Shown: in pieces, positions 1 through 64,000 of the stretch
How the letters are laid out: every line of letters starts with the position of its first letter
Position numbering within the stretch: the stretch's first letter is position 1
Assembly (NCBI GenBank): GCA_015200345.1
Contig: CP054187.1
Span: forward strand, 1,844,470 to 1,908,469
Origin: Planctomycetia bacterium
GTDB taxonomy: Bacteria > Planctomycetota > Phycisphaerae > UBA1845 > UTPLA1
Direction: 5' to 3'
Length of the DNA stretch: 64,000 bases
Notes under the pieces: model-generated
What the model was told of the DNA's origin: nothing
What the model saw: only the letters and a program-made list of their open reading frames with translations
Database searches by the model: none
Translations under genes and position numbers: made by a program

Positions 1-552
1 TCGGACATGCTGCAGGCCCGAGGCGATATCTACGGAAATCTTATTCTACGGGGGCGCGGAGGAACGGCGGCCTATCGTGAGGGCGCGGGGGAGTTGTATG
101 TGCGCTCGGCACAGATTTGGAAGCTTCCCCTGCTCTTCGCGATTTTCCAGGTGCTGAATCTGACGCCGGATGAGAATGTGTTTCACGATGGTCGACTGAA
201 GTTCTTCCTGTCGAAGAATACGCTGACCCTGCAAACAATTGACTTGCAAGGGCGGGCCGTGTCGTTTGTCGGCGGCGGCACCATGAACCTCGCCACGCGC
301 GAGCTGGATGTCACCCTGCTGGCGGGCAGTCCGGTGCGCATTCGCGTTCCGTTTCTGACCGACCTGCTTGAAGGCGCCTCGCGCGAGTTGATGGAGGTGC
401 GCCTCCGCGGCACCGTCGAGGAACCGACGATCCACCCCCAACCCCTGCGAAGTCTCAAGGAAATCCTGCGCGGTCTCTTTCCCAAACCGCCCGAGCCGGC
501 CGAACCGCAACCGCTGGAGGCGGCTGCCCAGTACGACGCACCGGCGGAGTAA
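1..552 (+). CDS. AsmA-like C-terminal region protein (5' truncated)
   Basis: The frame is open from the first base of the window and stops at 550-552, so only the last ~183 codons are present. The visible part has the alternating beta-rich pattern of AsmA-family C-terminal domains: a YREGAGELYV-type stretch, a hydrophobic segment around LPLLFAIFQVLNL, a phase annotated by FHDGRLKFFLSK, then GGGTMNLATRELDVTLL and a proline-rich tail. AsmA-like proteins are envelope proteins thought to bridge membranes for lipid transport or to influence outer-membrane assembly; that role is inferred from family. It converges on prfA. The assignment is by pattern only, so another large envelope protein is possible. 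Confidence 0.6.
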   Translation, partial: SDMLQARGDIYGNLILRGRGGTAAYREGAGELYVRSAQIWKLPLLFAIFQVLNLTPDENVFHDGRLKFFLSKNTLTLQTIDLQGRAVSFVGGGTMNLATRELDVTLLAGSPVRIRVPFLTDLLEGASRELMEVRLRGTVEEPTIHPQPLRSLKEILRGLFPKPPEPAEPQPLEAAAQYDAPAE

Positions 553-593
553 CTCGCAAGAGGGTCGGTTCGCGCCGTCTTCTTCCGGCGTGG

Positions 594-1697
594 TCAGGCA
601 TCGACCGCGGCCGCCATCAGACGCTGCTGATGATCGAGTTTGCGCAGCGCGGCGATCAGTTCGTCCAATTCCCCGTTGACGATCTGCTCGAGGGGGTAGC
701 TCTCGTTGATGCGATGGTCGGTGCAGCGATTCTGCGGAAAATTGTAAGTGCGGATGCGCTCGCTGCGGTCGCCCGAACCGATCATGCTTTTGCGCGTGGA
801 ATCGCGCTTGGCCCGTTCGATCTCATCGTAATGCTGCTTGACGCGACTGACCAGCAGACGCCGGGCCTTGGCGCGATTCTTGTGCTGGCTGCGCTCATCA
901 CGCATGGAGACGGTGATGCCCGTTGCCTTGTGTTCGAGCTTGATCGCGGAAGCCACCTTGTTGACATTCTGACCGCCCGGACCGCCCGCCGCGCTGACGT
1001 GCTCCAGTACGTCCTTGTCCCAGTCGATCTCGAACTCCGTCTCTTCCACTTCCGGCAAAACGGCCACCGTCGCCGCGGACGTATGAATGCGCCCCTGTGT
1101 CTCGGTCACGGGCACGCGCTGTACGCGATGCCCGCCGCCTTCGTAACCGAGGTGCGTGTAAACGCCCGGTCCCTTCACGTTGAAGATCACTTCGCGATAG
1201 CCGCCGTGGTCACCGGGCGAGGCATCGATCACCTCCACCTTGAAGCCGTGCGCCGCGGCGTAACGCGAATAAATCTCAAACAGATCGCCCGCGAACAGCG
1301 CGGCCTCGTCGCCGCCCGTCCCCGCGCGGATTTCCATGATGATCGAATCGACGTTTGCATCGTCGCCCGCCAGCAGGCCCGCGATCAATTCCTCCATGAG
1401 ACCGGTCACGCGCAATTCCAACTGCGGCAGCTCCTCACGCGCCATCTCGCGCAACTCGGCATCGCCCGACGGGTCTTCCGCCATCGCGCGCGTCTCGTCA
1501 AGCTGGCGCAGTAGATCGCGGTACACGCGATACGGCTCCACCAAGCGACCGAGATTGTGATGCTCCTTGGCGAGCCGCACGATCTTCGCGGAATTCGACG
1601 CCGTCGCCGGGTCCGACATTTCCGTCGTGAGCGCCTCGTATCGCGCTGCCAGCGCATCAAGCCGGGTCAGGAGTTGTTTGTTCAGTTCGTCGGACAT
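594..1697 (-). CDS. prfA: Peptide chain release factor 1
   Basis: Class I release factor that recognises UAA/UAG at the ribosomal A site and triggers peptidyl-tRNA hydrolysis. The 367-aa length is typical. The catalytic loop GGPGGQNVNK is intact in the peptidyl-hydrolysis domain. The codon-reading tripeptide appears as PVT in RVPVTETQGRIHTSA, consistent with the RF1 PxT motif rather than the RF2 SPF motif. The RIRTYNFPQ segment near the C-terminus is also RF1-like. It lies downstream of rpmE on the same strand, separated by an intrinsic terminator. No prmC (its usual methylation partner) is adjacent. Confidence 0.97.
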   Translation of the reverse strand: MSDELNKQLLTRLDALAARYEALTTEMSDPATASNSAKIVRLAKEHHNLGRLVEPYRVYRDLLRQLDETRAMAEDPSGDAELREMAREELPQLELRVTGLMEELIAGLLAGDDANVDSIIMEIRAGTGGDEAALFAGDLFEIYSRYAAAHGFKVEVIDASPGDHGGYREVIFNVKGPGVYTHLGYEGGGHRVQRVPVTETQGRIHTSAATVAVLPEVEETEFEIDWDKDVLEHVSAAGGPGGQNVNKVASAIKLEHKATGITVSMRDERSQHKNRAKARRLLVSRVKQHYDEIERAKRDSTRKSMIGSGDRSERIRTYNFPQNRCTDHRINESYPLEQIVNGELDELIAALRKLDHQQRLMAAAVDA

Positions 1698-1735
1698 GCA
1701 GATAAGCCGTGCGATAATGAAAACCCGCGGCGATC

Positions 1736-1776
1736 AAAAAGAAAAACGCCGCCGTCTCCAAAAAGAGACCGCGGCG
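1736..1776 (-). terminator. Intrinsic terminator after rpmE
   Basis: On the minus strand a 12-bp stem with one mismatch (arms 1765-1776 and 1747-1758, loop of six bases) is followed by a T-rich tract, TTTTTCTTTTT, at 1746-1736. It sits between the rpmE stop and the prfA start, so rpmE is probably transcribed separately and prfA needs its own promoter or read-through. Confidence 0.8.
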
Positions 1777-1798
1777 CGCTGAAACGATCCTGCCGACG

Positions 1799-2038
1799 CT
1801 AGGCCTTGTTCGGTTCGCCTTTCTTGCCGCCCTTGAAGTAGTTCGAGCCGAACTTCTTCTGGAACTTCTCGACGCGGCCGGCCGTGTCCACGAACTTCTG
1901 CGTGCCGGTGAAAAACGGATGGCACGCCGAGCAGATTTCCACGGCGATCTTCTCGCGCGTGCTGCCGGTCTCAAACGAATGGCCGCAGCCGCACGTCACG
2001 GTCGTCTTGTAATACTTCGGATGAATGTCGGGCTTCAC
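1799..2038 (-). CDS. rpmE: 50S ribosomal protein L31
   Basis: Small zinc-binding large-subunit protein. From the chosen start it reads [10 protein letters not shown], then [12 protein letters not shown] and [12 protein letters not shown], giving the CxC...CxxC zinc ligands of the C+ (zinc-containing) L31 form. The frame stays open 24 codons further upstream to 2110, but I chose the GTG at 2038: every L31 begins close to the KPxIHPxY motif, and AGGTGA lies just upstream of this GTG. The length is 79 aa, slightly more than the usual ~70 because of a lysine/glycine-rich C-terminal tail. It is divergent from the Nudix gene. Confidence 0.95.
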
Positions 2039-2243
2039 GGAGTCACCTGTTGCCTTGTTGAAAGTCCTGTTTCGAGCCATGCATTTTAGTGGCTCGCGGC
2101 GGTCGAACAAGGGGCGACCCCGCAGGCTAGCCTGTTGAACAGCCCCTTCCTATTCCCCACCGATTGGCCTTTCACGCGCGACAACGCTAACTGCATATGT
2201 TGCAGTCACTTGCGAAGCTAATCGCTCCTCGACTTCGACTCTC

Positions 2244-2249
2244 TATAAT
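2244..2249 (+). promoter_or_regulatory. Candidate -10 element upstream of the Nudix gene
   Basis: A perfect TATAAT hexamer lies 36 bases before the Nudix start codon. No good -35 hexamer is seen at 16-18 bases upstream, so only the -10 is called. Confidence 0.45.
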
Positions 2250-2285
2250 GCCCAAGGCCTGCGGTTCCGATAAGGTTCCCATCGT

Positions 2286-2798
2286 ATGGAAACACTCCTC
2301 ACCTGCCCCAAGTTCTCCGTCGTACGCAAATCCGTGCGCGGACGCGATGGCCGGGACCATCTGCGAGAGATCGTCGTGCATCCCGGCGCGGTCGTCGTGC
2401 TGCCGCTGCTGGACGACGGACGCTGCCTGATGCTGCGGCACGTTCGGCCGTCGGTCGACAAGGTGCTGTGGGAGCTACCGGCCGGAACGCTGGACAAGCC
2501 GGGCGAGGAGCCGGAGTCGGCCGCGGCGCGCGAGGTGGAAGAGGAGACGGGTCACCGCGCCGGGCGAATTGAGCAACTTTGCGAGTTCCACCCGTCGCCG
2601 GGGATCTTGAGCGAGTTGATTCGTGCGTACGTCGCGCGCGATCTGTCGCCGACGCGGCAGAATCTCGATGCCGGCGAAGACCTGGACGTCGTGCCGACGC
2701 CGGTGGATGATGCCATAAAAATGGCACTCGACGGGCGCATCATCGACGCGAAAACGATCATCACGCTGCTGGTCTGGAACGGAAGGGGGCGGCCATGA
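2286..2798 (+). CDS. Nudix hydrolase (ADP-ribose pyrophosphatase-like)
   Basis: Hydrolyses a nucleoside diphosphate linked to another moiety; the sugar-nucleotide or ADP-ribose subclass is likely from overall layout. The Nudix box GX5EX7REUXEEXGU is complete: G of GTLDKPGEE, then AAREVEEETGH, so the metal-binding glutamates are present. A QLCEFHPSPG-like segment follows, where ADP-ribose pyrophosphatases carry a conserved aromatic/proline loop. The 170-aa length is normal. Its stop overlaps the next start by four bases (ATGA), indicating translational coupling with the rhomboid gene. Confidence 0.88.
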   Translation: METLLTCPKFSVVRKSVRGRDGRDHLREIVVHPGAVVVLPLLDDGRCLMLRHVRPSVDKVLWELPAGTLDKPGEEPESAAAREVEEETGHRAGRIEQLCEFHPSPGILSELIRAYVARDLSPTRQNLDAGEDLDVVPTPVDDAIKMALDGRIIDAKTIITLLVWNGRGRP

Positions 2799-3661
2799 GC
2801 TGGGAGCATCGGGATTACGCGTACGATTCCGATTCGCCGCAATCGGGAGGTCTCCGCAGTTGGTTCGGCGGCCTGCCCGCACCGGGTCGCACGATCAAAT
2901 GGATCATGGGCGCCAACATCGCCCTGTGGATGCTTTGCCTTTTTACCGGCGGCGATCGCAGTCCAGTCTTTCAATCCCTGTCAATGCGGACGGACCTGGT
3001 CTTGCAGGGGCAAGTCTGGCGGCTCGTAACGTTCACCTACCTGCATGATCCGCAGGGTTTGGGCCACGTGTTCTTCAACATGCTCGGTCTTTACTTTCTG
3101 GGCATGTACCTGGAGCGAGACCTGGGACCAAAGCGGTTCTTCCGTTTTTATACATTTGGTGGCGTGTTTGCGGTCGCCCTCTACCTGCTTCTTACATCGG
3201 TGAACTGGATCGCGCGCGAAGCGACCCTCGTCGGCGCATCCGGCAACGTTCTGGCCGTGCTCGGCGCCTGCGCCGTGCGCTATCCCGGCATTCGGTTGAT
3301 TCTCGTGCTTTTCCCCGTGCCCATTCGTACGGCCGTGCTGATCTTCACCGTTCTGTACGCCTTCAACCTGTTCACGCGCGGATCAAACGCGGGCGGCGAT
3401 GCGTGCCACCTCGCCGGCATGGCGTTCGGCGTGGCCTGGGGCTATCGCGGAGCGAGCTGGTCGCGCCGCTGGTCACACTGGAAGGAGCGTCGGGAGCGGA
3501 ACGCGTACGAGGCCCGGCGCCGCGCCGCGGCATCGCTTCAGGTAGAAGTCGATCGCATCCTGGAAAAGGTCCACCAGAATGGGATTCAAAGCCTGACCGA
3601 GCGGGAGAAGAAGACCCTCGCCGACGCGACGCACAAGCAGCAGGCGACGGGGCGACGATGA
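2795..3661 (+). CDS. Rhomboid-family intramembrane serine protease
   Basis: Integral membrane protease of about six transmembrane helices that cleaves substrates within the bilayer. The catalytic serine lies in the GASGN motif (LVGASGNVLAVLGA) and the partner histidine in GGDACHLAGMAFG, in the expected order and spacing. The Lx-HxxxxHxxxN-type region appears as DPQGLGHVFFNMLGLYFLG. A charged cytoplasmic tail of ~70 residues rich in Glu/Arg/Lys follows the last helix. The length is 288 aa. It overlaps the Nudix gene by 4 bp and is followed after 114 bases by the SelW-like selenoprotein. Confidence 0.92.
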   Translation: MSWEHRDYAYDSDSPQSGGLRSWFGGLPAPGRTIKWIMGANIALWMLCLFTGGDRSPVFQSLSMRTDLVLQGQVWRLVTFTYLHDPQGLGHVFFNMLGLYFLGMYLERDLGPKRFFRFYTFGGVFAVALYLLLTSVNWIAREATLVGASGNVLAVLGACAVRYPGIRLILVLFPVPIRTAVLIFTVLYAFNLFTRGSNAGGDACHLAGMAFGVAWGYRGASWSRRWSHWKERRERNAYEARRRAAASLQVEVDRILEKVHQNGIQSLTEREKKTLADATHKQQATGRR

Positions 3662-3775
3662 AATTGATTTTCGCGGCGGCCATGCCTACGCTGTAAGGGC
3701 CGCGCGACCGATCGGGCGAGCGCGCTGGACCCCGAGTTCGGCGGTTCTTAACCACGCATCACACGGAGGCACGCA

Positions 3776-4018
3776 ATGAAGATTCACATTACCTACTGCC
3801 AGCAGTGAAACTACTTGCCCCAAGCCACCGGTCTGGTGGCCGAACTGACGCAGAAATACGGCAAGGACAAAGTCACATGCGAACTCACCCCCGGCGGTGG
3901 AGGTGTCTTCGACGTGACGCTCGACGGCAAATTGATCTTCAGCAAGAAGCAGGTCGGGCGATTCCCCACCTACGGCGAAATCCCGCTGGCGATCGACCAG
4001 AATCTGGCAAATCGCTAG
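3776..4018 (+). CDS. SelW/Rdx-family selenoprotein with in-frame UGA (selenocysteine)
   Basis: From ATG 3776 (GGAGG ribosome-binding site at 3765-3769) the frame reads MKIHITYCQQ, then TGA at 3806-3808, then NYLPQATGLVAELTQKYG and continues openly to TAG at 4016-4018, 80 residues in all. Reading the TGA as selenocysteine gives CQQU after a first beta strand, exactly the CxxU redox motif of SelW/SelT/SelH (Rdx, thioredoxin-like fold) proteins. GGGGVFDVTLDGKLIFSKK and GRFPTYGEI match the rest of that family, including the conserved G-x-FDV-x-x-dGk-lfSK stretch. A SECIS-like hairpin follows the TGA. The role is probably thiol/selenol redox. A standard gene caller would split or miss it. Confidence 0.88.
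3806..3840 (+). promoter_or_regulatory. Bacterial SECIS-like element
   Basis: Directly after the in-frame TGA (3806-3808) is a perfect 6-bp stem, GCCACC (3824-3829) with GGTGGC (3835-3840), closing a five-base loop GGTCT (3830-3834). A short apical stem with a loop beginning GG, within about 16-37 bases of the UGA, is the known bacterial SECIS pattern recognised by SelB. The loop is 21 bases from the UGA and matches the GGUCU loop of E. coli fdhF. Confidence 0.8.
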
Positions 4019-4034
4019 AACCGGTTTCAACACT

Positions 4035-4057
4035 CCTCTCCCCCTCTGGGGGAGAGG
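4035..4057. repeat. Perfect 10-bp inverted repeat (REP-like hairpin)
   Basis: CCTCTCCCCC (4035-4044) and GGGGGAGAGG (4048-4057) form a stem with a three-base loop, between the convergent selenoprotein gene and the SPFH gene. No T-tract follows on either strand, so it resembles the dispersed C/G-rich REP-type palindromes of GC-rich genomes more than a classical terminator. Confidence 0.55.
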
Positions 4058-4147
4058 TCGGGTGAGGGGGAAAAGCGGTTCGTACGAAACGTTTCACCCT
4101 CGCTCCATCCCTCGCCCCGGAAGGCAGAGGAAGCATTGGAACAACTT

Positions 4148-5917
4148 CTAGGCAAGCAGCATCGCCGCGTCCTGAATCGTGTTGCCGCACAACTGGCCCA
4201 CCGGAACAATGGCCGCAGGCGACTGCGGCTCGCTGGGCCGCCATAATAGTAATCTGTCGCGATTGTCGTTCACCGCCGCGATCCAATCATCCGCCGCCCA
4301 CGCCCAGCGAAGCGGCACCGCCGCCCGATATTCCCCGCGATAGGCATCGCCGATCACCAGCAAATCCAGCACCGGGCGGCGATCCGCCGCCAGCAGCCGC
4401 GCGATCCCTCCCCCCGGCAGCCAGTGCAGCGATTCCACGGCGTGACCCGTCGGACCGCGCAGCTCCGCCAGATCGTGCGGCGCGCGCGTCGGCCAGCGCA
4501 GCAGACGCCCGTCTTTCAGCCCCGCAAAGACCCAGCCCTCTGCGACGCACAGCGCCGTCACTTCCGCCGGCGCGGTCAGCAGCACCGGCGCTTCGGCGGA
4601 ATCGGGCCGCCAGCCGGCGACGCGGGAATCAATCGAAAACCAGATCGCGCCCGCGCCATCGCACTGCACGTCGCGCACGCTCTTCGCGCCAACGGTCAAC
4701 TGCTCGAGGCACGCCGTGCCATCGTCGGCCGCCGCCGCGCCGCCGGACTCTCCCGGTGCGGCGTGCACCGCCCATCGCCGCAGCCCGGCCTCGGAATGCG
4801 TCGCATAGAGCCGCTCGCCGAGCAGAACAGCCGCGTTCACGCCGCCGCGCGGCGATGCGGGTTGGTCAAACGCAAACTGGCGCGTCAGGCTGAATTCGCC
4901 ATTCAGCAAGTACACACCACGCCGCGCGCCAACAAGCACCGTGCGCGCACCGACGGATTCCATCACCCGCACCGAACGCAATGGGCCGATGTCACCCTCG
5001 AGCCGCCGCCGCCACGCCAGTTGATGCGGCGACGCCGGATCGACCGCCAGCAACTCATCTCCCGCGACGAGCAGGATCAGCGCCGTTCGGCGCGACGCGG
5101 GCTGCGCCAGCAAGCCGGCATAGAGCTGGGCGCGCTGGCCGGCGTCAAACGTGCGAATCAATTCCGCGACGCGCGCCTCGCCCGATTCCCCCGCCATCGC
5201 GCGGACCTTGTCGAGCATGGAGGCCAGCGACGCCAGATGCGCCTCCCGCGAAGCTGCCGCCATCTTCCGCAGAGACGCTTCTTCTTCGAGTCGTTGACGG
5301 CGCTGCTCGGCGAAGCGCTCATCGTGCCGAGCGGCCTCAAACGCGCTGGACGCGAACTCCACCCGCACGTCGGCACACAGGCCCAGCCCGCTCGAAAAGC
5401 CGAACGGCTTGAACCGCTCGGCGAGCGCGGCATCGAATGCTTCCCATGTGGCGACGCTCGCCAGTTCCGCGGCGGTCCGCGTGCCGGCGAAGTCGGCTGC
5501 TTCACGCCGCACGACTTCCTCGCAATGGCGTTGCAATTGGTCGAGCGTGACGCGCTCACCGCTGCCGACGACGGCGCGGTGGAACGACGCCAACTCGTCG
5601 CGATGCGGCACTAGCTGCACGCGCAGATGAACCTTCGCGATGAAATCGAATCCGTCCGAGGACGGCAGACCGCGAAACTCGAACGTCAACGGAAGCGGAT
5701 CGGTCCGCGCGATCAGGATGCGCCGCCAGCGGCCGCTCTCGATCTCCGCACCGGCTCGCAGTAATTCAGGTTGATCCCCGTCCGCCCACGCCAGCGCCAG
5801 GCACGACGCCGGCACGGTGACGCGCCGGGAGAGAAGCGGAAAAACATCCGATGCGAACGTGACGGCCGCGACCGCTTGCGGATCGCGCGTGAACCTGTCC
5901 AGATCGAATCGTGGCAT
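4148..5917 (-). CDS. SPFH/Band-7-like domain fused to a C-terminal beta-propeller
   Basis: A 589-aa protein, last gene of the ESCRT-like block. Residues ~15-190 follow the SPFH/Band-7 plan: RRVTVPASCLALAWADG and AGAEIESGRW opening strands, SSDGFDFIAKVHLRVQLV, then a helical part around LQRHCEEVVRREAADF and LAERFKPFGFSSGLGL. Residues ~205-250 are a charged coiled coil (ERFAEQRRQRLEEEASLRK). From ~275 onward, repeated strand patterns (LILLVAGDELLAVDP, GARTVLVGARRGVYLLNG, GAIWFSIDSRVAGW, GWVFAGLKDGRLLRW) indicate a WD40-like propeller. No signal peptide or membrane helix is evident. SPFH proteins scaffold membrane microdomains; here a membrane-docking or recruitment platform for the neighbouring AAA/Snf7 proteins is inferred. 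Confidence 0.7.
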   Translation of the reverse strand: MPRFDLDRFTRDPQAVAAVTFASDVFPLLSRRVTVPASCLALAWADGDQPELLRAGAEIESGRWRRILIARTDPLPLTFEFRGLPSSDGFDFIAKVHLRVQLVPHRDELASFHRAVVGSGERVTLDQLQRHCEEVVRREAADFAGTRTAAELASVATWEAFDAALAERFKPFGFSSGLGLCADVRVEFASSAFEAARHDERFAEQRRQRLEEEASLRKMAAASREAHLASLASMLDKVRAMAGESGEARVAELIRTFDAGQRAQLYAGLLAQPASRRTALILLVAGDELLAVDPASPHQLAWRRRLEGDIGPLRSVRVMESVGARTVLVGARRGVYLLNGEFSLTRQFAFDQPASPRGGVNAAVLLGERLYATHSEAGLRRWAVHAAPGESGGAAAADDGTACLEQLTVGAKSVRDVQCDGAGAIWFSIDSRVAGWRPDSAEAPVLLTAPAEVTALCVAEGWVFAGLKDGRLLRWPTRAPHDLAELRGPTGHAVESLHWLPGGGIARLLAADRRPVLDLLVIGDAYRGEYRAAVPLRWAWAADDWIAAVNDNRDRLLLWRPSEPQSPAAIVPVGQLCGNTIQDAAMLLA

Positions 5918-6068
5918 GAATTCCTCAACGAGGCCGACCGAGGGTACGAAAGCCCGCTCGGCGAATTATAGAACGGCGAAGCCGACGGAGGGCTATCCGC
6001 CGGCTTCAGCATCAACCATGACACGATGCATCGCATGCGAATCCCGATGCGCGACACTCCGATGAGTC

Positions 6069-7187
6069 CTACCCCCCCGCGCGGAACCGTTCAAAACGCA
6101 GCAGGTCGTTCTTGTTCACGCTTGGCGGCAATTGCTCGATCACCGAGAAAATATCGGCCCGGCTGATCGGCCGAGGCTCGCCGCCGCCGATCGCGCTCAT
6201 GAACGGAATCGTCGCTGCCTTCTCGGCAATCGCCTTGACGTCGGCTCCGCTGTAGCCGTCGAGCCGTTCAACGATCTCGCCGAAATCCACATCGTCGGCC
6301 AGCGGGCGCTTGCCGAGATAAATCTCCACCAGCTTGAATCGCGCCGGCGCATCGGGCAAGGGCACGTACACCTTCGAATCAAATCGACCCGGCCGCATGA
6401 CCGCGCTGTCCAGCGCCCACGGCTCGTTGGTCGCGCCGACAAACAACAGCGGATTCGATTTTGCGTTGCGATCGAAGCCCTCCAGCTCCTGCAAAATCTG
6501 CGGTACCACGCGCGTCATCACGCTGCTGTTCGAATCGCGCCGGCTGGGCACCAGCGCCTCGATCTCGTCGATGAAGATGATCGAACGCCGTTCGGCCTTC
6601 GCCGCGGTGAACAACTTGCGAATGTTCTGCTCCGCTTCGCCGACCCATTTGCTCAACACCTGCGCCGGGCTGATGACGAACATCGTCGCGTCGATCTCGG
6701 CCGCGACGGCCTTGGCGATCATCGTCTTGCCGGTGCCGGGCGGGCCGTAGAGCAGCAGGCCGCCGCCGGTGGCGATGCCGTATTTCGCTGCCAGCTCCGG
6801 GTGGCTGAACGGGTAGATCATTTTCATGCGGATTTCGTGCTTCACATCCTCCAGCCCGGCGATGTCGTCGAAGCGGACCGACGGCTTCTCGCGCACGACC
6901 CAATCGGAGGCATCGGTGCCCTTGTCGTCGCCATCGCTCGCCGCCGCGCGGCGCAAGGCGCGCTTCTGGTCCGCGCGCTCGTCGCACTGCCGTGCGAACT
7001 CGATCAACTCCGCCGCCATCACCTTCCGCCGCTGCCGCCGCGTCGGATCGCCGGTCTCGGCCGCGATCTTGATCATCGCATCCGCCGCCTGCATGAGAAA
7101 CGGCTTGGCCTCGGCATAGTTGCCGGCCTTGTACGCAGCAAGTCCGCGAGTCTTCAATCGTTCGAAGGTGTCGTAGGAGATGGTCAT
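6069..7187 (-). CDS. Vps4-like AAA ATPase with N-terminal MIT-like domain
   Basis: Start chosen at the ATG at 7187 (MTISYDTFERL), because the duplicated remnant at 8114 begins at the same codon; 372 aa. Residues ~5-75 form a three-helix MIT-like domain (GLAAYKAGNYAEAKPFLMQ, then RRKVMAAELIEFARQCDER). The AAA core has Walker A GPPGTGKT (148-155), pore loop SKWVGEAE (179-186), Walker B IIFIDE (203-208), sensor GATN and the MRPGRFD arginine-finger segment. It ends with PPSVNKNDLLRFERF, matching the C-terminal helix of the Vps4/katanin/spastin (meiotic) clade. Eukaryotic Vps4 disassembles ESCRT-III filaments; with three Snf7-like genes alongside, the same role is inferred here. The closest alternative is a generic bacterial AAA unfoldase. 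Confidence 0.85.
   Translation of the reverse strand: MTISYDTFERLKTRGLAAYKAGNYAEAKPFLMQAADAMIKIAAETGDPTRRQRRKVMAAELIEFARQCDERADQKRALRRAAASDGDDKGTDASDWVVREKPSVRFDDIAGLEDVKHEIRMKMIYPFSHPELAAKYGIATGGGLLLYGPPGTGKTMIAKAVAAEIDATMFVISPAQVLSKWVGEAEQNIRKLFTAAKAERRSIIFIDEIEALVPSRRDSNSSVMTRVVPQILQELEGFDRNAKSNPLLFVGATNEPWALDSAVMRPGRFDSKVYVPLPDAPARFKLVEIYLGKRPLADDVDFGEIVERLDGYSGADVKAIAEKAATIPFMSAIGGGEPRPISRADIFSVIEQLPPSVNKNDLLRFERFRAGG
7060..7187. repeat. 128-bp direct repeat, copy 1 (start of the AAA gene)
   Basis: Covers the first ~43 codons (MIT-like domain) of the Vps4-like gene. It matches 7987-8114 at 120 of 128 positions by eye, without gaps. Identity stops abruptly at the ATG on one side and near the GCCGCG at the other. 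Confidence 0.9.
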
Positions 7188-7213
7188 AACCGCCGAGAAA
7201 AATGGTATCCGTG

Positions 7214-7623
7214 TCAACCTCGAGGCCTGGCTTCCGCCGGCAAGCCTCCGACAATAAAATCAAGCATCTGGTGCGCCGCGACGACAGCTTCGGTGACCAT
7301 TTCAGGAATCACACGCGAAGCAGAATCGGGATAGCGCAGATCAACCGCACAGGTTGTGAGCCATTCCCAAGCCCTGCTACCTGGTTCAGGCCGGGAAGCC
7401 ATCGTTCGCAGAGGCCCATCAAGTCGATCAAATCATGCGTTCGCGGAGGCCGTTGATCGTTGAGAAGTAGAACCCCTTTGAGCGCCTTCTCAATGGCTTG
7501 CTGAAGGTGAAAACAAGCGGACTCCGGCAGCGGCGGCGTCGAGGCAAGCAGGACATCTGCCGCTTGCAAATCCTGACGAGCCGCTGCCATCCAATCGCGC
7601 ACGAGTTCAACTTTCGGCGGCAT
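7214..7623 (-). pseudogene. HEPN-domain toxin gene with a frameshift
   Basis: Starts at ATG 7623 (MPPKVELVRDWMAAARQDL), overlapping the end of the MNT gene by 17 bases. It has the HEPN plan: paired helices, ACFHLQQAIEKALKGVLL and the RNase motif Rx4H as RPPRTH in NDQRPPRTHDLIDL. After WLPGLNQ the frame drifts into non-family sequence and stops at 7309. The expected ending (EWLTTCAVDLRYPD, then PEMVTEAVVAAHQMLDFIV) continues in the next frame to a stop at 7214. A one-base deletion around 7365-7400 explains it: 410 nt remain where 411 would encode 136 residues plus stop. HEPN proteins of MNT/HEPN pairs are RNases. A sequencing error is the alternative to true inactivation. Confidence 0.75.
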
Positions 7624-7951
7624 ATAGCCTGATTCCTTTCTGCCGGATTTCGTGCTGAAAGCTGCCGAATACGTCGGCATAGCGATTGAATCGCTCCTGC
7701 GTGCTGAAATGAAGCTCAATCGGCAACCCACTCGGTCGAACGGCAGCATAGGCCTTTCGATAGTCATCCCCGCTTATGCAATCGCTTTCCAGCAGCACCA
7801 TCAGATCGACGTCGCTGCCTGTTCTGGGCACACCGCGCGCATGCGAACCGAACAAGTAGATCGCACGAGGGGATAGCGCTTCGACCAGCCGGCGCACAGC
7901 AATCGTCAGGGTTTCATCCGACAGTTTGTTATGCGGATTGAATTGCACCAT
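7607..7951 (-). CDS. MNT-type nucleotidyltransferase antitoxin
   Basis: A 114-aa minimal nucleotidyltransferase. The core motif is LFGSHARGVPRTGSDVDLMV, i.e. GS...DxD with the first two catalytic/metal residues present. In MNT/HEPN systems this partner AMPylates or otherwise neutralises the HEPN RNase. I chose ATG 7951 (MVQFNPHNKL), preceded by GGTGA, rather than 7981, because the upstream codons overlap the duplicated AAA remnant. The HEPN gene follows with a 17-bp overlap. The pair sits inside an otherwise uniform minus-strand operon. Confidence 0.85.
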   Translation of the reverse strand: MVQFNPHNKLSDETLTIAVRRLVEALSPRAIYLFGSHARGVPRTGSDVDLMVLLESDCISGDDYRKAYAAVRPSGLPIELHFSTQERFNRYADVFGSFQHEIRQKGIRLYAAES

Positions 7952-7955
7952 AACG

Positions 7956-8114
7956 TCACCCGTTTCCACAGCATACTCCAAAGCCTGCCGCGATCTTGTT
8001 CATCGCATCCGCCGCCTGCATGAGAAACGGCTTGGCCTCGGCATCGTTGCCGGCCTTGTAGGCCGCCAGTCCGCGAGTCTTGAGGCGTTCGAAGGTGTCG
8101 TAGGAGATGGTCAT
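7956..8114 (-). pseudogene. Truncated second copy of the Vps4-like gene (MIT fragment)
   Basis: From ATG 8114 it reads MTISYDTFERLKTRGLAAYK, as in the intact gene, through MQAADAMNKIAA, then switches to unrelated residues (GFGVCCGNG) and stops at 7956-7958. Only ~43 of 372 codons are shared. This is either the stump left when the MNT/HEPN cassette disrupted an original gene copy, or a partial duplication generated with the insertion. The 52-residue ORF could still be translated as a lone MIT-like fragment, but that is speculative. Confidence 0.75.
7987..8114. repeat. 128-bp direct repeat, copy 2 (AAA remnant)
   Basis: Second copy of the MIT coding stretch, about 94% identical to 7060-7187, with eight substitutions counted by eye. 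Together the two copies bracket the MNT/HEPN pair. Confidence 0.9.
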
Positions 8115-8153
8115 AATGAATTAATGCGCTGATCAGTTTGCATTCTTGACTGA

Positions 8154-8762
8154 TTACTTCGTCTCCTTCGCCCCGGCGTTTTTCACTTCGTTCAACTCCG
8201 CCCGGAGCGCATCCAGCTCGTCCACATCCTTCGCATGTTCCGCCTCGCTCTCGGCGTCGATCATCGCGTCGATCTCGGCGTCGGTCACCACTTCGGCCGG
8301 AACATGCTCGGTGTCTTTCGCCGCGATGTCTTCCACCGTCTCGAGGAACATCGTCATCCGCTCTTCCATCGTCTGGCTCTGGGCCATCGCCTTTTCCCAT
8401 TCCGTCTGCGTGCGCACCAGGTCCGTCTCGCCGAACATGCGGGCGATCTCGCGGGCCATGGTGCCCATCGCCTCGGCAAAATCGCTGCTCGCCTCGGCCT
8501 GGCGCTTGATGATCAGCGCGTTCTTCACGGCCAGCAGTTGCCGCTCAAGCATTTTCTTCACCGTGGCCGTCTTTTTCAGTGAGTTGCGAATGAAGACATA
8601 CTGCGCATTGTCGCCGATCTGTTTGGCGCGGCGGGCGTTCTTCACGAACTCGTCGGTGAACTTGTTCTGCTCGGCGATCGACTTCTCGATCCGCCGGATG
8701 CCCTGGCGAATTTTGATGTCCCGCTCGATGCGGCGCTCTTCGGAACTCTTGAACAGGCTCAT
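8154..8762 (-). CDS. ESCRT-III/Snf7-like (CHMP-like) protein with MIM1-like tail
   Basis: A 202-aa protein with the ESCRT-III charge layout: a basic N-terminal half (FKSSEERRIERDIKIRQGIR, KNARRAKQIGDNAQYVFIRN) forming a long helical hairpin, a middle helix (DFAEAMGTMAREIARMF), and an acidic C-terminal half (DAEIDAMIDAESEAE). The last helix, LDALRAELNEVK (183-194), resembles the MIM1 motif that binds Vps4 MIT domains, with hydrophobic residues at the expected i, i+4, i+7 pattern and a terminal Lys. No signal peptide or membrane helix is seen; membrane association would be peripheral. The Vps4-like gene lies downstream in the same operon. PspA/Vipp1 relatives are the main alternative, but the acidic tail is more CHMP-like. 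Confidence 0.75.
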   Translation of the reverse strand: MSLFKSSEERRIERDIKIRQGIRRIEKSIAEQNKFTDEFVKNARRAKQIGDNAQYVFIRNSLKKTATVKKMLERQLLAVKNALIIKRQAEASSDFAEAMGTMAREIARMFGETDLVRTQTEWEKAMAQSQTMEERMTMFLETVEDIAAKDTEHVPAEVVTDAEIDAMIDAESEAEHAKDVDELDALRAELNEVKNAGAKETK

Positions 8763-8812
8763 GTCACGTCCTCGTGCGTCCGGTTTCGATCGCTCGCGCG
8801 ATCAGCTCTTTG

Positions 8813-9595
8813 CTAATCTTCAACGACGGCCTCGGCGTCGCGCGCGCGACCGCCCTGCCGTGCCGGTTCTGCTTCGCCGGCCGCGCCATGCGTTTCCGCG
8901 TTGATCGTCGGCGCCTCGATCGCAACCGCCGGTTCAACCGCTTCATCACGCTCAATCGCCACGCCCCGCTCGATCCGTGGCTCACTCGCTTCGGCCGATT
9001 CCACGGAAATCGGTCGCGACACCGCCGAGGATGCGATCGGCACCGGAGAAGCGTCTGACCTTTCCGGCGGCACGTTCGCTTCGATCGCTTCCTCCGAGGT
9101 CGGTGCGGCCTCTGTTTGCTTGCGTCGCTGCGGCGGGTAATCCGTCGCGTTCATGCTCAACCGCTTGCCGCATCGCGCGCAGTAATTCGCCGTCACCACT
9201 TCGACCGGCGCCTGGCAGGTCGGGCAAACGGCCGGCGATCGCGCCGCCTGCGCCGCCTCGTCACGCAAGAACGCCTCGATGCGATGGGCCAGCATCAGGC
9301 AATCCTCCCTCGAACCCGGCGACAGACTCACGACCGTGCGCCCCTTCTTGCGCGAAAACTCGATGTCCACGGCGGGCCGGTCGCTCGGCCAGTTAAGCAG
9401 AAACGTGTTCACCCGGTCGCCCCAGCTTGGCCGATGGCTCTCCCAACCACCGCGTGACGGCGCGGGCGGCCCCTCGATCCGCACGCCATCGAGGTACCAC
9501 GGCTCGACGATGCGCATGCCGCGGCGCAGGGCGAACTGCATCAGCGCCCACCGCGCTCGGTCCTTGCTGCAATCGACGAATACGTCAAATGCCAT
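8813..9595 (-). CDS. Zinc-ribbon protein of the ESCRT-like operon
   Basis: A 260-aa protein. Residues 1-~115 look like a small alpha/beta domain (MAFDVFVDCSKDRARWAL, PAVDIEFSRKKGRTVVSLSP) of unrecognised family. A four-Cys zinc ribbon follows (CPTCQAP... then YCARCGKRL), and the last ~120 residues are Ala/Glu/Pro-rich low complexity. The same ribbon type recurs in the kinase and small membrane protein of this operon. It follows the second Snf7-like gene by 14 bases. Function unknown; an adaptor role is only a guess. Confidence 0.7.
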   Translation of the reverse strand: MAFDVFVDCSKDRARWALMQFALRRGMRIVEPWYLDGVRIEGPPAPSRGGWESHRPSWGDRVNTFLLNWPSDRPAVDIEFSRKKGRTVVSLSPGSREDCLMLAHRIEAFLRDEAAQAARSPAVCPTCQAPVEVVTANYCARCGKRLSMNATDYPPQRRKQTEAAPTSEEAIEANVPPERSDASPVPIASSAVSRPISVESAEASEPRIERGVAIERDEAVEPAVAIEAPTINAETHGAAGEAEPARQGGRARDAEAVVED

Positions 9596-9609
9596 CGGTC
9601 AATTCCGCG

Positions 9610-10218
9610 TCACGACGCGCCCTCGGCCTGCTGATGCCGCTCGCGCACGCGACGCTCGGCCTCGTCAAACGCCTGCCCCTCGTCGGAAATCAGGCCCGTG
9701 TCCATTTGTTCCCACACGTCCAGCACCTGCTTCGACCCCGGCGTCAGGATGCTCTCGCCATCTGTCGCCGACACCTGCAACATGTCGTCCAGACGCTCCT
9801 GGTACATCTCCGACGTGATCGAATCGTTGGCGATCATCTTCTCCAGCGCGATCAAATCCTTCTCGGAGATCAGCCCCAGCCGCGAGCCGCGAGCCTTCGC
9901 CCGGTCGGCGTTCTCGCGCAGCATGCGCATGCGCGAAACGGTGAGATACTCCTTCGAGCGGATGTTGAGCTGCCGACCCATCATCAACTGCTCGGTCGTC
10001 TTCAGGTCGAACTCCTGCGCCAGCATGCGCCGCACTTCGGGCGATTTCTCCTCGCGCCCGCGCTGGAATATCTCCTGCTTCTTCGCCGCGACGTCCTGAA
10101 TCTTCTTATGCAACTGCTGACGCTCGCGGTCCAGGAGCAGCTCCTGACGACGAAGCTCCTGCCGCGTCATTTGTGACAGCGCCTTGCCGCGTTTCGTCAG
10201 CCAGTCAAACAGTCCCAT
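9610..10218 (-). CDS. Second ESCRT-III/Snf7-like coiled-coil protein
   Basis: A 202-aa, highly helical and charged protein. It opens with MGLFDWLTKRGKAL, a short amphipathic start like the membrane-inserting helix of ESCRT-III/PspA proteins. A basic hairpin follows (RQELRRQELLLDRERQQL, DVAAKKQEIFQRGR, EVRRMLAQEF, QLNIRSKEYLTVSRMRML), then an acidic C-terminal part. Length and charge polarity match CHMP-type proteins, though similarity is weaker than for the 8154-8762 protein and no clear MIM is seen. Its neighbours are a zinc-ribbon gene 14 bases downstream and the winged-helix Snf7 fusion upstream. Confidence 0.6.
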   Translation of the reverse strand: MGLFDWLTKRGKALSQMTRQELRRQELLLDRERQQLHKKIQDVAAKKQEIFQRGREEKSPEVRRMLAQEFDLKTTEQLMMGRQLNIRSKEYLTVSRMRMLRENADRAKARGSRLGLISEKDLIALEKMIANDSITSEMYQERLDDMLQVSATDGESILTPGSKQVLDVWEQMDTGLISDEGQAFDEAERRVRERHQQAEGAS

Positions 10219-10406
10219 TCAAGCCACCCTTCATGCCCCGTGGCACCGGCGTCTCGCCGGTGAATACGGCGCAACCTTCGATTCGTCTCATCGCATCGTC
10301 CGCGCCAAGGCGAAACGACCCATCCCGTACCGGCGTTACTCGACGCTCCCGGACGATCGCGGCTCGGAGGTTCCGCACACGGACCATCCGCCTCGAACGC
10401 AAGGCA

Positions 10407-11819
10407 TCAACCCTCCGCCTGCGCCGGGCCGCGATCTTTCTGGCCGCTCGCACGCGACGGCGGCGCGGCATCCGCGCTTGTGCTCGATGCGTTCGTTGAT
10501 CTGGCCACCGCCGCATCGCCTTCCAGTTCCTTCAGAATCGCCGCCTCGTCCTCGGAGATCGACGTCTCGGCCAGGCCCACTTCCAGCCCGCTCACGAGTT
10601 CATCGTTCGCAGAAAGCTGTTCGAGCATCTCCTCGGCGTTCACCGCTGCCTCGGTCAGCTCCTCGCTCGTCGGCATCTCCGCTGCCGTGCCGGTGCGGGC
10701 CAACTCGAGATTGTGAATGTGCGTGCTGATGATGTTGATCTGCTTCGAGAGGATCGACGCGCTCGTGTTGCACCGGGAGATGTCCTTGCGAAGGTGCGCG
10801 ATCTGCGACGCCAGACGCCGCTTCGCCACCTGCGACGACTGTTTCTTGCCCTCTTCCACCATGTCGGCCTCGCGCTTCTCCAGCCGCGCGATGTCGTCAT
10901 ACATCCGGTCGAGCCGGCCCGACAACGCCGCACGCCGCTCGGCAAGGACGTTGATCTTCTTCGCCTCGTCGCCCTCGCGCGAGAACAGGCTCTTGATCCA
11001 TTCGGCCAGCGACATTGAATCGTTCTCCTTGCCGGGATCGGCCGGCGCTCCGCGATACAGATAAACGTCTCCATCCTGCCGGCTGACGCGCAGCTCGTCG
11101 TCCTGCCGCGCGACCGCCTCGAACGCCTGGCGCACCAGCGGCAGCGGCAGCTCCAGCCGGCGCGCCATGCTATCGGCCGACAGACCGCCGGTCAGCAGGT
11201 CGGTCCGGCGGTTCTCAATCTCCCGGCGGACGCGCGCGACCTTCTCACCGACGTCTTCGGGGTCGAAGAGGCGCAGCAGCCGTTCATCGAGTTGCCGACC
11301 GGTCGATGCGACGCGCCAACCCCCGCCGGGCCGCGGCGCGACCAGCACGACGCGCACGTTGTGCAGATCGAGGTTCGCGTGATAGACGCTCTCCTCAAAC
11401 CCGCTCGGGCTGCACACGCCGATCAGGTGCGGGGCTTTGCCGTCGGTCACCAGCTCGCGCACGTGCGCCGTCACCTCCGCCAGCGTCACCGGCGGCGGAT
11501 TCTCGTTGCCGTCCAGCAGCGGACCGGGCGGGCACAGCACGCTCGCCACCGCCACGCTGCGAAGCTTCTTCCCGAAGAGGAAGCGCCGATCAAACCCGCG
11601 CACCGTGAACCCGCGCCCGTGCGGCAGGCGCGACAACCGCTCGCGATCAAACATCCGCCGATCGATCATCGCCGCGCGCAACGCCTCGGCGCGATCGTGA
11701 TCGGCGCGGCGAAACCACTTTCCCGAAATGACGCGCCCTTCGGCCGCCTTCAGGTTCGCCGCCGCGCCGGCCAGAAAGGCCGACTCGACTTCCAGCGCGT
11801 GTTCCGCAGCCGACTTCAA
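10407..11819 (-). CDS. Winged-helix domain fused to ESCRT-III/Snf7-like coil
   Basis: A 470-aa protein in two parts. Residues 1-~200 are an unrecognised alpha/beta region (KLRSVAVASVLCPPG, VTLAEVTAHVRELV, HNVRVVLVAPRPGGGW). Residues ~210-257 look like a winged helix (LSADSMARRLELPLPLVRQA, then DELRVSRQDGDVYLYRG). Residues ~268-430 begin SLAEWIKSLFSREGDEAKK and form a basic helical hairpin (RRAALSGRLDRMYDDIARLE, VAKRRLASQIAHLRKDISR, SKQINIISTHIHNLELA), followed by an acidic helix pair, as in Snf7 proteins. The tail is disordered. The order winged helix then Snf7 recalls eukaryotic CHMP7. Recruitment of the Snf7 module by the N-terminal part is inferred, not shown. Confidence 0.65.
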   Translation of the reverse strand: MKSAAEHALEVESAFLAGAAANLKAAEGRVISGKWFRRADHDRAEALRAAMIDRRMFDRERLSRLPHGRGFTVRGFDRRFLFGKKLRSVAVASVLCPPGPLLDGNENPPPVTLAEVTAHVRELVTDGKAPHLIGVCSPSGFEESVYHANLDLHNVRVVLVAPRPGGGWRVASTGRQLDERLLRLFDPEDVGEKVARVRREIENRRTDLLTGGLSADSMARRLELPLPLVRQAFEAVARQDDELRVSRQDGDVYLYRGAPADPGKENDSMSLAEWIKSLFSREGDEAKKINVLAERRAALSGRLDRMYDDIARLEKREADMVEEGKKQSSQVAKRRLASQIAHLRKDISRCNTSASILSKQINIISTHIHNLELARTGTAAEMPTSEELTEAAVNAEEMLEQLSANDELVSGLEVGLAETSISEDEAAILKELEGDAAVARSTNASSTSADAAPPSRASGQKDRGPAQAEG

Positions 11820-11917
11820 TAAACGATCCTCCGAACGACTCGATGAGACCGATCTCCTGATCGGTCACGGACCATACCGATGTTCGATCGCTCGCGCGAG
11901 CGCTCCTTGATCGCGCC

Positions 11918-12178
11918 TCACCGCCCGCGCGGGCGGCCGCACATGCGGCAGAACTTCGCGTACGGCGGGTTGGCGGCGCGGCATCGACCACGATCGCATT
12001 CCCAGTGAATCACCGGCGGCGCGCCGTTCTCCCGGAGGCCCGCTCGGTCCGACAGACCCTCCTCGCACATATCTCGAAACGCGGCGCGCAACGATAGAAC
12101 GGTGATCACCGCCGCCAAGGTCAAAAACCCGATCACGATCAGGCTCGGGGGGCCGATTCCAGTCGACCAGAACACCAT
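11918..12178 (-). CDS. Small membrane protein with cytoplasmic zinc ribbon
   Basis: 86 aa from ATG 12178, four bases after the kinase stop, which supports this start. One transmembrane helix (SLIVIGFLTLAAVITVLSL) is followed by a C-terminal ribbon with paired cysteines (WECDRGRC... then FCRMCGRPRGR), similar in kind to ribbons in two other proteins of the operon. The topology suggests a membrane anchor presenting a zinc ribbon to the cytoplasm. No known family recognised. Confidence 0.7.
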   Translation of the reverse strand: MVFWSTGIGPPSLIVIGFLTLAAVITVLSLRAAFRDMCEEGLSDRAGLRENGAPPVIHWECDRGRCRAANPPYAKFCRMCGRPRGR

Positions 12179-12182
12179 CGCT

Positions 12183-13241
12183 TCAGCCCACCCTTTCCGG
12201 CAGGGCGCCTCCGCAGAACACACAGAAGCGATCATCGGCTGCGGGGTAACCGCCGCACTGCTCGCAGCGACGCGGGTTCGTCACCAGCTGCGCGCCGCAA
12301 TGAATGCAAAAGTTGTCATCGCGCTCGACGCGCCCGCCGCAGGCCGGGCAGCTCCCACCCACCGCGACCCCGACCGGCCGCGAACGCAAATGATCGGATG
12401 AGCGAATAATCGGGGGCGCGCTGCCCGCGTCAATCATCGCCAGCGCCTCGGTCGCTGACGCCAGCCGCCGATCGCGACGTGTATACAACTTGCTGAATAC
12501 ACCATCCACCCACGACGGCAGGCCCGGCCGGATGTGCGACGGCAGGTCTCCTCCGCTGGGCCGCTCGCCGCAGCACATTTCAAAGAGAACGATGCCCACC
12601 GAGTACAGATCGCTCCGATTGTCGGTCTGCCCCCCGTCCCGCTGCTCGGGCGACATGTAGGCCAGCGTGCCCGAAATGCTGCGGCCCTCCTCGGAAACAA
12701 GGCTGCCCGATTGAAGAATGCTCGCCGTGGTGACCTCCCCCGCCTGCCCCAGCCCGAAATCCGTCACCTTCACGTCATCCGTGACAATCGTCTCCACTGG
12801 CTTCCGGCCCGCCCCGGCCACCAGCACGTTGGCCGGCTTGATGTCCCGGTGGATCACCCCGTTGGTGTGCGCGTGCTCCAGCGCCCGCAGAATCCCCACC
12901 GTGATCTGTTGTACGCTGGACGGCGGCAATCCACGCGGGTGCCTCTCGATCAGCCCCGCCAGCGACAGCCCCTCCACGTACTCCATCACCAGATACGGAA
13001 CGTCCGCGAACGGGTCCAGGCCGATCGCACGCACGATGTTCGGGTGACGCAGCCCGTGAATGGCGATGCCTTCCTTCTGAAGGTTTCGCACGTACTGCGA
13101 ATCGGTCGGAACCTTGATGGCGACCGTGTCGTTTTTCCAGATGTGATGGTGGGCCTTCCAAACCTGGCCGAAGCTACCGACCCCGATCTGTTCATCGAGG
13201 ACGTACTCGCTGATTCGTTCTCCAGCCTTTGGCCCGGTCAT
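12183..13241 (-). CDS. Hanks-type Ser/Thr protein kinase with C-terminal zinc ribbons
   Basis: The 352-aa kinase is intact: glycine loop IGVGSFGQV, catalytic Lys in VAIK, hinge MEYVEGLSL, catalytic loop HRDIKPANV, DFG in VTDFGLG and the GTLAYMSPEQ activation-segment end. After residue ~290 come two tandem four-Cys ribbons (CPACGG..FCIHCGAQ and CEQCGG..FCVFCGG). There is no transmembrane helix, unlike PknB-type receptors. It is the second gene of the ESCRT-like block, after a membrane protein, and abuts the small zinc-ribbon membrane gene. The substrates are unknown; phosphorylation of the neighbouring Snf7, AAA or SPFH proteins is an inference from context. Confidence 0.92.
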   Translation of the reverse strand: MTGPKAGERISEYVLDEQIGVGSFGQVWKAHHHIWKNDTVAIKVPTDSQYVRNLQKEGIAIHGLRHPNIVRAIGLDPFADVPYLVMEYVEGLSLAGLIERHPRGLPPSSVQQITVGILRALEHAHTNGVIHRDIKPANVLVAGAGRKPVETIVTDDVKVTDFGLGQAGEVTTASILQSGSLVSEEGRSISGTLAYMSPEQRDGGQTDNRSDLYSVGIVLFEMCCGERPSGGDLPSHIRPGLPSWVDGVFSKLYTRRDRRLASATEALAMIDAGSAPPIIRSSDHLRSRPVGVAVGGSCPACGGRVERDDNFCIHCGAQLVTNPRRCEQCGGYPAADDRFCVFCGGALPERVG

Positions 13242-13338
13242 GATTCGCCCCTTGCCTGTTCTGTAAACGTTGCAAACGACTGACGGGTGCGGACGCGGAC
13301 CATTGAACTCATCGCCGCCGCGCGCAGGTCTTTTGCCG

Positions 13339-13764
13339 TCAACCGTTTACGTGTCGCGCCAGGGACTCGCAGATGATGAAATTATAAGCCCCCGCTGCGG
13401 CGAAACCAACCAGCACCACGAACCACGACAGCACGCCGCGGATCCCGCCATCCGCCAGCCAAAACGCCAAGAGAATGTCAACTACGCTGTAACCGCCGAT
13501 CACCCCAACGCTCACGGCCGCCGCGCCCTGCGCGCTGTTCATCCGAGCTTGTGCCGCCAGCAATGGGCGCATAAACAAGTAGCTCGACCACGGCAGCGCC
13601 GCCACCACGACCAGCCAGATGATCGTGAGCTTCACGACTCCGCCGGCCGCCTTGATCGACTCGGGATTCTTATAGGCCCAGTACCCGCCGGCCGCGACGC
13701 CCGCGAAGATGATCGCCGTCGCGACCTTCGCCCCGACAAACTTGAAAGCATCTACCAGGAACAT
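13339..13764 (-). CDS. Four-helix membrane protein heading the ESCRT-like operon
   Basis: A 141-aa hydrophobic protein with about four predicted membrane segments (ATAIIFAGVAAGGYWAY, KLTIIWLVVVAALPW, AAAVSVGVIGGYSVVDILLAF, VLSWFVVLVGFAAAGAYNFI). No recognised family or catalytic motif. It is the first gene after the divergent efp promoter region and is followed by the kinase after 97 bases. A membrane receptor or anchor role is plausible but unsupported beyond position. Confidence 0.65.
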   Translation of the reverse strand: MFLVDAFKFVGAKVATAIIFAGVAAGGYWAYKNPESIKAAGGVVKLTIIWLVVVAALPWSSYLFMRPLLAAQARMNSAQGAAAVSVGVIGGYSVVDILLAFWLADGGIRGVLSWFVVLVGFAAAGAYNFIICESLARHVNG

Positions 13765-14084
13765 CGCGACGCTCCATGCGTCCTGCGGTTGTCAGGCACC
13801 CGCATTCCCCGGAAACGGCATGATTCACCGTTACGGTGTAATGCAGACCCTAGATTCAACCTCGAAATGCGCAGAATGGTATTCGATTCTGCCTCGCTTC
13901 TATTTTGAACTATAACAGAGAGTTACGTCGCGGCGACTACAATTCGCACCGCCGTTTGGAACCGCACCCCCTTGACGAATCCCGGTCCGACGCCGACACT
14001 TTAACGTCTGATTTCGCAGCAAGTTAACTTCTCGGACGTTCCACCGGCCACGGGGGAGCCGGCGAGCAGCACAGGAAAGCCACC
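13765..14084. other. Divergent intergenic region (ESCRT-like operon / efp)
   Basis: 320 bases with no gene. They hold the start regions of the minus-strand operon and of efp, and are noticeably more AT-rich around 13850-13925 than the flanking genes. A possible efp promoter is listed separately. No convincing minus-strand promoter was identified. Confidence 0.6.
13972..14000 (+). promoter_or_regulatory. Candidate sigma-70-type promoter for efp
   Basis: TTGACG at 13972-13977 and GACACT at 13995-14000, spacing 17. The -10 matches only three consensus positions. Transcription would start ~75 bases before the efp ATG. Confidence 0.4.
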
Positions 14085-14642
14085 ATGCCCAAAGCCATCG
14101 ATCTTCGCAAAGGCCAGTGCGTTGAATACGAAAGCAAACTCTGGATCGTGCACGAAGCATCGCGCGTCTCCAAGGGGAACTGGCGCAGCTACATGCAGGT
14201 CAAGCTCAAGAACTTCCAGACCGGCCAGATCATCGATCAACGGTTCAACATGGATGAGGACCTGCCATCGCCTCACGTCGAAGACCGCACCTACGAGTAC
14301 CTCTATCGCGACGGCGACAGCTTCGTTCTCATGGACATGCAAAACTACGAGCAGGTCAACGTCTCAAAGGACCTCATGCCCGACGCCGAGAGTTACCTGA
14401 AGGGCAACGAGAAAGTGATCGCCAAGAGCATCGACGGCCAGATCGTCGGCGTGGAACTGCCCAACACCGTCGTGCTCCAGGTCACCGAAGCGCCACCGGT
14501 CATCAAGGGCGCAACGGCCACGAACCAAAGCAAGGATGCCGTGCTGGAAACCGGGCTGAAGGTCCGCGTCCCGCCGTTCATCGTGACCGGCGAAATGGTG
14601 AAAATCGACACGCGAACCGGGGAATACATCGAGCGGGCATAG
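14085..14642 (+). CDS. efp: Elongation factor P
   Basis: Relieves ribosome stalling at polyproline stretches by binding between the P and E sites. The 185-aa sequence has the three-domain EF-P layout. MPKAIDLRKGQCVEYESKLW opens domain I; the modifiable lysine lies in the loop VSKGNWRSYMQ, followed by the conserved VKLKNFQTGQ. EYLYRDGDSFVLMDMQNYEQ is in domain II and VRVPPFIVTGEMVKIDTRTG in domain III. Because the loop tip is KGN, modification by beta-lysylation (EpmA) or another route cannot be deduced. No epmA/epmB is in the window. The stop overlaps the next GTG start by one base. Confidence 0.97.
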   Translation: MPKAIDLRKGQCVEYESKLWIVHEASRVSKGNWRSYMQVKLKNFQTGQIIDQRFNMDEDLPSPHVEDRTYEYLYRDGDSFVLMDMQNYEQVNVSKDLMPDAESYLKGNEKVIAKSIDGQIVGVELPNTVVLQVTEAPPVIKGATATNQSKDAVLETGLKVRVPPFIVTGEMVKIDTRTGEYIERA

Positions 14643-15445
14643 TGTCCCTGTTGCAGTCCACCGGCGCGCGCGCCTACCCGTGGTACCACGACATCGTGCC
14701 GTTTCTGGGCGGGCTGGCCGATCCGCTCATGGGAATCACCAGCGCCGCGGCTCGTTTTTTTCGTTCGTTTCCACTCCCTCCAACCGCCGATACGCCCAAG
14801 CGCCGTAAACGCGGCGTCACCTTTGTCCTGGGCGGCATCGAAGGCCCCAGCCAACACAGCCGTGACATGGGATTGGGCCTGCTTCGGGGCGGCTATCGCG
14901 GCGCGGTGTCGATCTTTCCGTGGAATCGCTGCGTGCCGGTCATCGGCGTGTTTCGAAACCTGATGAGCCATGCCCATCACGAGCAGCAGTCTGATGTGCT
15001 CGTAGAACTCATTCGGCAGCATCGGTCGGCTTATCAATCCCCAGTCAACTTCATCGCCCAATCGGGTGGATGCTTCGTAGCCGTCCGAACGCTTGAGAAG
15101 CTCGACGCCGCTGACGGCGTCGCGCAGGCCATTCTGCTCGCACCTTCGATTTCTCCCGATTATGACATTCGACCTGCGGCGCAACGTTGTTCCGGCGGAC
15201 TGTACAGCGTTGGCGGGCGCGGCGATTACTTCTTCCTTGGTCTGGGAACGATGCTCCTGGGTACCTCCGATCGAGTTCATACCCCGTCAGCCGGTCTGGT
15301 CGGCTGGCATCATCGCCATGAGAAGTTCCATGAAGTTCGATGGCACCCTTCGTGGACGCGACACGGCTACGTCGGAAACCACATTACAACTTCATCCCGG
15401 CGATTTATCGCCGAAGTTATCGCGCCTATCTTCCGCAAACCGTAA
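14642..15445 (+). CDS. Alpha/beta-hydrolase-like protein
   Basis: A 267-aa protein starting at a GTG that overlaps the efp stop by one base, so probably co-transcribed. Core features look hydrolase-like: GVTFVLGGIEGPS as a first strand/oxyanion segment, NFIAQSGGCFVAV where a nucleophile elbow would lie (QSGG instead of strict GxSxG), AQAILLAPSISPDYD, and a late HGYVGNH giving a candidate catalytic histidine. An N-terminal hydrophobic patch near FLGGLADPLMGI may be a membrane-proximal helix. The substrate cannot be deduced. The degenerate elbow lowers confidence in activity. Confidence 0.6.
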   Translation: MSLLQSTGARAYPWYHDIVPFLGGLADPLMGITSAAARFFRSFPLPPTADTPKRRKRGVTFVLGGIEGPSQHSRDMGLGLLRGGYRGAVSIFPWNRCVPVIGVFRNLMSHAHHEQQSDVLVELIRQHRSAYQSPVNFIAQSGGCFVAVRTLEKLDAADGVAQAILLAPSISPDYDIRPAAQRCSGGLYSVGGRGDYFFLGLGTMLLGTSDRVHTPSAGLVGWHHRHEKFHEVRWHPSWTRHGYVGNHITTSSRRFIAEVIAPIFRKP

Positions 15446-15563
15446 GGAAAGACACGCAGTAGCCCATTTCTTGACCCTCTCTCGCCGAGTCGCCTAGAAT
15501 CGCCCTCCACCAGCCAGCAGGTCTGGCTTCGGGCAGCTCCCGGACACGAGGAATCCAAACCGA

Positions 15564-16046
15564 ATGAACATCGACGAAATCAAAACCCTGACGGATCTGA
15601 TGGTCGAGAACGACCTGTCGGAGGTCATGATCCGTGACGGCGAGAAACGAATCATTCTCCGCCGAGGCGGTCGAGCTCCCGTTGTGGCATCTGTTCAGGC
15701 AGCCATCCCGGCAGACCATGCCGCAGCGGCAGCCCCGGCATCCCCCCCGGCTCCGGCAGCCTTGGTTTCGTCAGCCCCGGTACCGGCAGCCCCCGCGGTG
15801 GATGCGAGCCTGTCCACCATCAAGTCGCCGATGGTCGGCACGTTCTACGCAGCACCGGACCCCGACGCGCCGGCGTTTGTAAAGGTCGGCGACCGTGTGA
15901 ACCCCGATAGCGTCATCGGAGTCATCGAGGCCATGAAGGTTTTCAACGAGATCAAGGCCGAGATCAGTGGGACGATCGAGTCCATAGACGTAACCAGTGG
16001 CACACCTGTGGAGTTTGGGCAGGTACTGATGCGCGTTCGCCCCTAG
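15564..16046 (+). CDS. accB: Biotin carboxyl carrier protein of acetyl-CoA carboxylase
   Basis: 160 aa. The N-terminal segment MNIDEIKTLTDLMVENDLSE is typical of AccB. A proline/alanine-rich linker (residues ~50-90) leads to the biotinyl domain, where VIEAMKVFNEI holds the biotinylated lysine. It carries CO2 between biotin carboxylase and carboxyltransferase in malonyl-CoA synthesis. accC follows after 54 bases, the usual pairing. Confidence 0.97.
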   Translation: MNIDEIKTLTDLMVENDLSEVMIRDGEKRIILRRGGRAPVVASVQAAIPADHAAAAAPASPPAPAALVSSAPVPAAPAVDASLSTIKSPMVGTFYAAPDPDAPAFVKVGDRVNPDSVIGVIEAMKVFNEIKAEISGTIESIDVTSGTPVEFGQVLMRVRP

Positions 16047-16100
16047 CGGTGTGGTCCAACAAAGCGCAGTCCATCCGACCGAATACGAACAGGAGTCAAC

Positions 16101-17495
16101 GTGGCGTTAGGGGCGTCCCGACCAACCGTGCAAAAACGCAAGTTCTCCAAGATCCTTGTGGCCAATCGAGGCGAAATCGCCCTGCGGGTGATCCGCGCCT
16201 GCAAGGAAATGGGCATTCAGACCGTCGCGGTCTACTCGGAAGCCGACCGCGACGCGCCCTACCTGCAACTGGCAGATCAGCGTGTCTGCATCGGCCCTGC
16301 GCCGTCGGTGCAGAGTTACCTTCGATCGGATCGAATCATCGCGGCGGCCGAGGTCGCCAACGTCGACGCCATTCATCCCGGTTACGGGTTTCTCGCCGAG
16401 AACGCGAGTTTTTCCGAGCAGTGCCGCGCGAGCAAGATCGAATTCATCGGCCCCAGCGCCGAGGCGATCCGCCTGCTGGGCGACAAGGCGGCGGCGAAGA
16501 AGCTGGCCAAGAAGACTCGCGTCAAGACGGTCCCCGGCAGCGATGGCGTCGTCGAGGACGACGAACACGCGGTCAAGCTCGCGGCGGAGATCGGCTACCC
16601 GGTGATGATCAAAGCGGCGGCCGGCGGCGGCGGCCGCGGCATGCGCGTGGCACATAACGAAGTCACGCTGCGCACACAGATTCGCAACGCTCGGAACGAA
16701 GCCGAAACGGCCTTCAAGGACGGTCGCGTCTACATTGAAAAGTTGATCGAGCAGCCGCGGCACGTCGAAGTGCAAATCCTCGCGGACCAGCACGGCAATC
16801 GGATTCATCTGTGGGAGCGTGATTGCACGCTTCAGCGGCGGCATCAGAAACTGGTGGAAGAATCGCCCTCGCCGGCGATCAGCGACAAGACGCGACAGGC
16901 GCTGTGCGCCGCAGCGGTGAAGCTGGTCGAGGCGGCGAATTATTACTCGGCCGGCACCGTGGAATTCATCGTTGACAAAAATGGTGATTTTTACTTCCTG
17001 GAAGTCAACACGCGTATCCAGGTCGAGCACACCGTCACCGAGCTGGTCACCGGAATCGACTTGATCCAATGGATGATTCGCATCGCCGCCGGAGAGAAAC
17101 TGACCTTGCGTCAGAAGGACATCCCACAGAACGGCTGCGCCATCGAAGTGCGAATCAACGCCGAGGACCCGGCCAACGGGTTCCGCCCTTGTCCGGGTCG
17201 GATCGAGGAATTCCGCGCGCCAGGCGGCTTCGGCGTGCGGTTTGATTCGCACGCCTGCGCGGGCTACACCATCGGCCCGAATTACGATTCCCTGGTGGGC
17301 AAGCTGCTGGTGCATCGGGCGACGCGCGAAGAGGCGATCCATTGCATGCAGCGCTGCCTGGCCGAGTTTCACATCGCACCGATCAAGACGACGATACCGC
17401 TGTTGCGCGAGATCTTCGCCAACGCCGATTTCGCCAACGCCAACATCGATACGGGATTCATCGAGCGCGTCCTGCTGGCGCGCCCGCCGTCCTGA
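16101..17495 (+). CDS. accC: Biotin carboxylase subunit of acetyl-CoA carboxylase
   Basis: ATP-dependent carboxylation of biotin on AccB. From the GTG at 16101 it is 464 aa, a little longer than the usual ~447 because of ~12 residues before the conserved [22 protein letters not shown]-grasp features are present: the glycine-rich loop [39 protein letters not shown], and the metal/active-site segment [37 protein letters not shown] is in the C-terminal part. No carboxyltransferase genes (accA/accD) are in the window. Confidence 0.98.
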
Positions 17496-17505
17496 CCGTC
17501 CGGTT

Positions 17506-17949
17506 CTACTTCGTCGCCGCGCGCGACAGACACCCCAGAATCACTCGAATCAGAATCGTCGTCTCGACCGGCTTGGTGATGTAATCGTCACAGCCCTCCA
17601 CGATGCATGTGTCGCGTTCCGGACCGGTTGACTCGGCCGTCAGCGCGATGATCGGGCGGTCAAATCCCTTCGCGCGAAGCAGGCGTGTGGCCGCGTGGCC
17701 GTCGAGCACCGGCATGTCCATGTCCATCAGAACGGCCTCGACCGGGGAGTCGGACGCGCGGCCGTCGAGCACGATGTTGACCGCGGCCTTGCCATTGTCA
17801 CAGACCGAGACGTGTGCCCCTTCGCGGCTAAGCAACCGTGCGATCAATCCGCGCGTCGAAGAGCAATCCTCGACGACAAGAATATGCCGACCCGACAACT
17901 CGCGAAAACCGTGGCCGCGCCCATTGCCATTTCCGGCATCAGCAACCAT
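17506..17949 (-). CDS. Stand-alone response-regulator receiver domain
   Basis: 147 aa from the ATG at 17949, chosen because GAGGAGG lies 10 bases upstream; the frame is open further to 18087. It is a single receiver domain: HILVVEDCSSTRGLIARLL with the acidic pocket, the phospho-acceptor Asp in VLMDMDMPVLDG, IIALTAES with the conserved Thr, and the Lys in DYITKPVE. There is no output domain, so it acts like CheY/SpoOF-type single-domain regulators or a phosphorelay component. No histidine kinase is nearby. It converges on accC with a ten-base gap. Confidence 0.9.
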   Translation of the reverse strand: MVADAGNGNGRGHGFRELSGRHILVVEDCSSTRGLIARLLSREGAHVSVCDNGKAAVNIVLDGRASDSPVEAVLMDMDMPVLDGHAATRLLRAKGFDRPIIALTAESTGPERDTCIVEGCDDYITKPVETTILIRVILGCLSRAATK

Positions 17950-18227
17950 GTCGAACCTGCCTCCTCGTTGGAGCGACAACCACCCTGCGTCGCTCGTTTG
18001 CGCACACTCAACCCGGCAAACCGGAAGGGCCGATTCGCGCCCTGTGGCGGTACACCAGTAGGCCCATCGGCGATTACCAATGAGCAATTCACATCGTTCA
18101 ATCCTAGGCGCGTCACTCCATACTTATCTGACCTTTTTGGGATGTGTCGCTACGCACGGCCCGAAAGTGCGAAAAATGGAGCGGCGCTGCCCATGCCAGC
18201 CGACGTCATCGAGTCCGCTGGAATCGA

Positions 18228-19097
18228 CTATGTTTGTCGCTTTCCGAACGCGATCACCTCATTCAGACTGCCCGACCGAAAGCCCTCAAGGTCGAGCGCG
18301 ACGTATGCATACCCGAGCGATCGCAACGCCTCCGTGACGCGCTGCCGAAGCGCCGGCTCGGCCAATCGCGCGATCTGCCCGCGAGGGACCTCGATCCTCG
18401 CCAGCGCCCCCCGCGACGCATCCCCATGATGGCGGACGCGACACTCGACCAACCCCTCGCCCCGCAGGACCTGCTCGGCCTGCTCCACCATCGCCAGTTT
18501 CTCCGGCGTGACCGCCTCCCCATAGGGCAAGCGGCTCGACAGGCACGGGGCGGCCGGTTTGTCGGCCGTCGGCAGACCGAGCCACCGCGACGCCGCGCGG
18601 ACATCGGCTTTGGTCAATCCGGCTTCGGCGAGCGGGGCACGAACGCCGAACTCGGCCGCCGCGAGCAGACCCGGGCGATGATCGCCCAAATCGTCGGCGT
18701 TGGTGCCGGAAGCGATGGTCGCCAGCCCATGCCGCGTAAGCAGCGGCGTCATACGCGAATAAAGTTCGGTCTTGCAGTGATAACAGCGATTGACGGGGTT
18801 GGCGAGGTAGGCGGGATTTTCAAACTCCCGCGTTGAAATGACCTCATGCCGCGCACCGATATGCTCCGCCAGGCGACGGGCGTCGGCTAATTCGTTCGCT
18901 GCGACGCTGGGGCTTGCGCCCGTGACGGCCAGCACGCGCTCCGTGCCAAGCGCATCGACCGCCAGTTTCAAGACGAGCGTAGAATCGACCCCACCGCTGA
19001 AGGCTACCGCTGCGCTGCCCAGTTCCCGAAGGATGGCATTCGCGCGTTCGAGCTTTGCCGCCGCATCCGTGACGATCATCGCCGCTCCATCGGCCAT
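18228..19097 (-). CDS. larE: ATP-dependent sacrificial sulfur transferase LarE
   Basis: PP-loop ATPase family that activates and thiolates pyridine dicarboxylate mononucleotide for the nickel-pincer cofactor. The PP-loop AVAFSGGVDSTLVLKLA is intact. NRCYHCKTELYSRM and ASGTNADDLGDHRPG are family signatures. The Cys in AAPCLSSRLPYG corresponds to the sacrificial cysteine whose sulfur is donated. The length of 289 aa is normal. larB and larC are not in the window; LarE homologues also occur alone, so participation in another sulfur-transfer pathway is possible. Confidence 0.9.
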   Translation of the reverse strand: MADGAAMIVTDAAAKLERANAILRELGSAAVAFSGGVDSTLVLKLAVDALGTERVLAVTGASPSVAANELADARRLAEHIGARHEVISTREFENPAYLANPVNRCYHCKTELYSRMTPLLTRHGLATIASGTNADDLGDHRPGLLAAAEFGVRAPLAEAGLTKADVRAASRWLGLPTADKPAAPCLSSRLPYGEAVTPEKLAMVEQAEQVLRGEGLVECRVRHHGDASRGALARIEVPRGQIARLAEPALRQRVTEALRSLGYAYVALDLEGFRSGSLNEVIAFGKRQT

Positions 19098-19175
19098 GAA
19101 GACATCTTAACCGGTCTGCGGCGCGGCGTCGCATCAGCGCGAAGGTGCGTCCGGAGCGCTCCTGCTGCCCTTGGC

Positions 19176-20492
19176 TCATGGTGTCTCGGGAATGCGACTC
19201 CCGTGCGGGTCGGCGACGCCGGGCATCTCCTGCTCGATCCGCGATTGAAGCTCCGTCCCGACGTAATGCTCCATCCGACCGGCCGGTTCGTGCAGGTGAT
19301 CCAACGGGAGCGGAAAGTGTTTGTTCAGATAGGCCTCCCACAAGCGATGCGCCCGGACGAGGCTCGCGGCCGCGGCGCGCCCGGCGTCGGTCAGCCGAAG
19401 CGTCTGCTGCGACGGCTCAAGAAGTCGATCACGCAGCAGCGTTCGCACGGCCGAGCGGGACGTACGCGTCGCGCCGATCGAGTCAAAAAGCACGTCCACG
19501 GTCAGGGGCCGGCCGCCGGCGCGCTCCTCCCATCGGTACACCATTCCGAGCACGTCCTCGCGCGCGATGCGCAGGGCAAGCGTCCACTGCCGCCAGCGCT
19601 TGCTGATGTAACCGTGCCGCGGCGCAAGAAACACCGCCAGCGCGAAGAACGCGGTCGCAACCGTGGCCATCATCGCGGCGGGCGGCGTGTCGATGACGTA
19701 CGCCGCGATCAGATAGCCGATCACTCCGCTCACCGCGCCGATCACCGCCGCCAGCACGAGCATCGTCTTGAGCCGATCGGTCAGCAGGTATGCGGTGGCC
19801 GGCGGCGCGATGAGCATGGCGACGACGAGAATCGAACCAACCGCCTCAAACGAGGCCACGGCCGTCGCGGCGACGAGCGTCATGAGCAGGTAGTGAACGA
19901 GTGTGGCGCTGATGCCCATGGTCGTCGCGAGAAACGCGTCGAACGAGACGATCTGCAATTCCTTGTAGCAGAGCGTCACAAACATGAGATTCACGGCGCA
20001 CATGCCGGCGAGGATGGCCGTTTGGCGCGGGAGGGGCCATTCGCGGCCGAAGAGAATGAGCGGATAGCCCGGCGCCGCGCCGATATCGCCGTACAGCACG
20101 CAGCCGGGGTCGAGATCGACGCTGTCGGCGACGAAGGTGATGAGCAGGACGCCGAGCGCAAAGAGTGACGTAAATACGACGCCCATTGAGGAGTCCTCGG
20201 GGACCTTTCCCCACTGATGCAGCAACTGCGTCGCGTAGGCGGTGAAGACGCCGACAATCAAAGCGCCGATCAGCATGGGCACGACGTGCCGCGTGCCGGT
20301 GAGAATGAACGCCAGGGCCAGGCCCGGCAGCACGGCGTGCGAGATCGCGTCGCCCAGCAGCGCCATGCGCCGCAGCACAAGAAAACACCCGAGCACCGCG
20401 CACGCCACGTTGCACAGGACGGCGGTCGCCATCACCCAGCCATCATCGGGCGTGAGCATGGCCAGCATCGGCATCAGCGCGGCGGCCTTCAT
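19176..20492 (-). CDS. Mn/Zn ABC transporter permease fused to DtxR-like C-terminal domain
   Basis: A 438-aa fusion. Residues ~1-295 are an ABC-3-family permease with ~8-9 membrane helices and the signature LRRMALLGDAISHAVLPG. Residues ~300-438 are soluble: a winged-helix-like segment (VDVLFDSIGATRTSRSAVRT, RLTDAGRAAAA) followed by VRAHRLWEAYL and LDHLHEPAGRMEHYV, which match the metal-binding/dimerisation part of DtxR/MntR repressors. The fusion could sense cytosolic Mn2+ and gate transport or act as an accessory sensor; this is inference. It overlaps the second permease gene by 4 bp. Metal choice between Mn and Zn cannot be read directly; the neighbouring MntR favours Mn. Confidence 0.88.
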   Translation of the reverse strand: MKAAALMPMLAMLTPDDGWVMATAVLCNVACAVLGCFLVLRRMALLGDAISHAVLPGLALAFILTGTRHVVPMLIGALIVGVFTAYATQLLHQWGKVPEDSSMGVVFTSLFALGVLLITFVADSVDLDPGCVLYGDIGAAPGYPLILFGREWPLPRQTAILAGMCAVNLMFVTLCYKELQIVSFDAFLATTMGISATLVHYLLMTLVAATAVASFEAVGSILVVAMLIAPPATAYLLTDRLKTMLVLAAVIGAVSGVIGYLIAAYVIDTPPAAMMATVATAFFALAVFLAPRHGYISKRWRQWTLALRIAREDVLGMVYRWEERAGGRPLTVDVLFDSIGATRTSRSAVRTLLRDRLLEPSQQTLRLTDAGRAAAASLVRAHRLWEAYLNKHFPLPLDHLHEPAGRMEHYVGTELQSRIEQEMPGVADPHGSRIPETP

Positions 20493-21415
20493 GCGACGGC
20501 GCCTCCCGATCGCACTACCGGCGCGGGCGGATTCACGCTGCGGCGGCGAATCAGGCTCACCACGACGCCGCGCTGCGGGGCGAAGAGCATCGACAGGGCG
20601 AAGATCACTGCCGAAGTCAGTACCACTGCCGGGCCGGTCGAAATCTTGGCGTGCAGGGCGCTGATCGCGCTGCCGACGACGCCGGAGACGGCCCCAAAGA
20701 ACGCGGCCAGCACGATCATGCGATGGAGCCGATGCGTCCAGAATCGAGCCGCGGTCGCGGGGATGATCAGCAGCGCCGCCATCAGCACGACGCCGACGGC
20801 CGGCAGTCCGACGACCGTGCAGACGACCAGCAGGAGCATCAGCGCAAGGTCCAGCCGTCGCACCGGCCAGCCCTGCGACGCGCCGAATTCACGATCAAAA
20901 CAAAGCAGGCGGAACTCCTTGAACAGCAGTGTCACGATTGCGACCGTCGCGGCGGCGACCGCGGCGATGGTCCAAACATCCTCGGGCAGCATCGCGGCGG
21001 CCTTGCCGAACAGGAATCCGTCGAGTCCGGCCGAGTTACCCAGGTGCAGATCGCCGATGATGCGCGACAAGCACAACCCTGCGGCGAAGAAGCCGCTCAA
21101 GACGATTCCGATGGCGGCGTCTTCCTTCACGCGCGTGTGATCGCGAATAAATGCCACGGCGGCGACACCCAGCGCGCCGGCGACCGCCGCCCCGGCGAGC
21201 AGCGCGAGGAAGCTCCGATCGCCCGTCAGGAAAAACGCCACCCACAACCCCGGCAGCGCCGCATGCGCGAGCGCATCGCCCATCAGCGCTCGCCGGCGCA
21301 ACACCGCGAGGCTGCCGATCACGCCGGAGCACAATCCCAACAGGCCCGTGCCGATCAGCACGATCCGCGTGTTGGGATCCTGAAGCGTCAGCAATCGAAA
21401 AAGCTCATCCGTCAT
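20489..21415 (-). CDS. Mn/Zn ABC transporter permease
   Basis: Second ABC-3-family membrane subunit, ~308 aa from ATG 21415 (MTDELFRLLTLQDPNTR), which aligns with usual family starts; an ATG at 21445 is an alternative. The SLAVLRRRALMGDALAHAAL signature is near the N-terminus and about eight membrane helices follow. It overlaps the fused permease by 4 bp, so a heterodimeric permease is likely. It ends without any regulatory domain, unlike its partner. Confidence 0.92.
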   Translation of the reverse strand: MTDELFRLLTLQDPNTRIVLIGTGLLGLCSGVIGSLAVLRRRALMGDALAHAALPGLWVAFFLTGDRSFLALLAGAAVAGALGVAAVAFIRDHTRVKEDAAIGIVLSGFFAAGLCLSRIIGDLHLGNSAGLDGFLFGKAAAMLPEDVWTIAAVAAATVAIVTLLFKEFRLLCFDREFGASQGWPVRRLDLALMLLLVVCTVVGLPAVGVVLMAALLIIPATAARFWTHRLHRMIVLAAFFGAVSGVVGSAISALHAKISTGPAVVLTSAVIFALSMLFAPQRGVVVSLIRRRSVNPPAPVVRSGGAVA

Positions 21416-21472
21416 TGGAGTAACAGCGAAACGCTCCCGCTGCATCGCGTGCGTTTTCGACGCACCGGCTTT

Positions 21473-22339
21473 TTACACCCGCTTCGCCTGGCGCAAGGCC
21501 TCGCCGGCCGCGTCCAGGATCGTCAGCCGCCCGCCGTAGGTCTCCTGAAGATTCTTGTTGTTGAACACCTCGCGCGTCGGCCCGGCGGCCACCACGCGCA
21601 AGTTCAGCAGCACCGTGTAATCAAAGTACTCCGGCGCGGTCTGCAAATCGTGATGCACGGCGATGACCGTCCGTCCCGACGTGCGCAGCGCCTTGAGCAA
21701 CTCCACGATCGCCGCCTCGGTCGCCGCATCGACCCCCGCAAACGGCTCATCCATGAAATAGACTTCCGCATCCTGTACCAGCGCCCGCGCGAGAAACACC
21801 CGCTGCTGCTGACCACCCGACAACTGGCTGATCTGACGGTGCGCATAATCCGCCATCCCCACGCGCGCCAAACCCTCCATCGCCGCTGCGCGATCCGCTC
21901 GCCCCGGACGACGCAGCCAGCCCAGCCTCCCGTATCGGCCCATCAGCACCACATCCAGCGCGCTCACGGGAAAATCCCAGTCCACCGTTTCGCGCTGCGG
22001 TACATAACCCACGCGGCGGCGACACCGTGCCAGCGGCTGACCAAAAATCTCGATCCGCCCGCTGGCGATCGGCACCAGACCCAGCACCGCCTTGAGCAAC
22101 GTCGTCTTGCCGGCGCCGTTCGGCCCCATGACGCCGATCAATCGCCCGGCAGGCAACTCCAGGTCCACGTCCCACAGCACCGGCTTGCGGTCATAGGCGA
22201 CGGTCACATCGTGCACTTCGACAGCGATCATCTTGAATTCATCGGCATCGGGGCGTGGCGAAGCCGGTTGGACTCGATTCGCACCCGATTCGCTGGTTTC
22301 GGCCTTCATCACCGATGGTGAGCTTGCCCGCGGTGTCAT
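21473..22339 (-). CDS. Mn/Zn ABC transporter ATP-binding protein
   Basis: 288 aa. Walker A GPNGAGKTTL, signature LSGGQQQRVFLARAL, Walker B VYFMDEPFAGVD and the switch histidine in VIAVHHDLQT are all present. A ~35-residue N-terminal extension precedes the canonical MIAVEVHDVTVAYD. Its ATG overlaps the binding-protein stop (ATGA). It energises the two permeases downstream. Confidence 0.95.
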   Translation of the reverse strand: MTPRASSPSVMKAETSESGANRVQPASPRPDADEFKMIAVEVHDVTVAYDRKPVLWDVDLELPAGRLIGVMGPNGAGKTTLLKAVLGLVPIASGRIEIFGQPLARCRRRVGYVPQRETVDWDFPVSALDVVLMGRYGRLGWLRRPGRADRAAAMEGLARVGMADYAHRQISQLSGGQQQRVFLARALVQDAEVYFMDEPFAGVDAATEAAIVELLKALRTSGRTVIAVHHDLQTAPEYFDYTVLLNLRVVAAGPTREVFNNKNLQETYGGRLTILDAAGEALRQAKRV

Positions 22340-23319
22340 TGCAGCGCCTTTACAATCGTCTCGACGTTGTGCCGCACCATGCCGATGTACGTCCCCTCGG
22401 TCGTCCCCGCCGCCCCCATGGCGTCGCTGAACAGCTCGCCGCCGATGCGCACGACGTGGCCCCGCGCCTTGCAGCCCTCGATCAGCGCCTGAATCGTCCG
22501 CGGATTCACGCTGCTCTCGATGAACACCGCGGGAATCTTCCGAGCAACCAGCGTATCCACCAGATCATTGATCTTCTTCAATGCCGCTTCGCTCTCGGTG
22601 CTGATCCCCTGGATCGCCAGCACCTCCATGCCGTACGCCCGGCCGAAATACCCGAACGCGTCGTGCGCCGTCACCAGCACGCGCCGTTCGACCGGCAGCG
22701 ACGCGATGCGCAAACGGCACCAGTCGTGCAATTCGTCCAGCTTTGCGGTGTAGTCCGCGGCGCGCGCGGCAAACTCGTCTTTCCACGCCGGCCTCACTGC
22801 GCTCAACCCATCGCGGATCGTGCCGACGGCGGACTGCCACAGCGACACATCGAACCAAACGTGCGGATCAAATTGACCTTCAAACTCCGGCGGCTCGCGC
22901 AACTTTGACGGGTCGATATCCTGCGTCACGGCGTACACGGGTTTCTTCCGCGCCATCTGCACGAACAGATCGGCCATTTTGCCTTCCAAATGAAGACCGC
23001 CGTAGAAGATGACCTCGGCGGCGGACAGGGCGCGATGGTCGGCCGGCGTCGCTTTGTAAAGATGCGGATCGACGTGCTCCCCCATGAGGCCGGTGACCTC
23101 GACGCGCGGGCCGCCGATGTTGCGGACCACATCGGTGATCATGCCGATTGTGCAGACGACTTTCAGGGGGGCGTCGGTCGCCGTGCCGGCGCCGGGCGAG
23201 GCCGCGGCTTGCCCGCTCGGGGGGGCTTCGCGGCAGCCGGCCGTCGAAGGCACGAGCACCAGCGCGAGAAGCCCGAGGAGGACCGGCCTCCGGCATTTGA
23301 ACCAAACAAGATGGGGCAT
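22336..23319 (-). CDS. Mn/Zn ABC transporter substrate-binding lipoprotein
   Basis: 327 aa, cluster A-I (ZnuA/TroA/PsaA) binding protein. A signal peptide ends in a lipobox (VPSTAGC), so it is membrane-anchored. Metal ligands are visible as GEHVDPHLYKATP, GGLHLEGK, FDPHVWFDVSLW, and an acidic/His segment around LVTAHDAFGYFGRAYG. No long His-rich loop is present, which fits Mn rather than Zn transport. It is the first gene of the importer operon, behind a palindromic operator shared with mntR. Confidence 0.93.
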   Translation of the reverse strand: MPHLVWFKCRRPVLLGLLALVLVPSTAGCREAPPSGQAAASPGAGTATDAPLKVVCTIGMITDVVRNIGGPRVEVTGLMGEHVDPHLYKATPADHRALSAAEVIFYGGLHLEGKMADLFVQMARKKPVYAVTQDIDPSKLREPPEFEGQFDPHVWFDVSLWQSAVGTIRDGLSAVRPAWKDEFAARAADYTAKLDELHDWCRLRIASLPVERRVLVTAHDAFGYFGRAYGMEVLAIQGISTESEAALKKINDLVDTLVARKIPAVFIESSVNPRTIQALIEGCKARGHVVRIGGELFSDAMGAAGTTEGTYIGMVRHNVETIVKALQ

Positions 23320-23344
23320 ACAATCTATCTCCGTGGCCTAGAAG

Positions 23345-23360
23345 TGTAGCATAGGCTACA
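23345..23360. promoter_or_regulatory. Candidate MntR operator between the Mn importer and mntR
   Basis: A perfect inverted repeat TGTAGC-ATAG-GCTACA, 25 bases before the importer start codon. Read on the minus strand it contains TATGCT, a plausible -10, so repressor binding would block the promoter. It lies in the divergent gap between the transporter and its expected regulator. Confidence 0.6.
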
Positions 23361-23426
23361 ATTTGCCGCAATGGAGACGGCGAGATATTCCGCCGGCTCG
23401 CCATGGCCCGCGTTAGGAGCTGCCTC

Positions 23427-23909
23427 GTGGCTCGAAAACGTCTATCCGCCGCCCGGAAACCGGCCTCCGGAACGCCCGGTGCTCCAGCGCGCAGCCGGCG
23501 CAACCACGCCGACGCCTTCCGCGCCAGCCGCCAATCCAACGCCGCCGAGACGGCCGAGGACTACGCCGAATTGATTGATGAGTTGATCCGTCAGAATGGC
23601 GAAGCGCGATCGGTGGAACTCGCGGCGCGGCTGGGGGTGTCCCACGTGACGGTGGCCAAGACGATCCGGCGGTTGTGCCGCGAGGGGCTGGTGCAGGCCA
23701 AGCCGTATCGAGCCATTTTCCTAACAGCGCAGGGCCAGGCACTGGCCGAGCGCTGTCGCAAGCGGCACGAAGAAGTGGCGTTGTTTCTCGTCGCGCTGGG
23801 GGTCTCGTCCGCGACGGCCGAGATCGACGCCGAAGGGATCGAGCATCATGTCAGCGATGAGACGCTCGAAGCGATGCGCCGGTTCATAAAAAAAGGCCCG
23901 CGCCGATGA
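23427..23909 (+). CDS. mntR: MntR-like DtxR-family metal-dependent repressor
   Basis: 160 aa from the GTG at 23427, chosen because AGGAG lies seven bases upstream; an ATG at 23403 is in frame. A basic ~45-residue N-terminal extension precedes the winged helix (YAELIDELIRQNGEARSVEL, then AARLGVSHVTVAKTIRRL) and the metal-binding region (ERCRKRHEEVALFLVALGV, then DAEGIEHHVSDET). Ligand-type residues (Glu, His, His) are present in the MntR arrangement, and no SH3-like third domain follows. It is divergent from the ABC importer with an operator between them: Mn-bound repressor shutting importer transcription is the expected circuit. Confidence 0.88.
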   Translation: MARKRLSAARKPASGTPGAPARSRRNHADAFRASRQSNAAETAEDYAELIDELIRQNGEARSVELAARLGVSHVTVAKTIRRLCREGLVQAKPYRAIFLTAQGQALAERCRKRHEEVALFLVALGVSSATAEIDAEGIEHHVSDETLEAMRRFIKKGPRR

Positions 23910-23921
23910 GCGCGAGCCTTT
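23888..23921 (-). terminator. Intrinsic terminator for the small exported-protein genes
   Basis: On the minus strand, arms 23910-23921 and 23892-23903 pair over 12 bp with one mismatch around a six-base loop, then TTTTTTT. It overlaps the end of the convergent mntR coding sequence. Arms with AAAGGC/GCCTTT ends could also terminate weakly on the plus strand. Confidence 0.75.
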
Positions 23922-23951
23922 GAGAGTTAAGCGTCATTCGTCCGCGTGGCG

Positions 23952-24320
23952 TCAGATCCCGCCACCGCCACCGCCACCACCACCGCCCTGGCCTCCAAGG
24001 CCGCCGCCCTGGTTGTTCGTCGGCGGTTCCGTTGCATCACCGCCAGGGAATCCAGGCGGAATATTCTGATAGACGTCGCTTGTACCGCACCCCAGCGGGA
24101 TGGTGCAGGACGGATCGGCGTTGAAGTCCGGCGTCTCCAGCAGCGGGAACATCAGGTTCAACTGATCCGCCGGCGTGCAGAACGTCAACACGGTGCCGCA
24201 GATGGGGATCGACGCCAGCGTGTTGACGCAGCCGTTGTTCAGGACCGTCCCGCCGGCGAGGATCGCCGTCGCGCCGAGCATCAGCTTCCGCAGTTTTCGT
24301 GCATGGGTCATGGATTTCAT
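23952..24320 (-). CDS. Small exported protein with Gly-rich tail
   Basis: 122 aa from ATG 24320, which has GAGGAAG six bases upstream. A basic start and hydrophobic stretch (LRKLMLGATAILAGGTVL) form a signal peptide, followed by a Cys that could be lipidated (NNGCVN). The mature part holds several Cys (SIPICGTVLTFC, PSCTIPLGCGTSDV) and ends in a run of ten or more glycines. Similar short secreted proteins with this signal pattern occur in planctomycetes; the function is unknown. It is downstream of a related gene. Confidence 0.7.
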   Translation of the reverse strand: MKSMTHARKLRKLMLGATAILAGGTVLNNGCVNTLASIPICGTVLTFCTPADQLNLMFPLLETPDFNADPSCTIPLGCGTSDVYQNIPPGFPGGDATEPPTNNQGGGLGGQGGGGGGGGGGI

Positions 24321-24373
24321 GGATCGCTTCCTCAAACTGTCTATTCAGCGAGGCACGTTTAAGTCACTCCTGG

Positions 24374-24652
24374 TCACGGGCCGATGGTTGTCACCGGACA
24401 GCCGTAGAACAGATCGTCGCCGCCGTTCAGGATTCCGCCGGTGGGCGCGCCGTTCTCTCCGATCACCTGCACGTTCGGAACGCCGCACACGTTGAAGATG
24501 CCCAGGAATCGGCCGTTCGCATCAATCAACGACGGCGACAAGGATGTCACCCCGGTCTGCAGCGCCATCACGGTGCAGGAACCGAGCTGGGTCAGAAACG
24601 CGCCGGAGAGAATCATCAGCGCAAGCTTCGCGGCTTTGTAACGTCGCATCAT
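24374..24652 (-). CDS. Small exported protein
   Basis: 92 aa from ATG 24652 (GGAGAAG upstream). Signal-like start (AAKLALMILSGAFLTQL) then GSCTV, a possible lipobox. The mature chain has features seen in its neighbour: a hydrophobic phase, Cys residues and a short DLFYGCPV end. It is probably co-transcribed with 23952-24320, 53 bases downstream. No family recognised. Confidence 0.65.
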   Translation of the reverse strand: MMRRYKAAKLALMILSGAFLTQLGSCTVMALQTGVTSLSPSLIDANGRFLGIFNVCGVPNVQVIGENGAPTGGILNGGDDLFYGCPVTTIGP

Positions 24653-24940
24653 CGCAAACTTCTCCGCCAAATTCCCCGAGGCAGGCTACGGCAGGCAGGC
24701 TGGAATGGCCGCCGCCGGGCAAACCGGCTGCTTCCATCTCTCCCTAATGCTACCCGCCCCCCGCCCGGCTTTCAAGGGGTTTTGTGCGAACGATCGCGGG
24801 TCGCGGCGGCAGCGTCACGATCGCCGTGGTGCCGCGAAATCCGGTTGCCGAATGAAGCATAGCAAACTGGCCATAAAGCGTCAGAAACCCGTTCCTATCG
24901 GGCTGTTACGAGCCTGTTAGCCTTGTGATATCAGCGAAAT

Positions 24941-26062
24941 TCAGCGGCCCAGAATCTGGCGGATGCGGTCAGGCGTGACGGGGTGAATCAGACCCTTGTT
25001 GGTGATGATTCCGGTAATCAGCGAGGCGGGGGTCACGTCAAACGCCGGGCTGAAACAGGGCACCTCGACCGGGGCGAAGCGATCCAGGCCCACGCGGCGA
25101 ATTTCCTCCGCGTCGCGGAACTCAATCGGAATCCCCGAGCCGTCCTTGATGGACGTGTCGAACGTCGTGACCGGCGCGGCCACATAGAACGGGACGCTGT
25201 GCGCGGCAGCCAGCACGGCCAATCCGTACGTGCCGATCTTGTTGGCGGTGTCGCCATTGGCGGCGATGCGATCGGCGCCGACGATGACCAGCTGGGCCTG
25301 CTTCTGCGCGAGGATGACAGCCGCCATGTTGTCGCACATGAGAATGGTTTCGATGCCGGCGCGGGAGAGTTCCCAGGACGTGAGCCGCGCGCCCTGAAGC
25401 AGCGGGCGGGTTTCGTCGACAAACACGCGAAATTTTCGGCCCGCCTCGTGCGCCGCGTACATGGCAGCCAGCGCGGTGCCGTACTCGCTGGTGGCCAGCG
25501 CGCCGGCGTTGCAATGGGTGATGATGCCGGCGCCGTCGGGAATGAGATCTCGACCGACCGCGCCGATCGCGCGGCACATGGCGGCGTCCTCGTTGCGAAT
25601 GGCATGGGCCTCGATGAGCAGGGATTGAAAAGCCGCTTCCCATTCCAGTCCGGCGGGCAAGGCCTCGGCCTTGCGGCGCATACGGTCCAGTGCCCAGAAG
25701 AGGTTGACAGCGGTCGGGCGGCTCGTGGCCAGAAAATCGCAGATCTGCCGCGTGCGGAAGCGCCAATCGTCGATCTCGTAGAACTCATCAAGGCCGACGA
25801 GCACGCCGTAGGCGGCGGCGACACCGATGGCCGGGGCGCCGCGGACCTGAAGCGTCTTGATGGCGTCCCAGACCTGCTGGAGTGTCACGCACGTAATATA
25901 TTGCACGTCGTTGGGCAGAAGGGTCTGATCGATGAGCTGCAGCGCCCCGCGCGGGCCGGCCCCCTGGTTCCACCAGACCGGACGAAGCACCTGACGCGTC
26001 GGATCGGGCACGGCCTCGGCTTGGCCGAGCATGGTCAGGTTTGGCGTGCGGCGCGGATTCAT
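24941..26062 (-). CDS. mtnA: S-methyl-5-thioribose-1-phosphate isomerase
   Basis: Converts methylthioribose-1-phosphate to methylthioribulose-1-phosphate in methionine salvage. 373 aa. Family signatures: RGAPAIGVAAAYG near the N-terminus, ITHCNAGALATSEYGT with the catalytic Cys, and VGADRIAANGDTANKIGTY with the catalytic Asp. Its ATG overlaps the RidA-like stop by 4 bp. No other methionine-salvage gene is in the window. Distant eIF2B-like homologues are excluded by the NAG and GADRIAANGD motifs. Confidence 0.95.
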   Translation of the reverse strand: MNPRRTPNLTMLGQAEAVPDPTRQVLRPVWWNQGAGPRGALQLIDQTLLPNDVQYITCVTLQQVWDAIKTLQVRGAPAIGVAAAYGVLVGLDEFYEIDDWRFRTRQICDFLATSRPTAVNLFWALDRMRRKAEALPAGLEWEAAFQSLLIEAHAIRNEDAAMCRAIGAVGRDLIPDGAGIITHCNAGALATSEYGTALAAMYAAHEAGRKFRVFVDETRPLLQGARLTSWELSRAGIETILMCDNMAAVILAQKQAQLVIVGADRIAANGDTANKIGTYGLAVLAAAHSVPFYVAAPVTTFDTSIKDGSGIPIEFRDAEEIRRVGLDRFAPVEVPCFSPAFDVTPASLITGIITNKGLIHPVTPDRIRQILGR

Positions 26063-26529
26063 GGCACGTCACCCGCCAGTTCGGCCATCAGTTCCACCTC
26101 GACGGCGGCATTCATCGGAAGCGCCGCCGCGCCGACGGCGGCGCGCGCGTGGCGACCGGCCTCTCCGAAGATTTCGACCATGAGGTCGCTCGCGCCGTTG
26201 GCGACTTTGGGCTGATCGGAAAAACCCGGCGCGCTGTTCACGAAGACGGCCAGGCGCACGATGCGACCGATCCGGTCGATTCCGCCGGCGACGTCCGCGG
26301 CGATGGCAAGGGCGTTCAGACCGGCCTGACGCGCGGCCGCGCGGGCCGCCTCAAGATCGACCTCCGTCGCGACCTTGCCCGTCGCGGTCAGTTGGCCGTT
26401 CAGAAAGGGCAGCTGCCCGCTGACAAAAATCAATCGGCCCGCGCGGATGCCGGGGAGGTACGAGCCGATGGCCTGCGGCGCCGGCGGCAGGGTCAACCCC
26501 AGTTGCGTCAGCTTCTCGGAAGGCGTCAC
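26059..26529 (-). CDS. RidA-family (YjgF/L-PSP) protein
   Basis: 156 aa, the longer RidA subgroup. RLIFVSGQLPFLNGQLTATG and the C-terminal ALPMNAAVEVELMAELAG match the family; RidA proteins deaminate reactive enamine/imine intermediates. The canonical catalytic Arg before the C-terminal strand is not obvious (GAAALPMNAAVEVE), so classical imine deaminase activity is uncertain. It overlaps scpA upstream and mtnA downstream by 4 bp each. Confidence 0.85.
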   Translation of the reverse strand: MTPSEKLTQLGLTLPPAPQAIGSYLPGIRAGRLIFVSGQLPFLNGQLTATGKVATEVDLEAARAAARQAGLNALAIAADVAGGIDRIGRIVRLAVFVNSAPGFSDQPKVANGASDLMVEIFGEAGRHARAAVGAAALPMNAAVEVELMAELAGDVP

Positions 26530-27545
26530 GGTTGCTCCTCGTCGTCGGTCTCGCCGACCCCTTCGTGCAGCACGGCGTCGATATCTATATCCGTCTTGAT
26601 GCGATCCAGCTCGGCGAAGGCCGCCGCGTCCTCCTCGTCCAGTTCGTCGAGCATCTCTGCTCCGTCGTCATCCGCCGCGCCCCGCCGCGCGCCAGCCTCG
26701 GTTACGACCGTGTCCTCGCCGGACTCATCGGCTGCCTCGGAATCGTCTTCCGGAGCACGGCCCGCCATCGCCGCTTCGCCGGCCCGGTTGTATTCCCACT
26801 CGCCGCCGACGGTGATCGGCTCGGCAGACAGCAGCGTGATCGAAATCGGCCCGTGCAGCAGCTCCTGTCGCACGGCGACGCGCTTCTGACGGATCAGCTC
26901 CAGCAGCGCCAGGAACAGGCCGATCATCTCGACCTTGGTTCGCCCGATGAACACTTCCTCAAAGCCCAGGTCGCGCCCCTCGCGCACGAGCCGGTCCAGC
27001 AGGTCGGTCGCATGGAGCGAGATCGGCGTGTCGTCGAAGAGCACGTCGTGCGTCGGCGCCTTCGCGCCGATGGAGGACATCAACTGGTTGAACGCGGCGA
27101 CGAGATCCCAGATCTGCACGTCTTCAAGGTCCACCGCGTTGGATTTTGGAATCACATCGCGCGCCGGGATGCGCGACCATTTCATGGCCTGCAATTGCGC
27201 CGCCGCGCCCAGCTCGAACGACGCGTCCTTGAACTTCTTGTATTCCAGCAACTGCCGCACCAGTTCCAGCCGCGGGTCGGACAGGTCTTCCTCACCGCCC
27301 TCTTCGACCGGCGGCCGCGGCAGCAGCATGCGGCTTTTGATCTCCATGAGCGTGGCGGCCATGACGAGGAAATCGCCGGCGACGTTCGGATCGATCGCCG
27401 CGAGCGTCTCGACGTAGCGGCAATACTGCTCCGTCACCCGCGCGATGGGGATGTCATAAATATCCACCTCGTCGCGCCGGATCAGATAAAGCAACAGATC
27501 CAGCGGGCCGTTGTAGACGTCGGTTTGGACGGAATAATCTGCCAT
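26526..27545 (-). CDS. scpA: Segregation and condensation protein A
   Basis: Kleisin subunit linking SMC heads. The first ~250 residues follow ScpA closely: YNGPLDLLLYLIRRDEVDIY, IARVTEQYCRYVE, GDFLVMAATLMEIKSRMLLP, and a C-terminal winged helix around FLALLELIRQKRVAV. A further ~75 acidic, low-complexity residues (EDDSEAADESGE, DELDEEDAAAFAELD) make it 339 aa, longer than usual. No scpB is adjacent. First gene of a tightly overlapping scpA-ridA-mtnA set. Confidence 0.93.
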   Translation of the reverse strand: MADYSVQTDVYNGPLDLLLYLIRRDEVDIYDIPIARVTEQYCRYVETLAAIDPNVAGDFLVMAATLMEIKSRMLLPRPPVEEGGEEDLSDPRLELVRQLLEYKKFKDASFELGAAAQLQAMKWSRIPARDVIPKSNAVDLEDVQIWDLVAAFNQLMSSIGAKAPTHDVLFDDTPISLHATDLLDRLVREGRDLGFEEVFIGRTKVEMIGLFLALLELIRQKRVAVRQELLHGPISITLLSAEPITVGGEWEYNRAGEAAMAGRAPEDDSEAADESGEDTVVTEAGARRGAADDDGAEMLDELDEEDAAAFAELDRIKTDIDIDAVLHEGVGETDDEEQP

Positions 27546-27628
27546 CGCGGGCTATCCTAGCCGGTGCGAGAAAAGGCCGCGAGCCAACGAAGCGCGCTCG
27601 ACGCACCTCACCAATACCCATGCGCCCA

Positions 27629-29041
27629 TCAATGCCCGACGTGGCCCGCGCTGCCGAACATCGCCTCGGCCGCTTCCATCAGCGTCTCGCTCGTGGCCGG
27701 GTGCGGGTGGATCGTCGTGCCGATGTCCTCGGCCACGGCCGCCATTTCAATCGCCAGCGCTCCCTCGGCGATCAGGTCGCCCGCGTGGGCACCGACCAGG
27801 CCGACCCCCAGCAACCGTTGCGACGACTTGTCAAAAATGAGCTTCGTCAGACCATCGGTGCGGCCCATCGCGACGGCGCGGCCGCTGGCGCTCCACGGAT
27901 ACTTGGTGATCTTCACGTCCAGGCCTTTGGCCTTGGCCTCGGCCTCGGTCACGCCGCACCAGGCGACTTCGGGGTCGGTATAGACCACTGCCGGAATGCA
28001 CGCCGGATCGAACACGGTCGGCTTGCCGAGAATCGCTTCGACGGCGACCTTGCCCTCGCGGCTGGCCTTGTGGGCCAGCATCGGCTCGCCGGCCACGTCA
28101 CCAATCGCAAAGATACGCTTGTCGGTGGTGCGCCGCTGCGGGTCCACGGTGATGAAGCCGCGGTCGTTTACCGCCACCTTGGTGTTCTCCAGTCCCAAGT
28201 TGTCGGTGTTCGGTCGTCGGCCGACCGAGACGAGCACGCGGTCAAATTCCAGCGTCTGCTCCTGCCCGCCTTGCGAGAACGTGATCGCGACGGCGCTGCC
28301 GCTCTTTTTCGCCGACTTCAGCGCTGCGCCGGTGAGAATCGCCTTGAACTGTTTCTTCAGCTTATTCAACAACGGTCGCGTCAGATCGGCGTCGGCCCCC
28401 ATGAGCAGGCTGTCCAGCGCCTCCAGCACGGTGACTTCGCTGCCGAGCGTGGCGTAGACCTGACCCAACTCGAGGCCGATGTAGCCGCCGCCGATGACCA
28501 GCAGCCGCTTGGGAATTTCCTGCATCTTCAGGGCGTCGGCCGCGTCCCAGCACAACTCGCGCGGCATGATCTTCTCGGGCAGCAGTTTCGCCACCGATCC
28601 GGTGGCGATGATGCAGTGCTTGAACTTGACGCGCGCGACCTCGCCGCCCTCGATGCGCACCGTCTTGGAATCCTCGAACTCCGCGATGCCGGTGATGTAG
28701 TCCACCTTACGCGAAGCGAGCAGCGTCTTCACGCCGCCGGCCAGCTTCTTGATGACGCCGTTCTTCCAGTCGCGCAGCTTCGCGACATCGGTCTGGGGCT
28801 TGCCAAACGTGACGCCCCACGCGGCTGCTTCGTGCGCCTCGTCGATGACCTTCGCCACGTGCAGAAGCGTCTTGCTCGGAATGCACCCCTCGCGAAGGCA
28901 GACGCCGCCGGGCACCTCGGCCTTTTCAATCAACGCCGTCTTGATGCCGTGATCACCGGCGTAGACGCCCGCGACGTAACCGCCAGGCCCGCCCCCGATA
29001 ATCAGAAGATCGACTTCCTGCGTGAACTCGCCGACAACCAT
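27629..29041 (-). CDS. lpdA: Dihydrolipoyl dehydrogenase
   Basis: E3 flavoenzyme of 2-oxo-acid dehydrogenase complexes, 471 aa from ATG 29041 (MVVGEFTQEV); an in-frame ATG at 29101 gives extra, non-family residues. FAD motif LLIIGGGPGGYVAG, redox pair in GGVCLREGCIPSK, NAD-binding GGGYIGLELGQVYATLG, and the C-terminal catalytic TIHPHPATSE histidine are intact. No E1/E2 genes are adjacent, so the partner complex cannot be named. Confidence 0.95.
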   Translation of the reverse strand: MVVGEFTQEVDLLIIGGGPGGYVAGVYAGDHGIKTALIEKAEVPGGVCLREGCIPSKTLLHVAKVIDEAHEAAAWGVTFGKPQTDVAKLRDWKNGVIKKLAGGVKTLLASRKVDYITGIAEFEDSKTVRIEGGEVARVKFKHCIIATGSVAKLLPEKIMPRELCWDAADALKMQEIPKRLLVIGGGYIGLELGQVYATLGSEVTVLEALDSLLMGADADLTRPLLNKLKKQFKAILTGAALKSAKKSGSAVAITFSQGGQEQTLEFDRVLVSVGRRPNTDNLGLENTKVAVNDRGFITVDPQRRTTDKRIFAIGDVAGEPMLAHKASREGKVAVEAILGKPTVFDPACIPAVVYTDPEVAWCGVTEAEAKAKGLDVKITKYPWSASGRAVAMGRTDGLTKLIFDKSSQRLLGVGLVGAHAGDLIAEGALAIEMAAVAEDIGTTIHPHPATSETLMEAAEAMFGSAGHVGH

Positions 29042-29169
29042 GGTGTGTTCCTCGATGGTGCAATCATGCCGCCGTGCCCGAAAGAACTCCCCACCGGGCA
29101 TCGAGCGGATCCGCTCCGGGCCGAGCCGATTTTAGGGTCGCCGACGCACCGCGCCAAACACCGCCAAGC

Positions 29170-30159
29170 TTAGTGAATAAACTCGCGCGCGTTGGGCGAA
29201 TCGTCGTCGGTGCGAACTTTCGGCTGGTCCTTCGTCCACTCGTGATGGTTCGCGTCGGCCGTGTTCAACGGCTCGATGTGAACCGTGGTCCGTGCCGTGG
29301 GCCAGTGCGTGGCGATGGCATCCTCGATTTCGTGCCCCAGCGCGTGCGCCGTCGCGACGGTCGTCTCCGGCAACACGACCAGGTGCATCTCGATGTGCCG
29401 CTCCGCCCCGCTCTGCCGTGTGCGCAGACCATGCACCTCCACGAATCGGCTTGCGAACGGTTGGATCAGCGCGGCAATCCGATCGAGATCCTCCTTCGGC
29501 AGGGCCGCGTCGGTGAACTGCCGGTACACCTCCCGAAAGATGTGCAGCCCGATGAACACGAGGCACACCGCCACGCCCAGCGACAGAAGATTGTCCACCA
29601 GCGGATAGTTGCCCACAGCGCCGATGAGCAGGCCGACGGCCAATCCGCCCGTAATATAGATATGCGTCTGTAAGTGCATCGCCTCGGCATAGACCGCCGG
29701 CGAACGCGTCGCCCGCGCCTCACGCAGCAGGTACAACGACACAAACAGGTACAGCACCGACGCCGCGCCCATCGCCGCCACCACGTACCACGGAATCGCC
29801 TCCGGCGACTTGCCGTGAATAATCCGATCCACCGACTCGTACGCGATGCCGAGCGCCGCCGCGATCACGAACGACGCCTCGACCGACGCCCCCAGCGCCT
29901 CGAACTTGCCATGGCCGAACGGGTGCGAGCGATCGGCCGGTCGCGCCGCGATGTACACCGCAATCAGCACGACGACCGAATCAAGGCCGTCCAGCAGCGT
30001 GTGAATGCCCTCGGCAACCAGGCTGGCCAGACCGAGCGTAATACCCAGCGCCAGTTCCACAATACAAACCAGTGCACTGGTGACGATGCACAACTTGACC
30101 GCGCGGAGCCGCCGCTGGGTTTCAAGCTGCTCCGGTGTGTGGGTCAATCCTTCGCTCAT
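29170..30159 (-). CDS. Cation diffusion facilitator (CDF) metal exporter
   Basis: 329 aa with ~6 membrane helices. Metal-site residues are seen as GIHTLLDGLDS in TM2 (HxxxD type) and AEAMHLQTHIYITGG in TM5. SHPFGHGKFEALG is the family loop after TM2. A C-terminal cytoplasmic domain (DRIAALIQPFASRFVEVHGL, RHIEMHLVV, LGHEIEDAI) follows. HxxxD sites favour Mn/Fe or Zn/Cd export. It is divergent from the glycosyltransferase genes; no regulator nearby. Confidence 0.93.
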   Translation of the reverse strand: MSEGLTHTPEQLETQRRLRAVKLCIVTSALVCIVELALGITLGLASLVAEGIHTLLDGLDSVVVLIAVYIAARPADRSHPFGHGKFEALGASVEASFVIAAALGIAYESVDRIIHGKSPEAIPWYVVAAMGAASVLYLFVSLYLLREARATRSPAVYAEAMHLQTHIYITGGLAVGLLIGAVGNYPLVDNLLSLGVAVCLVFIGLHIFREVYRQFTDAALPKEDLDRIAALIQPFASRFVEVHGLRTRQSGAERHIEMHLVVLPETTVATAHALGHEIEDAIATHWPTARTTVHIEPLNTADANHHEWTKDQPKVRTDDDSPNAREFIH

Positions 30160-30272
30160 GGTGCACGCGGCGGGCCGCGTCCTGCTTATCGTACGCCCCG
30201 CCGCACGCCAAGCAAACGCCGTTTATACTCCCGGCGCACAGGCCGCGCGGCGGCCCCCAGCGAGTCCTCTGC

Positions 30273-31256
30273 ATGACGGATGCCGACGCGACGATCATCA
30301 TTCCGAATTACAACGGAATGCGGTTCCTGCCCGATCTGATGGCTTCGCTCAAGCGACAGAGCCTCGGCGGGGCACGCATCATCGTGGTCGATGACGCCTC
30401 GACGGATGACGGCTGCGCCTATCTGCGCAGCGAGCACCCGACGGTGACGGTGTTACGGAACGAGCGCAACCTCGGTTTCGCGGGCACCTGCAACGCCGGT
30501 CTGCGCGCCGCGACGACGACATTCGTCGTGCTCCTGAACAACGACACGACCGTGGACGAGGATTGGCTGGCAGCGGGCCTCGCGGCCTTCGATGCGCCGG
30601 ACATCGCCGCCGTCGCGTCGCTCGTGGTGCTGGCCGAACCGCCGCATCGGATCGACACCGCGGGGGATGTGTATTCCGTCGTCGGCGCCGCGGCCAAGCG
30701 CTGCCACGGGCGGCCGCGCGAGTCGGCCCGCGATCTGCCGCGCGAGGTCTTTTCCGCATGCGGCGCGTCGGCGTTCTATCGGCGCGAGAGGATCGCGCAG
30801 CTCGGATGCCTCGACGAGCGCATGGTAAGCTACTACGAAGACGTGGACATGGGTTTTCGGCTTGCCTGGGCGGGCCTTCGCTGCGTGTTCGAGCCGCGAT
30901 CGGTGTGTTATCACCGGCTTAGCGCATCGTACGATCCGCGCGGCTGGAATTATCATTTCAATTCCGCACGCAACGCGGAGATCATCTGGCAAACGCTCAT
31001 GCCGCAGTCGATCCGCGACGAATTCGCCGACGCGCGGCGCGCGTTTCTCGCGATTCAAGCGGCGCACAAATGGCGACTGGGCTGTCTGAAGGCGCATCGC
31101 GCAGGCCGTCGCGCGGCCGCCGAGGCCGTTGATTGGATCGCACAGAAGCGCGCCGACGTGGCGAAGTTAGCCGGCGATTCAGGCGTCACGGCGGAGCAAA
31201 TCGCAGCGCGGCTGGAACGCGATTGGTGGCGGCTGCATGGATGGGGGCGGCGCTAG
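30273..31256 (+). CDS. Family 2 glycosyltransferase
   Basis: 327 aa from ATG 30273 (MTDADATIIIPNYNGMRFL); upstream in-frame codons are not family-like. GT-A core: nucleotide-binding IIVVDDASTDDG, acceptor-side ERNLGFAGTCNAGL, metal-site LLNNDTTVDEDW, and YYEDVDMGFRLAWAG. The layout matches rhamnosyltransferase-type GT2 enzymes of cell-surface polysaccharide synthesis. A second GT2 gene starts 13 bases after its stop. Confidence 0.9.
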   Translation: MTDADATIIIPNYNGMRFLPDLMASLKRQSLGGARIIVVDDASTDDGCAYLRSEHPTVTVLRNERNLGFAGTCNAGLRAATTTFVVLLNNDTTVDEDWLAAGLAAFDAPDIAAVASLVVLAEPPHRIDTAGDVYSVVGAAAKRCHGRPRESARDLPREVFSACGASAFYRRERIAQLGCLDERMVSYYEDVDMGFRLAWAGLRCVFEPRSVCYHRLSASYDPRGWNYHFNSARNAEIIWQTLMPQSIRDEFADARRAFLAIQAAHKWRLGCLKAHRAGRRAAAEAVDWIAQKRADVAKLAGDSGVTAEQIAARLERDWWRLHGWGRR

Positions 31257-31269
31257 GCGTCGATGCGAC

Positions 31270-32079
31270 ATGATCAGCGTCTTGTGCGTCAATTATCGAA
31301 GCGCCGGGGATGTCATAAATCTGGCAGCGAGCCTCCGCGCGTCGAAAAACGTCCCAACGCCGATCGAGCTGATTGTCACAAACAACTCGCCGGACCAACC
31401 GCTGCGGCTCGAATCCGATTCGCGCGTTTCGGTGAGCGTCTTCGACGCGCCGAATATCGGTTTCGCCGCCGGCGTCAATCATGCCCTGCGCCACGGCACC
31501 GGCGACCGGATCATGATCGCCAATCCCGACGTAACGGTGCAACCCGATACGCTCGCCGCCGCATGCGATTATCTCGACGCCCATCCCGAGGTCGGCATCG
31601 TCCTGCCGCGATTGCTCAACCCCGACGGCACGGAGCAGGCGTCGATCCGCCGGTTTTACACTTGGCCCGTGGTACTTTACGCGCGCACGCCGCTCCGCGC
31701 ACTGGGCTTTCGCCCGAAGTTCTTCCGCGACTATCTCTACGAATCGCTCCCGCGCGACCAGCCCATCGACGTCGACTGGGGCATCGGCGCCGCCATGTTC
31801 CTGCGCCGCGCCGACTGCACGGGCGGCATCTTCGACGAACGGTTCTTTCTGTATTTCGAGGATGTCGATCTTTGTCTGCGAATGTGGCAGCGCGGCCGGC
31901 GAGTCGTCTATTGCCCGCACCTGACCTGCCTGCACGCGCATCGCCGCGCGAGTCGCAATCCCTTCAGCGGTGCAGGCTGGATGCACCTGCAAAGCATGAT
32001 GCGATTCATCCGCAAACATGGCGGCCTGCCGCAGCGACCGACACGCCGCGCGACGCCGTCCGCGATGCCCCTCGAATAG
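31270..32079 (+). CDS. Family 2 glycosyltransferase
   Basis: 269 aa from ATG 31270 (MISVLCVNYRSAGDV). Same GT2 plan as its neighbour: APNIGFAAGVNHALRHGTG, IANPDVTVQPDTLA with the metal-site Asp, GAAMFLRRADC, and LYFEDVDLCLRMWQRG. The two genes form a short operon and converge on a large glycosyltransferase-like gene. Sugar donor and acceptor unknown. Confidence 0.9.
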   Translation: MISVLCVNYRSAGDVINLAASLRASKNVPTPIELIVTNNSPDQPLRLESDSRVSVSVFDAPNIGFAAGVNHALRHGTGDRIMIANPDVTVQPDTLAAACDYLDAHPEVGIVLPRLLNPDGTEQASIRRFYTWPVVLYARTPLRALGFRPKFFRDYLYESLPRDQPIDVDWGIGAAMFLRRADCTGGIFDERFFLYFEDVDLCLRMWQRGRRVVYCPHLTCLHAHRRASRNPFSGAGWMHLQSMMRFIRKHGGLPQRPTRRATPSAMPLE

Positions 32080-32099
32080 CTCCAACCAACGCTGCTTCG

Positions 32100-33866
32100 T
32101 TACGGCCCGCCGAGCGATTGAAATCGGTGCAGCCACGTGTGCGCCGCGCGAACGTGCGCCCCAGCCGCGGCGCCCCGCACCGCGAACGCCTCCGGCTCGC
32201 GCTGGCAGCGATCGAGCAATTCAGCTAACTCGGCCCGCGAACCGAATCGGATCAGCTGCGACGTCACGCCCGACGCGTCGCCCAGCGCGGCGTCTGCCGT
32301 GTCATCATACTGACGTACCGCCACGCACGCGTTCATCGCCATGGCATCGAGTATCGCGTGAACGCGGGATTCCGCCGGATCCAGAACGACAAGCAAGCCC
32401 GCTCTCGGTACCACGCCGCCCTGCGCGACGCAGGCCACTTGGGGTTCGTGTGAGCGAACGACGGCCGCGTACGCCTCGTTCACCAGCGCGGGGATCAGCA
32501 GCCTTGCAACGCGCTCCAACAGCCCGCCGCGGACCGACGCGCTGCGAAGGTGAAAACCCAGGTCGCGCTCCGCTCTCGACAGCAGCGACTCCGCATCCGC
32601 GGGTTTCAGCGTGTCCACCCGCGCCGCGCCCAGCGCCGCCGCGCGCTCATACAGCTTCACGTGCGTCGCAAGGTTCAGCCCCGCCGCCGCGGCCGACGTG
32701 CTCAAGGAGGTCGCCAGCAGCGCGATTCCTCGCGACGCCGTCGAATCACCGCTGGGCGAGGAACCCGACGGATTCGCCCCGCGCTGCGCGGCGGTCACCC
32801 CCGCCGCCGGCGGGCACAGCACGATGCGAGCCGCCGGAAATCCCGCTTCCACGGCCGCGGTCTGTTGCCGCGCGCTTCGCGCAATGAGCATCGCGCCAGC
32901 GGGAACCTGGCCGAGCCAATCCGGAACGAGCGCTTGCCCGTGCGTCGGCATGATCGCCAGGCTCACAGGCGGCAACCGATAGGGCAGGGCGATCGGAAGA
33001 CTGTCCAGCAGGATGATTTCAGATGGCCGCCACGAAGCCAGCCGCTCCTCCATCGCCAGTGGATGCACCGCATCGGGTCGATCATAGACAAAGGTAACAA
33101 CCTCCGCGCCGGCGGCCGACGCCCCCTCGCCCAGTCGCGACGCCGTTTCCCACGCCGCCGCCGACGGCGCGCCGGACGCAATCACGAGTCGATCCCGTTG
33201 CGACGCTGATGAACCGGCCTGACCCGGCGCGACTTGCTCCAGCACCGAGTTTAGCGCCGCGCGCCGCGCGGCGCGTTGCCCCGCAACGTCCTGCGAAATC
33301 GCCGTCAGCCGCGTCGAGATCTCATGAACATCCGAATGCGAAAAATGGGGCCACGACAGGACCCGATCCGGCGCCAGGTAACCATTCTGCTCAAGCAGAA
33401 ATCGGTGCAGATCATCCCACGCCGCCGAGCCCGCGAAAATCAGAAGCCGACCGCGCTCCAGGTCGGCCACGAAATCGTGCAGGCAGATCGCCAGCGCCGC
33501 CCTCGCCGCGTCCTCCTCGATGACAAACACGGCCTGATGCGGCGCGAGCCGCGCCAGCAGCAGCGCCGCCTCGGCGCCCTGCCCCATTCCGACGAGCAAC
33601 ACATTGCCGCTGCCGGGTGCGAATGCCTCAACCAGCGCTTCGGCCCGCGCGTGCGGCATCGTTGTGCGGCCCAGCCACGCCGGCGTACCATCCGCCCCCT
33701 GCCAGCAAAGAGTCATCGCGCCATCGCGCCCGGTCACGAACCGCACACTCGCCGGCAACGTGGCGCCGCGAAGCAGGCCGGCGCTATTCGGCAACCGCCG
33801 GGCCAAAGAAGTCAATTGTCGTTCTAGCCGATCCGGCGAGAGGCCTGCGACGAGTGCGGCGCCCAT
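32100..33866 (-). CDS. Large glycosyltransferase-like protein
   Basis: 588 aa. Residues ~30-130 contain a Rossmann-like segment (NVLLVGMGQGAEAALLL, AVFVIEEDAARAALAI) as in N-terminal domains of Maf-type or MptE-like proteins. The middle has RLVIASGAPSAAAWE and EVVTFVYDRP; the C-terminal third (HVKLYERAAALG, LVNEAYAAVVRSHEPQVA, MAMNACVAVRQYDDTA) resembles the spore-maturation CgeB/GT1-like module. Proximity to two GT2 genes supports a polysaccharide or flagellin-glycosylation role, but the family is not firmly recognised. Confidence 0.5.
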   Translation of the reverse strand: MGAALVAGLSPDRLERQLTSLARRLPNSAGLLRGATLPASVRFVTGRDGAMTLCWQGADGTPAWLGRTTMPHARAEALVEAFAPGSGNVLLVGMGQGAEAALLLARLAPHQAVFVIEEDAARAALAICLHDFVADLERGRLLIFAGSAAWDDLHRFLLEQNGYLAPDRVLSWPHFSHSDVHEISTRLTAISQDVAGQRAARRAALNSVLEQVAPGQAGSSASQRDRLVIASGAPSAAAWETASRLGEGASAAGAEVVTFVYDRPDAVHPLAMEERLASWRPSEIILLDSLPIALPYRLPPVSLAIMPTHGQALVPDWLGQVPAGAMLIARSARQQTAAVEAGFPAARIVLCPPAAGVTAAQRGANPSGSSPSGDSTASRGIALLATSLSTSAAAAGLNLATHVKLYERAAALGAARVDTLKPADAESLLSRAERDLGFHLRSASVRGGLLERVARLLIPALVNEAYAAVVRSHEPQVACVAQGGVVPRAGLLVVLDPAESRVHAILDAMAMNACVAVRQYDDTADAALGDASGVTSQLIRFGSRAELAELLDRCQREPEAFAVRGAAAGAHVRAAHTWLHRFQSLGGP

Positions 33867-33896
33867 CCGTGGACTCCGAATCCATGGGGTGAGAAG

Positions 33897-34079
33897 TTAT
33901 TGCAGCGCGCCGGTCCAGCGATCCACGGCGATCCAAGCGAGAAAAATCATCCAGGCTGCGTACAAGGCGAATGCGGGTACCAGATGCCGAAGCGTGATCC
34001 GCGGCGCGAACTCCTTTTCCCATGCGTGCGTGTCGGCCACCGCCTCGGGGCTCATGGCCGTCGCGTCGTTCGCGCTCAT
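33897..34079 (-). CDS. Small single-span membrane protein
   Basis: 60 aa from ATG 34079, whose first bases overlap the stop of the Minf_1886 gene (ATGA), strongly supporting this start. An acidic soluble half is followed by one helix (LVPAFALYAAWMIFLAWIAV). No family recognised; probably co-translated with its upstream partner. Confidence 0.7.
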   Translation of the reverse strand: MSANDATAMSPEAVADTHAWEKEFAPRITLRHLVPAFALYAAWMIFLAWIAVDRWTGALQ

Positions 34080-34642
34080 ACCCCCTCCGCCTCCAAGGTC
34101 GCCTCGCCCGCCCCGCAAACGGGTATGCGATAATTGCGATCGAACGCCGTGCGAAAATCGTAGACGTCGTCAAAGTCTTCGATCACGTCGTCCGGCTGCT
34201 TCTGAAGCAGGCCGTTCGCCACCAACGCGAAAACCATCTCGCCGAAATCACGCGTGCTGCGAATGCCCCAGTGGCGAAGCACCGTGCCGGCCATCAGCCC
34301 CCAGCGATCGATCGCCAGATCGCGCAGCCCGCGACAGAGATCGGCTCCGCTGACGTGGAGGTTCATCCCGTCAGCCAGTTCCTCGATTCCCCCCATCTCT
34401 TCGATCAGCTTCACGATGCGCGGAGGAAGCCGCCCCTTGATCAGCAGATCCATCAGCGTGTCTATATCCACTTCGTGATGGTGCATCCAATCGAGCACGG
34501 CACGGACCTGCTTCACGTTCGGCCCGTGAACCTGCCGCACCGTGTAATCCAATCCCTGGCGCAGAAAATCGTACGCATCAGGCGAGTACCGCCCCAGTTC
34601 CCGCGCCACTTCAACAATGTCTTTGACTTCGGTCTCGCTCAT
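34076..34642 (-). CDS. Minf_1886-family protein
   Basis: 188 aa from ATG 34642 (MSETEVKDIVEVAREL); upstream codons to 34723 are not family-like. Conserved stretches YSPDAYDFLRQGLDYTV, HVSGADLCRGLRDLAIDRWG, VLRHWGIRSTRDFGEMVFAL and DFDDVYDFRTAFDRNYRI match the uncharacterised Minf_1886 family found in Planctomycetota/Verrucomicrobiota and relatives. Function unknown. It is followed by a small membrane-protein gene with a 4-bp overlap. Residues ~70-110 (MHHHEVDIDTLMDLLIKGRL) are an insertion not clearly part of the common core. Confidence 0.82.
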   Translation of the reverse strand: MSETEVKDIVEVARELGRYSPDAYDFLRQGLDYTVRQVHGPNVKQVRAVLDWMHHHEVDIDTLMDLLIKGRLPPRIVKLIEEMGGIEELADGMNLHVSGADLCRGLRDLAIDRWGLMAGTVLRHWGIRSTRDFGEMVFALVANGLLQKQPDDVIEDFDDVYDFRTAFDRNYRIPVCGAGEATLEAEGV

Positions 34643-34753
34643 AAACCGTCGCACGATTATAGGCAAAACCGGCCGACGCGTCGAAGCCCGTTGCCGATTG
34701 CCCCGTCCCCCCGGGGGGGACACCCGAACAACGCCACTGCCATCAGGCTCATG

Positions 34754-36127
34754 TCACGCGCCGGGGGGACGCGGCTCGGATGGCGAACCCCCTTCAGCCC
34801 CGCCCGATTCGCCGCCGCCGTCGAGTCTTCGCCCCCTTCGACCGCGACGTCGCCGACGGCGACCTCGCGAACCACGATCCGGCCGGGGTTCCGATGCAGC
34901 CGTATCCGCGCCTTGATCCTGATCCAGGACCCCTTCGGCAAAACCGGAAGCGTCCGGCTCGGCGCAAGGGACGTCCTGCTCCTGGTCACCGTGCGCGTCC
35001 GGCGACGCCGAAGGCTCGACCGCGCCGTCGGCGGGGCGGCGGTCTTCAACCTGCGATCGGTCATTTGACCGGCCGACGCGGCGATCATTTTCTCGCCGGG
35101 GACGTTGCGGTCCGCCCCGATCCCCGCCCTGTAATTCGCCCGGCGGCAACGGGGGCAGCTTGGGCAAATCGCGCTCCAGCAGTGCCTCGATCCCGACCGT
35201 CTCGATCTGATGGTTGCCGTCGTACTGAATCGTCAGCAATTGCGTCAGCACTTGCCGGTCTCGAACGGTCCCGATGCCGCGATCGGTGCGCACACGCACG
35301 CCGTTGCGCGGCAGTTTCTTATCGAGTTCTTCATACCCCTCGTGCTCATAACGCAGGCAGCATCGCAACCGGCCGCACCGTCCCGACACCTTGGCCGGGT
35401 CCAGCGTCGCCTTTTGCAGCTTGGCCATGCGCATCGTCACGGGTCGCAGCGTCTTGAGAAAGTTCTTGCAGCAGCACTCGCGCCCGCAGATTTCGTAATC
35501 CGCCACAAGCCGCGCTTCGTCGCGCGCGCCCACCTGGTGCATCTCGATGCGCGTATGGTATTCGTGCGCCAATTGGCGGACCAGCTCGCGAAAATCGATC
35601 CGCCCGTCGGCCATGAAATGAAAGATAATTCGCTCGCCGCCGAAGAGGTGTTCGCAGGCGACGAACTTGATCGGAAGCTCGAGCGTCCGTGCAATCTCAC
35701 GCGCGCGCTTCAGCTTGGCGGCTGCGTCGGCGTTGATGTGACGCTCCTCGTCGAGATCCTGCGGCGTCGCGACGCGAAGGATTCGACCGGCCTTGAGCGT
35801 GTAAAAATCCGGCCCGCTGTTCTTCACATATTCCAGCAATTGATCGCGCCGCACCGACTTCTCGCACCCGCTGCACGTCAGGCTGACCATCTGACCGATC
35901 TCGATGCCGCGGGCGGTCTGAATGACCACCTTCGCGCCGCAGCCGAACAACATCCCCGGCGCGTAGCGAAACTCCCCGATGTAATTCATGTAGCCGTGGC
36001 GGACCGCGCAGGTGGGATAAACCTTCTCCAGCCCGTTGCCGCATTGGCCGTTCGGGTTGCACGAACTCGGCGAGAAGCTTCGGCTTCCCGTGAGGGCGTC
36101 GTTGAGGACGGTAAGATTGGCGACCAT
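34754..36127 (-). CDS. PSP1-domain (RicT-like) protein with Arg-rich tail
   Basis: 457 aa from ATG 36127 (MVANLTVLND). The PSP1 core is clear: KVVIQTARGIEIGQ, LELPIKFVACEHLFGGERI, DFRELVRQLAHEYHTRIEMH, GARDEARLVADYEICGRECC, then KATLDPAKVSGRCGRLRCCL. The Cys clusters resemble those of Bacillus RicT (YaaT), which binds [4Fe-4S] clusters with RicA/RicF and affects RNA processing. Residues ~330-457 are a disordered, highly charged tail ending in an Arg/Gly run. Its own promoter region lies just before the rRNA terminator. The RNA-binding role of the tail is inference. Confidence 0.88.
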   Translation of the reverse strand: MVANLTVLNDALTGSRSFSPSSCNPNGQCGNGLEKVYPTCAVRHGYMNYIGEFRYAPGMLFGCGAKVVIQTARGIEIGQMVSLTCSGCEKSVRRDQLLEYVKNSGPDFYTLKAGRILRVATPQDLDEERHINADAAAKLKRAREIARTLELPIKFVACEHLFGGERIIFHFMADGRIDFRELVRQLAHEYHTRIEMHQVGARDEARLVADYEICGRECCCKNFLKTLRPVTMRMAKLQKATLDPAKVSGRCGRLRCCLRYEHEGYEELDKKLPRNGVRVRTDRGIGTVRDRQVLTQLLTIQYDGNHQIETVGIEALLERDLPKLPPLPPGELQGGDRGGPQRPRRENDRRVGRSNDRSQVEDRRPADGAVEPSASPDAHGDQEQDVPCAEPDASGFAEGVLDQDQGADTAASEPRPDRGSRGRRRRRRGRRGRRLDGGGESGGAEGGSPSEPRPPGA

Positions 36128-36279
36128 ATGGACTCGCTCGACTGACGAGCCGGGTGAACTTGGTTCTCGTATTCCGGCGTCCGATCCGTGCACGCAATAC
36201 GGACCTGTTTCACGCGCTTCATTCTAATCTTGCGCGGTCATTATACAAACCAGGCCGTCCAGGCCGCGCCTCACCGAGT

Positions 36280-36321
36280 AAAAAAGGCGAAGGCCGATCA
36301 CCTATCGATGATCGGCCTTCG
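36280..36321 (-). terminator. Intrinsic terminator of the rRNA unit
   Basis: A perfect 13-bp stem (arms 36309-36321 and 36288-36300, eight-base loop) on the minus strand, followed by CC and TTTTTT (36285-36280). It lies immediately downstream of the 5S gene. Confidence 0.93.
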
Positions 36322-36326
36322 TAAAA

Positions 36327-36433
36327 GCTGGCACTGACCTACTCTCGCCCGGTAGGACTACCATCGGCCCCAAGGACTTCACTACTGAGTTCGGAATGGG
36401 ATCAGGTGTTTCCCCTTGGGCTTGGGCACCAGC
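36327..36433 (-). rRNA. rrf: 5S ribosomal RNA
   Basis: About 107 nt on the minus strand. Conserved core CCGAACTCAG and the ends GCTGG/CCAGC that form helix I are present. It sits 6 bases from the terminator and ~250 bases from the end of 23S. Ends may shift by a few bases. Confidence 0.93.
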
Positions 36434-36684
36434 AAAGGATCGCCGGACCTGTCGGCCCGACGATCCTGTTATCCTTAGAACCGCGGGAGCGTTTCCAGAC
36501 AAACGACGATGGTTACATCACCGAGGACTTTCTTCAGCCTCCCACGGGTCAGGTACATACAAGGAATAGAGTGGACATGCGGAGCGGCCGAATCTCGAAG
36601 ATCCTTGCCGAACGTACGACTTTGATGCGGACGCCACGCGCCAACGGTTTTACGCGTTGACGAAGTAACAGCCCGTCATCAATG

Positions 36685-39593
<2,909 letters not shown>

Positions 39594-40008
39594 ACATTGA
39601 TGACACGCTGTCAAAACCGTGACACCACGCTCCCCTGCGGAACCGTCGTGCCCCGACTCATCCCTCGTGCCGCCAACCTGGCCAGCCGCCGTCGGCGCTC
39701 TATTGTCTCTCAATCCATCCGAAAGACCGTTCGATGCGATCGCTTCCGCGATCGGCTCCCGGGCCTCTCCGATGGACCAAAATCCAACAGAACAATAAGG
39801 ATCTTGTGATTCGGATTACTCTCACATATCCACTCTATTCAATTGTCAAAGAGCATCGAGCCTGCCAACAACCGGCCGGCGTATCCGCCGACCCGCCGTC
39901 GCAGCACCCGGCGACACGCTCTCTGCCGAAAGCCCGTCGCCCGACGCTGCCGACCCGATCTTCACTTGTCAGGTCTGCGGCCCAACGTCAGCCGAGACTC
40001 GCATTCAC
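39594..40008 (-). other. Spacer between tRNA-Ala and 23S rRNA
   Basis: 415 bases of transcribed spacer with no supportable gene. The part nearest 23S contains the 5' arm of the 23S processing stem. The rest shows no clear repeat or further tRNA. Confidence 0.7.
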
Positions 40009-40081
40009 TGGAGCCGACCGGGATCGAACCGGCAACCCCTAGCTTGCAAAGCTAGTGCTCTCCCAATTGAGCTACGGCCCC
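40009..40081 (-). tRNA. tRNA-Ala (anticodon TGC)
   Basis: 73 nt; acceptor GGGGCCG/CGGCTCC with discriminator A, anticodon loop CTTTGCAAG, T-loop GGTTCGATCC. CCA is not encoded. It lies 415 bases upstream of 23S on the same strand. Confidence 0.96.
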
Positions 40082-40163
40082 GATCTCTTCCGGACCGCCC
40101 GGTCCGAACATCGCCGGACCGCTTCGCTCGTCGGTCTGCACTTCTCGGCAAGCCGCTCGATAT

Positions 40164-40237
40164 TGGGCCCGACAAGATTCGAACTTGTGACCTCGTCCTT
40201 ATCAGGGACGCGCTCTAACCAACTGAGCTACGAGCCC
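40164..40237 (-). tRNA. tRNA-Ile (anticodon GAT)
   Basis: 74 nt; acceptor GGGCTCG/CGGGCCC with discriminator A, anticodon loop CTGATAA, T-loop AGTTCGAATCT. CCA is not encoded. The Ile-Ala pair is the classic 16S-23S spacer pair, but here no 16S gene lies upstream. Confidence 0.96.
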
Positions 40238-40302
40238 GAACTTTGTCGCCCCTCTCTCCAACGGGCACTTGACTCCGCCCACTTCCGTCACGGACCGGCG
40301 AC

Positions 40303-40330
40303 AAAAAAGCCACCGACGATTGCGGTGGCT
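40303..40330 (-). terminator. Terminator-like hairpin in the rRNA leader
   Basis: On the minus strand AGCCACCG (40330-40323) pairs perfectly with CGGTGGCT (40315-40308) around a 7-base loop, followed by TTTTTT. It lies ~65 bases before tRNA-Ile and ~140 bases after the predicted rRNA promoter. Confidence 0.75.
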
Positions 40331-40470
40331 CGGAGAAACCGTTGCCTACCTCACTCTTCGTCGATGCCGTCAAACTCGCGTGTCGGCGTTTGCGTTCAGT
40401 TCGCTGTCTCCGCCTTTCTCTTGTCGGCCAATTCGCTTCGAATCAACCGCGCTGCGATTGCGATTCGCAG
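40303..40470 (-). ncRNA. Possible small RNA or attenuated leader of the rRNA unit
   Basis: Transcription from the promoter at 40477-40504 would give an RNA of roughly 165 nt ending at the hairpin above. It opens with a self-complementary segment (GCTGCGA...TCGCAGC) and contains no clear ORF. It could be a free small RNA, or a leader where an antitermination complex lets polymerase enter the tRNA/23S region. It matches no RNA family I can name. Confidence 0.3.
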
Positions 40471-40476
40471 CACAGT

Positions 40477-40504
40477 AATGTAGCGGCACGGCGATCCCTG
40501 TCAA
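40477..40504 (-). promoter_or_regulatory. Promoter of the tRNA-23S-5S unit
   Basis: On the minus strand a perfect -35 TTGACA (40504-40499) and TACATT (40482-40477) with a 16-base spacer, preceded by an AT-rich tract that could act as an UP element. The expected start is near 40470. Confidence 0.7.
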
Positions 40505-40773
40505 CCGCCATTTTCATCCGATTTTAATACTTCTTTGCACAGATACAACCTTATTTCCTGTAACCACTTACATCTACCAAGCCCCGCCGTGTTCCGCCGG
40601 CCCGCCATCCGATTTTTTTCGACCATTTCCAACCACGGACGCCAGCCCTTCTCCAGGACCACCTCCCTCTCCCGGCGGTTCGCGATCGGTTTGGGCCAAT
40701 CGCGATGATCTGTCTAATTTCCATCCGCGAACTCTTTCACCCGCCTCCCCGACGCCAAGGTCACGGATTGTGA

Positions 40774-40779
40774 TATACT
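40774..40779 (+). promoter_or_regulatory. Extended -10 element for the small basic protein gene
   Basis: TATACT preceded by TGA (TG motif at 40771-40772), about 107 bases before the GTG start. No clear -35 hexamer. Confidence 0.45.
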
Positions 40780-40885
40780 ACCTGGCTCGGTTCGGCCGCC
40801 TGATCGGTCGGCTGTTCCCGACGGATGAACCGTACTCTTGTAACGCGGGTTCGCATCGCCGACAGACTCTGGAGGATACGCAGAC

Positions 40886-41059
40886 GTGAGGAAGTCCAAG
40901 GATATCAAGCGCAAGCGCAAACTGGCCGCCATCGAGTTCCGCAAGGGCAACAAGACGGAAGCCTACAAAATGTACGCCGAAGCCAAAAAGGAACTCGACG
41001 AACTCCGCGGCCGCAACAAGCCGGCCCCCGCAGCCGCCCCCGCAGCCGCGGCCGAGTAA
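40886..41059 (+). CDS. Small basic helical protein
   Basis: 57 aa from GTG 40886, with GGAGGA nine bases upstream. It reads VRKSKDIKRKRKLAAIEFRK, then helical residues (GNKTEAYKMYAEAKKELDEL) and an Ala/Pro tail. The high charge and location beside the rRNA unit suggest a nucleic-acid or ribosome-associated protein, but this is a guess and no family is recognised. The strong RBS, extended -10 promoter and ordered composition make it a credible gene, although it is overlapped by a longer spurious frame. Confidence 0.7.
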   Translation: MRKSKDIKRKRKLAAIEFRKGNKTEAYKMYAEAKKELDELRGRNKPAPAAAPAAAAE

Positions 41060-41146
41060 GCAGCGCGCCGATCGAAGCAGGATTGAAGATTCCGATGGTG
41101 AAGCCTGGGGATTGCAGTCCGTGGGCTTCCATGCTGCTGGCAGTGC

Positions 41147-42763
41147 CTACGGCACAAGGGCGTCCACAAACCCCGCCGCATCCAGGCCGTCGATGAACGT
41201 GTCGCTGTTCATGTCACCGTTGGAGATCGGGCAGCAGATGTTCGCGGCAGCGTAGCCGATCGGATCGAGCAGCGCATCCACGAACGCGTCCACATCTCCC
41301 AGCGTCACAGAACCGTCACAGTTCATGTCCCCCGGCGGCGTGGGCACAGCCGGGCCGAGCGTGCCGTTCGAGCGGACATTCTGCACCAATACATCCTGCC
41401 CGCCGCCGCTCGCGCCATCCGACCAAACCAATTTGCTCATCCCGCAATCGTCCCTTGCCACGTCGAGCCGGCTCTTCCCAGTCGGTCGCGTCGACGCCAG
41501 CACGGGTGAACCGGACCACGCCTGCGCGCCGCTTGCATCGAGTCGTGCCGATTTCACGACCGCCGTGCCGCCGCCGGTGTCTTCAAACCAATGCGTGATG
41601 CAGCCACCGCCGAAAGCGACGGTACGATCAAAACCTTCCTGTGATGCGTCCATGGCCGAGACCACCGCGCCGTCGTCGGTCCATTGCCGCGCGCCGATGG
41701 CGCTGTATCTCTGTGCCCGGACGCCCCACATGTTCTGCGTGGGGCTGGATGACTCCACCGAGCTAAGATAAATCTCATTCGCGGCCGCGTCATACGCCAC
41801 GCTGGCGGAGATGCGAATGCGCCCGGCCGTCACGCCGGTCGAAGCGACGCCGTTGTGCGGAAACAGCTCATTCCCCGCGGCGTCGACGTGCTGCACGTAA
41901 GCGTTTCGCGAGCCGCCGTTTTCATACCAGCCGAAGATCGCGCCACCCGCGCCATCCGGCAGGAACGGCGGAAACGTCGCATTCTGCAACGACGTGCCGT
42001 CGAAGATGATGCGCGGGCTGCCGCCGTTCCAAAGCGGCGTGCCGGCGGCGTCGTACTTCTGCGCATACAGGTGCTTGTTGCTCAAGATGCAATTCGTCCC
42101 GCCGCATCGCACCCACAGGGCGATCACGCTGCCGTTGTCGCCGGGTTGCAGGTCGGCCAGCAGCAGCGTGCGCGACGCCTCGGTGATCGATACGCCGCCG
42201 GGGCCCCATTGCAGTGCGCCGGTCGCATCGAGCTTGTGAAGCACGATGCCGCCGTTCTGGGACCAGCCGATGATCGTGTAATCGTCGGACGTGATCGCAA
42301 CGCGCGGGCTGTGCTGATCCGGCGGATTGAAGACGACGCCGCCTGGCCCCCACAGTTTGTTTCCGGCGGGATCGACCTTCTGCACCGCGAGCGCATCGAA
42401 GTTGACCAGGCCGTACACCAGGACCGCGTTGTCGCTGGCATCGACGGCGAGGCCATAATCCTCGGTCGAGCTGACCGAGCGGTCGGCGATCTCGATGCCG
42501 TTGGCGGTCCATTGCGGGACACCGGCCGCGTCGAGCCGCTGGAGGTACACGTCGTACCCGCCGGTGCGGTTGTCGAACCAGCTCACGTAGCTCGCACCGC
42601 CGGCGGCGTTGCGAATCTTGGGCTGCACCTGATCACCCGCCGCGGTGCAGACGGGCGTATTAACCGAAGGATTGTCGGTCCACTGGCCTCGCGCGGTCGC
42701 GATCGGGAGGATCGCGGCGCAGAACAAAGCCGCCGGAATAAACCTTGCAAACGATGATGGCAT
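41147..42763 (-). CDS. Secreted protein with C-terminal dockerin-like repeats
   Basis: 538 aa from ATG 42763 (MPSSFARFIPAALFCAAILP), which begins a clear signal peptide. The body has repeated short units such as VYLQRLDAAGVPQWTANG, LHKLDATGALQWGPGG and LYAQKYDAAGTPLWNGG, consistent with a beta-propeller. The C-terminus carries two EF-hand-like dockerin halves (GDMNCDGSVTLGDVDAFVDA and GDMNSDTFIDGLDAAGFVDA) with Asp/Asn calcium ligands. Such endings are abundant on exported proteins of Phycisphaerae-like planctomycetes. Function unknown; cell-surface or extracellular. Confidence 0.85.
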   Translation of the reverse strand: MPSSFARFIPAALFCAAILPIATARGQWTDNPSVNTPVCTAAGDQVQPKIRNAAGGASYVSWFDNRTGGYDVYLQRLDAAGVPQWTANGIEIADRSVSSTEDYGLAVDASDNAVLVYGLVNFDALAVQKVDPAGNKLWGPGGVVFNPPDQHSPRVAITSDDYTIIGWSQNGGIVLHKLDATGALQWGPGGVSITEASRTLLLADLQPGDNGSVIALWVRCGGTNCILSNKHLYAQKYDAAGTPLWNGGSPRIIFDGTSLQNATFPPFLPDGAGGAIFGWYENGGSRNAYVQHVDAAGNELFPHNGVASTGVTAGRIRISASVAYDAAANEIYLSSVESSSPTQNMWGVRAQRYSAIGARQWTDDGAVVSAMDASQEGFDRTVAFGGGCITHWFEDTGGGTAVVKSARLDASGAQAWSGSPVLASTRPTGKSRLDVARDDCGMSKLVWSDGASGGGQDVLVQNVRSNGTLGPAVPTPPGDMNCDGSVTLGDVDAFVDALLDPIGYAAANICCPISNGDMNSDTFIDGLDAAGFVDALVP

Positions 42764-42886
42764 AATACCCCTCCATTCGCCGCGCGGTCGCCGGCAGCCG
42801 ATGCCCACGTTCCACGGAGGCATCGTACCACAACGAGCGCGGCAACATCCAGCGCGGGCGACAAAATTACTTCAGCGGATTCGCAA

Positions 42887-43813
42887 TCAGGCTCGCCGTC
42901 TTGCCCGCGCGGAGAGCCACATCAGCAACACCAGACCCGTTACCAGGTGCGCCAACCCCACCCATGCAGGCCAATTCGAAACGGTACCGGTCAGCGGATC
43001 GGGCTGCGATTTTTCCACGCGCATGAAAAGCAGTCCCTGCACCAGCAGCAGTGCGCCGACTCCCATCCCCCAGCGCGGCATTCCGCGATGCAGCAGCAAC
43101 AGCCACGCCGCGGCGGCGATCATCAACTCGCGCGCGAGCGGAAACACCGCGATGCCGTACGCCAGCGACGCCGGTGCTTCGACGATCGCGTTACGCACAT
43201 TCACTTTCGTCCCCTGCGACGTGGCGACAACCACCTTGGACGCGCCCGGTCCCATCCATTCGCCTTCGGGCGTGACGACCCAGATGTGCTTCAGGTCCGC
43301 CACCATGCGCGATTGGTAGCCCAGCCGGCGCATGACCGACGCGGCGATGACCGCACGGCCGTCGCAGTCTTCCCGCAGGATGCCGTGGTTCTCGCGCGCC
43401 TTCTCAAAAATCTCGGCGACGGTGGGCATGTAGTCGGCGCTGCCCCACAGGTTCCAGTCCCATTCGTATTTCACTTTGTCATAGACAAATCGCTCCACTT
43501 CGCGCTGCATGGCGGCGGCGGGGCTTACGGGCCTGCCGGAATCTCGCTGGGCTTTCACCTTGTCCTTGATGCTGCGCCGCAACTCGGCCAGGTCATCGTC
43601 CCAGGCGGCCAGTTCGGGAGCATCCGGTTCGATCATCCGGTCGAAATTAGACATATGTCGCAAATGCCGGACGTAGCGAACCGGATCGGGAAACAGGACG
43701 AAGTGCGTCACGATGGCAAAGAGCACCAGCTTCAGAGGAACGCGCCAATACCAGCGCAGGCCTCGGCGCGGGGTGGTCGCGGAATCCGGCGAGCGGTTGT
43801 CGATCTCGCTCAT
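42887..43813 (-). CDS. Transglutaminase-like membrane protein
   Basis: 308 aa from ATG 43813 (MSEIDNRSPDS); the longer frame to 44023 overlaps lspA and is not family-like. One N-terminal helix (WRVPLKLVLFAIVTHFVLF), then a domain with ILREDCDGRAVIAASVMRRLGY and MVADLKHIWVVTPEG, giving the Cys and His of transglutaminase-like cysteine peptidases, then two C-terminal helices. The activity is unproven. It follows lspA with a short gap on the same strand, perhaps co-transcribed. Confidence 0.75.
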   Translation of the reverse strand: MSEIDNRSPDSATTPRRGLRWYWRVPLKLVLFAIVTHFVLFPDPVRYVRHLRHMSNFDRMIEPDAPELAAWDDDLAELRRSIKDKVKAQRDSGRPVSPAAAMQREVERFVYDKVKYEWDWNLWGSADYMPTVAEIFEKARENHGILREDCDGRAVIAASVMRRLGYQSRMVADLKHIWVVTPEGEWMGPGASKVVVATSQGTKVNVRNAIVEAPASLAYGIAVFPLARELMIAAAAWLLLLHRGMPRWGMGVGALLLVQGLLFMRVEKSQPDPLTGTVSNWPAWVGLAHLVTGLVLLMWLSARARRRA

Positions 43814-43838
43814 TGGAGCACGCCTGTTCAATCCGCCG

Positions 43839-44573
43839 TCACGTCTGCGGCGCGGTTTGCGCGTCTTTGTGATCGCGCCAGAAGTGAACCAACAGCACCC
43901 CGACGCCGACCACGAGCAGGGCATCCGCGATGTTGAAGATCCACGGCCACAACGCAACGTTGCCGATCTTCGCCTCAATCTGAATGAAATCGCGGACGAC
44001 CGGCTGCAAACCACTCTTGCCATCGGCCGGCGGCCTGGGATAGGTGCGCGGATTGGCGCCGGTCGGAAAGTCGCCGAGCGTAATCGCGTTGTGGGTTTCG
44101 GAGATCAGCGTGCCGACGATTCGACCGCGATCGGGGAGGTAGGCGACGTAGGCGGTCTGGGTGGTGCGGTCGTAGAGATTGCCCAAGGCACCGGCGAGAA
44201 CGCAGCCGAGCGCGATGTGCATCGACCAGCGCTTCGCGCCGGAGTTGGCGAAGAGGTATAGCACAAACATGAGCGCCAGCACCGATGCGCCGACGAAAAT
44301 CGGCGCGAGGCCCGCTCCGATGCCGAACAGCGCGCCGGGGTTGAGTGAAAGCCGCAGGCTGCACAGGTTCCTGATCAGCTCGACGCTGTCGTCGGCGTCG
44401 TAGCGCTGAAAGGCCCAGGCCTTGGTCCACAGATCGGCCACGAGTCCGACAATTGTAGCGATCCACAGCCGGGCATGGCTGGGCAGATGGCCCATGGCCC
44501 AGGGTTCGGCCTGCTCGGACGCGTCGTGCGGCGCGGTCGGGGCCGCCAGGAGCGTGGATGCGTCGCTTGACAT
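43839..44573 (-). CDS. lspA: Lipoprotein signal peptidase (signal peptidase II)
   Basis: Aspartic membrane protease that removes lipoprotein signal peptides. From ATG 44573 it has 244 aa, longer than the usual ~165 because of an N-terminal extension and an insertion (residues ~135-190) before the last catalytic motif. LRLSLNPGALFGIG, ALGNLYDRTTQTAY (first Asp), VVRDFIQIEAK and WIFNIADALLVVGVG (second Asp) identify it. The preceding gene on this strand encodes the DksA-like protein. Confidence 0.92.
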   Translation of the reverse strand: MSSDASTLLAAPTAPHDASEQAEPWAMGHLPSHARLWIATIVGLVADLWTKAWAFQRYDADDSVELIRNLCSLRLSLNPGALFGIGAGLAPIFVGASVLALMFVLYLFANSGAKRWSMHIALGCVLAGALGNLYDRTTQTAYVAYLPDRGRIVGTLISETHNAITLGDFPTGANPRTYPRPPADGKSGLQPVVRDFIQIEAKIGNVALWPWIFNIADALLVVGVGVLLVHFWRDHKDAQTAPQT

Positions 44574-44712
44574 GTGCAGGAGGATATCGCGGACGGTGGA
44601 CAATTTCCACCCAACGAGCCGATCGCGCCGGTGAGCGAATCAAATGAGAAGCGACCGGCAGTTAACGTCACGCATGATCGGCAATCGCCGATTGCTTGCG
44701 CAATCGGCTCGT

Positions 44713-45315
44713 TCAACCGCCGCGGCCGCGCTGTTCCTGCTGGCGGTGATATTCGATGCAATAGCGCGCCCACGGGCGGGCATCGAGACGGGCTTTGCTG
44801 ATGGGCTTGTGCGTGCCGAGGCAGACGCCGTAGGTGCCAGCGTCGATCCGCGCAAGGGCTTCGTCGATTTCCTTGAGCGTCTCGCGCTCGTTTGCAATGA
44901 GGCCGAGAGTGAATTCCTGCTCGTAGTTGTCGGTGCCGATGTCGGCCATGTGAATCGGCATCTGCGAGAGATCGCCGGCCGATTCGGAGCGGCTCTTGCC
45001 GAGGGCTTCGTTCTCCATGTGAGTGACGGCGCCGAGAAGCTGGTCACGCTTGGCGAGCAGCATGCGGCGATAGCGATCCAGCTCCGCAGACGAGAGCGAC
45101 GAGCGCGGCACCGGCGTCTCGGCGGACACGGGAGCAATCGCCTTCGAAACAGGTGTTCGCCTGGACGCGGCGCCGGGCGCGCTCGTGCGACGGGAGAGCC
45201 CGTTGGATCCGTTCCCCCCGGCGTGCTGCCCATTCGAATCGTGCTGACCGTTGCCGTCCCTGGCAGAGTTCCCGTTCAGTTTGTGCGTACCATTACGCCG
45301 CTTTCCCACATCCAT
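44713..45315 (-). CDS. DksA/TraR-family protein
   Basis: 200 aa from ATG 45315 (AGGAG ten bases upstream; a GTG at 45324 has no usable RBS). The first ~75 residues are Gly/Asn/Ser-rich low complexity. The rest shows the DksA coiled coil (LDRYRRMLLAKRDQLLG, QEFTLGLIANERETLKEIDE) and the globular end ALARIDAGTYGVCLGTH, PISKARLDARPWARYCIEYH. Only two Cys remain, with His replacing the others in this zinc-finger region, so zinc binding may be via C-H-C-H or lost. DksA-like proteins bind RNA polymerase; neighbouring lspA is a common partner. It is transcribed from a near-consensus promoter. Confidence 0.85.
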   Translation of the reverse strand: MDVGKRRNGTHKLNGNSARDGNGQHDSNGQHAGGNGSNGLSRRTSAPGAASRRTPVSKAIAPVSAETPVPRSSLSSAELDRYRRMLLAKRDQLLGAVTHMENEALGKSRSESAGDLSQMPIHMADIGTDNYEQEFTLGLIANERETLKEIDEALARIDAGTYGVCLGTHKPISKARLDARPWARYCIEYHRQQEQRGRGG

Positions 45316-45429
45316 GCAATACACGCTCCTGAACTATGCGAGGCAATATCGCTCGGCCGTGTCGCGCCAGGGTATCTGTGCCCCGGCGACGGCCGCTCCC
45401 CTCCGAAACGGAGTGCAGTCGACTGTTTC

Positions 45430-45459
45430 ACTATATGACAGATCGCCGGGTTGTGTCAA
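45430..45459 (-). promoter_or_regulatory. Strong promoter of the DksA-like gene
   Basis: On the minus strand, perfect TTGACA (45459-45454) and TATAGT (45435-45430) with an 18-base spacer. The leader would be about 105 nt. Confidence 0.8.
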
Positions 45460-45596
45460 GCGGGCGGAATGCCTTATCGTTTCCGGACGAACGGATCGGC
45501 GGCGAGACCGGCCCGCGCCGCCGCGCGGAATTCGCGCAATAAAACGACGTTTGTATTTTCACAACCCGCCGCCGCGCGATCGGACTCCGTACTGCC

Positions 45597-46736
45597 ATGA
45601 ACATGGCCCCCGTCACGTATCAGCTCCTCGCCACCTGCTCCGCCACCCACGCGCGCGCCGGCCGCCTGCACACGCCGCACGGCATCATTAATACACCAGT
45701 CTTTATGCCGGTCGGCACGCGCGGCTCCGTCAAGGGCCTCACCCCGGACATGCTCCGCGCCGCCGGCGCCGGCATCCTCCTGGCCAACACCTATCACCTG
45801 ACCCTGCGGCCGGGGGAGGAAACCGTCGCCGCGCTGGGCGGTCTGCACCGCTTCATGGGCTGGGACGGGCCGATCCTCACCGATTCGGGAGGATACCAGG
45901 TCTTTTCGCTCGCCGTTCTGACGCGCGCCGACGACCACGGCGTCACGTTCAAGTCTCACCTCGATGGCGCGCCGATGCGCCTCGACCCCGCTCGGGCCGT
46001 CGCCATTCAGGAGCAGCTCGGCGCCGACATCATCATGGCCTTCGACCAGTGCCCCGCATTGCCCGCGACGCCCGAAGCGCTCCAAACCGCTGTGCGCCGC
46101 TCCATCGCCTGGGCCGACGCCTGCAAACAAGCCCAACGGCGCAGCGACCAGGGACTCTTCGCCATCGTGCAGGGCGGTCTCGATCTCGATTTGCGTCTGC
46201 ATTGCCTGGACGCCTTGGTGAACATCGGCTTCCCCGGTTATGCCGTCGGCGGACTCTCCGTCGGCGAGCATCCCGACGACATGGCGGCGCTCCTGCGGCA
46301 GTTCGCGCACCGCATGCCGCCCGATCGGCCGCGCTACCTCATGGGCGTCGGACGGCCTCTGGACATCGTCCGCGCCGTGGCGGCCGGCATCGACCTGTTT
46401 GATTGCGTGATGCCGACACGGAACGGGCGGAATTCGTTTGCGTTTGTCGACGGCGGCGTGCTGCGACTGCGCAACGCCAAGTATCGTCTGGACACGCAAC
46501 CGCTCGATGCAACCTGCGACTGCTACACGTGCCGCCATTTTTCACGCGGCTACCTGCGACACCTGTTCCTCGCCGATGAGATGCTCGGGCCGATTCTGGT
46601 ATCGCTGCACAACATCGCGTATTATCTGCGCTTCATGGCGCGGATCCGCTCGGCGATCGCCGACGGTACGTTTCCGCGCCTTCTCGAAGCATGTGAAGCG
46701 GCCGCCGCATCGCCGCCGAACGAGGATTCGGAATGA
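45597..46736 (+). CDS. tgt: tRNA-guanine transglycosylase
   Basis: Exchanges guanine-34 for preQ1 in queuosine tRNAs. 379 aa. TDSGGYQVFSLAV carries the general-acid Asp, QGGLDLDLRLHCLDAL and AVGGLSVGEHPDDM line the pocket, FDCVMPTRNGRN holds the nucleophilic Asp, and CDCYTCRHFSRGYLRHLF provides the zinc ligands. The stop overlaps yajC by 4 bp, the usual tgt-yajC order. No queA is in the window. Confidence 0.97.
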   Translation: MNMAPVTYQLLATCSATHARAGRLHTPHGIINTPVFMPVGTRGSVKGLTPDMLRAAGAGILLANTYHLTLRPGEETVAALGGLHRFMGWDGPILTDSGGYQVFSLAVLTRADDHGVTFKSHLDGAPMRLDPARAVAIQEQLGADIIMAFDQCPALPATPEALQTAVRRSIAWADACKQAQRRSDQGLFAIVQGGLDLDLRLHCLDALVNIGFPGYAVGGLSVGEHPDDMAALLRQFAHRMPPDRPRYLMGVGRPLDIVRAVAAGIDLFDCVMPTRNGRNSFAFVDGGVLRLRNAKYRLDTQPLDATCDCYTCRHFSRGYLRHLFLADEMLGPILVSLHNIAYYLRFMARIRSAIADGTFPRLLEACEAAAASPPNEDSE

Positions 46737-47104
46737 TCGATCTGATTGAACTGCTCGCGCAAGGGACGCCTGCCACCGGCTCGCCGGCGCCGGCGCCGGG
46801 GCTGTCGCAAATGCTCTTTCCGCTGCTGCTCATGGGCGCGGTGTTCTACTTTCTCCTGATCCGTCCGCAAAGCGCAGAAAAGAAGCGACGCGAAGCCATG
46901 CTCTCGGCCCTCAAAAAGAACGACCGCGTCGTCACCGCCGGCGGAATCCTCGGAACCGTGCTCAACGTCAAGGACGACGAAGTCACGCTCAAGGTCGATG
47001 AATCCAGCAACACGAAAATCACCTTCACCCGGTCGGCCATTCAGCGCGTGCTCGGGACCGAGTCCGCGCCGAGCAGCGCAACGACCGAGCCGGCGAAGAA
47101 GTAA
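46733..47104 (+). CDS. yajC: Preprotein translocase subunit YajC
   Basis: 123 aa with a single membrane helix (MLFPLLLMGAVFYFLLIRPQ) and a cytoplasmic domain (RREAMLSALKKNDRVVTAGG, GTVLNVKDDEVTLKV). Accessory Sec subunit. It overlaps tgt; secD/secF, often next, are not here, and an oligoendopeptidase gene follows instead. Confidence 0.95.
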   Translation: MIDLIELLAQGTPATGSPAPAPGLSQMLFPLLLMGAVFYFLLIRPQSAEKKRREAMLSALKKNDRVVTAGGILGTVLNVKDDEVTLKVDESSNTKITFTRSAIQRVLGTESAPSSATTEPAKK

Positions 47105-47148
47105 CCCGCTCCCCGGCTGATGCCATGCACGGGTCAGGGATGACTTCC

Positions 47149-49008
47149 ATGCCCAACAAGCTTTCGTATCCCCGCGCTGCGCACCGTGCGCCCGCTGCCG
47201 AGGCTGGCACGCCGAAGCCCGCCCCGACGCGCGATCAGATCGACGCGCGGTACAAATGGGACCTTTCCGACATCTTCCCGGATGACGCGGCGTTCGAAGC
47301 GGCATTCAAATCGGTCGAGTCCGATCTCGCGAGTTTCACCCGACGCCGTGGCACGCTCGCGCGCAGCGCGAATGATCTGCGCGACGCGCTCGCCGCGCAC
47401 GACGAACTCGGCGCACAACTTGAACGCGTTGTCCTCTACGCGGGGCTGTCGTACCACCTCGACATGTCCGTCGGCGCAGCCCAGGGTCGATGGGACCGGA
47501 CGCACACGCTCTCCACCCGCGCCGCGGAAGCCACAAGCTGGATGACGCCGGAACTGATCGCCGTCGGCCGCGAGAAAATCAACGCGTGGATGGCCTCCGA
47601 TCCGAAACTGGCCGTGTATCGCCACCTGGTTGACGACCTGTTTCGGCAGCAGGCGCACGTGCTTTCGGAGCGCGAGGAGGAGCTGCTGGCGATGGCCGGC
47701 GAGATCGCCTCGGCCCCCGAATCCATCTTCAGCCGGTTCACGAACACGAATCTCGATTTTCCGGTCATTCGCGACGAACAGAACGCCGAGGTGCGTTTGA
47801 CGCCCGCGCGTTACGGCTCGATGTTGTACTCGCCGGATCGCCGCGTGCGGCGGGATGCCTTCATCGGCCTGCACGAGACCTACCGCGCCAAGATCAACAC
47901 GCTTAGCGCGACGCTCTCGGCCCAGGTGAAGCAGCACATGTTTTACGCCCGTGCCCGGCGCTTCGGATCGTGCCTCGAAGCCGCCCTGCATCGGCCGAAC
48001 ATCCCCGTCGCGGTGTACGACAATCTGATCTCGACGATCGAGCGCCATCTCGACAAGTTGCATCGCTACGTTGCCCTGCGGAAGAAGCTGCTCCAGCTCG
48101 ATGCGGTGCATGGCTACGACCTGTACGTTCCCATGGTCGACGCGCCGCGTGAGGAAATCCCCTACGACGACGCGATGGAGACGGTCACGAAATCGCTCGC
48201 CGTCCTGGGTGATGATTACACGGCCGTGCTGCGCGAAGCGGCGGCGAACCGATGGATTGACGTCTATGAGACGAAGGACAAGCGCAGCGGCGCGTACTCC
48301 TGGGGCAGCTATCTGACGCATCCGTACCTGCTGCTCAACTATCAGGGCACACGCAACGACCGCTCGACCCTGGCACACGAACTAGGCCACGCCATGCACT
48401 CGTGGTACACGGTGAAATCGCAGCCGATCGTGTACGGCGATTACGCGACGTTTTGCGCCGAGGTGGCCTCGACCGTCAACGAAGTAATTCTTGACGAGTA
48501 CCTGTATGAACACGCCCGCAGCGACACCGAGCGATTGGCCGTCGTGCAGGACCAGATCGAGAGCATCCGCACGACGGTGCTGCGGCAGACGATGTTCGCC
48601 GAGTACGAGCGGAGGATCCACGCCCGCGCCGAGGCCGGCGAGCCGCTGACGGGGGATTGGCTGTGCGCCGCGTATCGCGAGCTGGTGGCGAAGTATTACG
48701 GCCCGGCGCTGGTGATCGACGATTGTCTGGAAGTCGAGGGCCTGCGCATCCCCCATTTCTATCGCAACTTTTATGTCTACACGTACGCCACCAGCCATTG
48801 CGCCGCCGTGGACATCGGCCGCCGAATCGTCGCGGGCGACGCAGCCGCCGTACGAGGCCACAAGGCGTTCCTCTCGGCGGGCAGCAGCCGGTATCCCCTG
48901 GACGTGCTGGCTCTCGCCGGCGTGGACATGACCACCCCCGCGCCGATCGAGCGAACGATGGAATGGTTCGGGGAGTTGCTCGGAAAGTTTGAATCGCTGG
49001 CGAGATGA
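47149..49008 (+). CDS. pepF: Oligoendopeptidase F (M3 family)
   Basis: Cytoplasmic zinc metallopeptidase, 619 aa from ATG 47149 with AGGGA upstream; ATGs at 47140 and 47125 are alternatives. M3B zinc motif HELGHAMHSWYTV (HExxH) with a downstream Glu region CAEVASTVNEVILDEYL. The N-terminal PepF domain appears as YAGLSYHLDMSVGAAQG and SREEELLAMAGE-type segments. TYATSHCAAVDIGRRI and GSSRYPLDVLALAGVDM match the C-terminal lobe. It cleaves short peptides. It follows yajC by 44 bases. Confidence 0.95.
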   Translation: MPNKLSYPRAAHRAPAAEAGTPKPAPTRDQIDARYKWDLSDIFPDDAAFEAAFKSVESDLASFTRRRGTLARSANDLRDALAAHDELGAQLERVVLYAGLSYHLDMSVGAAQGRWDRTHTLSTRAAEATSWMTPELIAVGREKINAWMASDPKLAVYRHLVDDLFRQQAHVLSEREEELLAMAGEIASAPESIFSRFTNTNLDFPVIRDEQNAEVRLTPARYGSMLYSPDRRVRRDAFIGLHETYRAKINTLSATLSAQVKQHMFYARARRFGSCLEAALHRPNIPVAVYDNLISTIERHLDKLHRYVALRKKLLQLDAVHGYDLYVPMVDAPREEIPYDDAMETVTKSLAVLGDDYTAVLREAAANRWIDVYETKDKRSGAYSWGSYLTHPYLLLNYQGTRNDRSTLAHELGHAMHSWYTVKSQPIVYGDYATFCAEVASTVNEVILDEYLYEHARSDTERLAVVQDQIESIRTTVLRQTMFAEYERRIHARAEAGEPLTGDWLCAAYRELVAKYYGPALVIDDCLEVEGLRIPHFYRNFYVYTYATSHCAAVDIGRRIVAGDAAAVRGHKAFLSAGSSRYPLDVLALAGVDMTTPAPIERTMEWFGELLGKFESLAR

Positions 49009-49032
49009 CGCGGGGAAATCAAATCTCGCGCC

Positions 49033-50742
49033 TCATCCCTGGCTCGCCACGCGGTCCACTTCTTCCACCGTCGTGATGCCCTCGATCACCTTGCGATAGC
49101 CGCTGTCGGCGAGCGTGTGGAACATCCATTCGCCGGCGGCTTTGCGGAGATCGCCGATCGTGGGATTGGTGAGAATCACATCGCGCACCTGCGGGCTGAA
49201 CAGCAACGTCTCAAAAAGCGCCATGCGCCCGCGATAGCCCACGTTCATGCACTTCTTGCAGCCGACGGCTTCGTAGAATTCACCAAACTGGCGGCTTTCG
49301 AGGTTCAATCGCCGGATCGTCTTCGTGTCCGGCTTGTAAGGCCGCTTGCACGACGGACACAGCACGCGCGCCAGTCGCTGGCTGATGCACATCGTGACCG
49401 AGTTCGCCACGAGAAACGGCTCAACGCCCAGATCAAGCAGGCGGAAGATCGTGCCGATCGTGTCGCGCGCGTGGATTGTCGTCAGCACGAGGTGGCCCGT
49501 CGTGGCGGCCTGCATGGCCATTTTAGCGGTTTCCTGATCGCGAATCTCACCGACGAGAATCACGTCGGGATCCTGCCGCAGGACGCTGGAGAGGACGGAG
49601 GCGAAGGTCAGGTTGTGAACCGGGTCGATGGAGATCTGCGTCGTATTGGGCAATTCGTACTCGACCGGATCCTCGATGGTAACGATGTTGCGCGTGTAAG
49701 CGTCGATCGTTTGCAGCGCGGTGTAGAGCGTGGTGGTTTTTCCGCTGCCGGTCGGGCCGGCGATGATGATGAGGCCTGCATCCTGCGAACAGATGCGTGA
49801 CATCTCGGCGACGACATCCAGCTCCATGCCGAGATTCTCGAACTGACCCGGCACGGTGCCCTTGTCGAGGAAGCGCAGCGCCAGCTTCTGACCGTGCAGC
49901 GTCGGCGTCAGGTTCACGCGAAAATCGACCCGGCGCGTCGGCAGCTCGGCAGCGAAGCTCCCCTCCTGCACGATGTTGCGTTTGGAGATATCCAATTCGC
50001 AGAGAATCTTGATAACGTTCAGGACCGCCACACCCATCTTGGCGGTGAGGTCGCCGACGGCGTGCAGCAGACTGTCGATGCGGAAGCGAATCGAGTACAC
50101 CTCGGGCTTCGGCTCGATGTGAATGTCGGTGGCGCGCACGCGAAACGCCGCGAAGAGCAGTTGCCGCAGGGCCTCCATGGCCTCGCCGGCCTTCTCTGAC
50201 GGCGCAACCGTCTCGCTTTTGCGATTGAGCAGGCGGATGTCGCGCGCGACTTGCGGCGCGCCCTCGGGCGGCGGCACGTTGATGCACGATTGCATCAGCG
50301 TCGCCAGTTGCTTGGCCAGCGGGCCGCTGACCATCGAGCGCACCGCCAGCGTCGTCGCCACGACATCGCGATCGACCGACGTTCGCGGCAGGTCTTCCGG
50401 GACTTCCTCAACGAGTTGCGCCTTGGGGAGAACTCGCCTGGCCGCCTGCTCGGCGATTTCATCGGGCAGGATGCGCAGTAACGTCGCGCCGATGCGCAGC
50501 GATTCGCCCAGCGCGAGGTTGGCTTCCCGCACACGGTTCTCGCCGATCCAGGTGCCGTTGTGGCTTTTGAGATCGGTCAGCTTGAACACGCCGCCGATGT
50601 GCTCAATGACACAATGCTTGCGCGATGCGGCCGGATCTTCCAACACGACGTCGTTGCCGGGCTGGCGACCGATGCTCAATCGCGCCCCGTTGAATGGAAC
50701 AATCCGAGTCTTGCCCTGCGATGTGATTTCAAGCCGCGGCAT
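49033..50742 (-). CDS. PilB/GspE-type ATPase with N-terminal FHA domain
   Basis: 569 aa. Residues 1-~95 are an FHA phosphothreonine-binding domain: GARLSIGRQPGNDVVLED, AASRKHCVIEH and LKSHNGTWIGENRV, with the Arg, Ser, His and Asn of the phosphopeptide site. Residues ~200-560 are a type II secretion/type IV pilus extension ATPase: Walker A GPTGSGKTTTLY, Asp box TIEDPVEYELP, Walker B PDVILVGEIRDQET, His box TTGHLVLTTIHA, and a CxxC pair (VLCPSCKRPY...GCKKCMNVGYRGR). FHA replaces the usual N1 domain. PilT follows upstream on the same strand. No pilin, PilC or PilQ is in the window. Confidence 0.93.
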   Translation of the reverse strand: MPRLEITSQGKTRIVPFNGARLSIGRQPGNDVVLEDPAASRKHCVIEHIGGVFKLTDLKSHNGTWIGENRVREANLALGESLRIGATLLRILPDEIAEQAARRVLPKAQLVEEVPEDLPRTSVDRDVVATTLAVRSMVSGPLAKQLATLMQSCINVPPPEGAPQVARDIRLLNRKSETVAPSEKAGEAMEALRQLLFAAFRVRATDIHIEPKPEVYSIRFRIDSLLHAVGDLTAKMGVAVLNVIKILCELDISKRNIVQEGSFAAELPTRRVDFRVNLTPTLHGQKLALRFLDKGTVPGQFENLGMELDVVAEMSRICSQDAGLIIIAGPTGSGKTTTLYTALQTIDAYTRNIVTIEDPVEYELPNTTQISIDPVHNLTFASVLSSVLRQDPDVILVGEIRDQETAKMAMQAATTGHLVLTTIHARDTIGTIFRLLDLGVEPFLVANSVTMCISQRLARVLCPSCKRPYKPDTKTIRRLNLESRQFGEFYEAVGCKKCMNVGYRGRMALFETLLFSPQVRDVILTNPTIGDLRKAAGEWMFHTLADSGYRKVIEGITTVEEVDRVASQG

Positions 50743-50888
50743 GGGAGCGTGCCCTGAAAGCCTGCAAATCGAACTGACCGTTCATTATAACCGGCCGCGG
50801 CGGAAAGGGGGTCATTCACTTCGCGTCCAACCGCAGGTCAGGTCGAAGCACTTCGATGCCTGGGGAGCTCTTGACGATTCGACGTTTC

Positions 50889-52079
50889 TCACAGGATTGC
50901 CGCCGCTTTGGAGCGAATCCCCTTCAGCCGCATCTTCAACTCTTCGGGGTTCGGCGCGACTTCCAACGCCAGCTTCATGTCCAGGTATTCTTCCTGAATG
51001 AGCTGGTAAATCGCCTCGGTGAAATCCTGCATGCCTTCGTGAATGCTGTTCTTGAGCACCGTGGTGATCTCAAAATCGCGACTTTCGGCGATCAGCTTCC
51101 GCACCGATGGGTTGTTAATCATGATCTCGCAGCACGGCACACGCGACCGTTCCGGATGGATGCTGGGCAGCAGCTTCTGGCAGACAATCGCCTTCAGATT
51201 GAACACCAGCGCCTGGCGCACCTGCGCCCGGCCCTCCTCGGGAAACAGATCGAGAATGCGCGAAATGGTCTGCGCGGCCGTCGAGGCGTGAATCGTGCCG
51301 AAGCACAGATGGCCGGTCTCGGCGGCGTGAATGGCAGCTTCGAATGTGTCGCGGTCTCGCATTTCGCCGACGAGCACGACGTCGGGGTCTTCGCGCATGA
51401 GGTATTTCAGCGCATCGTGGAAGTTCTTCACGTCGATGCCGATCTCGCGCTGGTTGATGAACGCCTTGTCGTCCTCAAAGATGTACTCGATCGGGTCCTC
51501 GATCGTCACGATGTGGCAGGCGCGGGTCTTGTTGATGTAGTTGATCATCGAGGCGATCGTCGTGCTCTTGCCCGAGCCGGTGATGCCCGCCAGCAGAATC
51601 AGCCCCTGATGATGCTTGGAAATCTCCTTCAGCACCGGCGGGAGGTGCAACTGCTCGAAGTCCTGGATGTCCTTCACGACGCGCCGCGCCGCCATCGACG
51701 TCATGCCGCGCTGGCGGAAGACGTTCACGCGAAAGCGATCCTGCCCCGGCACCTGGTGCGCGAAGTCCAGCGCGCCGTTCTCAATGAAAAACTGCTTCTG
51801 CCGATCGGTGATCACCTCGAAGATCATCGCCTCGATCTCCTCGGTCGACAGCGGTGGTTCCTGACTCTTGCGGATCTCCCCCTTGAGCCGAAAACGCGGC
51901 GGCTGATTCGCCTTCAGGTGAACATCGCTCGCGCCCATCTTCGTGCAGGCGCGGAACAATCGATTGATCGTCGGATTCGGATTGCGGTGATGTTCTTTGC
52001 CGCCCGCGCTGACTTCCACGTCGTGGACGTCAATCGGGTTTGAGCCGCCTTCCTGTTCCGGGCTGGAATGCGCTTCCAT
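50889..52079 (-). CDS. PilT-type twitching-motility/retraction ATPase
   Basis: 396 aa. Walker A GITGSGKSTTIASM, Asp box TIEDPIEYIFED, Walker B DPDVVLVGEMRDRDT, and His box TGHLCFGTIHAS. The lack of CxxC zinc cysteines and ASDVHLKANQPPRFRLKG at the N-terminus are PilT-like. It powers pilus retraction. It is upstream of the FHA-PilB gene by 146 bases and probably co-transcribed. The PilT C-terminal AIREGL motif appears only in degenerate form. Confidence 0.93.
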   Translation of the reverse strand: MEAHSSPEQEGGSNPIDVHDVEVSAGGKEHHRNPNPTINRLFRACTKMGASDVHLKANQPPRFRLKGEIRKSQEPPLSTEEIEAMIFEVITDRQKQFFIENGALDFAHQVPGQDRFRVNVFRQRGMTSMAARRVVKDIQDFEQLHLPPVLKEISKHHQGLILLAGITGSGKSTTIASMINYINKTRACHIVTIEDPIEYIFEDDKAFINQREIGIDVKNFHDALKYLMREDPDVVLVGEMRDRDTFEAAIHAAETGHLCFGTIHASTAAQTISRILDLFPEEGRAQVRQALVFNLKAIVCQKLLPSIHPERSRVPCCEIMINNPSVRKLIAESRDFEITTVLKNSIHEGMQDFTEAIYQLIQEEYLDMKLALEVAPNPEELKMRLKGIRSKAAAIL

Positions 52080-52315
52080 GTGAAACCGCTCCTGTCGGTT
52101 CGGGGTCGAGTCTGACCGTCACGGGCGAGGCCGATAACGGCCATCCAGGCATGGTGAGGCAGTCACCCCGCGGCCCCCTCATCTGGCGCATGCACGCCCC
52201 CGGGGATGACACCGGTTGATTCTAAACCCGAGTTGGCCCGAATCAAGGGGGCACGCTTCCGCTGCACGAATTCCGCGTCCGCCATCGCCGGCGTCGTCCG
52301 GGCTACAATCCCGCC

Positions 52316-53857
52316 ATGACCACTACCCCGACTCTCGGCGCGGGACTGGCCGTGGAGCTTCGTCCTGCGCTGCGCAAACGCGCCATTCTCCCTCTGTTGC
52401 TGCTGGCTTATCCGGTCGGTCTGGCGCTGATGTGGCGGCGAACCGCCTGGCGCATCGGCACCAAGACCGCGCTAAGCATTCTGTTCGCGCCGGCGTTTGT
52501 GCTGCTCGTTCTTCTCTGCCTCAAACCGTGGTGGGATTTCACCGGCGATCTGGGCTGGACCAGTTTCTCACTGGATTTCACAAAAGGCCCGGGGCAGTAC
52601 AACCAGCTCGAAGCGCACCGCGCGCAACAGAAGGACACGATCAAGCCCGGCGCGGGTGCCCCCGCCCTGATCGTGCCCGACTGGACCGATTTCCGCGGAC
52701 CTCGGCGTGACGGAATCGTGGCATCCACCATCTCGCTCGATTGGAGCAAGAAGCCGCCGCGCCAGCTGTATCGCCAGCCCGTCGGTGAAGGGTACTCGAG
52801 CTTTGTCATCGGCGGCGGCCGCGCCTACACGATGGAGCAGCGCCGCGGCGACGAAGCCCTCGTCTGCTACGACGCCGCGACCGGACGCGAGCTTTGGACC
52901 ATGCAGTACCCCGCGCGCTTCACCGAAACCCTCGGCGGCGACGGCCCCCGCGCGACGCCCACGCTGGATGGCGATCGCGTCTATTCGCTCGGCGCGGAGG
53001 GGCATCTGTTCTGCGTGAAGGCGGCGGACGGCCACCCCCTCTGGAACCGCCATGTCTTGAAGGACTTCCGTGGAGAGAATCTCACCTGGGCCATGAGCGG
53101 CTCGCCCCTCATTGTTGATGACGCGGTGCTCGTGACCAGTTCCGGCGTCGGCGCGCCGGCCGTGCAGGCCTATGACAAACTGACCGGAAAGCCGCGATGG
53201 GATGCCGACGTCGGGCGGCAGGGCTACACGTCGCTGGTGACGGCAACGCTGCTAGGCACGCGGCAGGTGCTGAATCTCGCGGCCAGCACGCTGGTCGCTC
53301 TCGACCCGGCCAACGGGAAGACCCTGTGGACGTTTCCCTGGCCCACGAGCATGGGCATCAACTGCTCACAGCCGATCCCCGTCGGCGAGGATCGCGTTTT
53401 TGTCTCGGCGGGCTATGGCCACGGGTGCGCATTGGTGAAGCTGGCGCGCGAGGGCAACAAGCTCGTCGCCAAAGAGCTTTGGTCCAGCATCAAGATGAAG
53501 AACAAATTCAGCGCGTCAGTCATTCACGACGGCCATGTCTATGGGCTGGACGAGGGCGTTCTGGCGTGCCTGAATCTTGACACCGGCGAGCGCAAGTGGA
53601 AGGGGAAATCCTACGGCCACGGCAACCTGCTTCTGGTTGCCGGGGGGCCGTCCGGCGCCAAGTCTCCTGCCGCACATCTGATCGTGCTCTCCGAGGAGGG
53701 TGAACTGGCGCTGGTGCGCGCGACGCCGGAGAAGTTCGAAGAACTTGGCGCCATTCAGGCGCTCAAGGGCCGCACGTGGAACAACTTCACCCTCACCGGC
53801 ACGTTGCTTCTCGCCCGCAATCACAAGGAAATGGTGGCGTACGACCTCGCGCCGTAG
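52316..53857 (+). CDS. Membrane-anchored PQQ-like beta-propeller protein
   Basis: 513 aa. Two N-terminal helices (ILPLLLLAYPVGLALMW and TALSILFAPAFVLLVLLCL) anchor it. A 'DFRGPRRDGIV' segment then begins the typical planctomycete outer-membrane-quinoprotein/BamB-like propeller. Repeat blades include ALVCYDAATGRELWTMQ, HLFCVKAADGHPLWNRH, VQAYDKLTGKPRWDADVG, TLVALDPANGKTLWTFPW and VLACLNLDTGERKWKG. No proof of PQQ cofactor binding; many such proteins are scaffolds. It is divergent from pilT. Confidence 0.88.
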   Translation: MTTTPTLGAGLAVELRPALRKRAILPLLLLAYPVGLALMWRRTAWRIGTKTALSILFAPAFVLLVLLCLKPWWDFTGDLGWTSFSLDFTKGPGQYNQLEAHRAQQKDTIKPGAGAPALIVPDWTDFRGPRRDGIVASTISLDWSKKPPRQLYRQPVGEGYSSFVIGGGRAYTMEQRRGDEALVCYDAATGRELWTMQYPARFTETLGGDGPRATPTLDGDRVYSLGAEGHLFCVKAADGHPLWNRHVLKDFRGENLTWAMSGSPLIVDDAVLVTSSGVGAPAVQAYDKLTGKPRWDADVGRQGYTSLVTATLLGTRQVLNLAASTLVALDPANGKTLWTFPWPTSMGINCSQPIPVGEDRVFVSAGYGHGCALVKLAREGNKLVAKELWSSIKMKNKFSASVIHDGHVYGLDEGVLACLNLDTGERKWKGKSYGHGNLLLVAGGPSGAKSPAAHLIVLSEEGELALVRATPEKFEELGAIQALKGRTWNNFTLTGTLLLARNHKEMVAYDLAP

Positions 53858-53925
53858 GGTGCGTGATGGTTGAATCGCATCGACGACCGCAGGCGCCTTG
53901 ACGCGCCAAAACGGCTCACGCAACG

Positions 53926-55155
53926 CTACGATTTCACCAGCAGCCGTTCCCGCGCGGGCAATCGATCCAGCACGGCGAGAATCCGCTCGGCCGCGTGCCC
54001 GTCACCGTATGGGTTGACGACTTGTCGGGTCTGCACGCGGAACGCCTCGGTCGACGCATACTGCACTGCCGCCGCGACGGCCGCGCGATCGCATGGCACG
54101 TCGATCACGTTCGCGGCGCTGTACCGGCCCGCCTGGCGGTCACCGATGTTCACGGCCGGAAGATGCAGGCTCGGCGCTTCCAGCAAGGCCGCGCTGCTGT
54201 TGCCGACCAGCACGGTCGCATCGGCCAGCGCGCTCCAGAAGACCGCCTGTGGCAACGACGCCACAAGCCGGGCCGTCGGCCGATTCGCGACAAACGCCTC
54301 CATCGCGCTGCGCACCGCGCCGTGGCCCACGTCGGCATTGGGGCCGATCAGCAGCATCGGGCCGTCCCAATGTGAGACGCCGGCCAGCGCCTCGGCGATC
54401 TGCTGCGCAGCCGGCGGCGCGTTCACGGTCTGCGGGTGAAACAAAAACACCAGCAGCGGTCGATGATCACGCGGGGGCAATACGCCCTCCAGGCGATCTC
54501 GCTCAATGGGTTGAAACGTCGCCAGGGCATCGACGGCCAGCGCTCCGGTCGGCAGGACGCGCCACGGCGCTTCGCCCATGGAAGCAATCCGCGCGGCGTG
54601 TTCCGGCAAAGCCGGAAAATGCAGGTGCGCCAGCTTCGTGATCGCATGGCGACAGGCGTCGTCATACGCCCCCCGGGTCACGTCACCACCGTGCAGGTGC
54701 GCGATGACCGTGCCGCACAACGTCGCCGCCAGCGCCGCCGCCAGCATTTCCGCGCGGTCGCCCAATACAAACACCAGATCCGGCCGCAGCCGATCAATCG
54801 CCTCGGCAAACGAACCGATGGCCGCGCCGGTGTTGCACGCGACCGCGATCGGATCATCGCCGGGGATGAAATGATCGACGGGAATCAGCCGCGCCCGCTT
54901 CGGAACGCGAATTTCGTTCTGCGTCAGACCGTGCTCGGCAGACTGGTGCGTGCCACCGGCGAGGAGCACCGGCTCCCACGCCTCGCGCGCGGCCACTGCT
55001 TCGATCAACGGCGCATAAATGCCCGCGTCGGCTCGCGTCGTCGAAATGAACGCGATCCGTTTCAGCCATGCCGGCGCAACGCCAGGCTCGCGCGACGGCG
55101 ACGACGCGCTCCACGGAGCGACGGATCCGTGACGCGTGGGGGATTCGCTCAACAT
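53926..55155 (-). CDS. UDP-N-acetylglucosamine 2-epimerase, hydrolysing type (NeuC-like)
   Basis: 409 aa, with an ~30-residue N-terminal extension before RIAFISTTRADAGIYAPLIE. Two Rossmann-like halves of the GT-B epimerase family: PDLVFVLGDRAEMLAAALAA and GTVIAHLHGGDVTRGAYDD in the first, then LLVFLFHPQTV, ATVLVGNSSAALLEAPSL and VNIGDRQAGRYSAANVID in the second. The hydrolysing branch (NeuC/LegG-like) gives N-acetylmannosamine or related sugars for sialic/legionaminic acid; the branch is inferred from the RADxG start. No neuB/neuA is in the window. Confidence 0.88.
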   Translation of the reverse strand: MLSESPTRHGSVAPWSASSPSREPGVAPAWLKRIAFISTTRADAGIYAPLIEAVAAREAWEPVLLAGGTHQSAEHGLTQNEIRVPKRARLIPVDHFIPGDDPIAVACNTGAAIGSFAEAIDRLRPDLVFVLGDRAEMLAAALAATLCGTVIAHLHGGDVTRGAYDDACRHAITKLAHLHFPALPEHAARIASMGEAPWRVLPTGALAVDALATFQPIERDRLEGVLPPRDHRPLLVFLFHPQTVNAPPAAQQIAEALAGVSHWDGPMLLIGPNADVGHGAVRSAMEAFVANRPTARLVASLPQAVFWSALADATVLVGNSSAALLEAPSLHLPAVNIGDRQAGRYSAANVIDVPCDRAAVAAAVQYASTEAFRVQTRQVVNPYGDGHAAERILAVLDRLPARERLLVKS

Positions 55156-55249
55156 GCCGCGGCCCTCCTGGCCCCATCCATCCGATCGGCGGCCCGAAGC
55201 ATCCGCGCTGGATGCTCCGAACCGCGCTCCATCCGGTCAGCATGACAGC

Positions 55250-56632
55250 TTACAGCGCCAGCATGAAAGCGACGAGGTCTTTCTTCTCGGCGGCCGTCAG
55301 CTTCAATTCCAGCACAAGATTGAAGAACTCGACCGTGTCGTCCAACGTCATCAGCCGGTCGTCGTGCAGATACGGCGGCGAGTCCTTGATGCCGCGCAGC
55401 GGGAAGGTCTTGATCGGCCCGTCGGCGGCCGCCATCCGCCCGCCGTGCTCCTGCGGCTTGAAGAACCGCTCGGTCTTGAGATTGTGCATCAGGTTATCCG
55501 TGTAGTACGGAGCGGGATGACAGACGCCGCACTGCGCCTTGCCGAAGAACAGCGCTTCACCGCGCAGCTCGGCCTCGCTGGCCTTGCTCTGGTCCAGCCG
55601 ACCCATCACGTTCAGCTTCGGCGCGGGCGGGAAATCGAGCAGTTCCTGGAACTCGGCCATCGCATGTACGTGCAACGCGCGATCGAGCGTGTTCACGCCC
55701 TTCTTGGCGGCGGTGATCGGGTCACCATCAAAATACGCCGCGCGCTGCTCGAACTCCGTAAAGTCTTCCACACTCTTCAGCGCTCGCTGCGAGCCGAACA
55801 GCCGCTGAATGTTCACGCCGCGCAGCGACGGCGTGTCGATGCGATGGCGAAACTCCTGCGGGCGAATGTCGCCGACGAGGTGCGTCGAGGCGTTGGTGTG
55901 GCCGTTGGCGTGGCAGTCAAAGCAGGCGACGCCGCGGCTGGGTTTCTCCGATCGACGGTCGTCGGTCTGATTGAACTGCTGCTGGGCAAAAGGCGTGACC
56001 AGGAGCCGCAGCCCATCAAGCTGCTTGGGGTTCAGGATGCCCTCGAACAGCTCGTAGTAGTTCATCAGCGTAACCAGCTGGCCCCTGGACACATCACCCA
56101 AGTCCGGGCGCGTGGTGAGATAAATCGGCGGGGGAAACTCCGGAAGGAAATGAGCCGGCAAGTCGAAATCGAGATCGAATCGCGTCAGATCGCGGCCTTC
56201 CTGCCGCATCACTTCATCGATGTGGTGCCGGGGAAACACCATGCCGCCTTCCGGATGATTGGGGTGCGGCAACGGAAGGAAACCCGCCGGCCACAATCCC
56301 TTCTCGCGAATCTGCTCCGGCGACATCGCGCCCAGTTCTTCCCAAGTCACGCCGTCCGGCAGTTTGACCCGCACACCGCCCTGCACCGGCTTGCCGCGGG
56401 ACATCGTCGCGCCCGCCACCGGCAGGTCCGACAGATCGTACCGCTCGGCCAGCAGGCTCATGTGCCGCTTCATGATCTCCGGCTTGGCGGCCTTCATCTT
56501 CGCGATCACCGACGCAATCGGCTCCGGCCGATCGGCTGCGCGAGTCGCCGTTGCCATTGCGACGCCGACAATCGCCGCCACAGCCAGAACATGCTTCGAG
56601 TTCTTCCAGCGGTTGTTTCTCATGGTTGCCAA
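55250..56632 (-). CDS. Di-heme cytochrome c peroxidase-like protein
   Basis: 460 aa with a signal peptide (HVLAVAAIVGVAMATATRA), so periplasmic. Two haem c attachment motifs, CFDCH (in GVACFDCHANGH) and CGVCH (in KAQCGVCHPAPY), and the C-terminal FPLRGIKDSPPYLHDDRLMT and VEFFNLVLEL match CCP/MauG proteins. An extra ~180-residue N-terminal region precedes the first haem, longer than classical CcpA (~320 aa). It may reduce peroxide with electrons from small cytochromes. The Fur/PerR-like gene immediately upstream suggests peroxide-responsive control. Confidence 0.9.
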   Translation of the reverse strand: MATMRNNRWKNSKHVLAVAAIVGVAMATATRAADRPEPIASVIAKMKAAKPEIMKRHMSLLAERYDLSDLPVAGATMSRGKPVQGGVRVKLPDGVTWEELGAMSPEQIREKGLWPAGFLPLPHPNHPEGGMVFPRHHIDEVMRQEGRDLTRFDLDFDLPAHFLPEFPPPIYLTTRPDLGDVSRGQLVTLMNYYELFEGILNPKQLDGLRLLVTPFAQQQFNQTDDRRSEKPSRGVACFDCHANGHTNASTHLVGDIRPQEFRHRIDTPSLRGVNIQRLFGSQRALKSVEDFTEFEQRAAYFDGDPITAAKKGVNTLDRALHVHAMAEFQELLDFPPAPKLNVMGRLDQSKASEAELRGEALFFGKAQCGVCHPAPYYTDNLMHNLKTERFFKPQEHGGRMAAADGPIKTFPLRGIKDSPPYLHDDRLMTLDDTVEFFNLVLELKLTAAEKKDLVAFMLAL

Positions 56633-56678
56633 CTCCTTTCAGTTCAAACACCGTTCATGGTCTTCGCCGTTCCTGCGG

Positions 56679-57215
56679 TCAACCACGCCCCGCGCTACCG
56701 CGACGCCTCGTCGCAAGGCCCGGGCGCGATGCGAGTCGCCTGCTGCATGCTTCACAAACTCCCTTGAAATGAATCGAGTAATCGTTGATTTGGAAACCCA
56801 GCCGGCTGACGCTTGGCAGCACCGGCAGGTCCAGCGACGGTGCGTCGAAGTCCATCACGCGATCGCACCGCGTGCAAACCAGATGGTGGTGCCGGTGCGT
56901 CCCCGCGTCGTATCGCGCTGCGGATCCCGGCGTACACGCTTTGCCGATTGCGCCAAGTTTCACGAGCGCATCGAGGACCCGGTAGACCGTCGTGCGCGAA
57001 ATGCCCGGCAGCCGGCGCTTCGCCTCGGCAAACACCTCATCCGCCGTGGGATGGTCCCCCATGTCCAGCAACGTGTGGAGAATGAAGCGGCGCTGGACCG
57101 TCAACGGCACACCACGCGCTTGGCACAGCCCCGCCAGTTCACGGATCCGCTGCGCGATCTCCTGCGCGCGATGGCGATTTGATTTTGTCGGACGCGCCGA
57201 CCTTGCACGCTTCAT
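56679..57215 (-). CDS. Fur/PerR-family transcriptional regulator
   Basis: 178 aa from ATG 57215, just inside the promoter/operator below. The winged helix is seen as LTVQRRFILHTLLDMGDHPT and TTVYRVLDALVKLGAIGK. THRHHHLVCTRCDRVMDF gives the regulatory His cluster and the first CxxC; VCEACSRR gives the second CxxC of the structural zinc site. The Asp in VMDFDAP is where PerR has its metal-sensing Asp/Glu, so PerR versus Fur cannot be settled. It precedes the cytochrome c peroxidase gene by 46 bases on the same strand and is probably co-transcribed with it. Confidence 0.93.
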   Translation of the reverse strand: MKRARSARPTKSNRHRAQEIAQRIRELAGLCQARGVPLTVQRRFILHTLLDMGDHPTADEVFAEAKRRLPGISRTTVYRVLDALVKLGAIGKACTPGSAARYDAGTHRHHHLVCTRCDRVMDFDAPSLDLPVLPSVSRLGFQINDYSIHFKGVCEACSRRLASRPGLATRRRGSAGRG

Positions 57216-57218
57216 TGC

Positions 57219-57254
57219 GGTTGCTACTTTGTGGCAACCACAACATCGTGTCAA
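57219..57254 (-). promoter_or_regulatory. Promoter and likely autoregulatory operator of the Fur/PerR-like gene
   Basis: On the minus strand TTGACA (57254-57249) and CAAAGT (57231-57226) are 17 bases apart. An inverted repeat GGTTGC-9-GCAACC (57219-57239) covers the -10 and part of the spacer, the expected place for repression. Confidence 0.6.
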
Positions 57255-57395
57255 GCCCGCCGCGAAGCGCCGATCGCAGCATCTCGTCGTTGGGGCCGGC
57301 CCGTTTCTCGGCGGCGTCATCGCCGCAGGGGTGTACGACGCACAATTGCAACAATGAATAAGACCTATTCGCAGTGCGAGTGCGACGGCCGCGCG

Positions 57396-58538
57396 CTAGC
57401 CCGCGCGGGTTTCGGCAAAGGCCCTCCAGTTCGCACAGCAGCCCGGCGCGGGGACGGGGCAGTCTTCCGGCGCGGTCGCCTCGAACCAGTGCCGCGTGCG
57501 ATTGCAGATCGCGCAAACGCTCAACATCACCGGCACTTCGACCAGCACCCCGACCACCGTCGCCAACGCCGCGCCCGACTCGGGGCCGTACAGCGCGATG
57601 GCCGTCGCGACCGCCAGCTCAAAGAAATTGCTCGCCCCGATCAATGCGCCGGGCGCAGCGACCCGATGCGGCACGCGAAAGAGTTTCATCAATCCGTAAA
57701 CCAGTGATGAATTGAAATAGACCTGGATCAAAATCGGAACGGCGATCAACGCAACGTGCAACGAGCGATTCGTGATGTTGTCGGCCTGAAACGCGAAAAT
57801 GAGAACGAGCGTGGCCAGCAGCGCCAGCACCGCCACCGGATGAAACTTCGGCAGGAACGCCTGCTCGAACCACTCGGCCCCGTGCGAGCGAATCAACGCC
57901 GTCCGCGTGATCGCTCCGGCCGCCAGCGGAATCACGATGAAACACACGACGGCGTACAGCAGCACCGTGAACGGCACCGTCAGCGACGACGCCCCGCTGA
58001 CCAGCAGCGTCACGATCGGCGCGAACAGCACCAGCATCAGCAGGTCGTTCACCGAGACCTGCACCAGCGTGTACGCCGCATCGCCTCGCGTCAGGTAGCT
58101 CCACACGAAGACCATCGCCGTGCACGGCGCCGCCGCCAGAATGATGACGCCGGCAATGTACTGGTCGGCCTGCTCCGCGCCGATCCACGGCGCGAACAGG
58201 TGCTTGAAGAACACATACCCGATCAGCGCCATGCTGAACGGCTTGACCAGCCAGTTGACGAAGCAGGTGATCAGCAGGCCGCGGGGGCGCTTGCCGACGT
58301 TGACGATCGACGCGAAATCGATCTTTAACATCATCGGGTAGATCATCAGCCAGATCAGCACGGCGATCGGGGCGTTGATCTGGCTCCCGCCGCCGAACTC
58401 CAGCCGCCGCAGCGCGTCCACCGCCCCCGGCGCGAGCCTGCCGAGCGCGACGCCGACCACCATGCACAGAGCGACCCAGAGCGTGAGATAACGCTCGAAG
58501 ACATTCAGCCGCCGCGGCGAAGCATCCGGTTCCATCAT
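57396..58538 (-). CDS. acr3: ACR3-family arsenite efflux permease
   Basis: About 380 aa from ATG 58538, ten membrane helices. The conserved AAAPCTAMVFVWSYLTRGD contains the essential Cys of ACR3 transporters; LIWLMIYPMMLKIDF and GASNFFELAVATAIALYG are family signatures. It exports As(III). A Cys-rich C-terminal tail (EDCPVPAPGCC) is extra and could bind metalloid. It follows arsM by four bases in the arsR-arsM-acr3 operon. Confidence 0.95.
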   Translation of the reverse strand: MMEPDASPRRLNVFERYLTLWVALCMVVGVALGRLAPGAVDALRRLEFGGGSQINAPIAVLIWLMIYPMMLKIDFASIVNVGKRPRGLLITCFVNWLVKPFSMALIGYVFFKHLFAPWIGAEQADQYIAGVIILAAAPCTAMVFVWSYLTRGDAAYTLVQVSVNDLLMLVLFAPIVTLLVSGASSLTVPFTVLLYAVVCFIVIPLAAGAITRTALIRSHGAEWFEQAFLPKFHPVAVLALLATLVLIFAFQADNITNRSLHVALIAVPILIQVYFNSSLVYGLMKLFRVPHRVAAPGALIGASNFFELAVATAIALYGPESGAALATVVGVLVEVPVMLSVCAICNRTRHWFEATAPEDCPVPAPGCCANWRAFAETRAG

Positions 58539-58542
58539 GGTG

Positions 58543-59373
58543 TCACTCCTGTACGGGTTTCCGACCAAAGAACACCGCGCTCCAGATTTTTCCGGCGGCG
58601 GCTGCGGCCAGCCTCGCGGTCTCCGCCGCGGCGACGCCCTCGGTCGTTGCCAGGGCCGCCAGTTGCGAGGATTCGTAGATCACGCGCTGACGAACTTCGA
58701 CATCGGTCAATCCGGCGGCGCGCAGCCCGGCCACGTATGCGTCCTCGTTGATGGCCCCGGCGATGCAGCTTGCGTGAAGATCCGCGTTCCGGCGAATTTC
58801 GTCCGGCAAGTCGGCCGCCACGACGTCCGACACGCGCAGGCGCCCGCCGGGCCGCAGGACGCGCGCGATCTCGGCGAAGACCCGCTCTTTCTCCGGCGAC
58901 AGATTGATGACGCAGTTGGAGATGACCCAATCAACCGAACCATCCTCCACTGGCAACTGCTCGATAAGGCCCTTGCGCACCTCGATGTTCGACAGGCCCG
59001 CCGCAGCGATGTTGGCCCGAGCCCGCTCGATCATCGCGTCGGTCATGTCCACGCCGATGACGCGGCCGCTCGGTCCCACCTTCTGCGCCGCGATCAGCAA
59101 GTCGATGCCCGCGCCGCAGCCCAGATCGAGCACAACCTCGCCCGGTCGCACCTCGGAAAACGCGAGCGGATTGCCGCAGCCGAAGGAATTGGCCACCGCA
59201 TCGGCCGGCAGCCCCGCAAGGTCTTCTTCCTGGTAGCCGGCGGTCTTCGCGAGCACGCCCTTCGACGAACCGCCGCAGCAGGTCGACGTCCCGCAACACC
59301 CGCCGCCCGGCTGGGTAACGGCCTTCTCATACTGTCGCGACACCATTTCACGGACTGCCTGGTTGCTGCTCAT
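58543..59373 (-). CDS. arsM: Arsenite S-adenosylmethionine methyltransferase
   Basis: 276 aa from ATG 59373, which overlaps the arsR stop (ATGA). The N-terminal Cys-rich motif GGGCCGTSTCCGG and the later SCIAG Cys match ArsM arsenic-binding cysteines. SAM motif VVLDLGCGAGIDLLIAA, then VIGVDMTDAMIERAR and DWVISNCVINLSPEK, are typical. It methylates As(III) to volatile or less toxic forms (or toxic MAs(III) in competition). Confidence 0.95.
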   Translation of the reverse strand: MSSNQAVREMVSRQYEKAVTQPGGGCCGTSTCCGGSSKGVLAKTAGYQEEDLAGLPADAVANSFGCGNPLAFSEVRPGEVVLDLGCGAGIDLLIAAQKVGPSGRVIGVDMTDAMIERARANIAAAGLSNIEVRKGLIEQLPVEDGSVDWVISNCVINLSPEKERVFAEIARVLRPGGRLRVSDVVAADLPDEIRRNADLHASCIAGAINEDAYVAGLRAAGLTDVEVRQRVIYESSQLAALATTEGVAAAETARLAAAAAGKIWSAVFFGRKPVQE

Positions 59374-59753
59374 GTACCATTCTCCCTGGGTCGGCACGCT
59401 GCGGGCGGGCAGCATTGTTCGATTGCAGCCGCCAGCGTGCGCAACGTGTTCACCACGATTTCACCATTCACCGAGTAATAAACCTGCTTCCCCCGACGCT
59501 GCGCGACCAGCACGCCGGCCTCGCGCAGCAATGCCAGATGACGCGACACGACGGAAACATCCACCGGGCAACAGGCGGCCAGTTCGCCGACCGTGCAGGG
59601 CCGGCGACACTGCGCCAGGCGGCAGAGGATGGCCACCCGATTGGCATCGCCAAAGGCCTTGAAGAAACGCGGTTCGATCAGCGTGTCGATCGTCGGGCAG
59701 CAGGCACGGCGTCGAACGGCGGGTTTGCGCTTTCTTTTGCTCATTTGCGTCAT
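59370..59753 (-). CDS. arsR: ArsR-family arsenic repressor
   Basis: Up to 127 aa (ATG 59753, or ATG 59744 as a shorter option). Winged helix: RFFKAFGDANRVAILCRLAQ, TVGELAACCPVDVSVVSRHL and a wing GVLVAQRRGKQVYYSVNG. The CCPVDVS cysteines near the recognition helix fit the ArsR-type As(III) sensor. Heads the arsR-arsM-acr3 operon; dissociation on arsenite binding is the expected control. Confidence 0.93.
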   Translation of the reverse strand: MTQMSKRKRKPAVRRRACCPTIDTLIEPRFFKAFGDANRVAILCRLAQCRRPCTVGELAACCPVDVSVVSRHLALLREAGVLVAQRRGKQVYYSVNGEIVVNTLRTLAAAIEQCCPPAACRPRENGT

Positions 59754-59761
59754 TATGCAAA
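59744..59761. promoter_or_regulatory. Candidate ArsR operator
   Basis: Inverted repeat TTTGC-8-GCAAA overlapping the arsR start codons, on the minus strand. An AT-rich tract lies just upstream (TATATTTGCATAAT), as usual for ArsR/SmtB sites. Confidence 0.45.
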
Positions 59762-59924
59762 TATAAGCCCCGTACCCGGCCAGGTCAAGAACTTTTTTTC
59801 AGAATCGATCCGACCGTGCCGCCGTCCGATCGAACCGATGCCTTGCCTCTTGTCTGCCAACGGGTTACAACTACTTGCAGCAATTGCCAAGCGCCTGCGG
59901 CGCGATACCGGATGACCGTACCCC

Positions 59925-61013
59925 ATGGACCTTCCTGACCTGAAAAACCTTCTCGCGACGATCGAATCCGACGCTCGGGCGGCCATCGCCGCCGCCGCCA
60001 CCATCGACGCATTGCGCGCCGCGGAATCGAAGATCAGCAAAGGCCCGCTCGCCGACGCCCTGAAATCCATCAAACAGATCGCGCCCGACCAGCGCGGCCC
60101 GGCCGGCCAGGCCATCAACGCCACCAAGAACGCCGTCGCAGAACTGTTCGCCGCCGCCATGGCCCGGCTGCGCGAAGCCGACGTCGCCGGCGAGCGCAGG
60201 ACCGCCGCCGACTTCGACCCGACTCTGCCGCCGCCGCTCACCCCGCGCGGCAGCCTCCACCCCGTCACGGCCGTGCAGCGCGAAGTCGAGCGCATCTTCA
60301 CCGGCCTGGGCTTCGCCGTCGTCGGCGGGCCGGAGATGGAGACTGATTTCTACAATTTCGAAGCGCTCAACATCCCCCCCATGCACCCGGCCCGCGATGC
60401 ACAGGACACCTTCTGGCTCACCAACGGCTGGCTCCTGCGCACCCACACCAGCCCCTGCCAGGTCCGCGCCATGAAACGCTTCGGCCCGCCGATCCGCGTC
60501 ATCGCCCCCGGCCGCTGCTTTCGTTACGAAGCCATTGACGCCTCGCACGAAAACACGTTTCACCAGCTTGAGGGATTGTTGATCGACAAGGACATCTCCG
60601 TCGCACACCTCATCGCCTTCATGAAGCTGCTGCTGCGAGAAGTCTTTCAACGTGATGTGAAAGTCCGCCTGCGGCCCGGCTTCTTCCCCTTCGTCGAACC
60701 CGGTTTTGAACTCGACATGTCCTGCGCCATCTGCAACGGGACGGCCGTCCGCCCCGACGGCGAACCCTGCGCCACGTGCAAGCGCAGCGGCTGGGTGGAG
60801 ATTCTCCCCTGCGGCATGGTCCACCCCAACGTGCTGCGCCACGGCGGCATCGACCCGCACGAATACACCGGCTTCGCCTTCGGCCTGGGCCTGACGAGGC
60901 TGGCGATGATGAAGTACGGCATTGCAGACATTCGTATATTAAATAGCGGTGACCTGCGCGGGATCGTTCACCCCGAACGGCTCAAAGGTCCTTCGCTGAT
61001 CAGGCAGGGATAA
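59925..61013 (+). CDS. pheS: Phenylalanyl-tRNA synthetase alpha subunit
   Basis: 362 aa. The N-terminal coiled coil (IESDARAAIAAAATIDALRA) precedes the class II catalytic core: HPVTAVQREVERIF, motif 2 RCFRYEAIDASHENTFHQLE, and motif 3 GFAFGLGLTRLAMMKYG. Between them is a zinc-ribbon-like insertion with CAICNG...CATCKRSGW (four Cys), also seen in other planctomycete/deltaproteobacterial PheS. No pheT is directly downstream; acs lies on the opposite strand, so the two subunits are unlinked or pheT lies elsewhere. Confidence 0.96.
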   Translation: MDLPDLKNLLATIESDARAAIAAAATIDALRAAESKISKGPLADALKSIKQIAPDQRGPAGQAINATKNAVAELFAAAMARLREADVAGERRTAADFDPTLPPPLTPRGSLHPVTAVQREVERIFTGLGFAVVGGPEMETDFYNFEALNIPPMHPARDAQDTFWLTNGWLLRTHTSPCQVRAMKRFGPPIRVIAPGRCFRYEAIDASHENTFHQLEGLLIDKDISVAHLIAFMKLLLREVFQRDVKVRLRPGFFPFVEPGFELDMSCAICNGTAVRPDGEPCATCKRSGWVEILPCGMVHPNVLRHGGIDPHEYTGFAFGLGLTRLAMMKYGIADIRILNSGDLRGIVHPERLKGPSLIRQG

Positions 61014-61113
61014 GGTTGAATGCTGGATGCCGGATCCTGGCTGCTTGAACAGCGAGGCTTCGGTTGATGCTTTCAATCAGACCCGGAAGCAGGCTAATCC
61101 TGCGACCAAATTC

Positions 61114-63081
61114 CTATTCCTCTTCTCGTAGCTTCGCGATCACGTTGAAATCCTCCAGCGTCGTCGTGTCGCCCTCGACGCGGCCCTTGGTCGCCAGCTC
61201 GCGCAGCAGCCGCCGCATGATCTTCCCGCTGCGCGTCTTGGGCAAAGCGTCGGTGAAGCGAATATCCTTCGGCCGGGCAATTGCGCCGACTTGCGTCACG
61301 ACGTGCTGCTTCAATTCCTCCTTCAACGCGTCGCTCGGCGCGTTGCCGCCCTTGAGCGTCACGAACGCCGCGATGGCCTCGCCGGTAAGATCGTCGGGGA
61401 AGCCCACCACGGCCGCCTCGGCCACCTTCGGATGGCTCACCAGCGCCGATTCAATCTCGGCGGTGCCAAGGCGATGACCCGACACCTTGATCACGTCATC
61501 GACGCGACCCATGATCCAGAAGTACCCGTCGGCGTCGCAGCGGGCGCCGTCGCCGGTGAAGTACATGCCGGGGATCTCCGACCAGTACTGCTTGCGGAAG
61601 CGTTCTTCGTCGCCGTACACGCCACGCAACATGCCCGGCCAAGGTTTGCGGATCACGAGAAACCCGCCGGCGTTCGGCCCCTGCACGGTGCCGTCCTTGT
61701 CCATGATCGCCGGATCGATCCCCGGCAGCGGGCGCGTCGCCGATCCGGGCTTGGTCGGCGTCGCCCCGGGCACCGGCGCGATCAGGATGCCGCCCGTCTC
61801 GGTCTGCCACCAGGTGTCAACAATGGGGCACTTGCCGCGGCCGATGTTCTCGTGATACCAGGTCCACGCGGCCGGGTTGATCGGCTCGCCGACCGTGCCC
61901 AGCAGCTTCACGCTCGACAGATCGTGCTTCGCCGGGTGATGCGTGCCCTGCCGCATGAAAGCGCGAATGGCCGTCGGAGCGGTGTAGAACTTTGTCACCT
62001 TGTGCCGGGCGATGACGGCCCAGAAGCGATCCCAGTCGGGGAAGTTCGGCGCGCCTTCGTACAGGACGCACGTCACGCCGTTCTGCAACGGACCGTAAAT
62101 GATGTAGCTGTGCCCCGTGATCCAGCCGATATCCGCCGTGCACCAGTAGATGTCGTCGGGCTTGAGATCAAAAACCAGCCGCGCCGTGTAGGCCGTGTAC
62201 ACCATGTAGCCCGCCGTCGTGTGCAGGATGCCCTTGGGCTTGCCGGTGCTGCCGCTCGTGTACAGCAGAAACAGCATGTGCTCGCTGTCGAGCGGCTCGG
62301 CCGGGCATTCGTCGGGCACGTCGGCGATGGCATCGTGCCACCAGATGTCGCGGCCGGACTGCATGGCGACGCCCTCGCCGCAATGGTTCAGCACAACGAC
62401 CTTCCTGATCAGCGGCGTCAGCTTGCACGCTTCATCCACGGCGTTCTTGAGCGGCACAACTGCGCCACGCCGCCAGCCGCCCCCTGCGGTGATGACCACG
62501 TGCGACTGCGCATCCTCGACGCGATCGACAATCGCCTGCGCCGAGAAACCGCCGAAGATCACCGAGTGCGGCGCGCCGATCCGCGCGCAGGCCAGCACGG
62601 CCACGACCAGCTCCGGAACCATCGGCATGTAGATCGTGACGCGGTCGCCTTTCTTGACGCCGAGCTTTTTCAATCCATTGGCGAATCGGCTGACGTCGCG
62701 CAGCAACTGGGCGTAGGTGAGACGCCGCACGTCGCGCGGCGTGCCCGCCTCGTCGCACGGCTCGCCCTCCCACAGCAGGGCGACGTGCTCGCCGCGCCCG
62801 CGGGCCACCTGCAAATCGAGACAATTGTATGATACGTTCGTCGTGCCCCCGACGAACCACTTGGCAAACGGCGGGGACCAGTCCAGCACGCGATCCCACT
62901 TTTTGAAGAAGTGCGAGCCAGACGCCACCTCGGCCCAGAACGACTCGGGATCCTCCATCGACCGGCGATACAGCGCCTCGTACTCGGCCGGCGACTTGAT
63001 GTGCGCCGCGGCCGCGAACGCCGACGGCGGTGGATACAGTTGGGAATCGGTCTGGATTGACTCAATCGTCGGGTCGGACAT
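61114..63081 (-). CDS. acs: Acetyl-CoA synthetase
   Basis: Activates acetate to acetyl-CoA via acetyl-AMP. 655 aa from ATG 63081 ([10 protein letters not shown]); an ATG at 63129 adds non-family residues. AMP-binding P-loop [49 protein letters not shown], and [16 protein letters not shown] with the acetylatable catalytic Lys are all intact. It stands alone; no acetate permease or deacetylase is nearby. Confidence 0.97.
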
Positions 63082-63215
63082 GATCCACCTCGTTATGGGC
63101 TGCCTCCGCCTGAAACCGCCATTATGCACATTTTCTTCGCCACGTTGAACAGTTACCGGCTCTGAAATCGGGGCCTTGTTTGCCCACGTCTACCACCACG
63201 GCTAGACTAGACCAC

Positions 63216-63596
63216 ATGAATGCACCCGAAGCCGCCGCCGATCCTCGCTTGGTTCGCCGCGCAGCGCTGCCCGCGCTGGTCGTCGGTGTCGCGGCAATGG
63301 TCGGCATTCAGGCCACCGTCAGTGCGGTCGAGCCTCCGTTGAAGCGGACCGCGCGGATCTGCGACATCCCCACGTCCATCGGCGCGGCGACCTCGGTCTC
63401 GGGCTTTGATGCATCGCCGCTGATGCTCTGCTCGGCCCTCGTGATGGCGGCGTGTCTCCTGGCGTCGGCCCGTACACCCAGTACGGTCTTCACTCCGATT
63501 CAACTCTCCGTCCGACTTGTCAGTTCGCCGACGCTTGCGTCGCGTGATCGCAAGGTTCAAATCGCCTATCACCTCGGCGGCCTCTACGGCCCGTAG
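63216..63596 (+). CDS. Doubtful small protein with an N-terminal hydrophobic segment
   Basis: 127 aa from ATG 63216 ([18 protein letters not shown]). An N-terminal hydrophobic segment ([18 protein letters not shown]) could be a signal anchor; a second ([17 protein letters not shown]) follows. No family, RBS or conserved motif is recognised, and an overlapping antisense frame looks just as long. It is listed as a low-confidence gene between acs and secA. Confidence 0.3.
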
Positions 63597-63714
63597 CGTC
63601 AGCCTGGAATCTGGTGGGCCGTGCCCGCCCTGCAGGTCTCCGCTTCCTGTCCCCCTTTGTACCTTCGTTTTGGCGTTTCGACGTTTTGACGTTTCCCTTG
63701 AAGCGAGATTCCCC

Positions 63715-64000
63715 ATGCCCGTCACTGCCATCGTCGGTAACCTGTTCAAAAAGGTCTTCGGTTCGCGCAACGAACGCCTGCTCAAGGCCTATCACAAGAA
63801 CGTCGTGCTCATCAACGCCCTCGAACCGGCGCTGCGCGGCGACTACGACGCCCGCTTCGCCGAGGCCAAGGCCAGGCTCCCCGCCGATCTGCCCGCCGAC
63901 CAGCTCCCGGCCGCCTTGCAGAGGATTCGCGTCGAGTTAAGCGCCGACCTGCGCGATCGCACGACCGCACTCAAACAGAAGCTCGCCGACGGATTGGATC
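63715..64000 (+). CDS. secA: Preprotein translocase ATPase SecA (3' truncated)
   Basis: Starts at ATG 63715 and is open to the window end (95 codons seen). [20 protein letters not shown] and [20 protein letters not shown] match the N-terminus of SecA, which begins with a short membrane-binding helix and then the first nucleotide-binding domain; the Walker A motif lies beyond the window. The rest of the gene, and whether it follows other sec genes, cannot be seen. Confidence 0.88.

Follow-up and report, generated by a model that had tools for sequence, protein, structure and literature searches.

The question raised by this locus is whether a TGA triplet, lying in frame within what otherwise reads as a short planctomycete gene, stops translation or encodes selenocysteine (Sec). 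The locus is part of a 64,000-nt stretch of DNA (hereafter the window) from a 3.88-Mb genome assembled as a single contig. Our answer is that the gene almost certainly encodes a thioredoxin-like selenoprotein of the SelW/Rdx family, whose UGA at 3806-3808 is decoded as Sec via SelB and a hairpin with a GGUCU loop. For this gene the reading frame, the UGA, the family, the fold, the machinery, the conservation and the stem covariation were computed; the positions are collected in Table 1.

Table 1. Features of the SelW locus (window coordinates) and further genes with an in-frame TGA in the same genome
Feature	Position	Strand	Remarks
SelW-like (Rdx family) selenoprotein gene	3776..4018	+	80 aa, Sec = residue 11; from frame, profile matches, relatives and model
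In-frame UGA, predicted to be read as selenocysteine, CQQU motif	3806..3808	+	TGA in 127/127 fetched homologous stretches
Shine-Dalgarno-like GGAGG	3765..3769	+	6 nt before ATG; read from sequence
Predicted bacterial SECIS hairpin	3824..3840	+	Stem 3824-3829 / 3835-3840, loop GGUCU 3830-3834
Five further in-frame TGA genes, outside the window	L019:1531; L152 1770; L154:1603; L170 1530; L171 1620	- for L152, L170 and L171	SelD GUAGK; peroxiredoxin-like HWUPVC; TlpA/thioredoxin-like VKUGPC; two AhpD-like CHYU

Reading frame, family and fold

The frame runs from an ATG (3776-3778) to a TAG (4016-4018) and is interrupted only once, by the TGA at 3806-3808. If TGA is translated as U, the product is MKIHITYCQQUNYLPQATGLVAELTQKYGKDKVTCELTPGGGGVFDVTLDGKLIFSKKQVGRFPTYGEIPLAIDQNLANR, and the CQQU motif occupies residues 8-11, with its Cys codon at 3797-3799. 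The preliminary description had claimed an in-frame UGA at the redox position of a CxxU motif, flanked by family-like sequence on both sides; the translation, the Rdx profile match and the homologues confirm the former, and the profile and structure comparisons bear out the latter. The read-through protein matches the Pfam family Rdx (PF10262) with an E-value of 9.6e-21 and 74.2 bits (curated cut-off 22.6), as well as NF041051, the NCBIfam model dedicated to SelT/SelW/SelH (seleno)proteins, with 94.5 bits (cut-off 88). In a six-frame search of the genome itself, the Rdx match crosses the TGA with 66.2 bits.

The structural comparisons point in the same direction. A phmmer search against the PDB matched bacterial SelW-family chains and mouse SelW, and an AlphaFold2 model built from 33 sequences reached a pLDDT of 95, displaying a thioredoxin-like fold in which strand 1 is followed by C8-x-x-U11 and then by a helix at residues 14-28. 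The best Foldseek hits of this model were the SelW-family structures 2fa8, 2obk and 2oka (TM about 0.86), followed by MIEN1, mouse SelW and thioredoxins. C8 and position 11 are invariant in the alignment of SelW homologues (A1). Membership of the SelW/Rdx family, with its thioredoxin-like fold, is thus confirmed.

As had been predicted, stop-limited ORF calling recovers only the part after the TGA, a 67-residue frame (3815-4018) that starts from TTG. This ORF does exist, and one could argue that it is the true product; however, a protein starting there would be missing both strand 1 of the Rdx fold and the CxxU motif, codons 1-10 of the full gene are conserved and family-like, and GGAGG precedes the ATG at 3776 by 6 nt. 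We consider it very improbable that translation begins at TTG 3815.

Conservation of the UGA among relatives

Rdx is present in 92 of 150 related genomes. All matches that span the motif contain a single internal TGA and are otherwise free of stops; only one match, a partial one in G016 whose start lies past the motif, fails to cover it. From 130 homologous stretches fetched, 127 (120 distinct) could be aligned by motif search, and the codon at the motif position is TGA in all 127, never TAA or TAG. They come from Planctomycetota, from Myxococcales (Plesiocystis, Enhygromyxa, Nannocystis) and from MAGs labelled KSB1, Deltaproteobacteria and Gammaproteobacteria, so close and distant relatives alike run through the UGA and do not end at it.

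These data also bear on the reading that the TGA is a premature stop, by mutation or sequencing error, in a broken Cys-type SelW gene. The failure of mechanical ORF calling to find anything but the part after the stop is what a pseudogene would give, but the same TGA recurs in all the aligned stretches, which come from different phyla and from assemblies made independently, and the frame is intact before and after the codon. Conservation in independent genomes refutes the pseudogene, to which we assign a negligible probability.

SelW also co-occurs with selA. Among relatives at least 90% complete and at most 5% contaminated, 55 have both Rdx and selA, 1 has Rdx only, 10 have selA only and 30 have neither (Fisher p 3e-15, phylogeny ignored). 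The Rdx-only genome (G075, 98% completeness) carries a SelW gene with UGA and gave no selA match; since this genome is assembled into about 210 contigs, the absence may reflect an assembly gap, or alternatively a different selA. We tentatively speculate, though we rather doubt it, that SelW exists in this planctomycete order as an obligate selenoprotein, with no Cys form and only in genomes that have the Sec machinery. If so, it may be among the genes that help to keep the Sec trait in these lineages.

The downstream hairpin and the selenocysteine machinery

A hairpin with the stem GCCACC/GGTGGC and the loop GGTCT lies just 3' of the UGA, with the stem starting 15 nt and the loop 21 nt from it. 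The claim that this is a SECIS-like element held with regard to the loop and its distance from the UGA, and gained from the covariation across relatives, but as a single sequence the hairpin is weak evidence: its z-score is -0.46 over 61 nt, which is not beyond chance, and synonymous recoding of the sequence yields an equally good energy in 11% of cases and an equally long stem in 19%.

The relatives are far more informative. In those that share the peptide ATGLVA, the wobble bases of the Ala and Val codons always pair (15/15 distinct sequences), through the codon pairs GCC/GTG, GCG/GTC, GCG/GTT and GCT/GTA; only 8e-5 of shuffles, which ignore relatedness, match this. The Thr/Leu stem pair shows one switch, from ACC/CTG to ACG/CTC. 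When the loop encodes Gly, the codon is GGT in 66/66 cases, as compared with 117 of the 803 Gly codons found in other parts of these genes; when it encodes the alternative Ser, the codon is AGT in 61/61. In a 14-sequence stem alignment 97.6% of the cells are paired, against 19-58% in slid controls, and 11 two-sided changes were observed where 2.5 were expected from shuffles that ignore relatedness. Because the stem changes are compensatory and often synonymous, and because the loop codon is invariantly GGT or AGT, these sequence comparisons clearly argue for a genuine bacterial SECIS kept by selection across relatives. Through these synonymous compensatory changes, the related SelW genes document a bacterial SECIS with unusual clarity.

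Sec machinery had been predicted to lie outside the window, and a search of the genome located it. The genome contains a tRNA-Sec (73.7 bits, anticodon UCA), a SelB of 657 aa with an EF-Tu-like GTPase and SelB winged-helix domains, selA (517.5 bits) directly 3' of selB, the two frames overlapping by a few bases, and selD (374.2 bits), which has a UGA of its own within NCAGUAGK. Family searches, by which alone further selenoproteins were sought, returned five genes besides SelW with an in-frame TGA at a redox position (Table 1). SECIS-like hairpins were seen at several of the five. A search of the genome for a Sec-type FdhA found none (no match over the cut-off, no internal stops). Counting SelW, the six in-frame-UGA redox genes equal the published threshold for a 'selenoprotein-rich' organism (PMC5029168). 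The organism is a selenium user, and with at least six such genes UGA should not simply be taken as a stop when this genome is annotated. When the entire window was scanned by codon usage for UGA-interrupted genes, SelW was recovered, although not as the top-scoring candidate; the other 19 candidates have flanks that look like frames antisense to known ORFs or like the normal ends of genes.

The frame is open whatever the TGA encodes, and one might therefore suppose that it specifies another amino acid (a Trp or Gly code) or is passed by general readthrough, with neither SECIS nor SelB; yet tRNA-Sec, SelA, SelB and SelD are all there, the UGA residue is the catalytic position of CxxU, the genome's TGA-bearing frames fall on redox active-site positions and the hairpin 3' of the UGA covaries, so we give this reading hardly any credence.

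On the Sec reading, and by analogy with the established mechanism of bacterial Sec insertion, SelA and SelD would make the Sec-tRNA, and the ribosome would not terminate at 3806-3808. Instead, SelB carrying Sec-tRNA(UCA) would bind the GGUCU-loop hairpin in the mRNA just downstream and deliver selenocysteine, so that a redox centre of the CxxU type would form where strand 1 passes into helix 1. Judging from its family, the protein is probably a thiol/selenol oxidoreductase that would form a Cys-Sec selenenylsulfide while reducing a thiol-disulfide or peroxide partner.

Gene neighbourhood and comparison with known systems

The neighbourhood of the SelW gene among relatives gave no functional link; the only neighbour kept beside it, in a few close relatives, is the convergent gene at 4148-5917. 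A few side observations can be added. A rhomboid protease gene lies at 2795-3661, between a NUDIX gene and SelW, and in a genome of the same genus (G001) its place is taken by an M50 gene of the site-2-protease type (L046:347-1381). The M50 protein and the rhomboid share the first residues MSWEHR and a DUF6576 tail that is 76% identical over 59 aa. In other relatives (L174, L189, L199) rhomboid and M50 genes with DUF6576 seem to be direct neighbours, so recombination between the shared ends may have removed one member of a tandem pair of intramembrane proteases. Just past the SelW stop, at 4047-4069, there is a copy of the dispersed palindromic repeat TGGGGGAGAGGTCGGGTGAGGGG, which has about 50 genome copies at up to 3 mismatches (reversed control 0) and looks like a REP-type element.

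It is useful to compare the locus with known systems. In the SECIS of E. coli fdhF, some 20 nt separate the UGA from an apical GGUCU loop; the SelW hairpin shares both this loop and the spacing. The difference is that the hairpin described here is a perfect 6-bp stem with a 5-nt loop, for which the UGA-containing lower stem is not predicted. The Rdx structures 2fa8, 2obk, 2oka and 2p0g share the fold at 29-36% identity, but the present protein has selenocysteine as the second redox residue of its CxxC/U motif. Mouse SelW (2npb) shares the family, the fold (TM 0.65) and CxxU, whereas its eukaryotic SECIS is in the 3' UTR (PMC1088965) and the one described here is inside the coding region.

Bacterial SelW-like selenoproteins were reported in 2005 (PMC1088965), and few Cys homologues in Sec-using organisms were noted in 2006 (PMC1794560). 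In the Global Ocean Sampling set no selenoprotein family is larger than that of the SelW-like proteins, which comprises 427 Sec forms with CxxU, compared with 56 Cys homologues (PMC2398784). Planctomycete selenoproteins were described in 2016 (PMC4807772), and our literature search did not find a study of SelW in Phycisphaerae. With the SelW-like proteins of the Sargasso Sea and Global Ocean Sampling sets (PMC1088965, PMC2398784) the present gene shares the short Rdx protein, the CxxU motif and a SECIS that directly follows it and has a conserved G in its small loop. There is no difference of kind; here the host is a planctomycete and the gene is Sec-only in all relatives examined. The SelW gene is real but ordinary: its family has long been known (PMC1088965, PMC2398784), and what is known of that family is unchanged.

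Follow-up and report, generated by a model that had tools for sequence, protein, structure and literature searches.

The window analysed here, a stretch of 64,000 nucleotides, belongs to a genome assembled as a single contig of 3.88 Mb, whose named relatives are Phycisphaerae/Planctomycetota. On its reverse strand it carries a gene cluster that opens with a small, apparently membrane-spanning protein (13339..13764), whose segments were read from sequence only and whose position as first gene is conserved. There follow a Ser/Thr protein kinase with C-terminal zinc ribbons (12183..13241; Pkinase E = 5e-40, DZR above cut-off), which is conserved in the cluster, a small zinc-ribbon protein recognised by Pfam search and cluster comparison (11918..12235), a conserved 470-aa protein (10407..11819), ES2, a 202-aa helical protein starting with MGLFDWLTKR and likewise conserved (9610..10218), and a further zinc-ribbon protein confined to close relatives (8813..9595; DZR_2 E = 1e-4, below cut-off). 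The last part of the cluster comprises ES1, a 202-aa protein assigned below to the ESCRT-III (Snf7) family (8154..8762), an MNT-HEPN toxin-antitoxin pair (7309..7981; HEPN E = 4e-16, MntA family), AAA1, a 372-aa AAA ATPase with a predicted MIT domain (6069..7187), and, directly downstream of it, a conserved neighbour with an SPFH/Band_7-like N-domain and a probable beta-propeller (4148..5917). Band_7 was matched by 4 of the 18 members of this SPFH/propeller family, with a best E of 4e-4.

ES1 is the gene just upstream of AAA1, and the two are parted here only by the MNT-HEPN pair, which is an insertion and lies outside the ES1/AAA1 system. A direct repeat of 130 nt (94%; 7060-7189 and 7987-8116) flanks the pair and corresponds to the duplicated 5' end of AAA1. 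The HEPN frame is seemingly shifted near its end, and a locus of the same genus (L039) holds at this site a different small ORF and no MNT-HEPN match. MNT/HEPN pairs were also observed just downstream of ES1 elsewhere (L152, L165, L169, L122, L148, L119, L127, L130, L056/L179), as if this site were a recurrent insertion spot for them.

The reading frame of AAA1 runs from an ATG at 7187 down to 6069, with a possible upstream extension to a TTG at 7217, and encodes one classical AAA domain with Walker A (GPPGTGKT, residues 148-155) and Walker B (FIDEIEAL, residues 205-212) motifs, an SRH and an aromatic pore loop, while residues 265-270 read RPGRFD. The Pfam models AAA (E = 7e-41) and AAA_lid_3 both match over their curated cut-offs, and Vps4_C does so on residues 338-368 (6084..6176), the C-terminal helix, with 23.3 bits against a cut-off of 21.3. 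The first-pass annotation had singled out an SKWVGEAE pore loop and a Vps4-type C-terminus, and both are present in the translated protein at confirmed positions: the former as pore loop 1 (6630..6653, residues 179-186), invariant in 21 close orthologues, the latter as PPSVNKNDLLRFERF (residues 354-368, window 6128-6084). Among 61 relatives, 48 of the 49 Vps4_C matches fall on the AAA1 C-terminus, and a match over the cut-off is present in 46 genomes. The top NCBIfam model for AAA1 is CdvC, which covers residues 16-367 at a score far under its equivalog cut-off of 650 bits. Full-length orthologues with 60-95% identity are carried by most of the order's genomes, and in the N-domain R10, K12, G15, G22, A27 and A34-A35, together with the whole pore loop, are invariant in 21 of 21 sequences. 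Such conservation excludes a chance origin, and AAA1 is a real, conserved gene. A phage origin was rejected, as the phage side gave only distant AAA matches (<60% identity), and so was a protein of the Cdc48/p97 type, with two AAA domains and an N-domain, since the 372 residues of AAA1 hold a single AAA domain and an MIT-like N-domain.

The N-terminal domain (residues 1-80, 6948..7187) was modelled with AlphaFold2 from 23 orthologues as a bundle of three helices (5-20, 24-44 and 48-79; mean pLDDT 88.7), which bears out the MIT-like N-terminus proposed earlier. When the model was compared with the PDB by Foldseek, the first ranks were taken by Vps4-Vps20, katanin p60, MITD1, VPS4B and Vps4 MIT domains (TM 0.74-0.86), the MIT of katanin p60 reaching TM 0.86 at 1.3 A, while an idealised designed TPR, the fold held up as the alternative, came only at rank 28 (TM 0.37). 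The VIA Z scores were 12.5 to the katanin p60 MIT and 12.3 to the Vps4 MIT, but the TPR-like bundles of NASP (12.4) and AIP (11.5) scored close to them, so that the fold match alone does not prove an MIT domain. At the sequence level the Pfam MIT model matched weakly (E = 0.011) and TPR_2 was weakly the best Pfam match; the first PDB match of the domain profile was the N-terminal domain of chitin synthase 1, spanning all three helices. A purely TPR reading is ruled out by the predicted fold, notwithstanding the closeness of NASP and AIP in VIA. The N-domain is moreover homologous (hhalign 95.5%) to that of a second planctomycete ATPase, introduced below, whose N-domain profile matches the MIT of VPS4B/SKD1 end to end over 70-77 residues (E about 2e-4). 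Given the predicted fold, the matches of the second ATPase and the homology between the two, we take residues 1-80 of AAA1 as an MIT domain.

To place the ATPase core, a tree of 54 sequences was built with FtsH, Cdc48 and PDB-verified Vps4, katanin, spastin and CdvC as outgroups, the yeast Vps4, spastin and katanin sequences being checked against PDB chains; a Sulfolobus solfataricus Vps4 served as search query only and was left out of the tree. Within this limited outgroup sampling, both planctomycete ATPases form one clade (100/97) with bacterial TPR-AAA proteins, CdvC and the eukaryotic Vps4, katanin and spastin, to the exclusion of Cdc48 and FtsH. Inside it, in the same 54-sequence tree with its limited outgroups, the AAA1 core joins the bacterial TPR-AAA proteins (98/90), and the sister of this group consists of CdvC, the eukaryotic proteins and the second planctomycete ATPase, which group together with 96/86. 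By the AU test, AAA1 could be joined to CdvC and the eukaryotic proteins without rejection (p 0.11-0.25), and at the 5% level the same held for a union with Cdc48 (p 0.07). An ATN-PW motif is common to nearly all the clade members compared, while the short RRF/SRF form is restricted to the second ATPase, CdvC and the eukaryotic proteins: the RRF/RRL that marks the SRH of the meiotic clade in Vps4, katanin, spastin and CdvC is two residues shorter than RPGRFD, and it is absent from AAA1, which has RPGRFD instead. The proposed meiotic-clade membership is thus supported to the extent that AAA1 sits, in this tree, inside the wider Vps4/katanin/CdvC clade that excludes Cdc48, but is not supported in the strict sense. 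Because AAA1 retains RPGRFD and branches with the TPR-AAA proteins, its sequence characterises it as Vps4-like rather than as a strict meiotic-clade member.

The Vps4/katanin signatures on which that proposal had relied are present as motifs, but they do not mark the meiotic clade alone, an SKW pore loop and a PSV-helix being found in Cdc48-D2 domains too. The D2 domain of Thermoplasma Cdc48 carries LSKWVGES, and the C-terminus of p97-D2 reads RSVSDNDIRKYEMF. Since archaeal Cdc48-D2 shares the pore loop, we no longer count it as diagnostic of Vps4. When the single AAA domain was compared by blastp, Cdc48-D2 scored 196 bits against 187 for CdvC. Single-domain AAA relatives of other architectures were noticed in the same order, some with an N-terminal TPR region (L191-L193) and others that lack an MIT and apparently have membrane segments (L189, L190).

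For the second component, ES1, 35 proteins of the family were combined into a profile, and with an E limit of 10 this retrieved seven chains from the whole set of PDB sequences, six of which were SNF7 (E 0.0025), CHMP3 and CHMP2A, the seventh being an FtsA. The Pfam Snf7 model matched 19 of the 35 members (best 2.7e-6); the ES1 of the window, searched singly, gave no Snf7 match. Across 392 of the phylum's genomes, the Snf7 HMM returned 26 matches, 25 of them ES1 genes that had been found independently and four above the curated cut-off, and among 14 control genomes only Sulfolobus was matched. The AlphaFold model, with helices at 7-49, 52-111, 115-153 and 161-199, shows the ESCRT-III helix order of an alpha1-alpha2 hairpin, alpha3-alpha4 and a C-terminal helix. 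Foldseek ranks 1-16 all belonged to the ESCRT-III superfamily (CHMP2A/3, Asgard ESCRT-III, CHMP1B, Snf7 and Vipp1), the closest folds being CHMP2A-CHMP3, Asgard ESCRT-III and CHMP1B, at E values of 0.02 or worse; by VIA, the scores to ESCRT-III were barely above those to unrelated long helical hairpins. The charge of the protein is strongly divided, with a net +11 in residues 1-110 and -17 in residues 111-202 of the window's ES1, and in 35 of 35 members a basic N-half (+7 to +14) precedes an acidic C-half (-9 to -25). A strict MIM1 motif, which is typical of some ESCRT-III subunits and not of all, was found in the tails of 0 of 35 members, and a looser pattern, L...L..[LVI][KR], in 15 of 15 ES1 of the window's order and 0 of 20 others. 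On profile and model evidence, ES1 is a member of the ESCRT-III (Snf7) family by remote homology (profile E 0.0025).

ES1 might instead be an envelope-stress protein of the PspA/Vipp1 type, with AAA1 in the role of PspF or as an unrelated chaperone. The Vipp1 filaments at Foldseek ranks 14 and 15 would fit such a protein, as would the SPFH partner, reminiscent of PspA-SPFH loci (PMC11188069). Yet it is the Snf7 model that recognises 19 of the 35 ES1 proteins, PspA_IM30 is absent among the Pfam matches listed for them, the source genome is without any PspA match, and PspA systems have been described as being without a clear Vps4 homologue (PMC7615534), so that we regard this explanation as highly improbable.

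The first-pass annotation had spoken of neighbouring Snf7-like proteins in the plural, and of these the evidence upholds ES1 as ESCRT-III, but not ES2 and the C-half of the 470-aa protein. The latter two are homologous to each other (hhalign 96%); among PDB sequences their profiles matched a splicing protein and ATG16L1, with E near 0.002, no Pfam model was matched, and profile comparison of ES1 with either of them found no relation. Both were accordingly rejected as ESCRT-III, and on the strength of their mutual match they are regarded here as helical subunits related to each other whose kind is unproven. ES2 would be a putative second filament subunit. The winged helix at the N-terminus of the 470-aa protein is a possible one, read from its residues with no confident Pfam match, and in other lineages the 470-aa protein is represented by two separate genes.

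The arrangement recurs well beyond the window. Among twenty relatives a gene order recurs that starts with the small membrane-like protein, continues through the kinase, a zinc ribbon, the 470-aa protein, ES2, ES1 and AAA1 and ends with the SPFH/propeller protein. Of 80 named loci, 66 are long enough to judge, and 45 of these have AAA1 downstream of ES1 at a distance of no more than 3.5 kb. Presence and absence agree as well: among 61 relatives, ES1 and AAA1 are both found in 48 and neither in 11, each occurring alone in one of two fragmented assemblies (Fisher p 3e-10, a value that ignores kinship). In several of the 48 genomes ES1 and AAA1 lie far apart, and the co-occurrence thus reflects more than linkage alone. 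In distant lineages, ES1 stands beside AAA1, the second MIT-ATPase or both in 18 of 20 loci, and in a nineteenth the start of the ATPase is cut by the contig end. This second MIT-ATPase (405-435 aa, with an SKYFGES pore loop and the short SRF form; L090, L091, L093, L097, L101-L104, L106, L107 and others) takes its place in other lineages where AAA1 is missing near ES1, and in some families it is the sole ATPase beside ES1.

Proteins of 363-394 aa without an AAA domain (L096 6259-7350 and L108 12433-13617) show a weak double match to the MIT-like region (E about 0.001-0.002) and are possible MIT adaptors. A contig labelled Candidatus Sumerlaeota (L186) carries ES1, AAA1 and the small membrane-like gene, which reflects either a transfer outside the phylum or mis-binning.

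The co-occurrence bears on whether the two proteins work together at all. AAA1 could be a bacterial AAA unfoldase for protein quality control, its TPR/MIT-like bundle binding other clients, and ES1 a coiled-coil neighbour in the operon rather than a substrate. The position of the core among bacterial TPR-AAA proteins, the blastp score slightly higher for Cdc48-D2 than for CdvC and the weakly best TPR_2 match are all compatible with this. However, the predicted fold of the N-domain is MIT and not a TPR pair, ES1 and AAA1 are present or absent jointly even when unlinked, other lineages pair ES1 with a second and different MIT-ATPase, and the Snf7 model recognises ES1 specifically, all of which makes an unfoldase with unrelated clients decidedly unlikely.

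Overall, the homology of ES1 to ESCRT-III, the predicted MIT fold, the Vps4_C match, the conserved clustering and the shared presence and absence point to a locus encoding a bacterial ESCRT-III/Vps4-like membrane-remodelling machine, a reading to which we assign a probability of about 0.78. We infer for it polymerisation, binding of the tail by the MIT domain, extraction of subunits and a membrane target. ES1 would polymerise on the membrane through its basic helical hairpin, in a filament made of ES1 and perhaps also of ES2 and the 470-aa protein, and the MIT domain of AAA1 would dock on its acidic C-terminal tail. Assembled as a hexamer stabilised by the Vps4_C helix, AAA1 would then thread ES1 through the SKW pore loop, extracting subunits and thereby remodelling or recycling the filament. 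Placing and regulating the filament would fall to ES2, the 470-aa protein, the SPFH-propeller protein, the kinase, the zinc ribbons and the probable small membrane protein.

Cdv archaea divide by means of the Cdv (ESCRT-type) machinery, and the planctomycete cluster might analogously serve in cytokinesis or scission in the stead of FtsZ, a role that would be compatible with an ESCRT-III/Vps4-like machine. No FtsZ match was found in the 61 relatives and none above the FtsZ cut-off in the 392 genomes of the phylum, and Phycisphaerae have been reported to undergo binary fission without FtsZ, the driver being called an open question (PMC6952346). On the other hand, near-complete FtsZ-less relatives are devoid of ES1 and AAA1 (e.g., G020, G030 and G033, 97, 99 and 98% complete, respectively), and ES1 occurs in none of the listed genomes from other orders of the class. 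The cluster is accordingly no general replacement of FtsZ, and a stand-in function in these planctomycetes appears unlikely; a role in division is nevertheless possible, as the phylum is without canonical FtsZ and Phycisphaerae divide without it. Weak FtsZ-like matches, below the cut-off, were observed in ten of the 392 genomes.

Compared with known systems, the ESCRT-III/Vps4-like cluster resembles the archaeal CdvBC or Vps4-ESCRT-III loci of Sulfolobales, in which an ESCRT-III subunit and an MIT-AAA-Vps4_C ATPase are encoded together, but it belongs to a bacterium, includes additional SPFH, kinase and zinc-ribbon genes and has no recognised CdvA. CdvC, the top NCBIfam model, shares with AAA1 the ATN-PW motif, the SKW pore loop and a PSVN C-terminal helix, while it has RRF in place of RPGRFD and a core identity of 38-39%. 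Eukaryotic Vps4 has the MIT fold and Vps4_C in common with AAA1, and Snf7, CHMP2A and CHMP3 are the closest to ES1 in profile and fold, from which ES1 nonetheless differs in its remoteness (profile E 0.0025) and in the want of a strict MIM1 tail. PspA and Vipp1 likewise represent membrane remodelling by the ESCRT-III superfamily in bacteria, with an SPFH partner, whereas ES1 is of the Snf7 type by HMM, is partnered by an MIT-ATPase and occurs in a genome without PspA. Vps4-like AAA ATPases transferred to bacteria have been described, for example ACB74714.1, with a TPR/6TM gene displacing snf7 (PMC11237479); AAA1 is likewise a Vps4-like AAA protein in a bacterium, but beside it a Snf7-family gene is retained. 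In the 'adaptin' ESCRT loci of methanogens an SPFH protein occurs with a coiled coil and a zinc ribbon (PMC11188069); these loci are archaeal, while in the present bacterial cluster a propeller follows the SPFH domain.

The published literature states that bacteria are without a clear Vps4 and places the combination of Vps4 and ESCRT-III in archaea and eukaryotes only, and in the literature searched, lying mostly outside subscription journals and preprints, no earlier description of ESCRT in Planctomycetota or Phycisphaerae was found. As far as that literature shows, the pairing of a Snf7-family protein with an MIT-AAA ATPase in bacteria is new; the combination of features, earlier called unusual for bacteria, is exceptional in our view as well. 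A more far-reaching proposal, which we put forward tentatively and consider somewhat unlikely as a whole, is that Planctomycetota carry a complete bacterial ESCRT, in which Snf7-family filaments and one or two MIT-AAA motors would carry out membrane scission (in division, vesicle formation or the shaping of intracytoplasmic membranes) in FtsZ-less bacteria. If this were true, ESCRT-III plus Vps4 would no longer be restricted to archaea and eukaryotes. A conserved bacterial cluster of Snf7-family and MIT-AAA genes contradicts the stated confinement and bears on the origin of ESCRT, whether ancestral or transferred, and, as a candidate membrane-remodelling system, it is amenable to study in a phylum noted for its unusual membranes and for division without FtsZ (PMC6952346).
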